From contig CATPCJ010000063.1 in NCBI GenBank assembly GCA_955652915.1, positions 1 through 34,435 on the forward strand: 34,435 nucleotides of DNA, given 5' to 3'. This document shows positions 1 to 34,435 of this stretch, piece by piece; the stretch's first letter is position 1; the number at the start of each line of letters is the position of its first letter. The DNA is from an uncultured Bryobacteraceae bacterium. Its GTDB lineage: Bacteria > Acidobacteriota > Terriglobia > Bryobacterales > Bryobacteraceae. The notes below the pieces were generated by a model. The model made no database searches. It worked only from the letters and a program-made list of their open reading frames with translations, and was not told the DNA's origin. The translations under genes were made by a program, and so were the position numbers.

Positions 1-46
1 CCCCAGTGCTAAGATCTATTAGATTTCCTCCGAAAGAAGGTGACCG

Positions 47-688
47 GTGAGTTCTAAGCTCGAACCCGAAAAACTCAAGAAACGCAAATCCAACTTTTCC
101 CGCCGTGGCTTCCTTCAGGGCGTCGGCATTACCAGCGGCGCGCTGACAACCGGCATTCTCGAAACTGAAGCCGAAGCTCAAACCGGTGCGAAAATCACCG
201 GTCCCGGCGAGGTCCAAATTACCCTACAAATTAATGGCAAGCCGTACCGCACCAGCGTTGAGCCGCGCACCACATTGCTCGACACGCTGCGGCATCGTCT
301 GGATCTGACCGCCGCCAAGCGCGTCTGCGATCGCGGCACTTGCGGGGCCTGCACCATCATCATCGACAACAAAGTGATGTACAGTTGCACCGTCCTCGCC
401 GTCGACGCCGTCGGCCGCCAGATTCAAACGCTCGAAGGACTTTCCCAGAACGGCAAACCGCATCCCGTCTCGCAGGCTTTCGTCAACAACGACGCTCAGC
501 AGTGCGGATATTGCACGCCGGGATTCGTAATGGCCGCCAAGGGCTTCTTGGACAAGCATCCCAATCCGAGTTACGAGGATGTCAAAAAAGGACTAGGCGG
601 AAACCTCTGCCGCTGCGGCACCTACGTGGGCGTGCGAAAAGCAGTAATGGAAGCCGCGAAAGAAATGAACGGAGCAAAAAATGGCTAA
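47..688 (+). CDS. Tat-exported [2Fe-2S] subunit of a molybdenum hydroxylase (PaoA/YagT-like)
   Basis: This is the iron-sulfur electron-transfer subunit of a xanthine dehydrogenase-family enzyme and would pass electrons from the molybdenum cofactor subunit to the FAD subunit. The 213-residue protein begins with a twin-arginine signal (SRRGFLQG, residues 18-25) and a hydrophobic stretch ending near EAEAQ, so it should act in the periplasm. The plant-type ferredoxin cluster ligands are C94, C99, C102 and C114. The second [2Fe-2S] domain has C153, C156, C188 and C190 (CGYC and CRC). The start is GTG, with an AAGAAGG Shine-Dalgarno sequence just upstream. The gene overlaps the next one by 8 bp. 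In E. coli PaoABC only the PaoA subunit carries a Tat signal and the other two subunits are co-exported; the same is inferred here because the next two proteins lack signals. Confidence 0.93.
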   Translation: MSSKLEPEKLKKRKSNFSRRGFLQGVGITSGALTTGILETEAEAQTGAKITGPGEVQITLQINGKPYRTSVEPRTTLLDTLRHRLDLTAAKRVCDRGTCGACTIIIDNKVMYSCTVLAVDAVGRQIQTLEGLSQNGKPHPVSQAFVNNDAQQCGYCTPGFVMAAKGFLDKHPNPSYEDVKKGLGGNLCRCGTYVGVRKAVMEAAKEMNGAKNG

Positions 689-2846
689 CACACCCGATTA
701 TCATTGGCCTCCCATGGACAAACGGCGCGTGATGGGCAAGCGCATCAGCCGTTTGGATGGCATCGCTAAGTCCACCGGCGCCGCGAAATACAATTCCGAC
801 TTGAAGCCCGATGGCATGTTGTACGGCGCGCTGCTCAGTTCACCCTACGCGCATGCGAAAGTGAAGAGCGTCGATACCAGCGCCGCTGAAAAGTTGCCGG
901 GCGTCACCGCCGTTCGTGTGGTAGCGCCTGCCGGAACCGAGCTGCAATGGGCGGGTGCTGAGATCGCGTACCTGGCGGCTCGTACCGAAGAGATCGCCAA
1001 CGACGCCGTGCGTCTCATCAAAGTGGATTACGAAGTGCTGCCGCACCTGGTGAATGAGGAAGATTTGTCCAAGGTCGGTAATCGCGCCAGACCTTCCGGT
1101 GAACAGGTCACCGGAGATACCGAGAAAGCCTTTCAGGAAGCCGACGCCATAGTCGAGGGAAACTACGGGATCCCTGTCATCACGCACTGCTGCCTCGAGC
1201 CGCATGGCCAGACCATCGCGATTAATGGCGACAAAGCCGAATACTGGCCATCCACGCAGAACGTTTACGGCATTGCCGGCGATATAGGCCGCGCTCTGAG
1301 CATCCCGGTTGCCAACGTCCACGTCCACATGGACTATATGGGCGGTGGATTCGGCAGCAAGTTTCCCGCCGATGCTTGGGGAATTCAGTCCGCACAGCTT
1401 TCCAAAGAGAGCGGCGGCAAGCCCGTGAAGCTCTTCCTCGACCGTGCTACCGAGTTGACCATCGCCGGCAATCGCCCCTCCGTCTTCTCGAAAGTAAAAG
1501 TAGCGGGGAAGAAGGACGGAACCCTTACGGCTTGGCAATCGGAAACCTGGTCTACTGGCGGTGTCGGCGGCGGGGGATTGACGGCCGGGCAGCTTTTCCC
1601 ATATGTCTTTCTCGGTGTTCCGAACCGCCGCCTTAATCACACGGCGGTTTCTACCAACACGGCGGCATCACGCGCCTGGCGCGCGCCCAATCACCCGCAG
1701 GTTTGTTACATCACCTGCTCGGCGCTTGAGGATCTGGCCGCGAAGCTGAACATGGATCCGCTGGACTTCTTCGTCAAGAATATTGGCTATGCACCGGAAG
1801 CCCGCCGCGAAATCTACAAGTATCAATTTCAAAAAGCCGCCGAGCTGATGGATTGGAAAAAGAATTGGCATCCGCGCGGCGATTCCGCCCAAGGCCCGGT
1901 CAAACGCGGACTCGGTCTCGCTCTCAGTACCTGGGGCGGGGCAGGGCACGCCAGCACTTGCAAAACCACCATTCATCCCGATGCTTCGGTGGAGGTGGAG
2001 CTGGCCACGCAGGATCTCGGCACCGGCACTCGTACCATGGTCGCGATGATCGCAGCCGAAACTTTCGGACTGCCGTTGAGCGCCATCAAGGTCAAGCTGG
2101 GCGACAATTCCTATCCGAACTCCGGCGGTTCCGGCGGGTCCACCACTATCGGCGGAGTCACTTCGTCGACGCGTAAGGCCGCTGTAAATGCGCTGCAGAA
2201 ACTTTTCGAAACGGTCGCGGCATCTCTAAGCGTCACGCCCGACGACCTGGAAGCCGTGGATGGCCGCATCAGCGTGAAGGGCAATCCCGAGAAGGGCATG
2301 AGCTTCCAGATGGCGTGCCAGAAACTGGGCGTCAACAGCATTTCGGAAATGGGCGCCAACGTTCCGCAACAAGCGCCGCAGGAAGGCCTCAACACGGGTG
2401 GCGTGGCCGGCGTCCAGATGGCCGACGTTTCTGTCGACATCGAAACCGGCATCGTGCGTATGAATCGCTTGGTCGCCGTACAGGATTGCGGCTTGGTCGT
2501 GAATCCGAAGACGGCTGAAAGCCAGGTGTTCGGTGCATGCATCATGAGTGTCTGTGGCGCGTTGATGGAAGAGCGCATCATGGACCAGCAGATTGGACGG
2601 GTCTTGAATCCGGACATGGAATTCTACAAGCTCGCCGGCATCGGCGACATCGGCGAAATCCTGGTCCACATGGATATCCGGGAAGAGAACGACAAGCGCG
2701 GCGTCATCGGCTTGGGTGAGCCCTGCGCCATCGGTGGCATCGCCGCCATCGGAAACGCCGTCGCGAATGCCATCGGAGTGAGGGTCCAGCGAGTACCGCT
2801 TACGCCGATGCGAGTTTTATCGGCACTCGAAGGGAGGACCGCGTAA
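681..2846 (+). CDS. Molybdopterin-binding subunit of xanthine dehydrogenase-family oxidoreductase (PaoC/YagR-like)
   Basis: This is the catalytic large subunit that binds the molybdenum-pterin cofactor and hydroxylates the substrate, probably an aldehyde or N-heterocycle; the substrate cannot be read from sequence. It has 721 residues, usual for YagR-like subunits. The N-terminal hammerhead domain (about 20-130) has RISRLDGIAKSTGAAKY. The glycine-rich cofactor loop GGGFGSKF lies near residue 220. QDLGTGTRTM and the GGSGGSTTIGG loop follow in the second half. GLGEPCAIGG near residue 680 carries the glutamate that acts as the base in this family. It has no signal peptide. It starts inside the Fe-S subunit gene and its TAA shares one base with the ATG of the FAD subunit, so the three subunits are translationally coupled. 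Confidence 0.93.
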   Translation: MANTPDYHWPPMDKRRVMGKRISRLDGIAKSTGAAKYNSDLKPDGMLYGALLSSPYAHAKVKSVDTSAAEKLPGVTAVRVVAPAGTELQWAGAEIAYLAARTEEIANDAVRLIKVDYEVLPHLVNEEDLSKVGNRARPSGEQVTGDTEKAFQEADAIVEGNYGIPVITHCCLEPHGQTIAINGDKAEYWPSTQNVYGIAGDIGRALSIPVANVHVHMDYMGGGFGSKFPADAWGIQSAQLSKESGGKPVKLFLDRATELTIAGNRPSVFSKVKVAGKKDGTLTAWQSETWSTGGVGGGGLTAGQLFPYVFLGVPNRRLNHTAVSTNTAASRAWRAPNHPQVCYITCSALEDLAAKLNMDPLDFFVKNIGYAPEARREIYKYQFQKAAELMDWKKNWHPRGDSAQGPVKRGLGLALSTWGGAGHASTCKTTIHPDASVEVELATQDLGTGTRTMVAMIAAETFGLPLSAIKVKLGDNSYPNSGGSGGSTTIGGVTSSTRKAAVNALQKLFETVAASLSVTPDDLEAVDGRISVKGNPEKGMSFQMACQKLGVNSISEMGANVPQQAPQEGLNTGGVAGVQMADVSVDIETGIVRMNRLVAVQDCGLVVNPKTAESQVFGACIMSVCGALMEERIMDQQIGRVLNPDMEFYKLAGIGDIGEILVHMDIREENDKRGVIGLGEPCAIGGIAAIGNAVANAIGVRVQRVPLTPMRVLSALEGRTA

Positions 2847-3823
2847 TGCAAAACTTCGAATACGCTAGCCCAACCACTTTGCACGACGCGCTCGCGTTGC
2901 TTGCCTCCAAGTGGGGCGAGACGGACGTGCTGGCGGGTGGGACCGACGAAATCAGTTTGATGAAAGATTTCCTGCACACTCCCAAGCGTGTAGTGAACAT
3001 CAAGGGCGTCAAGGAACTTGGCGGCATCGGCCGGACCGCGCAGGGATTGCGCATCGGCGCGACTGCGACGTTCGACGAACTGGCTTCCAACGCGTCGATC
3101 CACTCCGAATACCCGTCGCTGCACAGCGCCGTGATGGGCGTGACGAGTCCGCAGATTCGCAACATGGGAACGGCCGGCGGCGATCTTTGCCAGCGGCCGC
3201 GCTGCTGGTATTTCCGCAGAGGCTTCGGCCTGCTGGGCATGCAGGACGGCAAGAGTCTGGTGCCCAATGGCGATAACCGCTATCACTCCATTTTCGGAAA
3301 CGGTCCGGCTTATTTCGTAAATCCGTCGAGCCTCGCGCCCGCGCTGATTGCGTTAGGCGCGAAGGTAAAGCTGGTGTCGCCCTCCGGTCAGCGAGTGGTT
3401 CCGTTGGAGAAATTCTTCGTGAGCCCGCAAAGCGAATCAACGCGCGAAACAGCTCTGCTTCCGAACGAGATTCTGACGGAGATCGAAGTGCCCGCGGCTC
3501 GTGGGATCAAGAACGCAACCTATGAGGTGCGTCATAAGGAAGCGCTCGATTGGCCCCTGGTGACGGCGTCGGTGGCCCTGCAAATGTCGGGCTCAACGGT
3601 AGGTCAGGCGCATGTCGTGCTTGGCCACGTGGCGCCTACTCCGTGGGTCGCAACGGAGGCGCAGAGTGCGCTGGTTGGAAAGGCGCTTTCCCCCGACGTT
3701 ATTGAGCAGGCTGCGAAGGCGGCCGTTGCTGGAGCGCAACCCCTCAGCGGAAATAGCTACAAAGTTAAGCTGGCCATCGTGGCTGTGAAACGCGCGTTGC
3801 TGGAGGCTTCCGGAAGGGCGTAA
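2846..3823 (+). CDS. FAD-binding subunit of xanthine dehydrogenase-family oxidoreductase (PaoB/YagS-like)
   Basis: This is the flavin subunit of the same enzyme (CO dehydrogenase medium-chain fold). It has 325 residues. The FAD-binding loop LAGGTDEISLMK is at residues 29-40, the second loop MGTAGGDL at 107-114, and the C-terminal CO dehydrogenase flavoprotein domain spans about 215-322. CQRPRCWYFR at 115-124 matches the start of the [4Fe-4S] insertion known in PaoB-type subunits. The two further cysteines normally following in that insertion are absent here (GFGLLGMQDGKSLVPNGD), so the extra cluster is probably missing or differently liganded (inference). The ATG overlaps the stop of the preceding gene by one base, and the next gene begins one base after its TAA. 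Confidence 0.92.
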   Translation: MQNFEYASPTTLHDALALLASKWGETDVLAGGTDEISLMKDFLHTPKRVVNIKGVKELGGIGRTAQGLRIGATATFDELASNASIHSEYPSLHSAVMGVTSPQIRNMGTAGGDLCQRPRCWYFRRGFGLLGMQDGKSLVPNGDNRYHSIFGNGPAYFVNPSSLAPALIALGAKVKLVSPSGQRVVPLEKFFVSPQSESTRETALLPNEILTEIEVPAARGIKNATYEVRHKEALDWPLVTASVALQMSGSTVGQAHVVLGHVAPTPWVATEAQSALVGKALSPDVIEQAAKAAVAGAQPLSGNSYKVKLAIVAVKRALLEASGRA

Positions 3824-3824
3824 T

Positions 3825-4046
3825 ATGGGCGGCGGACGTAGTTGCTTAACCAAACTCGACGACGACCGTTGCGACCTGTTGCGCTGGAAAGGGATGTACA
3901 TCGAGGCGGAATGGGACCCCACCGTTCCGCACTCTGGCGACCGCAATTTCTGGTGCCTAAAAACCCAGCAATGCCTGGGACCGGACGGCAAACTGGTAGA
4001 CGACTATGAGTGCAACCCAGCCCGTCCCTGCTACAAACCGTTCTAG
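3825..4046 (+). CDS. Small six-cysteine protein of the oxidoreductase operon
   Basis: I do not recognise this 73-residue protein. It has no signal peptide or membrane segment. It is acidic and aromatic and has six cysteines at positions 7, 16, 44, 50, 63 and 69, the last four in CLKTQQC and CNPARPC arrangements. It is very probably real: its ATG is one base past the TAA of the FAD subunit, and its TAG shares a base with the GTG start of the next gene (TAGTG). Position and cysteine content would fit metal-cluster binding or a disulfide-stabilised accessory protein for the molybdenum enzyme, but that is inference only. Without a signal it would need to act in the cytoplasm or be co-exported. 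Confidence 0.7.
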   Translation: MGGGRSCLTKLDDDRCDLLRWKGMYIEAEWDPTVPHSGDRNFWCLKTQQCLGPDGKLVDDYECNPARPCYKPF

Positions 4047-4804
4047 TGCTAAAGATCAGCGTCTTGGCATCCGGCGTGATTTTACTCGATGGCCGGCCCG
4101 TCGAAATCTCGCAGCTCGATAATGTCTTTCAGACCGCCAAGGAAAACAACAGCGGCGTGATGTATTATCGGGAATCGGCGGGCGGCGAACCACCTCCCCA
4201 AGGTATGGAAGTTATCAAGCTGGTGGTGAAGCACAAGCTTCCCATCAGCATGTCGACCAAACCGGATTTTTCCGATGTCGTCGACGCGAAGGCGGTTTTC
4301 GAAAAGGTCTTTGACGAAGTAAGAAAATTGGCCGTGCGCGGAATGGTCATTGTTCGAACGGATATGAAGCATCTTGTTCTGCCCGCCATGGCAAAAACGC
4401 CGCAACTCGAATCCATTGCCGCGGGCCTGGAAAAGTTAATTCCATCCCGAGTAAAAAGGAAGGTGGCCGTGATTTCAAACGCAAGCTTCGAAGGGGATGC
4501 GCCGAACATCCAGGAGGTTGCCAAATCGATTCCATTCTTAGGCGTCCTGATGGGCCTGACGTACCTCGGACACGGAGTGTGGATCTTTGAAGGGCATGCC
4601 ACCACGCTGGCCGCCGGCTGCCGCGATGCGGACGTCTTGATTGTCGACAGCGCCAAACTGCCCGTTCTTCCGGCCGGCTGGCAAGATGCCGCCGCATCGG
4701 TAATGCGAAACGCAAACATCCTGATCCACCATCGTGAAAACTTCCAATTAGGAATCGTGCGAAAAGCCGGCGCAGGCGCCAACCAACTGGAATTCCCCAA
4801 CTGA
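4046..4804 (+). CDS. Hypothetical protein with ExbD-like N-terminal domain, last gene of oxidoreductase operon
   Basis: This 252-residue soluble protein has no signal peptide or convincing membrane helix. I prefer the GTG at 4046, which overlaps the preceding TAG; an in-frame GTG at 4010 would add 12 residues inside the preceding gene. Residues 1-75 (ISVLASGVILLDGRPVEI, then a polar helix, then LVVKHKLPISMSTKPDF) resemble the periplasmic half of ExbD/TolR, including the 'dG...l.g.pv' strand pair, but lack the ExbD membrane anchor. Residues 76-252 form an alpha/beta region with VRGMVIVRTDMKHLVLPAM, AVISNASFEGDAP and ADVLIVDSAKLPVLPAGW, which I cannot assign. Gene coupling suggests a role in maturation or function of the molybdenum enzyme; this is inference. 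Confidence 0.72.
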   Translation: MLKISVLASGVILLDGRPVEISQLDNVFQTAKENNSGVMYYRESAGGEPPPQGMEVIKLVVKHKLPISMSTKPDFSDVVDAKAVFEKVFDEVRKLAVRGMVIVRTDMKHLVLPAMAKTPQLESIAAGLEKLIPSRVKRKVAVISNASFEGDAPNIQEVAKSIPFLGVLMGLTYLGHGVWIFEGHATTLAAGCRDADVLIVDSAKLPVLPAGWQDAAASVMRNANILIHHRENFQLGIVRKAGAGANQLEFPN

Positions 4805-4833
4805 GATTGATGTGGCGCGGCCTTCAGGCTGCC

Positions 4834-4855
4834 GCATCGAGACTCGTCTCGATGC
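4834..4855. terminator. Perfect inverted repeat between convergent genes
   Basis: GCATCGAGAC and GTCTCGATGC face each other with two bases between them, a 22-bp perfect palindrome that would fold as a stem of about nine pairs with a four-base loop. It lies 30 bp after the stop of the plus-strand operon and 18 bp after the stop of the minus-strand transporter gene. There is no clear T-run on either side, so it may be a 3'-end stabiliser or factor-assisted bidirectional terminator rather than a classic intrinsic terminator. Confidence 0.5.
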
Positions 4856-4872
4856 TCGGGCCAGTGTCACGG

Positions 4873-6138
4873 CTACGCTCGCTTAGCAAAGCACCGATCC
4901 GGCAACAGCGTATAAGTCAACACCGCCGAAAGCGGATGCATCAACCCGGCCAATAAAAAAATCGGCGCATACGTGAAATGCATCACCACATAACCAGTGC
5001 CGAGGCTCGCCAGCATTCCGCCGACCGCGCCGCCCATGCCTGAGAATCCCGTCACCGTACCGATCTCGGGACCGCGAAATACATCGGTGGGAATAGTTTG
5101 AAGATTCGCCGTCCAAAGCCCATGGCCGAATGTGATAGAGCATGTCGCCGCAATCGCCAGCGCGGCCGTGGGTACCAGCGGCGCGAGAATCGCGATCGGC
5201 ATTACCGCGGCGCCCATCGCCATCACCAATTTTCTAGCGCGCGGCAGCGGCCAGCCGGCGTCGATCAGCCGGCCCGAAATCCAACCGCCCAAAACGTATC
5301 CGATGCCGCCGAATGCGAACGGCACCCACGAATACTTTCCGACCTCGGCGAGATTGAAGGCGCGCTCCTTGCGCAGATATTCGGGAAGCCAGAAGATCAC
5401 AAAGTAGATTACCGGATCGGTAAAGAAGCGCGTCAGGATCAAGGTCCAGCAGGCGCGCTCGCGGATCAGCGTCTTCCAATGAACGCGTTCCGCCGCAGCC
5501 GGGCGAGCCTCCTCGGGCGGCGGCAATTGCGGTTTCAGTCGCGCGTATTCGTCCGCGCGTAGCCAGCGATTCAAGTGCGGCGGTTGGTACAAAAACAACC
5601 AGGCTGCCAGCCACGCCAGGCCTATCAACCCGGTAAAGACGAATGCATTGCGCCAGCCGTAGTGCCGGGTGATCAGTGCCACGGTAATCGGCGCCAGCGA
5701 CGATCCGAGCGATGTGCCGGCGTTGAAGATGCCCATCGCGAGCGCCCGTTGCGATGCGGGGAACCACTCCGAGACAGCCTTCGCCGCGGCCGGCCACGCC
5801 CCTGGTTCGCTTAGGCCGAGCAGGAACCGGTAGCTTCCCAAGCTCCATTTGCCGATGGCGAAACCGTGCAGCAATTGCGCGATCGACCATCCGGAAATGA
5901 AAACCGCGAAGCCTCGGCGCGTGCCCAGGCGATCGATGATGTAACCCGAGCCGGCGTACATGATGGCGTACGCCAGAAAGAAGAACGACAGGATATACGA
6001 ATAGTCCTGTTCGGTCAGCGAGAACTCGCGCCGGATCTCCACCGAGACGACGCCGATGGCTTGCCGGTCGAGATAGTTGATCATCGTCGACAGGCACAGC
6101 AGGAACGCGATGACCCACCGCAGCTTCGGAATTTTCAC
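4873..6138 (-). CDS. MFS transporter, anion:cation symporter (ExuT/GudP-like) type
   Basis: This is an inner-membrane carrier of the major facilitator superfamily. It has 421 residues with about 12 hydrophobic segments. The loop after helix 2 reads GYIIDRLGTRRG, the MFS signature. The N-terminal NYLDRQAIGVV segment and overall pattern match the ACS family that imports hexuronates, glucarate and other organic anions; the actual substrate is not determinable. The start is GTG, placed 5 bp after the stop of the YmdB-like gene, so it is probably co-transcribed with and coupled to that gene. No obvious Shine-Dalgarno sequence precedes it, which fits coupling. It converges on the oxidoreductase operon. 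Confidence 0.9.
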   Translation of the reverse strand: MKIPKLRWVIAFLLCLSTMINYLDRQAIGVVSVEIRREFSLTEQDYSYILSFFFLAYAIMYAGSGYIIDRLGTRRGFAVFISGWSIAQLLHGFAIGKWSLGSYRFLLGLSEPGAWPAAAKAVSEWFPASQRALAMGIFNAGTSLGSSLAPITVALITRHYGWRNAFVFTGLIGLAWLAAWLFLYQPPHLNRWLRADEYARLKPQLPPPEEARPAAAERVHWKTLIRERACWTLILTRFFTDPVIYFVIFWLPEYLRKERAFNLAEVGKYSWVPFAFGGIGYVLGGWISGRLIDAGWPLPRARKLVMAMGAAVMPIAILAPLVPTAALAIAATCSITFGHGLWTANLQTIPTDVFRGPEIGTVTGFSGMGGAVGGMLASLGTGYVVMHFTYAPIFLLAGLMHPLSAVLTYTLLPDRCFAKRA

Positions 6139-6143
6139 CAGTG

Positions 6144-6920
6144 TCAGGTACGAGTGTAGCGCCGAACTGCAGTAGCCCGTCCGGTGGCGGGATCCACGGT
6201 CACGATCGTGGAATGAAGTTCGCCGCCGAACTTCGAACTATCCAGCCGGATCGGCATGCCCGTCAGAAAACGGCGCAATGCGAGATTCTTATCGGAGCCG
6301 ATTACCGAATCGTACGGTCCGGTCATTCCCACATCGGTTTGGTACGCGGTGCCTTCGGAGAGAATTCGTTCGTCCGCCGTCGGCACGTGGGTATGAGTGC
6401 CAAGCACGGCCGAAACGCGTCCGTTCAAATGCCAACCCATGGCCATTTTTTCGCTGGTCAGCTCCGCGTGAAAATCCACGAGCCGCACTTTCACGCTGGG
6501 ATCGAGCGACTGCAGAATCGCGTCGGCTTTCCGGAACGGGCAGTCGATCGCCGGCAAGTGTGCGCGTCCTTGCAGGTTGATGACGGCTACTTCAACGCCG
6601 TTGCGCGCCTTGGTCACGATCAGGCCCTGTCCCGGCAACTCCGCCGGATAGTTCGCGGGACGAATCAGCCGGGGCTGGCGCGGAAGGTAGTCGAAAATCT
6701 CCTTCTTGTCCCAGATGTGATTGCCCGAGGTTAGGATGTCCATGCCCGCGGAGAACAGCTCTTCGGCGATCAGCGGCGTGATCCCGAAGCCGCCGGCGGA
6801 ATTCTCCCCGTTGGCCACCGCCAATTGGATCTTCTCTTCGGAGATGATCTCCTGCAGGTAGCGGGCGACCAGACCACGGCCGGGTGAGGCGAATATATCG
6901 CCAATAAATAAAATATTCAT
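6144..6920 (-). CDS. ymdB: YmdB-family metallophosphoesterase (TIGR00282)
   Basis: This is a cytoplasmic dinuclear-metal phosphodiesterase. Bacillus subtilis YmdB and Deinococcus DR1281 hydrolyse cyclic nucleotides in vitro, and YmdB affects biofilm formation and sporulation in B. subtilis (family knowledge). It has 258 residues, the usual length. Metal-site motifs are GDIFASPGRG (7-16, D8), NGEN (37-40), GNH (66-68), HAE (151-153) and GTHTHVPT (174-181). I chose the ATG at 6920 because MNILFIGDIF is the normal N-terminus; a longer reading adds 12 unrelated residues. The start lies 20 bp after the T-run ending the candidate 6S RNA on the same strand. The MFS gene follows after 5 bp. Confidence 0.9.
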   Translation of the reverse strand: MNILFIGDIFASPGRGLVARYLQEIISEEKIQLAVANGENSAGGFGITPLIAEELFSAGMDILTSGNHIWDKKEIFDYLPRQPRLIRPANYPAELPGQGLIVTKARNGVEVAVINLQGRAHLPAIDCPFRKADAILQSLDPSVKVRLVDFHAELTSEKMAMGWHLNGRVSAVLGTHTHVPTADERILSEGTAYQTDVGMTGPYDSVIGSDKNLALRRFLTGMPIRLDSSKFGGELHSTIVTVDPATGRATAVRRYTRT

Positions 6921-6939
6921 TCTTGAATGGCTGGGCAGG

Positions 6940-7148
6940 AAAAAGGAGCGCACCACACCAGCGAGACCGGCGCCCGTCGTTGACCCCAGATTTCAAGGGC
7001 GGAGCCCCCCGAGCGTCTTTAGGCTTCTCCATGGAGACCTTGCGGCCCCCGGAGCTTGCACACCAACGCAAAAACCGAGTCGGACCCCTAGACAATTGAC
7101 TGTCGGATCAATTTTAAGGAACCAGCGTTAACTGACGAATGCGCTCCC
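6940..7148 (-). ncRNA. ssrS: Candidate 6S RNA (SsrS)
   Basis: The gap between the TsaC-like gene and ymdB encodes on the minus strand a likely 6S RNA, the RNA that mimics open promoter DNA and binds sigma-70 RNA polymerase. In minus-strand order, GTTGGTGTGCAAGCTCC (7067-7051) and GGAGAAGCCTAAAGAC (7030-7015) closely match the conserved terminal stem of E. coli 6S RNA (GGTTGGTGAGCATGCTCGG ... CCGAGAAGCCTTAAAAC). CCCTTGAAATCTGGGGTCAA (6999-6980) corresponds to its CCTTGAAC..GGGTTCAAGG part. The ends close with GGAGCGC (7147-7141) pairing GCGCTCC (6951-6945), followed by TTTTT. TTGATCC near 7108-7102 can pair with GGGTCAA on the other side of the rod. Total length of about 205 nt fits the family. 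The E. coli comparison is from memory, so a covariance-model test is the deciding check. Confidence 0.68.
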
Positions 7149-7185
7149 TGGTTAAGCATATCACTTGGTTGGTGGTGCGGGAGTC

Positions 7186-7824
7186 CTACCGGCCTTTCAG
7201 GCAGTCCGCTATCTGCTTCTCCGACACCGCCCCCTCTCGAATCACTTTCCAATACGGTTCCGTGATGTCGACCGTAGTTGCCCCCTGGCCGGTGCAGGCG
7301 CCGCCGTCGAGCACCAGGTCGACGCGGCCGTCCATGGTGCCGAAAACGTCGATGCCGCTGCGGCAGGTGGGTTGCCCGGAAATGTTGGCGCTGGTGGCGA
7401 TCAGCGGTTGATCCAACCAGTCCAACAAAGCTTGCGCGGCGCGCGAACGGGATTGCCTTACGGCGAGGCGGCCTGTATTCCCCGTGACCTTGAGCGGGAC
7501 TTTGGCGGACGCTGGAATGATGATCGTCAGCGGTCCCGGCCAGAAGCGGCGAGCGAGTAAATGAAATCGAGTGGATAGCTCGGAGGCCAATCCTTCGGCC
7601 ATGTATGTGCCGCTGATCAGGAGCGGCAGGGAGCGGTTGAACTCGCGTCCCTTGGCCGCGAATACACGTCCCACGGCATTGAGATTCAGCGGATCGGCTA
7701 CCAGCATGTACAAAGCCTCGGTAGGGATAGCGACCACATCGCCGCGGCGCACGTGCGCGGCGGCGCGTTCAATCGCTTCCTCCAGCGGGTGATCCGGATC
7801 TATCTCAATGAGGTCGGTTGCCAA
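7186..7824 (-). CDS. L-threonylcarbamoyladenylate synthase-type protein (Sua5/YciO/YrdC family)
   Basis: This 212-residue protein belongs to the family that makes threonylcarbamoyl-AMP from threonine, bicarbonate and ATP for the t6A37 modification of tRNAs reading ANN codons. Visible motifs are PTEALYML at 34-41 (family PTET.YGL), AKGREFNRSLPLLI at 57-70 with the conserved K-x-R, FWPGPLT at 94-100 and SANISGQP at 145-152. The 'STVVD' strand is ATTVDI here. It is the short form without the Sua5 C-terminal domain. The YML and ATTVD changes leave room for a YciO-like paralog without full TsaC activity. The start is TTG, 3 bp after the TAG of the upstream methyltransferase/reductase gene, so the two are coupled. 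Confidence 0.85.
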   Translation of the reverse strand: MATDLIEIDPDHPLEEAIERAAAHVRRGDVVAIPTEALYMLVADPLNLNAVGRVFAAKGREFNRSLPLLISGTYMAEGLASELSTRFHLLARRFWPGPLTIIIPASAKVPLKVTGNTGRLAVRQSRSRAAQALLDWLDQPLIATSANISGQPTCRSGIDVFGTMDGRVDLVLDGGACTGQGATTVDITEPYWKVIREGAVSEKQIADCLKGR

Positions 7825-7827
7825 TTT

Positions 7828-9711
7828 CTAATCTCGCGATCCGATAGCTTCTGCAACTTCGATGGCCATGGAATAGCGTCCAAACGGAGCGCTTAACTGG
7901 ACACCTTCCACCAAATGGCGGACGCGCTCGACCATCTCTTGAGCGATGGCCACGCCTTCCTGCCGGGCTTTCTCCGCGTTGTCCACCAGCCGCATTCTCT
8001 CCATGAGACGCTCGGGAACGGGAACTCGCAACTCATTTACCATGAATTCCGCGTTTCGAAAACTGGTCAGGGGCCAGATGCCGCACACCACCGGCAATTT
8101 GAATGGCTCGATACGTTTCAAAAATTGCTCCAGCAAATTGAGATCGAAAACCGGCTGGGTCACGATGTACTCCGCGCCAGCCTGGGCTTTCCACTCCATG
8201 CGGCGGATCTCCTCATCCATATTCAGCGCGCCTGGATTGGCGCCCACGCCCAACAGCAATGAGGTTTGGGAACCCATCGGATTGCCGCCGATGTCGAGCC
8301 CGCGATTCAGATTGTTGACGATGTTGGTGAGCCCGATAGCGTCGACGTCGAAGACCGCCGTGGCGTCGGGATACGTGCCCATGCGCGGTGGATCGCCGGT
8401 GATGCAGATCAGATTGCGGATGCCGACGGTATGCGCGCCGAGCAATTCGGATTGGATGCTGAGAATGTTCCGGTCGCGACAGCAGAAGTGGAGAACGGCT
8501 TCGATCTTGGCCTGTTCCTGAATGAGCTGGCAGGTAACCTGCGCGCTCATGCGGGCACTGGCGCGCGGGCCGTCGGGCACGTTGATGCAATCGATGCCCG
8601 CCGCGGCGCATTCCTTCGCGCCTTGGATTTCTTTCGAAGCGTCCACACCGCGAGGAGGAAGAATCTCGACGAACGCGACGAATTTGCCGGCAGCGAGCCT
8701 GGCGCCCAATTTGCTTTTTTCACCAATCGGAATTTTCGCCAGCGCCTTGACCTTCGCGACAGGCTCTTCGACGGTCGTCTTCAGCCGCTTGATCTGAGGC
8801 CGCAGCGAGCGCACTTCGGCGTGAATCAACTTGATATGTTCGGCGGTGGTGCCGCAACACCCGCCAATTATCCTCACGCCGGCGGTCAAGAAACGGCGCG
8901 CGTACTGCGCCATGTATTCGGGCGAGCATAAGTAAATCTGACGCCCTTCGACCACTGACGGCAGACCCGCATTCGGCATCGCGCTCATGGGCTTGTGCGA
9001 ATAGCGCATCATCTGCTCGAGAGTTTCGAGCGTCGCTTTGGGTCCCACGGAGCAGTTCAGACCAATGGCGTCGGCGGGCCATTCGTCCAATTTGTTCGTG
9101 TAGGTTTCAGGCGTTGCGCCATCGGGCATGTTGCCGTTGTCGTCGATGGTGACATGCGCGACGATCGCCATTTCCGGTCCGGCCACGGCGCGCGCGGCGA
9201 AGACAGCTTCCCGCAGCTCGTTCAGATCGTAAAAAGTTTCCAGGATCAACAGGTCGACGCCGGCTTCCACCAGCGCTTCGGCCTGCTCACGAAACATGTC
9301 GCGCGCTTCGGCAAACGAGATGGATCCCAGCGGCTCGATACGAACGCCCAGCGGTCCGATCGCGCCGGCGACATAGACCGCGTCTCCGGCAGCTTCCCGG
9401 GCGAGCCGAACGCCTGCCAGGTTGATGGCCTTCAGTTTTTCCGCGAGTCCGAATGCCGCGAGCCGCGCGCGATTAGCGCCGAAGGTGTTGGTCTCCAGAA
9501 TCTCCGCGCCGGCCTTGACGTATTCCTGATGTGTCTCCCGCACCAGCGCCGGCGTGGTGAGATTCAGCTCGTCAAAACAGCGATTGATGAAGATGCCCTT
9601 GGAGTAGAGCACGGTGCCCATGGCCCCGTCGGCAACCAGGACGCGGTTGACGAGCTGCTCCCGAAACTCCTTCGGCTTGGCTTGGCTCACTGGGGGTGAA
9701 GTCGCGATCAT
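7828..9711 (-). CDS. Bifunctional homocysteine S-methyltransferase / 5,10-methylenetetrahydrofolate reductase
   Basis: This is a fusion of two methionine-synthesis activities, as in B. subtilis YitJ. Residues 15-310 are the homocysteine methyltransferase barrel, with zinc ligands C220 (GLNCSVGP) and C285/C286 (GGCCGTT). Residues 335-625 are a MetF-type flavoprotein barrel that makes 5-methyl-THF from methylene-THF. Its VEILPPRG, CITGDPPRMGTYPD and TQPVFD motifs are all present. At 627 residues it is full length. The ATG is preceded by an A/T-rich stretch (AGTTATCTAA) with no strong Shine-Dalgarno sequence. It is the first gene of a minus-strand run that continues with the TsaC-like gene. I see no recognisable SAM riboswitch in the 280 bp upstream. 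Confidence 0.93.
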   Translation of the reverse strand: MIATSPPVSQAKPKEFREQLVNRVLVADGAMGTVLYSKGIFINRCFDELNLTTPALVRETHQEYVKAGAEILETNTFGANRARLAAFGLAEKLKAINLAGVRLAREAAGDAVYVAGAIGPLGVRIEPLGSISFAEARDMFREQAEALVEAGVDLLILETFYDLNELREAVFAARAVAGPEMAIVAHVTIDDNGNMPDGATPETYTNKLDEWPADAIGLNCSVGPKATLETLEQMMRYSHKPMSAMPNAGLPSVVEGRQIYLCSPEYMAQYARRFLTAGVRIIGGCCGTTAEHIKLIHAEVRSLRPQIKRLKTTVEEPVAKVKALAKIPIGEKSKLGARLAAGKFVAFVEILPPRGVDASKEIQGAKECAAAGIDCINVPDGPRASARMSAQVTCQLIQEQAKIEAVLHFCCRDRNILSIQSELLGAHTVGIRNLICITGDPPRMGTYPDATAVFDVDAIGLTNIVNNLNRGLDIGGNPMGSQTSLLLGVGANPGALNMDEEIRRMEWKAQAGAEYIVTQPVFDLNLLEQFLKRIEPFKLPVVCGIWPLTSFRNAEFMVNELRVPVPERLMERMRLVDNAEKARQEGVAIAQEMVERVRHLVEGVQLSAPFGRYSMAIEVAEAIGSRD

Positions 9712-9897
9712 TTAGATAACTTTGGCGACCCGGATAATAACTGGACTGGCCGTCCTGCACAACGCCGCGCACTGGGCGGCCGTAAATGCGAGAAATGATT
9801 CCGCTCTTAAAGGCGGCCAGGGTCCGATAAGATGATACACGCCCAGTGTAGCAAAGTGGCGGGGGGTAGGCCTTTGAATCCGCGTTCATCGCCGCTC

Positions 9898-9924
9898 ATC
9901 GGCGGCCAATAATTAGCCGCCGAT
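9898..9924 (-). terminator. Hairpin downstream of the HD-GYP/GGDEF gene
   Basis: ATCGGCGGC (9898-9906) and GCCGCCGAT (9916-9924) form a perfect 9-bp GC-rich stem with an A/T-rich 9-base loop, 67 bp past the stop of the minus-strand c-di-GMP gene. The T-run expected of an intrinsic terminator is absent. It may terminate that gene before the methionine gene on the same strand. The end of the stem overlaps the first copy of the 40-bp direct repeat. Confidence 0.45.
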
Positions 9925-10015
9925 AGGCGATACCCCTACTGCACTGTCATCGTTGCCCAGAGGCTGGAAGAGCGTCGATAGGCGATACCCCTACTGCACG
10001 GTCATCGTTGCCCAG
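9921..10015. repeat. 40-bp direct repeat, one copy being the 3' end of the c-di-GMP gene
   Basis: Positions 9921-9960 and 9976-10015 are identical over 40 bp except for one base (CACTGTCAT against CACGGTCAT), with a 55-bp period. The second copy contains the last eight codons and TAG stop of the HD-GYP/GGDEF gene, read on the minus strand. The first copy is the same sequence placed after the stop. This is a recent small tandem duplication, with a 15-bp non-repeated spacer between copies. Confidence 0.9.
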
Positions 10016-12429
10016 CGAACCGGCCGCTCGGATGGGAGATGATTCGCGCGCTTGTGAATTTCCTTGCTGGCATACATCCTGTGGTCGGCCTCGGCCAGCA
10101 GGCCTTCGGCGTCGGCGCTGTCCTCCGGATAACTGGCTGCTCCCACGCTGAGCGACACCAGCGGCTCCCCGCAGACCCGCTTGCCGCCAATTCGCACCGC
10201 ATTTTCGAACTCGGCAATTCGCTCCTCCACCGCCCGGGGCGACAGGCCCGGAAGCACCAGCACGAATTCGTCGCCACCCATCCGGGCTACATAATCGTAT
10301 TCGCGGCAATGCTCCTTGAGCGTGCCCGCCACCATCTGCAGTAAACGGTTGCCTTCCAGGTGCCCGAAGCGGTCGTTGATTTGCTTGAAGCCGTCGAGGT
10401 CGCAGACCAGCACGGCCAGCGGAGTCTTGGTGCGCCTGGAGCGGCTGAGCTCGTCCTCCAAATGCAAGAACAGGGACCGGGCGTTGGGCAGGCCGGTGAG
10501 GAAGTCGGTGGTGGCGCACGATTCCGCCTGGCGGAAGCGCAACGCGTTTTCTATCGCCAGCGAAACTTTGGATCTCAGGGCCAGCAGAACGCGCAGGTTG
10601 TCCTTGGTGAACGCATCCTTTTCGGAGCGGTACAGGGTCAGAGCGCCGAATGCGCCGTCCAGTCCGTTGAGCGGCACCGAAAGGGCCGACCGCAAGATGC
10701 TGGTCTGCAGCGGATCGTTCGAGTATGCCGATTCGAGCGATGGATCGCTGTTGACCACCCACTCGTCGTTGGCCGCCACCCATCCGGACAGCCCCTCGCC
10801 CAGCGGTATGTTCAGCGATGAGAAGAGGCGGAAATCATCGCCGCTCACATGCTCCGGGATCAGCCGTCCGTTCTTGATGACGTAAATGGCGATGGCGTCG
10901 TAGGGCACGATGGTCTTCAAGCGCACCGCCAAAACCGACAAGGTCTCGCTCAGACTCAGCGAATTGCCGATATCCTGCGTCAGCTCGAAGAGCGATTGTA
11001 CTTCCTGACGGGCGGCCGCGATGGAGTCCAGGAACTGCAGCGGCTCACCGTGCTCAGCGTGCAGCGGGGTCCTGGTGATGGCCAAACCCGCCGCCGGAGC
11101 GATGCCATTCGCGGGGATGCTGGTGGACAACTTGCGCGTGTTCGCAGGCGCCTGCCGGGCTTTTTGTTCCAGCTCGCGGTACCGCGCCTGGAGAATGGCG
11201 ATGACGTTCGGATCGAAAGTGGTCCCCGACTCCGACGCGATCTTCGACATGGCTTCGTCCAGAGGCAGCGCGCGGCGGTACTGGCGATCGGTAGCCAGCG
11301 CGTCCAGACAATCGACCGCGGAAAGAATGCGCGCTCCTATCGGGATTTCTTCGCCTTTCAATCCGTGGGGATATCCGCTACCGTCCCAGCGCTCGTGGTG
11401 GGCCCGCACGATGGGCACCACCGGATAGGGGAAATCGATTTGCTCCAGGATCTCCGCGCCGACGATTGGATGGATCTTCATCTTCTCGAATTCTTCCTGC
11501 GTCAGCCTGCCGGGTTTTGAAATGATGTGCTCGGGAACCGCCAGCTTACCGATGTCGTGGAGCACCGCGGCCGCCCGCAGGGCGTTCAGTTCGTCGGCGG
11601 TAAGGCCAATCTCTTTTCCGATTTCAAGGGCGTATACCTGGACGCGGTGCAGATGTTCGGAGGTGCGGTGGTCTTTGGCGTCGATGGCCAGCGAGAGCGC
11701 CTCTATGGTCCGAAGGTGCAGCGCCGCGACCTGTTCGGTGTGCGACTTCTCGCTCTCCAACCGGCCCAGGTACAGCCGGTAGGATCGAAATATTACATAC
11801 ACCAGGGGAAGGCCGAAAATCGCGGTGCGCCAGCCGAAGCGTCCGTTCGCGAGGTGCACGACCTCAGCGATACCGGCCCCCACAATGTAATACGGAAAGG
11901 ACCAGAAATAGCACGTTTTCCAGACGTTGCGGAACGACTTATGTTCCACCAGCGAGATGATGACCGCTACTGGAAAAGAATTTCCGGCAAAATAGGCACA
12001 GGCCGCCGCCGTAAGAAGCAGCGGCTCGCGAAAATCGACTCCGTGAATTAATGCGGTGTGGTAAACAGCTTCCCCGAGTGAAGTGGCAATCGACACGACC
12101 GATATATTGAAGAGCACTTGAATAACTTGCGGGCGCGTATTCGTTCGGACCAAAGCTTGCAGCAGTGTCGCGCCGCAGGCAATCACCAGCGTTTCCGGCA
12201 CCGTGAGTTCGATGATGCCCACTAGTATGAATAGGAAATTCACCGACATGGTACTAGTGATGCCTGGAAGTTTCACCTTCAGCACCGACCCCGCCAAGGC
12301 AATGGCCAAATAAAACAGGAACTTCGGCAAGTCACCGCTATGAAACTCGATGAGCCCCGTCAGCAAAGCCGTCATTCCAACGGCCATGATGGCCGCTACG
12401 AATAATTTGGCTTTGATCGAGAGTGCCAT
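9991..12429 (-). CDS. Membrane c-di-GMP turnover protein with HD-GYP, GAF and GGDEF domains
   Basis: This 812-residue protein probably both makes and degrades cyclic di-GMP at the inner membrane. Residues 1-220 hold about seven or eight hydrophobic segments forming a sensory membrane domain. The HD-GYP phosphodiesterase domain spans 235-420, with HD at 291-292 and HHERWDGSGYP at 344-354. A GAF domain spans about 480-630. The diguanylate cyclase domain spans 640-800, with DFLTGLPN at 642-649, an intact GGDEF at 718-722 and the product-inhibition RxxD site (R709, D712) exactly five residues before it. I chose the ATG at 12429 because MALSIKAKLFVAAIMAVGM starts the first membrane helix; a longer reading adds 51 proline/arginine-rich residues. 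The gene is monocistronic and divergent from the subtilase gene. Confidence 0.88.
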   Translation of the reverse strand: MALSIKAKLFVAAIMAVGMTALLTGLIEFHSGDLPKFLFYLAIALAGSVLKVKLPGITSTMSVNFLFILVGIIELTVPETLVIACGATLLQALVRTNTRPQVIQVLFNISVVSIATSLGEAVYHTALIHGVDFREPLLLTAAACAYFAGNSFPVAVIISLVEHKSFRNVWKTCYFWSFPYYIVGAGIAEVVHLANGRFGWRTAIFGLPLVYVIFRSYRLYLGRLESEKSHTEQVAALHLRTIEALSLAIDAKDHRTSEHLHRVQVYALEIGKEIGLTADELNALRAAAVLHDIGKLAVPEHIISKPGRLTQEEFEKMKIHPIVGAEILEQIDFPYPVVPIVRAHHERWDGSGYPHGLKGEEIPIGARILSAVDCLDALATDRQYRRALPLDEAMSKIASESGTTFDPNVIAILQARYRELEQKARQAPANTRKLSTSIPANGIAPAAGLAITRTPLHAEHGEPLQFLDSIAAARQEVQSLFELTQDIGNSLSLSETLSVLAVRLKTIVPYDAIAIYVIKNGRLIPEHVSGDDFRLFSSLNIPLGEGLSGWVAANDEWVVNSDPSLESAYSNDPLQTSILRSALSVPLNGLDGAFGALTLYRSEKDAFTKDNLRVLLALRSKVSLAIENALRFRQAESCATTDFLTGLPNARSLFLHLEDELSRSRRTKTPLAVLVCDLDGFKQINDRFGHLEGNRLLQMVAGTLKEHCREYDYVARMGGDEFVLVLPGLSPRAVEERIAEFENAVRIGGKRVCGEPLVSLSVGAASYPEDSADAEGLLAEADHRMYASKEIHKRANHLPSERPVRWATMTVQ

Positions 12430-12847
12430 TCCAGCGGAACTTTGCAATTCTATCGCCGATCTTGAATCATCCCCCCGGAAGTGGCCGGCAGGCAGCCGAA
12501 CCGGTGTACCCGAAATAGGGGACGATTCCCCTACGCCGCGGGCCGGACGTATTGGCACGCCTCGTTTTTCATGGCGATGCAACTGGGAGGGCTTAATTGG
12601 ACTCTCCGGAGCAGGGTTGGATGTCTTATCCCGGCAACCAACGGAAACCTTATGCCGCAGCTAAGGGGATTAGTTCCGAGGGTTCCTGCCGAATGAGACA
12701 GAGTGGCGCATTCACGTAAAGAATTTGTCAAGGAATGTGACGAGCTGTCGCAGCAAGAACATGGAACGCGTGATGCAAACTCTAGTAAAAAAATGCCCGG
12801 AGCTTTGGCGCTGGAATTGCCTTTACGATGCCGTCCGAGGCAGCACG
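12430..12847. other. Divergent intergenic region between c-di-GMP gene and subtilase gene
   Basis: This 418-bp stretch must hold promoters for both divergent genes. The clearest structure is a hairpin at 12516-12533, TAGGGGA-CGAT-TCCCCTA, a perfect 7-bp stem with a 4-base loop, about 90 bp upstream of the HD-GYP start codon. I could not match the region to a c-di-GMP riboswitch or other known RNA. A perfect minus-strand TTGACA (12731-12726) has no partner -10 box at proper spacing. Confidence 0.4.
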
Positions 12848-14542
12848 ATGAAAAAGTTTGTAGCGGTAACGGCAGTCGTCAGCATAACAGCCATGGCGGC
12901 GTTCGCGGGACAGGGCAAGGGAACTTCGCCCGATCTTCCAGGATCGAATTCGTACGCGATGGTCGACGTGATCGTGCAATTCAACTTGCCGGCGAACGGG
13001 GCGGAGTTGGGCAGCATGCAATTCCTGGGACAGATCAACAAACAATTCACCTCTATCCCGGCCGTTCACATGATGCTGCCCGCCGCCTTCATTCCGGTAT
13101 TGCAGAAGATGCCCTTCATCAAGTACGTTTCGCCGAACCGCAGATCGACGGCAAATGTCGACATTTCCACCGCCGCGGTCAACGCGAATCTGGTTTGGTC
13201 CTATGGTTATGACGGCGCCGGCATAGGCGTGGCGGTCATCGACAGCGGGGTGGCACCGGTTGGCGACCTGGCGGGCCGCGTGGTTTACAGCGAGAGCTTC
13301 GTCAGCGGCCAGGACGCTTCCGATGCTTACGGCCATGGAACGCACGTGGCCGGGATCATCGGCGCAAGCGGGGCGGCCTCGCAGGTAACCGGGTCCACCA
13401 GGATACTGAAAGGCATTGCGCCGAAAGCCAATATCGTCAATCTCCGCGTGCTGGATAAGAACGGCTCGGCGCAAGACAGCGACGTGATCAATGCCATTGA
13501 ACGCGCCATCGCGTTGAAGAACACCTACAACATCCGGGTCATCAATCTCTCGCTGGGGCGTCCGGTGTTCGAAAGCTTCACTTTGGATCCGCTGTGCCAG
13601 GCGGTGGAAGCGGCCTGGAAGGCGGGGATCGTGGTGGTCACGGCGGCCGGCAACGCGGGGCGCGATAACTCAGCCGGGACGAATGGCTACGGCACGATCA
13701 TCGCTCCGGGCAACGATCCGTATGTCATCACGGTGGGCGCCGTGAATACACACGGCACCGCCACGATCGCCGACGATGTCGCCGCCAGTTTCAGCTCCAA
13801 AGGTCCGACGGCGATCGATCACATCGTAAAGCCGGACCTGGTGGCGCCGGGCAACAACGTAGTTTCACTGTTGGCTTCGGCAAACTGTACGTTGGCAACC
13901 GCGCACCCCGCGACGCTCATACCGCTGAGCGCTTATGTCGCGGGCGGCGCCGGCAAGTCCAGCAGTTATTTCAAGCTCAGCGGCACCAGCATGGCTGCGC
14001 CGCTGGTGAGCGGCGCGGCGGCATTGCTGATTCAGAGGAACCCGGCGATTACTCCCGATGAGGTGAAGGCCCGCCTGATGAAGACCGCTTCGAAAGCCTT
14101 GCCGCGCTACCAGCACGCCGTGGCGGCGGATGGGACACCTTACAGCTTCCACGGCGACGCGTTTACGGTGGGAGCGGGTTACCTCGACATCTTCGCGGCG
14201 CTGCAGAACAACGATCCGATCCGTTACGCGGCGCTATCGCCGGCGGCGCAATACAACGCCCTGACCGGCCAAGTGACGCTGGTGCGCGACTTGTCGATCA
14301 TCTGGGGCAACAGTCTCATTTGGGGCAGCTCCCTCATTTGGGGTGACTCCCTCATTTGGGGCGACTCCATCATCTGGGGCAACAGCCTGGCGGGCGGGCT
14401 GAACGGCACGTCCCTCATTTGGGGCGATTCGGTGGTGTGGAGCAATCACGGATTAGCGGGCTTCAGCATCATCTGGGGTAATAGCGTGAACCCGTCCACG
14501 CAACCGCAAGCTTCGTCGGCCGACGATGGAGATCAGTTCTGA
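12848..14542 (+). CDS. Secreted subtilisin-like serine protease (S8) with C-terminal IWG repeats
   Basis: This is an extracellular or periplasmic endopeptidase. The start is the ATG at 12848, with GAGG seven bases upstream; it gives a clean signal peptide (MKKFVAVTAVVSITAMAAFA) that longer in-frame starts would bury. The 564-residue precursor has a pro-region up to about residue 110. The peptidase S8 domain has the triad D132 (VIDSGVAP), H163 (GHGTHVAG) and S381 (GTSMAAPLVSGAAAL), with oxyanion N269 (AAGNAG). After the catalytic domain (end about 460), residues 483-546 contain eight W-centred units of the type S-[LIV]-[IV]-W-[GS]-[NDS]. The tail (SADDGDQF) has no recognised sorting signal. 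It is transcribed alone and converges on the DUF1501 gene. Confidence 0.93.
   Translation: MKKFVAVTAVVSITAMAAFAGQGKGTSPDLPGSNSYAMVDVIVQFNLPANGAELGSMQFLGQINKQFTSIPAVHMMLPAAFIPVLQKMPFIKYVSPNRRSTANVDISTAAVNANLVWSYGYDGAGIGVAVIDSGVAPVGDLAGRVVYSESFVSGQDASDAYGHGTHVAGIIGASGAASQVTGSTRILKGIAPKANIVNLRVLDKNGSAQDSDVINAIERAIALKNTYNIRVINLSLGRPVFESFTLDPLCQAVEAAWKAGIVVVTAAGNAGRDNSAGTNGYGTIIAPGNDPYVITVGAVNTHGTATIADDVAASFSSKGPTAIDHIVKPDLVAPGNNVVSLLASANCTLATAHPATLIPLSAYVAGGAGKSSSYFKLSGTSMAAPLVSGAAALLIQRNPAITPDEVKARLMKTASKALPRYQHAVAADGTPYSFHGDAFTVGAGYLDIFAALQNNDPIRYAALSPAAQYNALTGQVTLVRDLSIIWGNSLIWGSSLIWGDSLIWGDSIIWGNSLAGGLNGTSLIWGDSVVWSNHGLAGFSIIWGNSVNPSTQPQASSADDGDQF
14294..14485 (+). repeat. Coding minisatellite for S-[LI]-IWG-[NDS] repeats in the subtilase C-terminus
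   Basis: Near-identical 18-bp units of the form CTCATTTGGGGCGACTCC encode SLIWGD-type hexapeptides. Five units are contiguous (14294-14383), one follows an insertion (AGGLNGT), one is degenerate (SVVWSN) and the last is SIIWGN. The high nucleotide identity of the central units suggests recent expansion by slippage or recombination. Confidence 0.85.
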
Positions 14543-14584
14543 TTTTTCCGGCATTGAGTCGATCAATCCCCATTCGCCGCTTGG

Positions 14585-14665
14585 ACTGTGAAAACATCGC
14601 TCAAAGATCCACACAGGCAAGAATGCCTGTGCTACACAGGCAAGAATGCCTGTGCCACAATTTGC
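14585..14665. repeat. REP-like palindromic element, copy A
   Basis: Two copies of CACAGGCAAGAATGCCTGTG (14612-14631 and 14635-14654) lie 23 bp apart, each an 8-bp perfect stem with an AGAA loop. They are preceded by a conserved leader (CTGTGAAAACATCGCTCAAAG) and followed by CCACAATTTG. The element sits between the convergent subtilase and DUF1501 genes, where it could act as a bidirectional transcription barrier or mRNA stabiliser. The same element occurs near 24.3, 29.6 and 31.5 kb. Confidence 0.88.
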
Positions 14666-14718
14666 CACAAGACCTGGTCACGACCAGCGCGGAACTGAAA
14701 AATGAATGCTTGGCGCGG

Positions 14719-16167
14719 TCACGTCTTCACGATCTGCGGGATCAGTTCACCGTACACGTCCGTCAAGCGCATGTCGCGGCCGTTAAAGCGGTACGTAAGC
14801 CTGGTGTGGTCCATGCCCAGCAGATGAAGGATGGTGGCGTGAAAATCATGAACCGAGATCGGCTGCTCTTCCGCCTTGTAGCCGAACTCATCGCTGGATC
14901 CGATTACTTGTCCGCCTTTAATTTTCGCGCCGGCCATCCAGATGCTCATGGCTCCCGGATTGTGATCGCGTCCCAGGCCACGCTGCGAAATCGGCATGCG
15001 GCCAAATTCCCCTTGCCAGATCACCAGCGTCGAATCCAGAAGACCGCGCGCTTTCAAGTCCGTCAGCAAGCCGGAAATCGGCAAGTCCACTTCCTTGGCA
15101 TGCCGGCCGTGGTTCTCCCGCACGTTCTCATGAGCGTCCCACGTATCGATGTTCTGAACGCCCAAACCACCGTGATATAACTGCACAAACCGCACGCCGC
15201 GCTCCACCAGCCGCCTGGCCATCAGGCATTGACGCGCAAACGGTTCGGTCACCGGATCGTCGAATCCATACAATTTTCGAGTCGCGGCCGATTCCTTTTC
15301 AAGATCCACCGCCTCCGGCGCGCAACTTTGCATGCGATAGGCCAGCTCGTAGGAATTGATCCTGGCCGCCAATTCCGTATCTCCCGGATATTTCCGGGCG
15401 TCCAACTGGTTCAGCTTCCCAAGATAATCGAGACGCGCCCGTTCTTGTCCCGGAGTCACGCCCGAGGGCGGCTTCAGATCGAAGATCGGAGTGCCGGAGG
15501 CCTTAAACACCGTCCCCTGATAGGCGGCCGGCATAAATCCCTGACTCCAGTCGGACGGGCCGCCCATGGGGCCGCCACGCGCATCATAGATCACCACGAA
15601 GCCTGGCAGGTTGTTGCTTTCGGACCCAAGCCCGTACGTCACCCACGAACCCAGGCACGGAAAGCCCATGCGAATGACGCCGCTCTGCAGAGCATAGACC
15701 GCTTGCACGTGATCGTTGGACATGCTGTACATCGAACGGATCACCGCCAGCTCGTCGACATGCGACGCGATATGCGGGAAAATCTCGGACACATCGATGC
15801 CGCTCCCGCCATATTTGCGGAACGTGAATGGGCTCGGCATCAAAGGTCCGGGATTGCCTTGCCGCACTATGATGTCGCCTCTGCCTGTTAAGGGTTGTCC
15901 GGCATAACGCGCCAGCGCTGTCTTGGGATCGAATGTATCCACATGGCTCACGCCGCCGCTCATGAACAACGAAATCACACTTTTCGCGCGTGGCGGGAAA
16001 TGGGGCTTGCGAGAAGCAAACGGGTTCGGCGTGCTGGATGAATTTGAGCACGCGTCTTCGTCAGAGGCCAGCAGACCATCCTGATTGAGCAGCCAGGCCA
16101 ACGCCATGCCACTGATACCGCCGCCGCTTTCAAACAGAAACTCGCGCCGCGACCGGAATCGTTTCAT
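14719..16167 (-). CDS. DUF1501 domain-containing protein, Tat-type signal
   Basis: This 482-residue protein belongs to the DUF1501 family (alkaline phosphatase/sulfatase-like fold), abundant in Planctomycetes and Acidobacteria and of unproven activity. The N-terminus has a twin-arginine-like signal (RSRREFLFESGGG, residues 5-17) followed by a hydrophobic stretch. Typical family segments are visible: SVISLFMSGGVSHVDTFDPK near 63-82, HVDELAVIRSM, QGFMPAAYQGTVF, FVQLYHGG and the C-terminal WQGEFGRMP...GRDHNP. It lies 3 bp after the stop of the cytochrome/DUF1549/DUF1553 gene, the standard partner in these phyla. The pair is thought to take part in envelope-associated polymer or sulfated glycan breakdown, but this is unproven. 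Confidence 0.9.
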   Translation of the reverse strand: MKRFRSRREFLFESGGGISGMALAWLLNQDGLLASDEDACSNSSSTPNPFASRKPHFPPRAKSVISLFMSGGVSHVDTFDPKTALARYAGQPLTGRGDIIVRQGNPGPLMPSPFTFRKYGGSGIDVSEIFPHIASHVDELAVIRSMYSMSNDHVQAVYALQSGVIRMGFPCLGSWVTYGLGSESNNLPGFVVIYDARGGPMGGPSDWSQGFMPAAYQGTVFKASGTPIFDLKPPSGVTPGQERARLDYLGKLNQLDARKYPGDTELAARINSYELAYRMQSCAPEAVDLEKESAATRKLYGFDDPVTEPFARQCLMARRLVERGVRFVQLYHGGLGVQNIDTWDAHENVRENHGRHAKEVDLPISGLLTDLKARGLLDSTLVIWQGEFGRMPISQRGLGRDHNPGAMSIWMAGAKIKGGQVIGSSDEFGYKAEEQPISVHDFHATILHLLGMDHTRLTYRFNGRDMRLTDVYGELIPQIVKT

Positions 16168-16170
16168 GCC

Positions 16171-18750
16171 TCACCTCACGTACAAAAACTCGTTCAAGTT
16201 GAGCAGAACATGCGCGAAGTCCGCCAGCTTGTGCCCCGCCAGGAACTCGGCGGCGAGCTTGCTCTCTTCGGCGTCAGGGGGCCGGCTCAACGCCAGCCGA
16301 TATCCCAATTCCACTTGCTTCCGAGGGTCGCCAGGGGCGGCTTCCTCCAGGCGGCTTGCAAATAACCGAGCCTGCCGCACGACGAACTCGTCGTTCATCA
16401 ACGCCAACGCCTGCGTGGGAACGGTGGACACATCGCGCGCGCCGCAGGAGATGTTCTGGTTGGGCAAGTCAAAAACATCGAGGAGCGGGAATGGCAGCCC
16501 TCGCTTGCGGTAAATGTAGATGCTGCGCCGCCATACCTCGGGCCCATCCTCGTGATCCAACCAGATACCCTCCTTCGTCTGTGCCAGAATTTCCGGCGGG
16601 AGCTTCGGAAAAACCGGCTTGCCGAACATCTCGGTATTGAGCGCTCCGCTCACAGCCAGAATCGAATCGCGGAGGATTTCCGCTTCGACTCGCGAGATAC
16701 GGAAGCGCCAATAAAGGCGGTCTTGGGGATCTTTCGCCATGTTCGAGGCGTCGTTGAATTGCGACGTCATCCGGTACGCTTCCGACGTCATCAGCAGCCG
16801 GTGCAATTCCTTGACGCTCCAGCCGCGATCCATGAACTCAACCGCCAGCCAATCGAGCAGCTCCGGGTTTGTGGGTAGCTCGCCCAATTTGCCGAAGTTA
16901 TCGAGCGTCGCGACGATGCCGCGTCCAAAATGATGATGCCAGATACGATTCACAATCACGCGCGCCGTCAGCGGATTCTCAGGCGACACCAGCCATTCCG
17001 CCATGGCGCGCCTGCGTCCGGAAGTGTGGCCCGAAGCAGGCGGCAACTCGACGGGCGGATTGCCGTAGGTGATGGCGCTCACGAATCCGGGCTTCATCTC
17101 GGGACCGCGGCTGTTCAAGTCGCCGCGAATGAGCAAGTACGATGGAGGCACTTGATAGCGCCCTGGACCGGTATGCAAATAGCTGCCCTCGATGGCCTCG
17201 CGCTTGACGCCCTTGCCCGGCGCAGGCTCGTCGCCAGGGCCATCGGGAGTAAAACGATAATCGCCATCGGTCATGCCCATGGCGACCGGGATCCGCTGGG
17301 GACGTTCCTTATTGATGGCGGCGATCTGGGCCTCGAGCCGGCGTCTCTCCGCCAGATCCTCCGGCTTCATGATGCGTTCCATTTCGGCGCTCGATACCGA
17401 AACCGTTCGAATCACTTGCGAGGCGAGAAGCTGCTGGCCGGGCGTCCGCTGGGCTTCGGGAACGGCAATCGCATCTTGAATGTTTTGGGGAAACTTCTTA
17501 TATTTCGGCGGCAGCAGAGTATTGCGATACGGTTGTTCGAGGGTGCGAATCTTCTGACGAATCTCGTTGACGCGCGCGTCGAGTTCCGCGGTCTTTGTTT
17601 CGTATGCACGCGCCTCTTCAGGAGAAGTCAGCGGATGATCCACCTCCACGGAGCCGAACAGCGAAGCTTGCATGCGATAGTAGTCGGTTTGCGGAATCGG
17701 ATCGAATTTATGATCGTGACAGCGCGCGCATTGCACAGTCAGGCCTAGGATGCCCCGCCCAATGGTAGCGATCATGTCGTCCAGATACTCATAACGAAAC
17801 TCGGGGTTGTCTTTTTCCCGATACCCCACTTTCGCGTAGCTGCGCAGAAAGCCGGTGGCAATCAGACTGTCCTTGGTGACTGGCTCCAGTTCATCGCCGG
17901 CGATCTGCTCCCGCAGGAATTGGTTATACGGTTTGTCCCGATTGAACGCGCGGATAACGTAATCGCGATAGCGCCAGGCGTTGGGACGATCGAAATCGTG
18001 TTCGAAGCCGTTGGAGTCCGCATAGCGCGCGACGTCGAGCCAGTGGCGGCCCCAGCGCTCGCCATATTGAGGCGACGCCAGCAGGCGATCGATGAGCTTG
18101 TCCCATGCATCGGGCGACTTGTCGTCCAAAAACTCCGCCGCCTGCGCGAGCGTGGGCGGCAAACCGATCAGGTCCAAGTAAGCCCGGCGCAGCAGTGTCT
18201 GGCGATCGGCCGGCGGCGCGGGCTTCACGCCTTGGGCCTGCATCGCTTTCATGAGGAAGGCATCCACGGGGTGGCGGTTCATGCGCTCGACGGATGTCAC
18301 CGGAACGGCGGGGCGCACCGGCTTCTGGAACGCCCACCAGTTAAGCGCTTCAGAAGCGGGGCTGCGCTCGGCGGCCGATTCCCATTGCGCGCCCCGATCG
18401 ATCCAAAGTTTGATCGCCTCCACCTGATCCGGCGTGAGCTTGCCGCTCATCGGCATGCGCGGCGTTTCGAGCCCGGCGACGAGGCGGTACAGACGGCTGC
18501 CCTCAGCCTTCCCCGGCAGGAGGACGATACCGTGCTCTCCGCCTTTCAGCGCCGACTGGCGCGTGCGCAAATCGAGCTTCGACGATTGCACGGTTGCGCC
18601 ATGGCAGGTCCAGCAACTGGCTTGAAAGATCGGCTCGATGTCTTTTGAGAAGGAGACCTGCCGATCCGCAGCCTTCACGGAGGACGCGGCGATCGCGAGG
18701 AGTGCAAGCCAGACCGAACGGCGTGGCACAGTAAATTGATTATATTGCAA
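16171..18750 (-). CDS. Planctomycete-type cytochrome C / DUF1549 / DUF1553 protein
   Basis: This 859-residue exported protein has an N-terminal signal (WLALLAIAASSVKAA). A Planctomycete cytochrome C domain (about 33-125) has the heme motif CWTCH at 46-50 and a late Met (PRMPMSG) as possible axial ligand. DUF1549 covers about 150-360 (RRAYLDLIGLPPT, RWGRHWLDVARYADSNG, CARCHDHKFDPI with a second CxxCH). DUF1553 covers about 590-840 (NRIWHHHFGRGIV, ALALMNDEFV). The TTG at 18750 has AGGA upstream. An in-frame GTG at 18729 (MPRRSVWLALL) is a credible alternative: a TATAAT box reads on the minus strand at 18744-18739, so the shorter form could be almost leaderless. It is cotranscribed with the DUF1501 gene; substrate unknown. 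Confidence 0.9.
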   Translation of the reverse strand: MQYNQFTVPRRSVWLALLAIAASSVKAADRQVSFSKDIEPIFQASCWTCHGATVQSSKLDLRTRQSALKGGEHGIVLLPGKAEGSRLYRLVAGLETPRMPMSGKLTPDQVEAIKLWIDRGAQWESAAERSPASEALNWWAFQKPVRPAVPVTSVERMNRHPVDAFLMKAMQAQGVKPAPPADRQTLLRRAYLDLIGLPPTLAQAAEFLDDKSPDAWDKLIDRLLASPQYGERWGRHWLDVARYADSNGFEHDFDRPNAWRYRDYVIRAFNRDKPYNQFLREQIAGDELEPVTKDSLIATGFLRSYAKVGYREKDNPEFRYEYLDDMIATIGRGILGLTVQCARCHDHKFDPIPQTDYYRMQASLFGSVEVDHPLTSPEEARAYETKTAELDARVNEIRQKIRTLEQPYRNTLLPPKYKKFPQNIQDAIAVPEAQRTPGQQLLASQVIRTVSVSSAEMERIMKPEDLAERRRLEAQIAAINKERPQRIPVAMGMTDGDYRFTPDGPGDEPAPGKGVKREAIEGSYLHTGPGRYQVPPSYLLIRGDLNSRGPEMKPGFVSAITYGNPPVELPPASGHTSGRRRAMAEWLVSPENPLTARVIVNRIWHHHFGRGIVATLDNFGKLGELPTNPELLDWLAVEFMDRGWSVKELHRLLMTSEAYRMTSQFNDASNMAKDPQDRLYWRFRISRVEAEILRDSILAVSGALNTEMFGKPVFPKLPPEILAQTKEGIWLDHEDGPEVWRRSIYIYRKRGLPFPLLDVFDLPNQNISCGARDVSTVPTQALALMNDEFVVRQARLFASRLEEAAPGDPRKQVELGYRLALSRPPDAEESKLAAEFLAGHKLADFAHVLLNLNEFLYVR

Positions 18751-18912
18751 TTGATCCTGAAGCGGAACGCAACGGCTTCACGGAGGCGTGCGACATAAGA
18801 AGGAGAGATTCATGGAAGCGCTGGCCAGGTAAACCCGGAAAGCTAGAAAGCTGATTCTCAGCTTGACCCCAAGAGCGCTCGGGCAGTACTTTCGGATTGG
18901 AGGTCTGATGCC
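18751..18912 (+). promoter_or_regulatory. Divergent promoter/leader region with a possible hexapeptide leader ORF and hairpin
   Basis: These 162 bp separate two divergent genes. On the plus strand, AAGGAGA (18800-18806) precedes a six-codon reading frame, MEALAR-stop (18812-18832). A perfect stem AAGCTGA-TTC-TCAGCTT follows at 18848-18864, and then GGAGG (18899-18903) belonging to the large secreted protein gene. The order resembles a short leader peptide plus hairpin, but the ORF is so short that chance is a real possibility. Confidence 0.3.
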
Positions 18913-21900
18913 ATGCCGCTTTCGTTCCTCTTGTTCCCGAGCTGGTTACGACGCGCCGTGTTGGCCGGTGTCATGGTGCTGTCGCAAAGCCTCGCGTTTG
19001 TCGCCGCCCAAACAATAAGCGGTACGGCAAGGCTGTCGTCCAGCGCAACCGTGGTTGGCCCGAGCGTTGTAACGACCAGCGGCCGGCAGTTGATCGTTCG
19101 CAAACGTAATCCGGATGGCACACTCGGGGTGGCAGCGCCTTACATAATTCGCGCGGTCAACTGGTCGCCCGCAAGCAAGACCACCAACACGACGCCGCAG
19201 GATCCAAATAATGCCAGTGTCAGACGCGCCGAGTTCGCCAACTGGTATCTCACCGATATCCCGCTGCTTAAGGCTATGAACGTCAACACGGTGCGGCTGA
19301 GTCTCGACCCAGGACTCGATAGCACGGCATCGGCCGTTCTAGATCAGCTCTACAGTAACGGCATCATGGCGATTGTCACGGTCGATAATGGCGTGAACGA
19401 TACGAACAGACTTACACAGTCCGTGGGTTTCCTCAAGAATCATCCAGCCGTTCTCATGTGGAACCTGGGAAACGAATGGAACATCAACCTGTATTACGGA
19501 GTCGCGAATTCGGTGAAGGACGCCGCCACGCGGACGCAGAATGCAGCCGTGGCGCTTAAGATGTTAGACAGCAACCACCCCGTGGGCACAAGCTACGGTG
19601 AAATCGATATTCCCAGCACAGGCTTGACCCTTAGCGACACATCAAACTACGTAAACAACATCTGCACCAGCGTGGATATATGGGCACTGAATATTTATCG
19701 CGGGAGTAGTTTCAGCAACCTTTTCGAGCAGTGGAGCTCCATCTCCGGCAAACCGATGTTCATTGGCGAATTCGGCACTGACGCGTTCAACGATGGCGTC
19801 GGACCTGGCGTGGTCGACGAAACCATGCAGGCTCACTTCGACCTTTGTCTATGGAACGAACTCTTCGGAAGGCTTTCGGCGAGGGACCCAAACCAGATTG
19901 CCGTGGGAGGGGCGATTTTCGAGTGGAACGATGAGTGGTGGAAAGTGCCGCCTCCCACCTCCCAAGACACAGGCGGGTTCGCGTCGGGCGGTCACCCGGA
20001 TAACTTTGCAAACGAGGAATATTTCGGGCTGGTGGATATTGACCGGCACGCACGGCTGGCATATCAAATGATGACCGCTGCGTTCGACGCGAATTATTTG
20101 CCACCGCGCCGCTCGATTGTGTACGGAGCTACCTCCCGAGGCGCGAAGGTCTCGGAGTACCCGTACGAAACCGGGAGCAGCCGCTTCTATTCCTGTGGAA
20201 AGCCGTTCTACTCGATTACCGGCGGGGGTTATGGCCGAGGTTTCAATGTTGTCGTACTTGACCCGCCAACCGGTAACTATCTGCCACGGAATTTCGATAC
20301 ATGGAAGGACTCGAACATCGATTTCAAAGGAACCGCCATGAACGCGATGATCGCCTATCTGGACAGCCTGGCGGTTGGAACCACGATGATGATATCGGTG
20401 GCGGACGAGGCTGGTTTGACGGACTACGGCTGTACCAAGCTGACCTACTCCTGGGTCGAAGCCGGTCTGCGGGCGTTGGAAGCCCTGGGCAGTCACCAGA
20501 TCCGCAACTACTGCTATCAGGACTCCTGGGCGATGATCGCGGTCAAAGGCGAGGGCTCGGCTCGCGACGAGAGTTTGGGCCACTCGGCCCCCGTCTCAGT
20601 CAAACTGGTGAGCCCGCTCCCGGTGGTGAGCATCGGCAAGACACACTCGGGGAATTTTACTCAAGGACAGGCAGGCGCATACACGCTAACGGTATCGAAC
20701 TCAACCAATGCGGGGCCGACCAGCGGAACGGCGACAGTCACCGAAATGTTGCCTTCTGGTTTGACTTTAGTCTCGATGGCGGGCACGGGCTGGATGTGCA
20801 CGGCGAGCGTTTGTACGCGCAGTGACGCACTGGCCGGCGGCGCAAGCTATCCGGCGATCGCGGTGACGGTGAACGTTTCCGGAAGCGCATCGTCGCCGCA
20901 AGTGAACCAGGCTTCTGTTTCCGGTGGAGGATCGGCCACAAGCAATGCCAGCGATTCCACCATCGTCAACCAGGTCCAGCCGACTCTGTCGGTGAATCGG
21001 AAAGTGCTGAACTACGGGATCGGCGGGTCGCTGATCACCAGTCCGCAGACCGTTTTGGTTACCATTACCGGCGGCGCGGGTGCGGCCTGGACGGCGAGCT
21101 CAGACCATTCCAACATTACGATGAACCCCGCTTCCGGAGTGGGCACAGGCACGTTCCAGATTTCCGCTACGCTCGGATCGAGTGGCATGGTTACGGTCAC
21201 CGCTCCGGGGGCAGCCAATTCGCCACAAACCATTCAGGTGAACGTTGCCAGCGTGGCCCCCACGGTGCCATTCGGCAGCTTCGATACGCCAATCAATGGA
21301 ACCACGGGCGTCGTCGGCGCGATTGGAGTCACCGGCTGGGCGCTGGATAACATCGAAGTTGCACGTGTCGATATTTTCCGGGAGCCGGTGGTGGGTGAAG
21401 CTCCCGGCAACCTGGTTTTCATCGGCACCGCGGTATTTTCCGCCGATGCAAGGACGGACGTAGCGGCCATGTTCCCGACTTATCCCTATCAATACCGGGC
21501 GGGCTGGGGCTATCAAATGCTCACCAACTTCCTGCCGAATTCCAACGGCTCTGCCGGGACCGGCAACGGAACTTACAAACTCCATGCGATCGCATTTAAC
21601 AAGGCGGGTAGCCAACAGGATCTTGGAACCAAAACGATTACAGTCGACAATGCGCATGCCACGAATCCGTTCGGCACTATCGATACGCCCACGCAGGGCG
21701 GCACGGTCTCCGGCGCGGACTCGGTGGACTTCGGTTGGGCGTTGACGCCGCAACCGGGCGCGATAGCCATGGATGGATCGACCATTACCGTGGTGATCGA
21801 CGGCGTTTTAGTGGGACATCCGGTTTACAATCAGTTCCGCTCCGATATCGCGAGCTTGTTCCCCAATTATGCGAATAGCATGGGAGCGGTGGGCTTCTAC

Positions 21901-22389
21901 CACATCAACACGACAGCGCTGGCCAACGGAGTCCACACGATTTCCTGGAACGCGTTCGACAACCTGGGACGCGGTTCAGGGCTCGGCAGCCGGTACTTCA
22001 ATGCGCTGAACACAGGTGGGAGTGGCATGGCGGCGGCGCCCGAGGATGCGATCGACGAATCGGTCGCGAGGGGAGGCGTTCGAGTTCGTAATGGACTGGA
22101 TGTCAACCGTCAACCAGACGCGGTGGCGCAGGATGCCGATGGCGGCTACTCGGTGACGATGGAAGAAATGGGTCTCATCGAATTGCATCTCGGCGCAGCC
22201 AGCGGCAGCAGGCTGATCGAAGGCGAGGCGCAGGCGTTGCCGACCGGTTCCACTTTGAAGGGCGGAGTATTCTACTGGCAGCCTGGACCGGGTTATCTGG
22301 GCGAGTACACGATGCAGTTTACGCGGCCGGATGGAACCACGATTGCGGTTCGGGTGAATATCGTTCCGAAGCGTTTTTCCATCAGATAG
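18913..22389 (+). CDS. Large secreted multidomain protein: clan-A glycosidase-like barrel, ILEI/FAM3-like domain, DUF11 and Ig-like domains
   Basis: This 1158-residue exported protein starts at an ATG nine bases after GGAGG; its signal peptide ends near residue 33. Residues 75-395 form a TIM barrel of glycoside hydrolase clan-A type, with likely acid/base E188 (LGNEWN) and nucleophile E286 (MFIGEFGTD), resembling GH2/GH5-like enzymes acting on beta-glycans. Residues 402-555 match the ILEI/PANDER (FAM3) fold: GRGFNVVVLDPPTGNY, NFDTW, AYLDSLAVGTTMMISVADEA, LGSHQIRNYCYQDSWAMI and KGEG. A DUF11 repeat covers about 572-685. A BACON-like beta domain covers 690-780. Two related Ig-like repeats begin PFGSFDTP (787) and PFGTIDTP (about 917). 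The C-terminal 130 residues are an unassigned beta-rich region. Substrate is unknown; surface carbohydrate binding or hydrolysis is inferred. Confidence 0.88.
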   Translation: MPLSFLLFPSWLRRAVLAGVMVLSQSLAFVAAQTISGTARLSSSATVVGPSVVTTSGRQLIVRKRNPDGTLGVAAPYIIRAVNWSPASKTTNTTPQDPNNASVRRAEFANWYLTDIPLLKAMNVNTVRLSLDPGLDSTASAVLDQLYSNGIMAIVTVDNGVNDTNRLTQSVGFLKNHPAVLMWNLGNEWNINLYYGVANSVKDAATRTQNAAVALKMLDSNHPVGTSYGEIDIPSTGLTLSDTSNYVNNICTSVDIWALNIYRGSSFSNLFEQWSSISGKPMFIGEFGTDAFNDGVGPGVVDETMQAHFDLCLWNELFGRLSARDPNQIAVGGAIFEWNDEWWKVPPPTSQDTGGFASGGHPDNFANEEYFGLVDIDRHARLAYQMMTAAFDANYLPPRRSIVYGATSRGAKVSEYPYETGSSRFYSCGKPFYSITGGGYGRGFNVVVLDPPTGNYLPRNFDTWKDSNIDFKGTAMNAMIAYLDSLAVGTTMMISVADEAGLTDYGCTKLTYSWVEAGLRALEALGSHQIRNYCYQDSWAMIAVKGEGSARDESLGHSAPVSVKLVSPLPVVSIGKTHSGNFTQGQAGAYTLTVSNSTNAGPTSGTATVTEMLPSGLTLVSMAGTGWMCTASVCTRSDALAGGASYPAIAVTVNVSGSASSPQVNQASVSGGGSATSNASDSTIVNQVQPTLSVNRKVLNYGIGGSLITSPQTVLVTITGGAGAAWTASSDHSNITMNPASGVGTGTFQISATLGSSGMVTVTAPGAANSPQTIQVNVASVAPTVPFGSFDTPINGTTGVVGAIGVTGWALDNIEVARVDIFREPVVGEAPGNLVFIGTAVFSADARTDVAAMFPTYPYQYRAGWGYQMLTNFLPNSNGSAGTGNGTYKLHAIAFNKAGSQQDLGTKTITVDNAHATNPFGTIDTPTQGGTVSGADSVDFGWALTPQPGAIAMDGSTITVVIDGVLVGHPVYNQFRSDIASLFPNYANSMGAVGFYHINTTALANGVHTISWNAFDNLGRGSGLGSRYFNALNTGGSGMAAAPEDAIDESVARGGVRVRNGLDVNRQPDAVAQDADGGYSVTMEEMGLIELHLGAASGSRLIEGEAQALPTGSTLKGGVFYWQPGPGYLGEYTMQFTRPDGTTIAVRVNIVPKRFSIR

Positions 22390-22427
22390 CGCTTTGGCGC
22401 GGACTGACGCTCAAAAAATCGGGGGTG

Positions 22428-22446
22428 TTCACGCAGTGGGCGTGAA
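22428..22446 (+). terminator. Hairpin after the large secreted protein gene
   Basis: TTCACGC-AGTGG-GCGTGAA is a perfect 7-bp stem with a five-base loop, 39 bp past the stop. It is followed by GTAGTTTACTCTGGTTT, which is T-rich but not a clean T-run, so terminator function is only plausible. Confidence 0.4.
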
Positions 22447-22470
22447 GTAGTTTACTCTGGTTTAAAACCC

Positions 22471-22854
22471 ATGGCAAAAGAACCGAAGGCCGATCCTGGC
22501 GAGGAACATCTGCGGCGAGTGCGGCGAATCTGTTTCGCCATGCCGGAGACGATGGAAAAGCTATCGCATGGCGCGCCAACTTTCTTTGCCCGCGGTAAGA
22601 GGGTTTTTACGATGTTCGTGAACAACCATCACAACGATGGCCACGTGGCGGTTTGGATTCCCGCCGCGCCCGGTCTGCAGGCGACGCTGATCAGAACTTC
22701 GCCAAAGACCTATTTCAAGCCGCCTTACGTGGGCGTAAAAGGCTGGATCGGCATCGAGATGGATTCGATCGACGATGAAGAATTGGCGATGCATATCAGC
22801 GACGCGTGGCGAATGGTTGCGCCGAAGGCGAAGAAATTCAGGAGAGACGCATGA
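22471..22854 (+). CDS. MmcQ/YjbR family protein
   Basis: This 127-residue cytoplasmic protein belongs to the MmcQ/YjbR family, small proteins with a CyaY-like fold often described as DNA-binding. The segment FAMPETMEKLSHGAPTFFA (22-40), with PE followed by HG.P.F, is the family hallmark. VFTMFVNNHHNDGHVAVWIPA and the late GWIGIEMDSIDDEELAMHISDAWRMVAPK are also typical. No partner or pathway is established. The gene overlaps the next by four bases (ATGA), so the two small proteins are made together. Confidence 0.85.
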   Translation: MAKEPKADPGEEHLRRVRRICFAMPETMEKLSHGAPTFFARGKRVFTMFVNNHHNDGHVAVWIPAAPGLQATLIRTSPKTYFKPPYVGVKGWIGIEMDSIDDEELAMHISDAWRMVAPKAKKFRRDA

Positions 22855-23228
22855 CATCCGACTTTGCCGCTGCATTCGCGGCCTTGAAACCGGTGCTCGG
22901 GAAATATGAAAAACGTTTGTCGGTGAAGTCGGACACGCCCATGGAGTACACCGTACTCACGAAATCGGTTTCTCCTTTTCCGCAACACAAAGGGGAGCCG
23001 CTGTACTTCGGCTCAGTGCGGCTGGGCAAGGCGTACGTGAGCTTTCATTTGGTGGCGCTGTACATGTGTCCGGTGATGGGGAAGAGCGTCACGCCGGCGC
23101 TGAAGAAGCGCATGCAGGGGAAGGCGTGCTTCAACTTCAAGGCACCGCCGGAGCCGGAGTTGATGGCGGACCTGAAAAAGCTGACAGCGGAAGCGGTGAA
23201 ACTTTGGGGCGAGAAGAAGTGGTTGTGA
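22851..23228 (+). CDS. Small conserved protein of unknown function, possibly DUF1801/YdhG-like
   Basis: This 125-residue cytoplasmic protein has no signal or membrane segment. The ATG at 22851 has GGAG six bases upstream and overlaps the stop of the MmcQ/YjbR gene. The sequence (LKPVLGKYEKRL near the start; PLYFGSVRLGKAYVSFHLVALYMCP; KKRMQGKACFNFK; ending LKKLTAEAVKLWGEKKW) resembles a common family of small bacterial proteins with the fold of DUF1801/YdhG. I recognise the pattern but cannot give a function. It ends only four bases before the stop of the oppositely oriented SAM hydrolase-family gene, leaving no room for a terminator. Confidence 0.75.
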   Translation: MTSDFAAAFAALKPVLGKYEKRLSVKSDTPMEYTVLTKSVSPFPQHKGEPLYFGSVRLGKAYVSFHLVALYMCPVMGKSVTPALKKRMQGKACFNFKAPPEPELMADLKKLTAEAVKLWGEKKWL

Positions 23229-23232
23229 GCGG

Positions 23233-24021
23233 CTAGTAGATGGATAGCTCAACGGGCGACCCCGCGCCGCAGCCTAGTGCCTTCGCGGCCGATGCCTGGT
23301 TGGCTGCCACTTCCAAGTAACCGGAACTGCCTACCAGAACGAACAGGTCGCCCGGCGAACCGTCGGTAAACGTCAAGGCCAAGCGGGTCACGGTTTGCAA
23401 TCCGACGTTCAGCTCGAACGGGCGCGTCCGGATGTTGGGGAATGCCTCGATATGCAGGTTGGTGATCAGGTTGCCGAAGCGATCGGCCTGGAGGACGATT
23501 CCGGTCCAGGCGCGCTTGCCGGTGCGAGTGGGCTGGTCGAAGGTAAGGCGCAGATAGTCGTCGATGCTTTTTCCAAATTGCGCCGGTGGAACTCCCGCGG
23601 CGATATGGGCCGCCACGGGTGCAAAAACATCCCGGCCGTGAAATGTTCGGCTCACGGGGTGCAGGAAGTAGCGCTCGTTAGCGATGTGGCGGACCTTGGC
23701 TTTTTCGCGGGCGAAGATCATCGAGAAAACTCCGTTGTCCGGGCCGATGAAATACTGGCCGGCCATCTCCGCCAGGAGCGGGCGGCGCGTCGAGCCCACT
23801 CCGGGATCGACGACGACGACGTGAATTGTCTTCCTGGGAAAGTAGCGGTAGGCTTGCGCGATGGTGAAGGCGCCGCCGGGAACTTCGAAGGGTTGAACTT
23901 CATGCGAGATGTCGACGATCCCGGCGTTGGGCGCAATGCCGAGGATGACGCCCTTCATGGTTCCGGCAAAATGATCGCAGGTCCCGAAATCGGTTGTGAG
24001 GGTGATGATCCGTCTCGCCAC
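23233..24021 (-). CDS. SAM hydroxide adenosyltransferase (SAM hydrolase) family, DUF62
   Basis: This 262-residue protein belongs to the family shared by SAM hydrolases and SAM-dependent fluorinase/chlorinase. Most bacterial members split S-adenosylmethionine to adenosine and methionine with water. Family motifs are TDFG at 10-13 and DHFAGTMKG at 16-24 with the conserved aspartates, DISHEVQPF at 37-45, DPGVGSTRRPL at 72-82, PDNGVFS at 94-100 and FHGRDVFAPVAAHIA further on. I chose the GTG at 24021 (MARRIITLTTDFG), the normal family N-terminus; an upstream in-frame ATG adds 44 unrelated residues through the neighbouring gene remnant. Shine-Dalgarno support is weak. Halogenase activity is not suggested by the context. 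Confidence 0.87.
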   Translation of the reverse strand: MARRIITLTTDFGTCDHFAGTMKGVILGIAPNAGIVDISHEVQPFEVPGGAFTIAQAYRYFPRKTIHVVVVDPGVGSTRRPLLAEMAGQYFIGPDNGVFSMIFAREKAKVRHIANERYFLHPVSRTFHGRDVFAPVAAHIAAGVPPAQFGKSIDDYLRLTFDQPTRTGKRAWTGIVLQADRFGNLITNLHIEAFPNIRTRPFELNVGLQTVTRLALTFTDGSPGDLFVLVGSSGYLEVAANQASAAKALGCGAGSPVELSIY

Positions 24022-24054
24022 GTATTTGATGATAGCGTTCAAAAGGGAGGCGTC

Positions 24055-24303
24055 ATGAGACGAAGGGAGTTGGGGGTGGCAAGCCTGAAACCGCGGTGGA
24101 ACGCAAAGCGGGATTACACCCTGGCTCTGCCGGCAAAAATGCCGGATGAGCACCTGGCGTTCCGGCCTACTCCCGAGGCGTGGACGTTTTCGACTGCGGC
24201 TTTCGAACGGCTTACTTCGGACGCGGTGGCTTAGGGAAAGACGAAGTTTTTCGATGACCGGCTTTCGAAGCGTGAGTTATGTGACCGCTTGCTGGAGAAG
24301 CTA
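24055..24303 (+). pseudogene. Decayed DinB-family gene
   Basis: An ATG at 24055 follows a strong Shine-Dalgarno sequence (GGGAGG, four bases upstream) and opens a 59-codon frame ending at 24234. Its first 46 residues look like the start of a DinB/YfiT-like four-helix protein: RDYTLALPAKMPDEHL then AFRPTPEAWTF, the usual 'fRPtPe.wtf' segment. Homology then breaks before the expected metal-binding histidine. Another frame after the stop reads KFFDDRLSKRELCDRLLEK, plausibly more of the gene, and ends where the REP-like element begins. Full DinB proteins are about 150-170 residues, so this is a truncated, frameshifted remnant. It could still be translated as a short peptide. Confidence 0.6.
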
Positions 24304-24373
24304 TGAAAAAATCGCTCTAAGAGCCACACAGGCAAGAATGCCTGTGCTACACAGGCAAGAATGCCTGTGCCAA
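24299..24373. repeat. REP-like palindromic element, copy B
   Basis: The leader AGCTATGAAAAAATCGCTC is followed by two copies of CACAGGCAAGAATGCCTGTG (24327-24346 and 24350-24369) with the same 23-bp spacing as copy A. It directly abuts the DinB-like remnant and lies upstream of the heme o synthase gene on the plus strand. Confidence 0.88.
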
Positions 24374-24440
24374 TGCTCGGGGGTGAAAATAACGGTCTAA
24401 CCGTAGAGATTCTTGTGGTACCTTAAATATCGAAGCTGTA

Positions 24441-25289
24441 ATGCGGGATTACATCGCCCTAACGAAGCCGCGAATCACCTGGTTGATCCTGATGAGCACG
24501 GGCGTCGGGTATTTTTTCGGCGCCAAGTCCGGATGGAATTTTCTAACGCTCCTGCACACCGTTATTGGCACTGGCCTGATTGCATCCGGTACGGCGGCAT
24601 TGAATCAGTGGTACGAGCGGGAAGCGGACGCCAAGATGAAGCGGACGCAGGATCGCCCGCTGCCGGCGGGAAGGCTGGCGCCGCGAAACGCGCTCATTTT
24701 CGCAAGCCTGATTTCCGCGGCGGGCTTCGTGGAATTGTTCTTCGCCGTGAATGCGCTTTCGGCCTGGCTTGGACTCTTCACGCTGGCCAGCTATCTTTTT
24801 ATATACACCCCATTGAAGTCACGCTCGCCGCATTCCACCACCATCGGCGCAATACCCGGGGCGATGCCGCCGCTTATCGGATACGCGGCCGCGAGTGGAA
24901 CACTGACCTGGGAAGCGTGGATTCTTTTCGCAATTCTATTCCTCTGGCAGTTCCCACACTTTTACGCCATTGCGTGGATGTACCGCGAGGATTATGAACG
25001 GGCCGGGATTCGGATGCTTCCGGTGGTGGAACCGGACGGCGAGTCCACCGCGCGGCGGATTTTGTGGTATTCACTGGCGCTGATTCCGATCAGCCTGGCG
25101 CCGAAATTTCTCGCGATGACGGGGAACTTCTACCTGTTCGGAGCGCTGGCGATCGGCTTGATGTTCCTGTATGCGGGAATCCGGGTCAGCTTCGATCGGA
25201 CCCGGCAGCGGGCTCGGCGGGTGTTGCTGGCGTCGGTGATTTATTTGCCTGTGCTGTACGGGCTTATGTTGCTTGACCGCACGGCATGA
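24441..25289 (+). CDS. ctaB: Heme o synthase (protoheme IX farnesyltransferase)
   Basis: This inner-membrane UbiA-type prenyltransferase attaches a farnesyl group to heme b to give heme o, needed for heme-copper oxidases. It has 282 residues with seven to nine hydrophobic segments. The first aspartate motif region reads NQWYEREADAKMKRTQDRPLP (55-74 in part), with the family M-x-RTxxRPLP signature. The second conserved region reads FLWQFPHFYAIAWMYREDYERAGIRMLP. The ATG has no clear Shine-Dalgarno sequence. The gene overlaps the SCO1 gene by four bases (ATGA), so both cytochrome oxidase assembly factors are made together. No oxidase subunit gene is in this window. Confidence 0.94.
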   Translation: MRDYIALTKPRITWLILMSTGVGYFFGAKSGWNFLTLLHTVIGTGLIASGTAALNQWYEREADAKMKRTQDRPLPAGRLAPRNALIFASLISAAGFVELFFAVNALSAWLGLFTLASYLFIYTPLKSRSPHSTTIGAIPGAMPPLIGYAAASGTLTWEAWILFAILFLWQFPHFYAIAWMYREDYERAGIRMLPVVEPDGESTARRILWYSLALIPISLAPKFLAMTGNFYLFGALAIGLMFLYAGIRVSFDRTRQRARRVLLASVIYLPVLYGLMLLDRTA

Positions 25290-25828
25290 AGCTGGCGCTA
25301 GTGCCTGTGTTCCTGTTGGCTGGATGTAGTCCGCGTGTTAGTTCTCTGCCGATTTTCTACGATGTGCCTGAGTTTGAATTAGTCGCTCAGGACGGTCAAC
25401 CATTCAACAGTCGCGTGCTGCGCGGGAAGGTGTGGGTGGCGGACTTCATCTACACTACCTGCCCCGGGCCGTGTCCACGCATGACATCGCAGATGCGCGA
25501 AGTGCAGGATGCCGTTATCAAGATGGCCGGCGTAAAGCTGGTTTCGTTCACTGTCGATCCGGCGCGAGATACTCCGGAAGTGCTGGCTGCTTACGCCAAA
25601 GCGCACGGGGCGTCGACCGCGGATTGGTATTTTCTGACTGGTCCGGAGGCGACGCTGGAGACGCTGGACAGGAATACATTCAAGCTTGGGGATTTGAATG
25701 GGGCGCTGCAGCACAGCACGCGATTCGTGCTGGTGGATCGGCAAGGGCGGATTCGGGGGTATTACGATACTTCGGAGTCGCGCGCGATATCGAAGCTGAT
25801 TTCCGATGTTTATGCGCTGGCGCGTTAG
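25286..25828 (+). CDS. SCO1/SenC family copper chaperone, lipoprotein
   Basis: This 180-residue protein is a membrane-anchored thioredoxin-fold factor that delivers copper to, or reduces, the CuA site of cytochrome oxidase. The N-terminus MKLALVPVFLLAGC is a lipoprotein signal with lipobox LAGC (C14). The copper motif C59-P-G-P-C63 (TTCPGPCPRM) and the distant H143 (LQHSTRFVLVD) are both present, so metal binding should be intact. SFTVDPARDTPEVL is typical of the family. It is coupled to heme o synthase by a four-base overlap, which supports the assembly role. It converges on the TonB-dependent receptor gene. Confidence 0.93.
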   Translation: MKLALVPVFLLAGCSPRVSSLPIFYDVPEFELVAQDGQPFNSRVLRGKVWVADFIYTTCPGPCPRMTSQMREVQDAVIKMAGVKLVSFTVDPARDTPEVLAAYAKAHGASTADWYFLTGPEATLETLDRNTFKLGDLNGALQHSTRFVLVDRQGRIRGYYDTSESRAISKLISDVYALAR

Positions 25829-25860
25829 CTGCTGGTATCGCACCTTGCCGCTCGGAGCCG

Positions 25861-25959
25861 AAAAGTGGTGACAGGCACCGCTGTCCACGCGCCGGAGAAC
25901 ATTTGTTCGTGCTTCGATGTCGTGGCGGCTTGGGACAGCGGGTGCCTGTCACCACTTTT
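25861..25959. repeat. Long inverted repeat (26/27-bp arms) between convergent genes
   Basis: The left arm (25861-25886) begins AAAAGTGGTGACAGGCACC and ends GCTGTCC. The right arm (25933-25959) is its reverse complement with one extra base in the middle. The loop is 46 bp. The right arm ends with the TTT of the receptor gene's stop region, so the hairpin overlaps the receptor's last codon/stop, and it lies 32 bp past the SCO1 stop. It would fold in either transcript and is a good candidate bidirectional terminator. It could also be a remnant of a small mobile palindromic element, since the arms are too long and exact for an ordinary terminator. Confidence 0.85.
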
Positions 25960-28900
25960 AGAAGGAGAGGCGGGAGCCTAGTTGGAAGGCGCGGGTGCCG
26001 CCGGTTCCGAAGGTGCCGCCGGCGCGGTCGGTCGGTTGGGCGAATCCCGATTGTAGTGAGTTGCCGCTTAGTAAGGTGCCGCTGTAGCCGGTGGGGTTGG
26101 AGAAGTTGAAAATGTTGAAGGCTTCTCCGAAAATTTGGAGTTCGTAGCGCTCGCGCCACTTGAAGAGCTTGGTCAGCCGCAGATCCTGCGAGTTGAAGTT
26201 GTGGCCGAAATCGTAATTTGCCGGGAGAGTGATGGCCGGGAAGGTCTGATTTGGATTTGGGCCTTTCTTGCCGGCGTAAGTCGTGTTGTATTGACTTACT
26301 AACCGGACTAAGTCGGATTTGCCGAGACCCCGATTGAATAACTGGTCGCCCATGCCGGGCAGAGGGAATCCATCGATGCCGCTGCCGGTGAGGTCGGCGC
26401 CCGAGATGATGGGCTGGAACGGTCCGCGGCTGGTATAACTGGAAATGAACGAGGCTTGGAATTTCCAGGGCAAGTCCACTAATCCGCTGACGTTCAAGAT
26501 ACTGCGCGGACCTTGCGGTCCGTAATATTGAAACCAATTATCATTGTTGAAAATCCCGTTGATGCCGTGTTGCGCCTGGAGTGCATAAGAGACCTGCATC
26601 TGGTAGCGGTGAGTGAAGCGTTTGTCCAGCTTCATCAGTAAACCGGAGTAATCGGTACGGCCGCCGCTGATGATCAAACCGACGCCTCCGTTGGAGCACG
26701 GAGCGCTGGGCGTCAGCACCAGGTTCCCGGGACAAACGGGAATCACCGGCGTCTGCACGCCGTTTACGTAGCGGTTGAAGTGATTCAAATCCACGTCGCG
26801 TATTTGTTGATGCAAAAAGTGGCGATAGACCAAATCCGCGCTGATCGCAAAATCCGGGTTCAACTGGCGCTGTACGCCTAGACTGAAATGCTGCGCCTGG
26901 CCGGGAGTAAAGTCGTTCGCGAAAAGTTCCGTGCCGGTTTTGAACACGTCGATGGTGCGGACCGCGAGATTCGTATTGTTGGGGTTGATGTTCAGTTGCT
27001 GAATGGTGGCGGCGCGTATGGTGGGCAGGAGAAAGATAAGGGTCGAGCCGGGGAAGGCCGTGGGTGTGTGGAAGTCTAAAGCTGTATTCAGCGGTACTCC
27101 GGGGATGCCTGGAATCGGGTTGGGAATGATGCTTCCCGGCAACGTAAGATAGCCCGATCCAATGGGACTCAAGTAGGCGCGCTCGATGAGCCGCAGCTCG
27201 ATATCGATGGTGTCGTAGTAGACGCCTGCGCCGCCGCGAAATACGGTCTTGTTGTCTTTCCAGGGCGACCAGGCGAAGCCCAGGGACGGAGAATAGTGCT
27301 TGAAATCGTGTTGCTCGGCCCCGAGATTGTTGGCTCCAAAAATGGGCGCCAGCCACTGAGGTTTGGCGATGTCGTGGTTCAAGGCGTTACTTTCGTAATT
27401 CCATCCCAGCCCATAAGTCAATGTAAAACTCGGCTTCACTTTCCAAGTGTCCTGCCAGTAGAAATGGAAGGTGTTGTCGTGATTCGCGTTGCCGATCTGG
27501 AACGGCGGGGGCTGGCGTGTATCGCCGACGCTAAATGAAAAGTCTTTCAACGGGAGTCTCAGGATGTCGGAGAGCGTGTTGAAAGTCTTGGGGAGCACAG
27601 GCACCAGCTTGGGCGCGAGTTGTTGAACTTCAGCCGGGGAGAACAGGTTGATGGCGGCAGGCTCGTTGATGGTATACGTTCCCGTACCCTTCTGATACTC
27701 CCACTCGCCGCCCATCTTCAGCCGATGGCTGCCTCTCTGCCAGGTGAAATTGTCGGCGAAAATATGACGCCGCAAGATGCGCGACTGGGGCGTGTTGGTT
27801 TGATTGCCGAAGGAGAGGCCGGTGCCGTCCACCGAAATATGCGGACCGAGTAGCCCCAGGCAGTTGGGGCATTGCTCGGTGGAGGGGAGGCGATTCTGAT
27901 TGCTCCAGAAGGTCATGGAATAGCGAAATTCATTGACGATGGTGGGAGTGAAGCTGCTGATCAGGGAGAACACGCCCGAATCCGCCCAGTTAATATTGCT
28001 GACCCAGGAAGAGGGAAGTTCGTTAGCGCCGCGGGGCGCGAAACCGTGGTTGCCATCGTGGGAATAGCGAACAAAAGCATTGTGCTTGGCGCTGACGCGC
28101 CAATCGATGCGCTCGGTGAGCGTGGTGGCAACGTAGGGACTGGAGGCGAGCGTCGCAAAATTCTGGAACAGCGGATCGCTGGGGAGCGGCGCGAATACGG
28201 CCATTTGATTGTTATGTTCGATGCTGGAAAAGAAAAACAGCTTGTCCTTCTTGACGGGCCCGCCGACCCATCCGCCGGACTGGCGCCGCGCAAAAAATGG
28301 ATCGGCCGCGAGAGGGCTGCGCCGCAGCACAGGATACGCGGACAGGTGGTGATCGCGGAAGAAAAAGAATCCGCTGCCATGGAATTGGTTGCCGCCGCTA
28401 CGGGTGACGACATTCACCGCACCGCCCGCGCCGACACTGGTGGACAAATCGAAGTTTACGCTGGATACCTGGAATTCCTGAACGACTTCCTGAGAGAAAT
28501 TCTGCTGAGTCCCGCCGGTGACGGAGTCGCGCACGGTGGCGCCATCCACGGTGATGCGCGTCAAGTTGGAGTCGGCGCCAAGAATGGAGACGTCGAATGC
28601 GCGATTATACTGGCCCTGGCTATTGGACGATACTGTCACGCCGGGCTCGAGCATGGCGAGTTGAAGAAAGCTGCGCCCGTTCAAGGGAAGATTTTGGATC
28701 TGTTGGCGGGTAACGACTCCGTCGATCGTGTGCCGCTCGTATTCGATCTGGGGAGTGATTCCTTCGACTGTGACGATATCCTTAGCGTCGCCCACTTGCA
28801 GATGCAGGTCCGCCGTTGTCAGACCGCCGACCGCGACGGTGGCTTCGCGCACCACGGTCCGGAAGCCTGGAACCTCGGCCTTCACGGCATAGGTTCCGGC

Positions 28901-29104
28901 GGGGAGCGAGGAGATACTGAACACGCCCTCGGCGTTCGTGGACGCATTTCGGGCGAGGCCGGTCTCCTTATTCGCGACGTTGACCACGACGGCGGGAATC
29001 ACGGCGCCGGATTCATCGTAGACGGTGCCGGTGATGTTGCCGACGGGAGCTTGGGCGAGGAGGGTGGAAGCGAAGCAAAGACAGATGAGCAAAGCGGACT
29101 TCAT
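25958..29104 (-). CDS. Oar-like TonB-dependent receptor with N-terminal carboxypeptidase-regulatory domain
   Basis: This 1048-residue outer-membrane protein is of the type greatly expanded in Acidobacteria. The signal peptide is MKSALLICLCFASTLLAQA. A carboxypeptidase-regulatory (CarboxypepD_reg) beta domain (about 20-105) has GNITGTVYDESGAVIPAV and GTYAVKAEVPGFRT. A plug domain (about 110-235) includes QIQNLPLNGRSFLQLAMLEPG. The rest is a beta-barrel of alternating hydrophobic strands, ending in a C-terminal Phe (RLSF) as required for Bam recognition. No classical TonB box is clear. The ligand is unknown; saccharides or large oligomers are common guesses for this class. An 8-bp tandem repeat (GAATACTA twice, 29107-29122 on the plus strand) lies just before the ATG, and no strong Shine-Dalgarno sequence is visible. 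Confidence 0.92.
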   Translation of the reverse strand: MKSALLICLCFASTLLAQAPVGNITGTVYDESGAVIPAVVVNVANKETGLARNASTNAEGVFSISSLPAGTYAVKAEVPGFRTVVREATVAVGGLTTADLHLQVGDAKDIVTVEGITPQIEYERHTIDGVVTRQQIQNLPLNGRSFLQLAMLEPGVTVSSNSQGQYNRAFDVSILGADSNLTRITVDGATVRDSVTGGTQQNFSQEVVQEFQVSSVNFDLSTSVGAGGAVNVVTRSGGNQFHGSGFFFFRDHHLSAYPVLRRSPLAADPFFARRQSGGWVGGPVKKDKLFFFSSIEHNNQMAVFAPLPSDPLFQNFATLASSPYVATTLTERIDWRVSAKHNAFVRYSHDGNHGFAPRGANELPSSWVSNINWADSGVFSLISSFTPTIVNEFRYSMTFWSNQNRLPSTEQCPNCLGLLGPHISVDGTGLSFGNQTNTPQSRILRRHIFADNFTWQRGSHRLKMGGEWEYQKGTGTYTINEPAAINLFSPAEVQQLAPKLVPVLPKTFNTLSDILRLPLKDFSFSVGDTRQPPPFQIGNANHDNTFHFYWQDTWKVKPSFTLTYGLGWNYESNALNHDIAKPQWLAPIFGANNLGAEQHDFKHYSPSLGFAWSPWKDNKTVFRGGAGVYYDTIDIELRLIERAYLSPIGSGYLTLPGSIIPNPIPGIPGVPLNTALDFHTPTAFPGSTLIFLLPTIRAATIQQLNINPNNTNLAVRTIDVFKTGTELFANDFTPGQAQHFSLGVQRQLNPDFAISADLVYRHFLHQQIRDVDLNHFNRYVNGVQTPVIPVCPGNLVLTPSAPCSNGGVGLIISGGRTDYSGLLMKLDKRFTHRYQMQVSYALQAQHGINGIFNNDNWFQYYGPQGPRSILNVSGLVDLPWKFQASFISSYTSRGPFQPIISGADLTGSGIDGFPLPGMGDQLFNRGLGKSDLVRLVSQYNTTYAGKKGPNPNQTFPAITLPANYDFGHNFNSQDLRLTKLFKWRERYELQIFGEAFNIFNFSNPTGYSGTLLSGNSLQSGFAQPTDRAGGTFGTGGTRAFQLGSRLSF

Positions 29105-29181
29105 ATGAATACTAGAATACTAGGAACACCTGGGGAAAGGGACTAAGGGTAGTGGGGTAGGGGTTTTAGCGGGGAAATGTC

Positions 29182-29377
29182 TTAGGTTTTGATCAGAGCC
29201 TGGGAGTAGGATACGGAAGATTTGAGAATAAAGGTCCAGCCCGACCAGTAGTGGCGGACGATTGGGACCATGGGTTGTCCATCCAATTCCCAACCTTGCA
29301 GGAGCAACGCATTGACTTTGCCGTTCTAGGTCCTGGGGATGGATGGCAACGCAGATACGGTACTCTTTAGCTTTCAT
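29182..29377 (-). pseudogene. Frameshifted DUF1737-like small gene
   Basis: An ATG at 29377 follows AAGGAG with nine bases spacing and opens MKAKEYRICVAIHPQDLE. In that frame the sequence then becomes low in sense. In a shifted frame starting near 29325 the DNA reads NGKVNALLLQGWELDGQP, then MVPIVRHYWSGWTFILK, and ends YSQALIKT-stop at 29182. Joined, they give a protein of about 64 residues with the 'Y.i......dle..Vn.lL.qGWel.G.p....y.QAl' pattern of DUF1737. The length of 196 bp is one base off a multiple of three, so a single indel near 29325-29340 (next to a GGGG run) explains it. This could be a real mutation or a sequencing error. Confidence 0.55.
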
Positions 29378-29551
29378 TTCGCGAATTCTCCTTTGCTTTA
29401 CTATTTACAAATGATATCGCTCTATTAGAAGCAAGGTGCCCGCCAGGCGGGGCCATACCGGAGAGGAACTTGGCGTGATGCGGCGGTTGGCGCGCCCATT
29501 GAAGAAAAACCTGCCGCTGAATTCAAAGGCTCGGGGAATGAGTTCCTTAAA
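29378..29551. other. Intergenic, no gene seen
   Basis: The 174 bp upstream of the DUF1737-like remnant start with an A/T-rich stretch (29395-29430) that could hold its minus-strand promoter, although no clean -35/-10 pair is visible. The rest, up to the palindromic element, shows no convincing coding potential or RNA structure. Confidence 0.4.
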
Positions 29552-29662
29552 AGCTGTGAAAAAATCACTCTAAGATCAACACAGGCAAGAATGCCCGTGC
29601 CACAATTTGCACGTGTGGCACAGGCATTCCTGCCTGTGTTGGTTTGCAGTTTTTTCACAGCT
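29552..29662. repeat. REP-like palindromic element, copy C: two inverted half-elements
   Basis: This is a palindrome made of two oppositely oriented copies of the element. The left arm starts AGCTGTGAAAAAATCACTC and contains CACAGGCAAGAATGCCCGTG; the right arm is the reverse order, GTGGCACAGGCATTCC ... CAGTTTTTTCACAGCT. Each half also has its own small stem. The arms (29552-29603 and 29614-29662) agree at the outer ends (AGCTGTGAAAAAA) and across the core. The element lies 51 bp upstream of the proposed selD start, so it would form a large hairpin in any transcript entering selD from upstream. Confidence 0.87.
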
Positions 29663-29713
29663 CCGTTACCGTCGCGGTTCTGTCGAGCCTTGCGCATCCT
29701 TGTATTCTGGTAT

Positions 29714-30724
29714 GTGCAATCCAAGAAACTAACCGCGCACACGTCTGCCGCTGGTTGAGCGTCGAAGCTTAGTCCAAAGGTTTTGGACAGTGTGCTCGCC
29801 CGGATCCCACGCTGGGCGAACGAGAATGTGCTGGTTGGGTTTGATACCGCCGACGATGCCGGCGTGTACAGGCTTTCGGCGGAGTGTGCCCTGGTGCAGA
29901 CCGTCGATTTTTTCACGCCTATCGTGGACGATCCGTATATTTTCGGAGCCATCGCGGCCGCCAATGCGCTGAGCGACGTCTATGCCATGGGTGGCAAACC
30001 TATCTCGGCGCTGTCCATTTTGGCTTGGCCGGGGGACACGGACCTGGATGAGCTTTCGCAGGTTCTGGCCGGGGGCGCGGATAAAATTCATGAAGCGGAT
30101 TGCGCGATTCTGGGCGGGCACAGTGTCGCCGACAAGGAGATCAAATTCGGTTATGCCGTTACCGGCCTCATTCATCCGGACCGCATCAAAACCAATGCCG
30201 GGGCTCGAGTAGGCGATGCGTTGGTGCTGACTAAGCGTATCGGCACGGGTGTGATCTCGACTGCTTTGAAGCGAGGCATCGCCAAGGATGAGGATGTACA
30301 GGCGTCGATAGAATCCATGTTGACGCTGAATCGCGCGGCTTGCGAGGCGATGCTCGGCTTCAATGTTCACGGCTGTACCGACGTCACGGGGTTCGGGCTG
30401 TTGGGCCACGCGCGCGAGATGGCGATCGCCAGTAACGTGACCATCGAGATCGATTCCAAGGCGGTCCAGTTTCTGCCCGGAGCGGTGGACTATGCCCGGC
30501 AAGGCGCGATTCCAGCGGGGCTCAGGAACAACCGCGAATTCGTCTCGGCGGGCGTCGAGGGACAATCTGAATTCGACGAACTGCTGTACGATCCACAAAC
30601 ATCCGGTGGTCTGCTAATCTCGTTACCAGAAGCCGATGCCGCTGCCTTCGAAAAATCGTTCGCTCGCGCGTATCGTGTCGGACGCGTCACGGAGCAGGGA
30701 AGGAAGCCGATCCGAATTCGATGA
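29714..30724 (+). CDS. selD: Selenophosphate synthetase, itself a selenoprotein (in-frame TGA = Sec15)
   Basis: SelD makes selenophosphate from selenide and ATP, the selenium donor for selenocysteine and selenouridine. A conventional reading would start at the TTG at 29783 and lack the active site. In the same frame, from GTG 29714, the sequence reads [19 protein letters not shown], where U is TGA at 29756-29758. This aligns with E. coli SelD LTQYSHGAGCGCKISPKVL: Sec15 replaces catalytic Cys17 and K18 matches essential K20. With it the protein has 336 residues, the normal length. Other motifs are intact: DDAGVY (47-52), [40 protein letters not shown] and [15 protein letters not shown]-like hairpin follows the TGA. 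The Shine-Dalgarno sequence before the GTG is weak, so the exact start is uncertain. Its TGA stop overlaps pyrF. Confidence 0.9.
29756..29788 (+). promoter_or_regulatory. UGA(Sec) codon and bacterial SECIS hairpin in selD
   Basis: After the TGA at 29756-29758, GTCCAAA (29772-29778) and TTTGGAC (29782-29788) form a perfect 7-bp stem with loop GGT. The loop begins 20 bases after the TGA, inside the 16-37 base window described for bacterial SECIS elements. It has G at the first two loop positions, like the GGU in the E. coli fdhF loop. SelB should bind this hairpin to recode UGA. Confidence 0.83.
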
Positions 30725-31428
30725 ACACGAACCCTATCATCGTCGCACTTGATTTCGAGAACGTAGAAGAGGCCCGGGCGCTGGTGGCGCGGCTCGGCTC
30801 AGAGGTCGATTTCTACAAGGTTGGCATGGAGCTCTACGCGGCGGCGGGAATGCCTTTTGTGCGCGAGCTGGTCCGGGAAGGGAAACAGGTTTTCCTGGAT
30901 CTGAAGTTTTACGATATCGGCGAAACGGTGAAGCGGGCGGTGGCGCAAGTGGCGCGTACCGGCGTCCGGTTCCTGACTATCCATGGAAGCAATGCAGTCA
31001 TGCGCGCGGCGCAGGAAGGACGGGGCGGGGCGCCGCTCAAATTGCTGGCCGTGACGGTGCTGACAAGTTACGACCGGGAGTATTTAACCTATCTGGGTTA
31101 TCCCTGCGGCGTTTCCGAGCTGGTTGGTTTGCGCGCCAGGAATGCGATGGCGGCTGGAATGGATGGCCTGGTCTGTTCACCGCTGGACGCGGCGGCGGTG
31201 CGTAAGATTACAGGACCCGATGCGATTATCGTGACGCCGGGCGTGCGCTCACGCAGCGCCAGTAAAGGCGATCAGAAGCGCGTCGCCACTCCGGCGGAAG
31301 CCATCGCGGCGGGCGCGAACTACATCGTGATTGGAAGGGAAGTAACGCGCGCGAGCGATCCGGCGGAACAGGTTGCGCGCGTATTGGAGGAAACGAAAGC
31401 CGGTCTTACTTCAACGGTGTTCAACTAG
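30721..31428 (+). CDS. pyrF: Orotidine 5'-phosphate decarboxylase
   Basis: This enzyme converts OMP to UMP, the last step of de novo pyrimidine synthesis, in the cytoplasm. It has 235 residues, the usual length for the bacterial PyrF group 1. Catalytic residues are in place: D11 (VALDF), K33 (FYKVGME) and the D60-x-K62-x-x-D65 charge network (FLDLKFYDIGETV). The C-terminal phosphate-binding region reads IIVTPGVRS followed by ANYIVIGREVTRASDP. The ATG overlaps the TGA of selD (ATGA), so the two genes are translationally coupled. It converges on the TPR lipoprotein gene. Confidence 0.95.
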   Translation: MNTNPIIVALDFENVEEARALVARLGSEVDFYKVGMELYAAAGMPFVRELVREGKQVFLDLKFYDIGETVKRAVAQVARTGVRFLTIHGSNAVMRAAQEGRGGAPLKLLAVTVLTSYDREYLTYLGYPCGVSELVGLRARNAMAAGMDGLVCSPLDAAAVRKITGPDAIIVTPGVRSRSASKGDQKRVATPAEAIAAGANYIVIGREVTRASDPAEQVARVLEETKAGLTSTVFN

Positions 31429-31454
31429 GCCCGCCGGTCTTCGTCGTCGAAAAA

Positions 31455-31481
31455 CCACACCGGCAAGAATGACTGTGCTAC
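31455..31481. repeat. Degenerate REP-like element, copy D
   Basis: CCACACCGGCAAGAATGACTGTGCTAC is a single-stem, mutated copy of the palindromic core (two mismatches from CACAGGCAAGAATGCCTGTG), between convergent pyrF and the TPR lipoprotein gene. Its last bases are the TPR gene's TAG stop, so the element has supplied that stop codon. Confidence 0.7.
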
Positions 31482-32320
31482 TTGTTCTCCTGGGTGATTC
31501 CGCCGGCCTGCGCCGCAGCCTGTTTGGCGGCCTTCATTTTCTTGGTGTCTAGAGCTTTCTGCACCCAACTATCCGCGACCTCGACGTCCTTCTTGTATTG
31601 ATCGGCGGTGTCGTCCAGATCCGCCCGCTCGCGGATGAGCAGGTTCATGTAGGCCATGGCGTCATCATAGTTCGGATCGATCTTGAGCGCTTGCTCCAGA
31701 TTCTTGATGCCATCTTCGATGACCGCACTATGTTTTTCCTTGAGCTCAGCCTTGACCTTCTTATCCTTCAACGGACCGGACTCCTCGGGTTTCATGCCGA
31801 GGTCGGCGCGCGCTTTCATCCAGGCGGCGTACCACTTCACCCAGTCGATCACAGCCAGGCTGTAGAAGCCTTCCTTGTTCTGCGGATCGGCGGCGATCAA
31901 CTTCAGGTACCACTCCTTGGCGTCGTCCAGCTTCTTGAGCTTGGCGTCGAGATCGGGCATGCCCTGCGCCTGTTGGTAGGAGAGCGATGCGAGTGAGGCC
32001 AGCGCGGTGGTGTCATTGGGGTGCGCTTCCAAAACCTTGTTAAATTCCTCCTTGGCCTGCTTGGCAAGTTGGAGGTTTTCAGGCGATTCGGCGCCTGGAA
32101 TGTACTGGCTCATGTAGGCAGTCGCGAGGTACAAGCGCCCATTGACGTTGCTGGCGTCCAGCGCCACGGCCTGTTTGAACAACTCGACCGCGTCGGCGTA
32201 CTTGGCGCTTTTGTAGGCCGCTATGCCTCGATTGATCTTGTCGCGCGACCGCAATTTATCGCAGCCCGTGCCGAATAGGAGCAGCAGTCCAATTCCCAGT
32301 ATGGTGATTTTGCTCTTCAT
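31478..32320 (-). CDS. TPR-repeat lipoprotein of the TonB/ExbBD cluster
   Basis: This 280-residue protein has a lipoprotein signal (MKSKITILGIGLLLLFGTGC, lipobox FGTGC, C20). Tetratricopeptide-like repeats follow: RGIAAYKSAKYADAVELF (about 31-48), KEEFNKVLEAHPNDTTAL, AKEWYLKLIAADPQNKEG and IKNLEQALKIDPNYDDAM. The C-terminus is lysine/alanine/glutamine-rich. It is likely anchored in a membrane facing the periplasm and to act as a protein-protein scaffold. It is the last gene of the cluster, 4 bp after the stop of an ExbD gene with AGAGGT bridging the two. A comparable TPR protein often accompanies ExbBD/TolQR-like operons in Acidobacteria; no specific function is established. Confidence 0.87.
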   Translation of the reverse strand: MKSKITILGIGLLLLFGTGCDKLRSRDKINRGIAAYKSAKYADAVELFKQAVALDASNVNGRLYLATAYMSQYIPGAESPENLQLAKQAKEEFNKVLEAHPNDTTALASLASLSYQQAQGMPDLDAKLKKLDDAKEWYLKLIAADPQNKEGFYSLAVIDWVKWYAAWMKARADLGMKPEESGPLKDKKVKAELKEKHSAVIEDGIKNLEQALKIDPNYDDAMAYMNLLIRERADLDDTADQYKKDVEVADSWVQKALDTKKMKAAKQAAAQAGGITQENK

Positions 32321-32324
32321 ACCT

Positions 32325-32750
32325 CTACTGTCCAGCCTCGATCTTGGGAGTCATTAAACCGATCTTGTCCATCTGGACGCCCTTGGCGATGTCGATGGCC
32401 TTGGCGACGATTTCGAAATCGAGATCGGGATCGCCTTTCACGAAGACCACGCGTTCCGCGCGAGTCTTAAAGATCTCTTCCAAACGCGGGCCGAGGCGGT
32501 TCTCATCGGTATCCTCGTTGTTGAGATGCATCTTCTTGTCTTTGTCGATGATGATCACGACGGTGCGGTCCTGATCCGGCGGGGGAGGGTTTTTCTTGTC
32601 CGGCGGCTGGGGCGCCAGTGCTTCGAGTCCGTGCGGCGTGAGCGGGGTGATGACCATGAAAATGATCAACAGCACCAGCAACACGTCGATAAGAGGCGTC
32701 ATGTTGATTTCGGATTTGGGCCCGCCGCTGCCGCCCACTGCCATTGACAT
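32325..32750 (-). CDS. ExbD/TolR family biopolymer transport protein (second copy)
   Basis: This 141-residue protein has one N-terminal membrane helix (INMTPLIDVLLVLLIIFMVI, about 15-34). The helix carries the conserved Asp of the proton path (PLIDVLL). A proline-rich linker (PQPPDKKNPPPPDQD) follows, and then the periplasmic ExbD domain (VVIIIDKDKKMHLNNEDTD; VVFVKGDPDLDFEIVAKAID). With ExbB it would form the proton-driven motor that energises TonB. GAGG lies eight bases before the ATG. It is one of two tandem ExbD proteins here; the longer linker and different periplasmic sequence suggest specialisation rather than redundancy (inference). Confidence 0.92.
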   Translation of the reverse strand: MSMAVGGSGGPKSEINMTPLIDVLLVLLIIFMVITPLTPHGLEALAPQPPDKKNPPPPDQDRTVVIIIDKDKKMHLNNEDTDENRLGPRLEEIFKTRAERVVFVKGDPDLDFEIVAKAIDIAKGVQMDKIGLMTPKIEAGQ

Positions 32751-32836
32751 AAAAGATCCTCGTTCCTATTCTAAATCTAAACGATCCCTACGGTCGCGGT
32801 TCTGAAAGCCCCCCAGACCCTAGCCCTGGTCCCCAG

Positions 32837-33289
32837 CTACTGCCCGCCGGAGCCGCCCGCTAATCCCTTGGCCTTGTCGCTCACTTCGGTAATCAAGCCG
32901 ATCTGGTCCACGCCGGCTGCCCGCACATTATCAATCACGTCTTCCACCAGGCCATAACGCGCCCGGGCGTCGCTCTTGATGTAGACCATCTTGTCGGGCT
33001 TATTAGTGAGCAGGTCCTTCACCTTTTCCGGAAGCTGGTCCGCATTGAGCTTCAAATTTCCGGGACTCAGGAATACGCCTCCATTGCGCGTGACCGCGAT
33101 CAAAATCGCGTCTTCTTTGTCGGCCGCCTGCATGGTGATCGCCGACTTGGTTTTCACCAGGTCCACCTGGGTGCCTTTGGTGAGCATGGGCGTAATGACC
33201 ATGAAGATGATCAGCAGCACCAACATCACGTCCACCATGGGCGTGACGTTGATTTCATTCATGGTAGGTGGAGCTTTTTGCTTTTTCAT
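32837..33289 (-). CDS. ExbD/TolR family biopolymer transport protein (first copy)
   Basis: This 150-residue inner-membrane protein has one helix (VTPMVDVMLVLLIIFMVITP) with the conserved proton-path Asp. Its periplasmic domain (AILIAVTRNGGVFLSPGNLKL; KMVYIKSDARARYGLVEDVID) ends in a Gly/Ser tail. I chose the ATG at 33289: it has AAGGAG at five bases spacing and gives the normal MKKQKAPPTMNEINVTPM start. A longer reading adds 13 residues lacking support. It lies about 100 bp after the ExbB stop and 86 bp before the second ExbD gene. Confidence 0.92.
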   Translation of the reverse strand: MKKQKAPPTMNEINVTPMVDVMLVLLIIFMVITPMLTKGTQVDLVKTKSAITMQAADKEDAILIAVTRNGGVFLSPGNLKLNADQLPEKVKDLLTNKPDKMVYIKSDARARYGLVEDVIDNVRAAGVDQIGLITEVSDKAKGLAGGSGGQ

Positions 33290-33387
33290 TGGAACTCCTT
33301 CCAGGGTTGCGGGGCGTGGCCAAGCCAACGCCCCGTCCCGAATTCAACTCGCGTTTTCCACAAGCCTGCTTCGCTTTTTTCACTCAC

Positions 33388-34119
33388 CTACTTAGCTACG
33401 GTCCGCTGCGTCCGCTTCAAGAAGTAATCGATCAGCTCGGAGCTGGAATTGCCCATCTCGACGTCGAACGCTTCAATGCGATTGGTGAAGTAGTTGTACA
33501 TCCACACCGCGGGGACGGCCACGAACAGACCGACGGCGGTGGTGACGAGCGCCTCGGAAATACCGCCTGCCACAGCGCCCAGACCAGTCGACTTCTGAGT
33601 GGAAATGCCTTTGAACGCGTTGATGATGCCCACCACCGTTCCGAACAAGCCGACGAACGGCGAGGTGGAACCGATGGTTGCCAGGCTGCTGATGCCGCGC
33701 TTCAGTTCGGCGTGGACAATGGCTTCGGCGCGTTCCAGAGCGCGCTTGGAGGCCTCGATCTCTTCGCCCGAAATTTCCGAGCTCAACTGATGCGCGCGGA
33801 ATTCCTGGAGCCCGGCCACGACAACCTTGGCAAGATGGCTTTTATTGAAACGGTCGGCGATCTTGATGGCTTCGTCCAGCTTGCCTTCGCGCAACGCGCC
33901 GGCGACGGCGGGAGCAAACTGCCGCGACTGCTTGCGGGCGCCGTTATAGGCTATCAAGCGGTCGATCATCACGCCAATGGACCAGGCCGACATCAGGAAC
34001 AACACGATCACGACGATTCTTGCCGGCCAGGCCATCACGCCCCACATGCTCATCAAATCGAAATTCATGGGCTGGTCCTCCAAAAGCATGAAGGCCCAGG
34101 TTTGGACATGTAAAAACAT
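33388..34119 (-). CDS. ExbB/TolQ/MotA-family proton channel protein
   Basis: This 243-residue inner-membrane protein is the proton-channel scaffold partner of ExbD. It has three membrane segments: about 30-50 (WPARIVVIVLFLMSAWSIGVMI), 140-160 (ATIGSTSPFVGLFGTVVGII) and 175-200 (ISEALVTTAVGLFVAVPAVWMY). The conserved TolQ/ExbB signature near the second helix (GLFGTVVGIINAF) is visible. GGGAG precedes the ATG at 34119. A second in-frame ATG at 34068 also has a good GGAGG, so two start forms are possible. The gene follows the TonB-like gene by 29 bp and should be part of the same operon as the two exbD genes. Confidence 0.93.
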   Translation of the reverse strand: MFLHVQTWAFMLLEDQPMNFDLMSMWGVMAWPARIVVIVLFLMSAWSIGVMIDRLIAYNGARKQSRQFAPAVAGALREGKLDEAIKIADRFNKSHLAKVVVAGLQEFRAHQLSSEISGEEIEASKRALERAEAIVHAELKRGISSLATIGSTSPFVGLFGTVVGIINAFKGISTQKSTGLGAVAGGISEALVTTAVGLFVAVPAVWMYNYFTNRIEAFDVEMGNSSSELIDYFLKRTQRTVAK

Positions 34120-34148
34120 TCTGTTCTCCCGAGAGTTGAATTAGACTT

Positions 34149-34435
34149 CTATTGGCTCAACGTAAAATTAACATCAATGGTAGTGACTACTTCCACCGGT
34201 TCTCCATTGAGAAGAGTCGGCCTGTACTGCCACTGCGATACTGCTTGACGGGCCGCTTCCAGCAGCAACGGATGGCCGGTTACCAAAGTCAGATTCTGGA
34301 TGGAGCCATCTTTGCCGATAATCGCGGTGAAGCGAACCACGCCCTGAATTCGGGCCTGCTTGGCCAGTTGCGGATAGACCGGCGTAATCTTTCTGACGAG
34401 GTTCGCCGCCTGAACGTTACCGCCAACTCGAATAC
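34149..34435 (-). CDS. TonB family protein, C-terminal domain (partial, continues past window end)
   Basis: Only the last 95 or so codons are inside the window; the reading frame is open to the window edge, so the N-terminal membrane anchor and proline-rich part are not seen. The visible part is the TonB C-terminal domain: RVGGNVQAANLVRKITPVYP, QARIQGVVRFTAIIGKDGSI, ARQAVSQWQYRPTLLNGEPV and a final strand VTTIDVNFTLSQ. This domain contacts the TonB box of outer-membrane receptors and transfers energy from ExbBD. It lies directly upstream of exbB. Confidence 0.92.
   Translation of the reverse strand, partial: IRVGGNVQAANLVRKITPVYPQLAKQARIQGVVRFTAIIGKDGSIQNLTLVTGHPLLLEAARQAVSQWQYRPTLLNGEPVEVVTTIDVNFTLSQ

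Follow-up and report, generated by a model that had tools for sequence, protein, structure and literature searches.

The window analyzed here comprises 34,435 nucleotides of contig CATPCJ010000063.1 from an uncultured Bryobacteraceae bacterium (assembly GCA_955652915.1). At positions 18913 to 22389 of the plus strand, which carries all parts of the gene described below, the open reading frame and Pfam matches define a gene for a protein of 1158 residues, with the coordinates, length and frame given in an earlier sequence-only reading of this DNA. The product is probably a secreted multidomain protein. A hydrophobic N-terminal stretch (residues about 14-35; mean hydropathy >1.6 from residue 14) fits a secretion signal, and hydropathy marks residues 1 to about 36 (18913-19020) as a probable signal peptide; secretion, as proposed in the same reading, is probable by this measure. 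The protein continues with a TIM-barrel of clan GH-A, similar to GH158 and GH72 (residues 50-398; 19060-20106), a domain with the ILEI/FAM3 fold (residues 400-565; 20110-20607) and C-terminal repeats (20608-22386) that are probably Ig-like beta-sandwiches, as suggested by sub-threshold Pfam matches (DUF11-like at residues 590-621 and Big_13-like near 884-913).

The 17 annotated neighboring ORFs include an aldehyde oxidase type protein, MFS, MTHFR, HD/GGDEF, DUF1501, PSD1, YjbR, SAM hydroxide adenosyltransferase, UbiA, SCO1, an outer-membrane barrel protein, ExbB and ExbD, and a search among the 17 for a glucan-use cluster revealed no clear partner. The DUF1501 and PSD1/PSCyt pair adjoins the gene at window positions 14719-18750; a PSD1 query matched 25 stretches of the window genome and 7-26 in four relatives, and many of these stretches are pieces of a single gene. 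The window genome yielded neither a second barrel nor a second ILEI domain. On the right, the UbiA-SCO1 flank is present in 4/4 same-genus genomes, with UbiA being 78-87% identical, and in the four same-genus stretches compared, one of which reaches only 3.5 kb upstream, the outer-membrane protein is found in two and AIRS in two. The ILEI gene and its left neighbors (YjbR, SAM hydroxide adenosyltransferase, PSD1 and DUF1501) had no match in these four stretches, and ILEI is absent from all four same-genus genomes. The shared right flank indicates that the contig belongs to the genus, with the ILEI gene in a variable stretch. Within window positions 14719-24153, the tested genes to the left of UbiA were not found beside UbiA in the four genomes, and this segment may represent a variable or acquired block.

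The barrel matches PF02836 (GH2_C, the GH2-type TIM barrel) at residues 164-294 (E 8.3e-8; 32.2 bits with a cut-off of 21). When a profile of nine barrels was compared with the PDB, GH158 (9oro; 2.1e-20) and GH72 Gas2 (2w62; 2.2e-16) led the matches, and many GH2 chains, including glucuronidases and galactosidases, matched from 1.8e-12 on; the single window sequence also matches GH158 (2.7e-5). Two glutamates are invariant across the nine aligned barrels, i.e. E188 in the motif GNEWNIN (19474-19476), the predicted acid/base, and E286 in GEFGTDAF (19768-19770), the predicted nucleophile, both assigned by motif and alignment, and they align to the glutamates of GNE and EFG in the GH158 and GH72 chains. 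The catalytic pair of Gas2 is E176/E275, its place in the matched chain being read off the profile alignment. The alignment thus provides the glutamate pair of clan GH-A together with the asparagine before the acid/base (N187-E188, E286), in agreement with the clan-A hydrolase-like domain with two catalytic glutamates that had been read from the letters ahead of ILEI. The DEWW motif is likewise intact, and by its sequence the enzyme in the window itself looks intact.

N187-E188 corresponds to N136-E137 of BuGH158, which is described in the available part of PMC7157763 as an endo-beta-1,3-glucanase that is inactive in the mutants N136A, E137A and E220A; GH158 acts on beta-1,3-glucan according to the same text, while GH72 is taken as a beta-1,3-glucan family from the molecule names of the matched PDB chains. 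By profile, the barrel is nearest to GH158 and GH72, both beta-1,3-glucan families. As formal family labels for the window barrel, GH72 (PF03198) was rejected at 15.9 bits, under the curated cut-off of 25.9, which two relatives exceed (L020 and L022; 31.3 and 28.6), and GH2 was rejected on a partial match (164-294) with no GH2 N-terminal sandwich domain among Pfam matches to E 1. An AlphaFold model of barrel plus ILEI is weak (whole-model mean pLDDT 58.9), and its Foldseek matches are to the clan GH-A enzymes GH1, GH2 and GH128; because the barrel part of the model is poor, the barrel assignment rests on the profiles.

The identity of the second domain is near certain. PF15711 (ILEI) matches residues 442-546 far beyond chance (E 1.1e-13; 52 bits with a curated cut-off of 27 bits); the window genome has one ILEI domain and 0/14 control genomes have a match. 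The motif pieces noticed in the sequence-only reading are all in place (GRGFNVVVLD..TG at 441, NFDTW at 460, VADEAG at 496, LGSHQIRN at 525 and YQDSW at 535), and the domain does lie at 20116-20577 as proposed, except that the modelled and aligned fold is slightly longer (20110-20607, residues about 400-565). For residues 376-596, sequence matches in the PDB identify FAM3B (0.0021) and POMGNT1 (0.0077) as the nearest solved structures. An AlphaFold model of residues 395-565, built from 36 sequences, has a pLDDT of 83.9 and a pTM of 0.82. With this model, 21 of the 21 Foldseek matches in the PDB at E <=0.001 are POMGNT1, FAM3A/B/C or TMEM2, and the next match has 0.03 with a probability of 0.20. 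In VIA-align, the model aligned to POMGNT1 5ggf_B with Z 18.5 (2.0 A, 138 residues, 26% identity), to FAM3B, FAM3C, FAM3A and TMEM2 with Z 16.1, 15.1, 15.0 and 13.2, respectively, and to the best unrelated row with Z 2.6. The check that the earlier reading had called for, a superposition on the FAM3 beta-beta-alpha fold, accordingly came out in its favor, in that the predicted domain superposes on the POMGNT1/FAM3 monomers with Z 14.8-18.5. Structure comparison with viral models also brought up T4-type gp35 hinge connectors, along with several phage proteins that bear the ILEI name.

In POMGNT1, Arg129, Asp179 and Arg207 directly bind beta-linked GlcNAc, according to excerpts of PMC9802357, which also describe sugar binding by FAM3C, FAM3A and a worm FAM3-like domain; other monosaccharides are listed as further ligands of the POMGNT1 stem in what is available of PMC9802357 and PMC9437275. 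By alignment to POMGNT1, the window ILEI domain keeps two of the three residues, with R442 (20236-20238) as the equivalent of R129 and D498 (20404-20406) as that of D179, and has Q536 (20518-20520) in place of R207. In a site table that covers the domains within the profile cut and entered (i.e. without L035, L036 and L019), the 11 glycosidase-linked ILEI domains have R129 in 10/11, D179 in 11/11 and R207 in 4/11, with Gln at the latter position in seven. The 29 domains labelled C25 have these residues in 20/29, 25/29 and 25/29, respectively, and the four on polytopic membrane proteins, for which the alignment is uncertain, in 2/4, 1/4 and 1/4. The last counts indicate that the Arg/Asp pair can vanish while the family match remains. 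In addition, C507 (20431-20433) and C534 (20512-20514) form a Cys pair in the subclade alignment that is common to the window, L028 and L057 only (3/50 ILEI domains) and absent from the other 47.

Counting the window's own genome, PF15711 was found in 10 of 237 genomes of the window's family, in 11 of 396 in a sample of the phylum (eight above the cut-off; the match in G517 is under it) and in three of 162 in the class of G407. An ILEI alignment query of a genome contig collection yielded 30 loci out of 71 pattern matches, i.e. 23 labelled C25 peptidase, L057, L067, L074 and four duplicates; L058, L059, L060 and L065 duplicate the contigs of L021, L023, L022 and L020, respectively, and each pair entered the counts a single time. 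L101, in which only the C-terminal half of the protein is covered, is in no count, L074 was left out of the family scan and L055 out of the barrel table. A single-sequence query with the window ILEI region gave 12 pattern matches in the genome contig collection and no relative, and the alignment query gave 82 in a viral contig collection and no relative. Because the structure library does contain phage ILEI proteins, the viral result reflects a limit of sequence patterns. When plasmids were searched with barrel plus ILEI, two barrel matches at 26% identity were returned and no ILEI.

Glycosidase-linked ILEI domains occur in three architectures. In the first, the barrel is directly followed by ILEI, as in the window and in L028 from a genome of a different family (G407), which has the same junction of barrel tail and ILEI at 53% identity. 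The L028 barrel is truncated on the 5' side, so that its final portion and ILEI are what remains; a different kind of ORF (L028:6844-8658, against 8595-10841) extends into its place and overlaps the barrel tail by about 60 bases, and the missing half may reflect a deletion junction, a pseudogene or an assembly join. In the second, represented by L057 (Blastocatellia), ILEI and a TIG-like part precede a C-terminal GH17 (PF00332, 1.7e-11; VGSEV and ISETGWP found). In the third, represented by eight proteins from the window's family (L020-L027), the barrel is followed by sandwich-like regions and a C-terminal ILEI. The closest barrel relative, L049, is 60% identical, stops where ILEI begins in the window and has no ILEI. 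Thus, ILEI is an optional add-on that is dispensable to the barrel family. A tree of 50 ILEI domains, with a bootstrap that had not entirely converged and long branches for several other rows, unites the window, L028 and L057 in a clade at 100/99 and the third architecture in a clade at 98/95; a branch at 86/92, which falls short of the star limit, sets all 11 glycosidase-linked domains apart. Within the window-L028-L057 clade, the barrels are of two glucanase types, GH158/72-like and GH17, and stand in opposite order relative to ILEI, an argument for transfer of the module between enzymes with related polymers as substrates.

In the third architecture, six of the eight barrels have lost the nucleophile (L021 and L023-L027) and three the acid/base (L021, L025 and L026), with a shaky alignment for L024-L027. 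The ILEI Arg and Asp are present in 7/8 and 8/8 of these proteins, respectively, and in 5/6 and 6/6 of the six that lack the nucleophile. In other words, the binding residues outlast catalysis in this group. This agrees with a binding role and would be surprising if the domain did no more than assist hydrolysis.

ILEI domains also occur on other hosts. The C25 label was confirmed by phmmer in 22 of 23 loci (L085 is cut off), and these 22 (L061-L086), mainly from Ignavibacteria, Bacteroidota, KSB1 and Calditrichota, have one or two ILEI domains per large C25 (gingipain-type) peptidase, some second copies being without the sugar-site Arg. The two C25 loci scanned with Pfam (L061 and L066) have CARDB and FlgD-like tails, and C25 proteins with FlgD-like tails have a role in type IX secretion. 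L029, L030, L031 and L034 (also L035 and L036) are polytopic membrane proteins that have ILEI in their C-terminal part; some weakly resemble YfhO or PMT_2, and the sugar-site residues are mostly lost. ILEI is located in the first quarter of a protein of >2100 residues in Sulfidibacter corallicola (L074:3819-10319), the start of which gives the impression of the large Tc/SpvA type, and in a giant protein of >3300 residues in Omnitrophota (L067:234-10274), with a weak RHS-repeat match nearby. Finally, ILEI in L033:5168-6325 is fused to an end with weak matches to a DUF4332-like helix-hairpin-helix, which is unexpected company for a domain that is usually extracellular.

We consider it reasonably probable that the window protein is a secreted glycoside hydrolase with an ILEI-fold carbohydrate-binding module, likely acting on beta-1,3-glucan. 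In this model, E188 would serve as the acid/base and E286 as the nucleophile of a clan GH-A barrel that cleaves a beta-glucan, most likely one with beta-1,3 linkages. The ILEI domain, immediately after the barrel, would grip a sugar of the same polymer via R442 and D498 and either keep the enzyme on its substrate or shape the cleft, while the C-terminal sandwich repeats could serve as a spacer or surface anchor. Sugar binding by the ILEI domain is likely, and both the polymer and a joint action of the two domains are inferred. The bacterial carbohydrate-recognition role envisaged in the sequence-only reading gains support, short of proof, from the two kept sugar contacts, the occurrence of this ILEI subclade on glucanases of a second family, and the ILEI-type domains of phage adhesins and animal hyaluronidases that are tied to glycans in the published text available. 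Arg207 being replaced by Gln, the poorly modelled barrel, the window score under the GH72 cut-off, the lack of a recognized glucan gene cluster and the L049 barrel without ILEI speak against the model.

The barrel profile is matched by GH2 enzymes as well, among them glucuronidases and galactosidases, which leaves a wide choice of polymers. It is conceivable, if somewhat less than probable, that the substrate is a glycan other than beta-1,3-glucan, that the barrel is GH2-, glucuronidase- or galactosidase-like or a transglycosylase, and that ILEI binds that other glycan. The GH2_C match above its cut-off, the many GH2 chains matched by the profile and the binding of beta-GlcNAc and other monosaccharides reported for the POMGNT1 stem would all agree with this; by contrast, the two families that top the profile search are beta-1,3-glucan families, L020 and L022 pass the GH72 cut-off, the sister ILEI sits on a GH17, and Pfam detects no GH2 sandwich domain before the barrel.

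We think it unlikely that ILEI is a structural or protein-interaction module, i.e. a linker, stabilizer or adaptor, in which Arg and Asp are kept for the fold and not for sugar. We know of no glycan role for C25 peptidases, and ILEI is present in the large proteins of this type; R207 is Gln in the window, and the POMGNT1 stem also binds the protein fukutin (available text of PMC8478517). However, the membrane-protein domains, their alignment being uncertain, suggest that Arg and Asp are not strictly needed for the fold, and almost all members of the glycosidase-linked set retain both, including those that have lost the nucleophile. The loss of the nucleophile in six relatives with persisting R129 and D179 equivalents would also be expected of a lectin or adhesin on a dead or dying enzyme, a description that is improbable for the window protein with its intact glutamates, N187 and DEWW. 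That the fusion is an assembly artefact of a 506-contig draft genome can practically be dismissed, because the ORF is uninterrupted, the right flank is that of the genus and L028, from another genome, repeats the junction and already contradicts it.

ILEI domains are already known from bacteria and phages (Pfam), including phage adhesins, and ILEI beside a glycan-cutting domain is known from animal hyaluronidases. Among open-licence PubMed Central articles, we found no paper on a bacterial ILEI-glycosidase fusion, nor one on ILEI with a TIM-barrel hydrolase, with two glucanase types or with the decay pattern. Returning to the ILEI domain as a carbohydrate-binding module, we tentatively speculate, while rating this as rather doubtful, that the Acidobacteriota domains represent an unrecognized family of beta-1,3-glucan-binding modules, one subclade of which was traded between GH158/72-like and GH17 barrels in opposite order, and that in the sister group the enzyme died and the binding module stayed, giving rise to glucan-binding surface proteins. 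If so, the modules of animal FAM3, POMGNT1 and TMEM2 would be part of an ancient and general family of glycan binders that bacteria and phages have as well. The molecular role of FAM3 proteins is unsettled, and a bacterial ILEI beside a glycosidase in a simple secreted protein would offer a tractable system in which to ask whether the ancestral role was to bind glycans. Beyond that, it would be a candidate for a new beta-glucan-specific carbohydrate-binding module and would draw attention to predicted glucanases whose only name comes from a human cytokine domain.

BuGH158 and GH72 Gas2 are the nearest barrels by profile and have the same N-E ... E residues. However, the BuGH158 barrel is followed by an Ig-like domain (available part of PMC7157763), the window barrel by ILEI, and neither enzyme is reported with ILEI. 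FAM3A, FAM3B (PANDER) and FAM3C (ILEI) share the fold of the window domain (Z 15.0-16.1), but they are single-domain secreted proteins, whereas the window ILEI is one of several domains in 1158 residues and thus not free-standing as in the cytokine-like FAM3 proteins. The 'GG domain' is reportedly the subject of a 2006 paper. Phage ILEI/GG modules (Tal CBM_1 and, by structure match, the T4-type gp35 hinge connectors) also have an ILEI fold, and the streptococcal Tal CBM_1, which is POMGNT1-stem-like with the same Arg and Asp, is read as a carbohydrate-binding module in the accessible text of PMC9437275; unlike the window domain, these modules are in adhesion devices and without a hydrolase barrel. 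In mouse TMEM2 and HYBID, the GG (ILEI-type) domain is needed for hyaluronan cutting (excerpts of PMC10276149). TMEM2 (Z 13.2) and CEMIP (HYBID), similarly to the window protein, have an ILEI-type domain in a glycan-cutting protein. Their substrate is hyaluronan, and the domain partners are G8 and parallel beta-helix repeats, neither of which is among the Pfam matches of the window protein to E 1, while the window partner is a TIM barrel. The closest solved fold is that of the human POMGNT1 stem (5ggf, 5ggl), of which the window domain keeps R129 and D179 and from which it differs by Gln for R207 and an extra insert with the subclade Cys pair. The POMGNT1 stem precedes a glycosyltransferase domain, while the window ILEI follows a glycoside hydrolase barrel.
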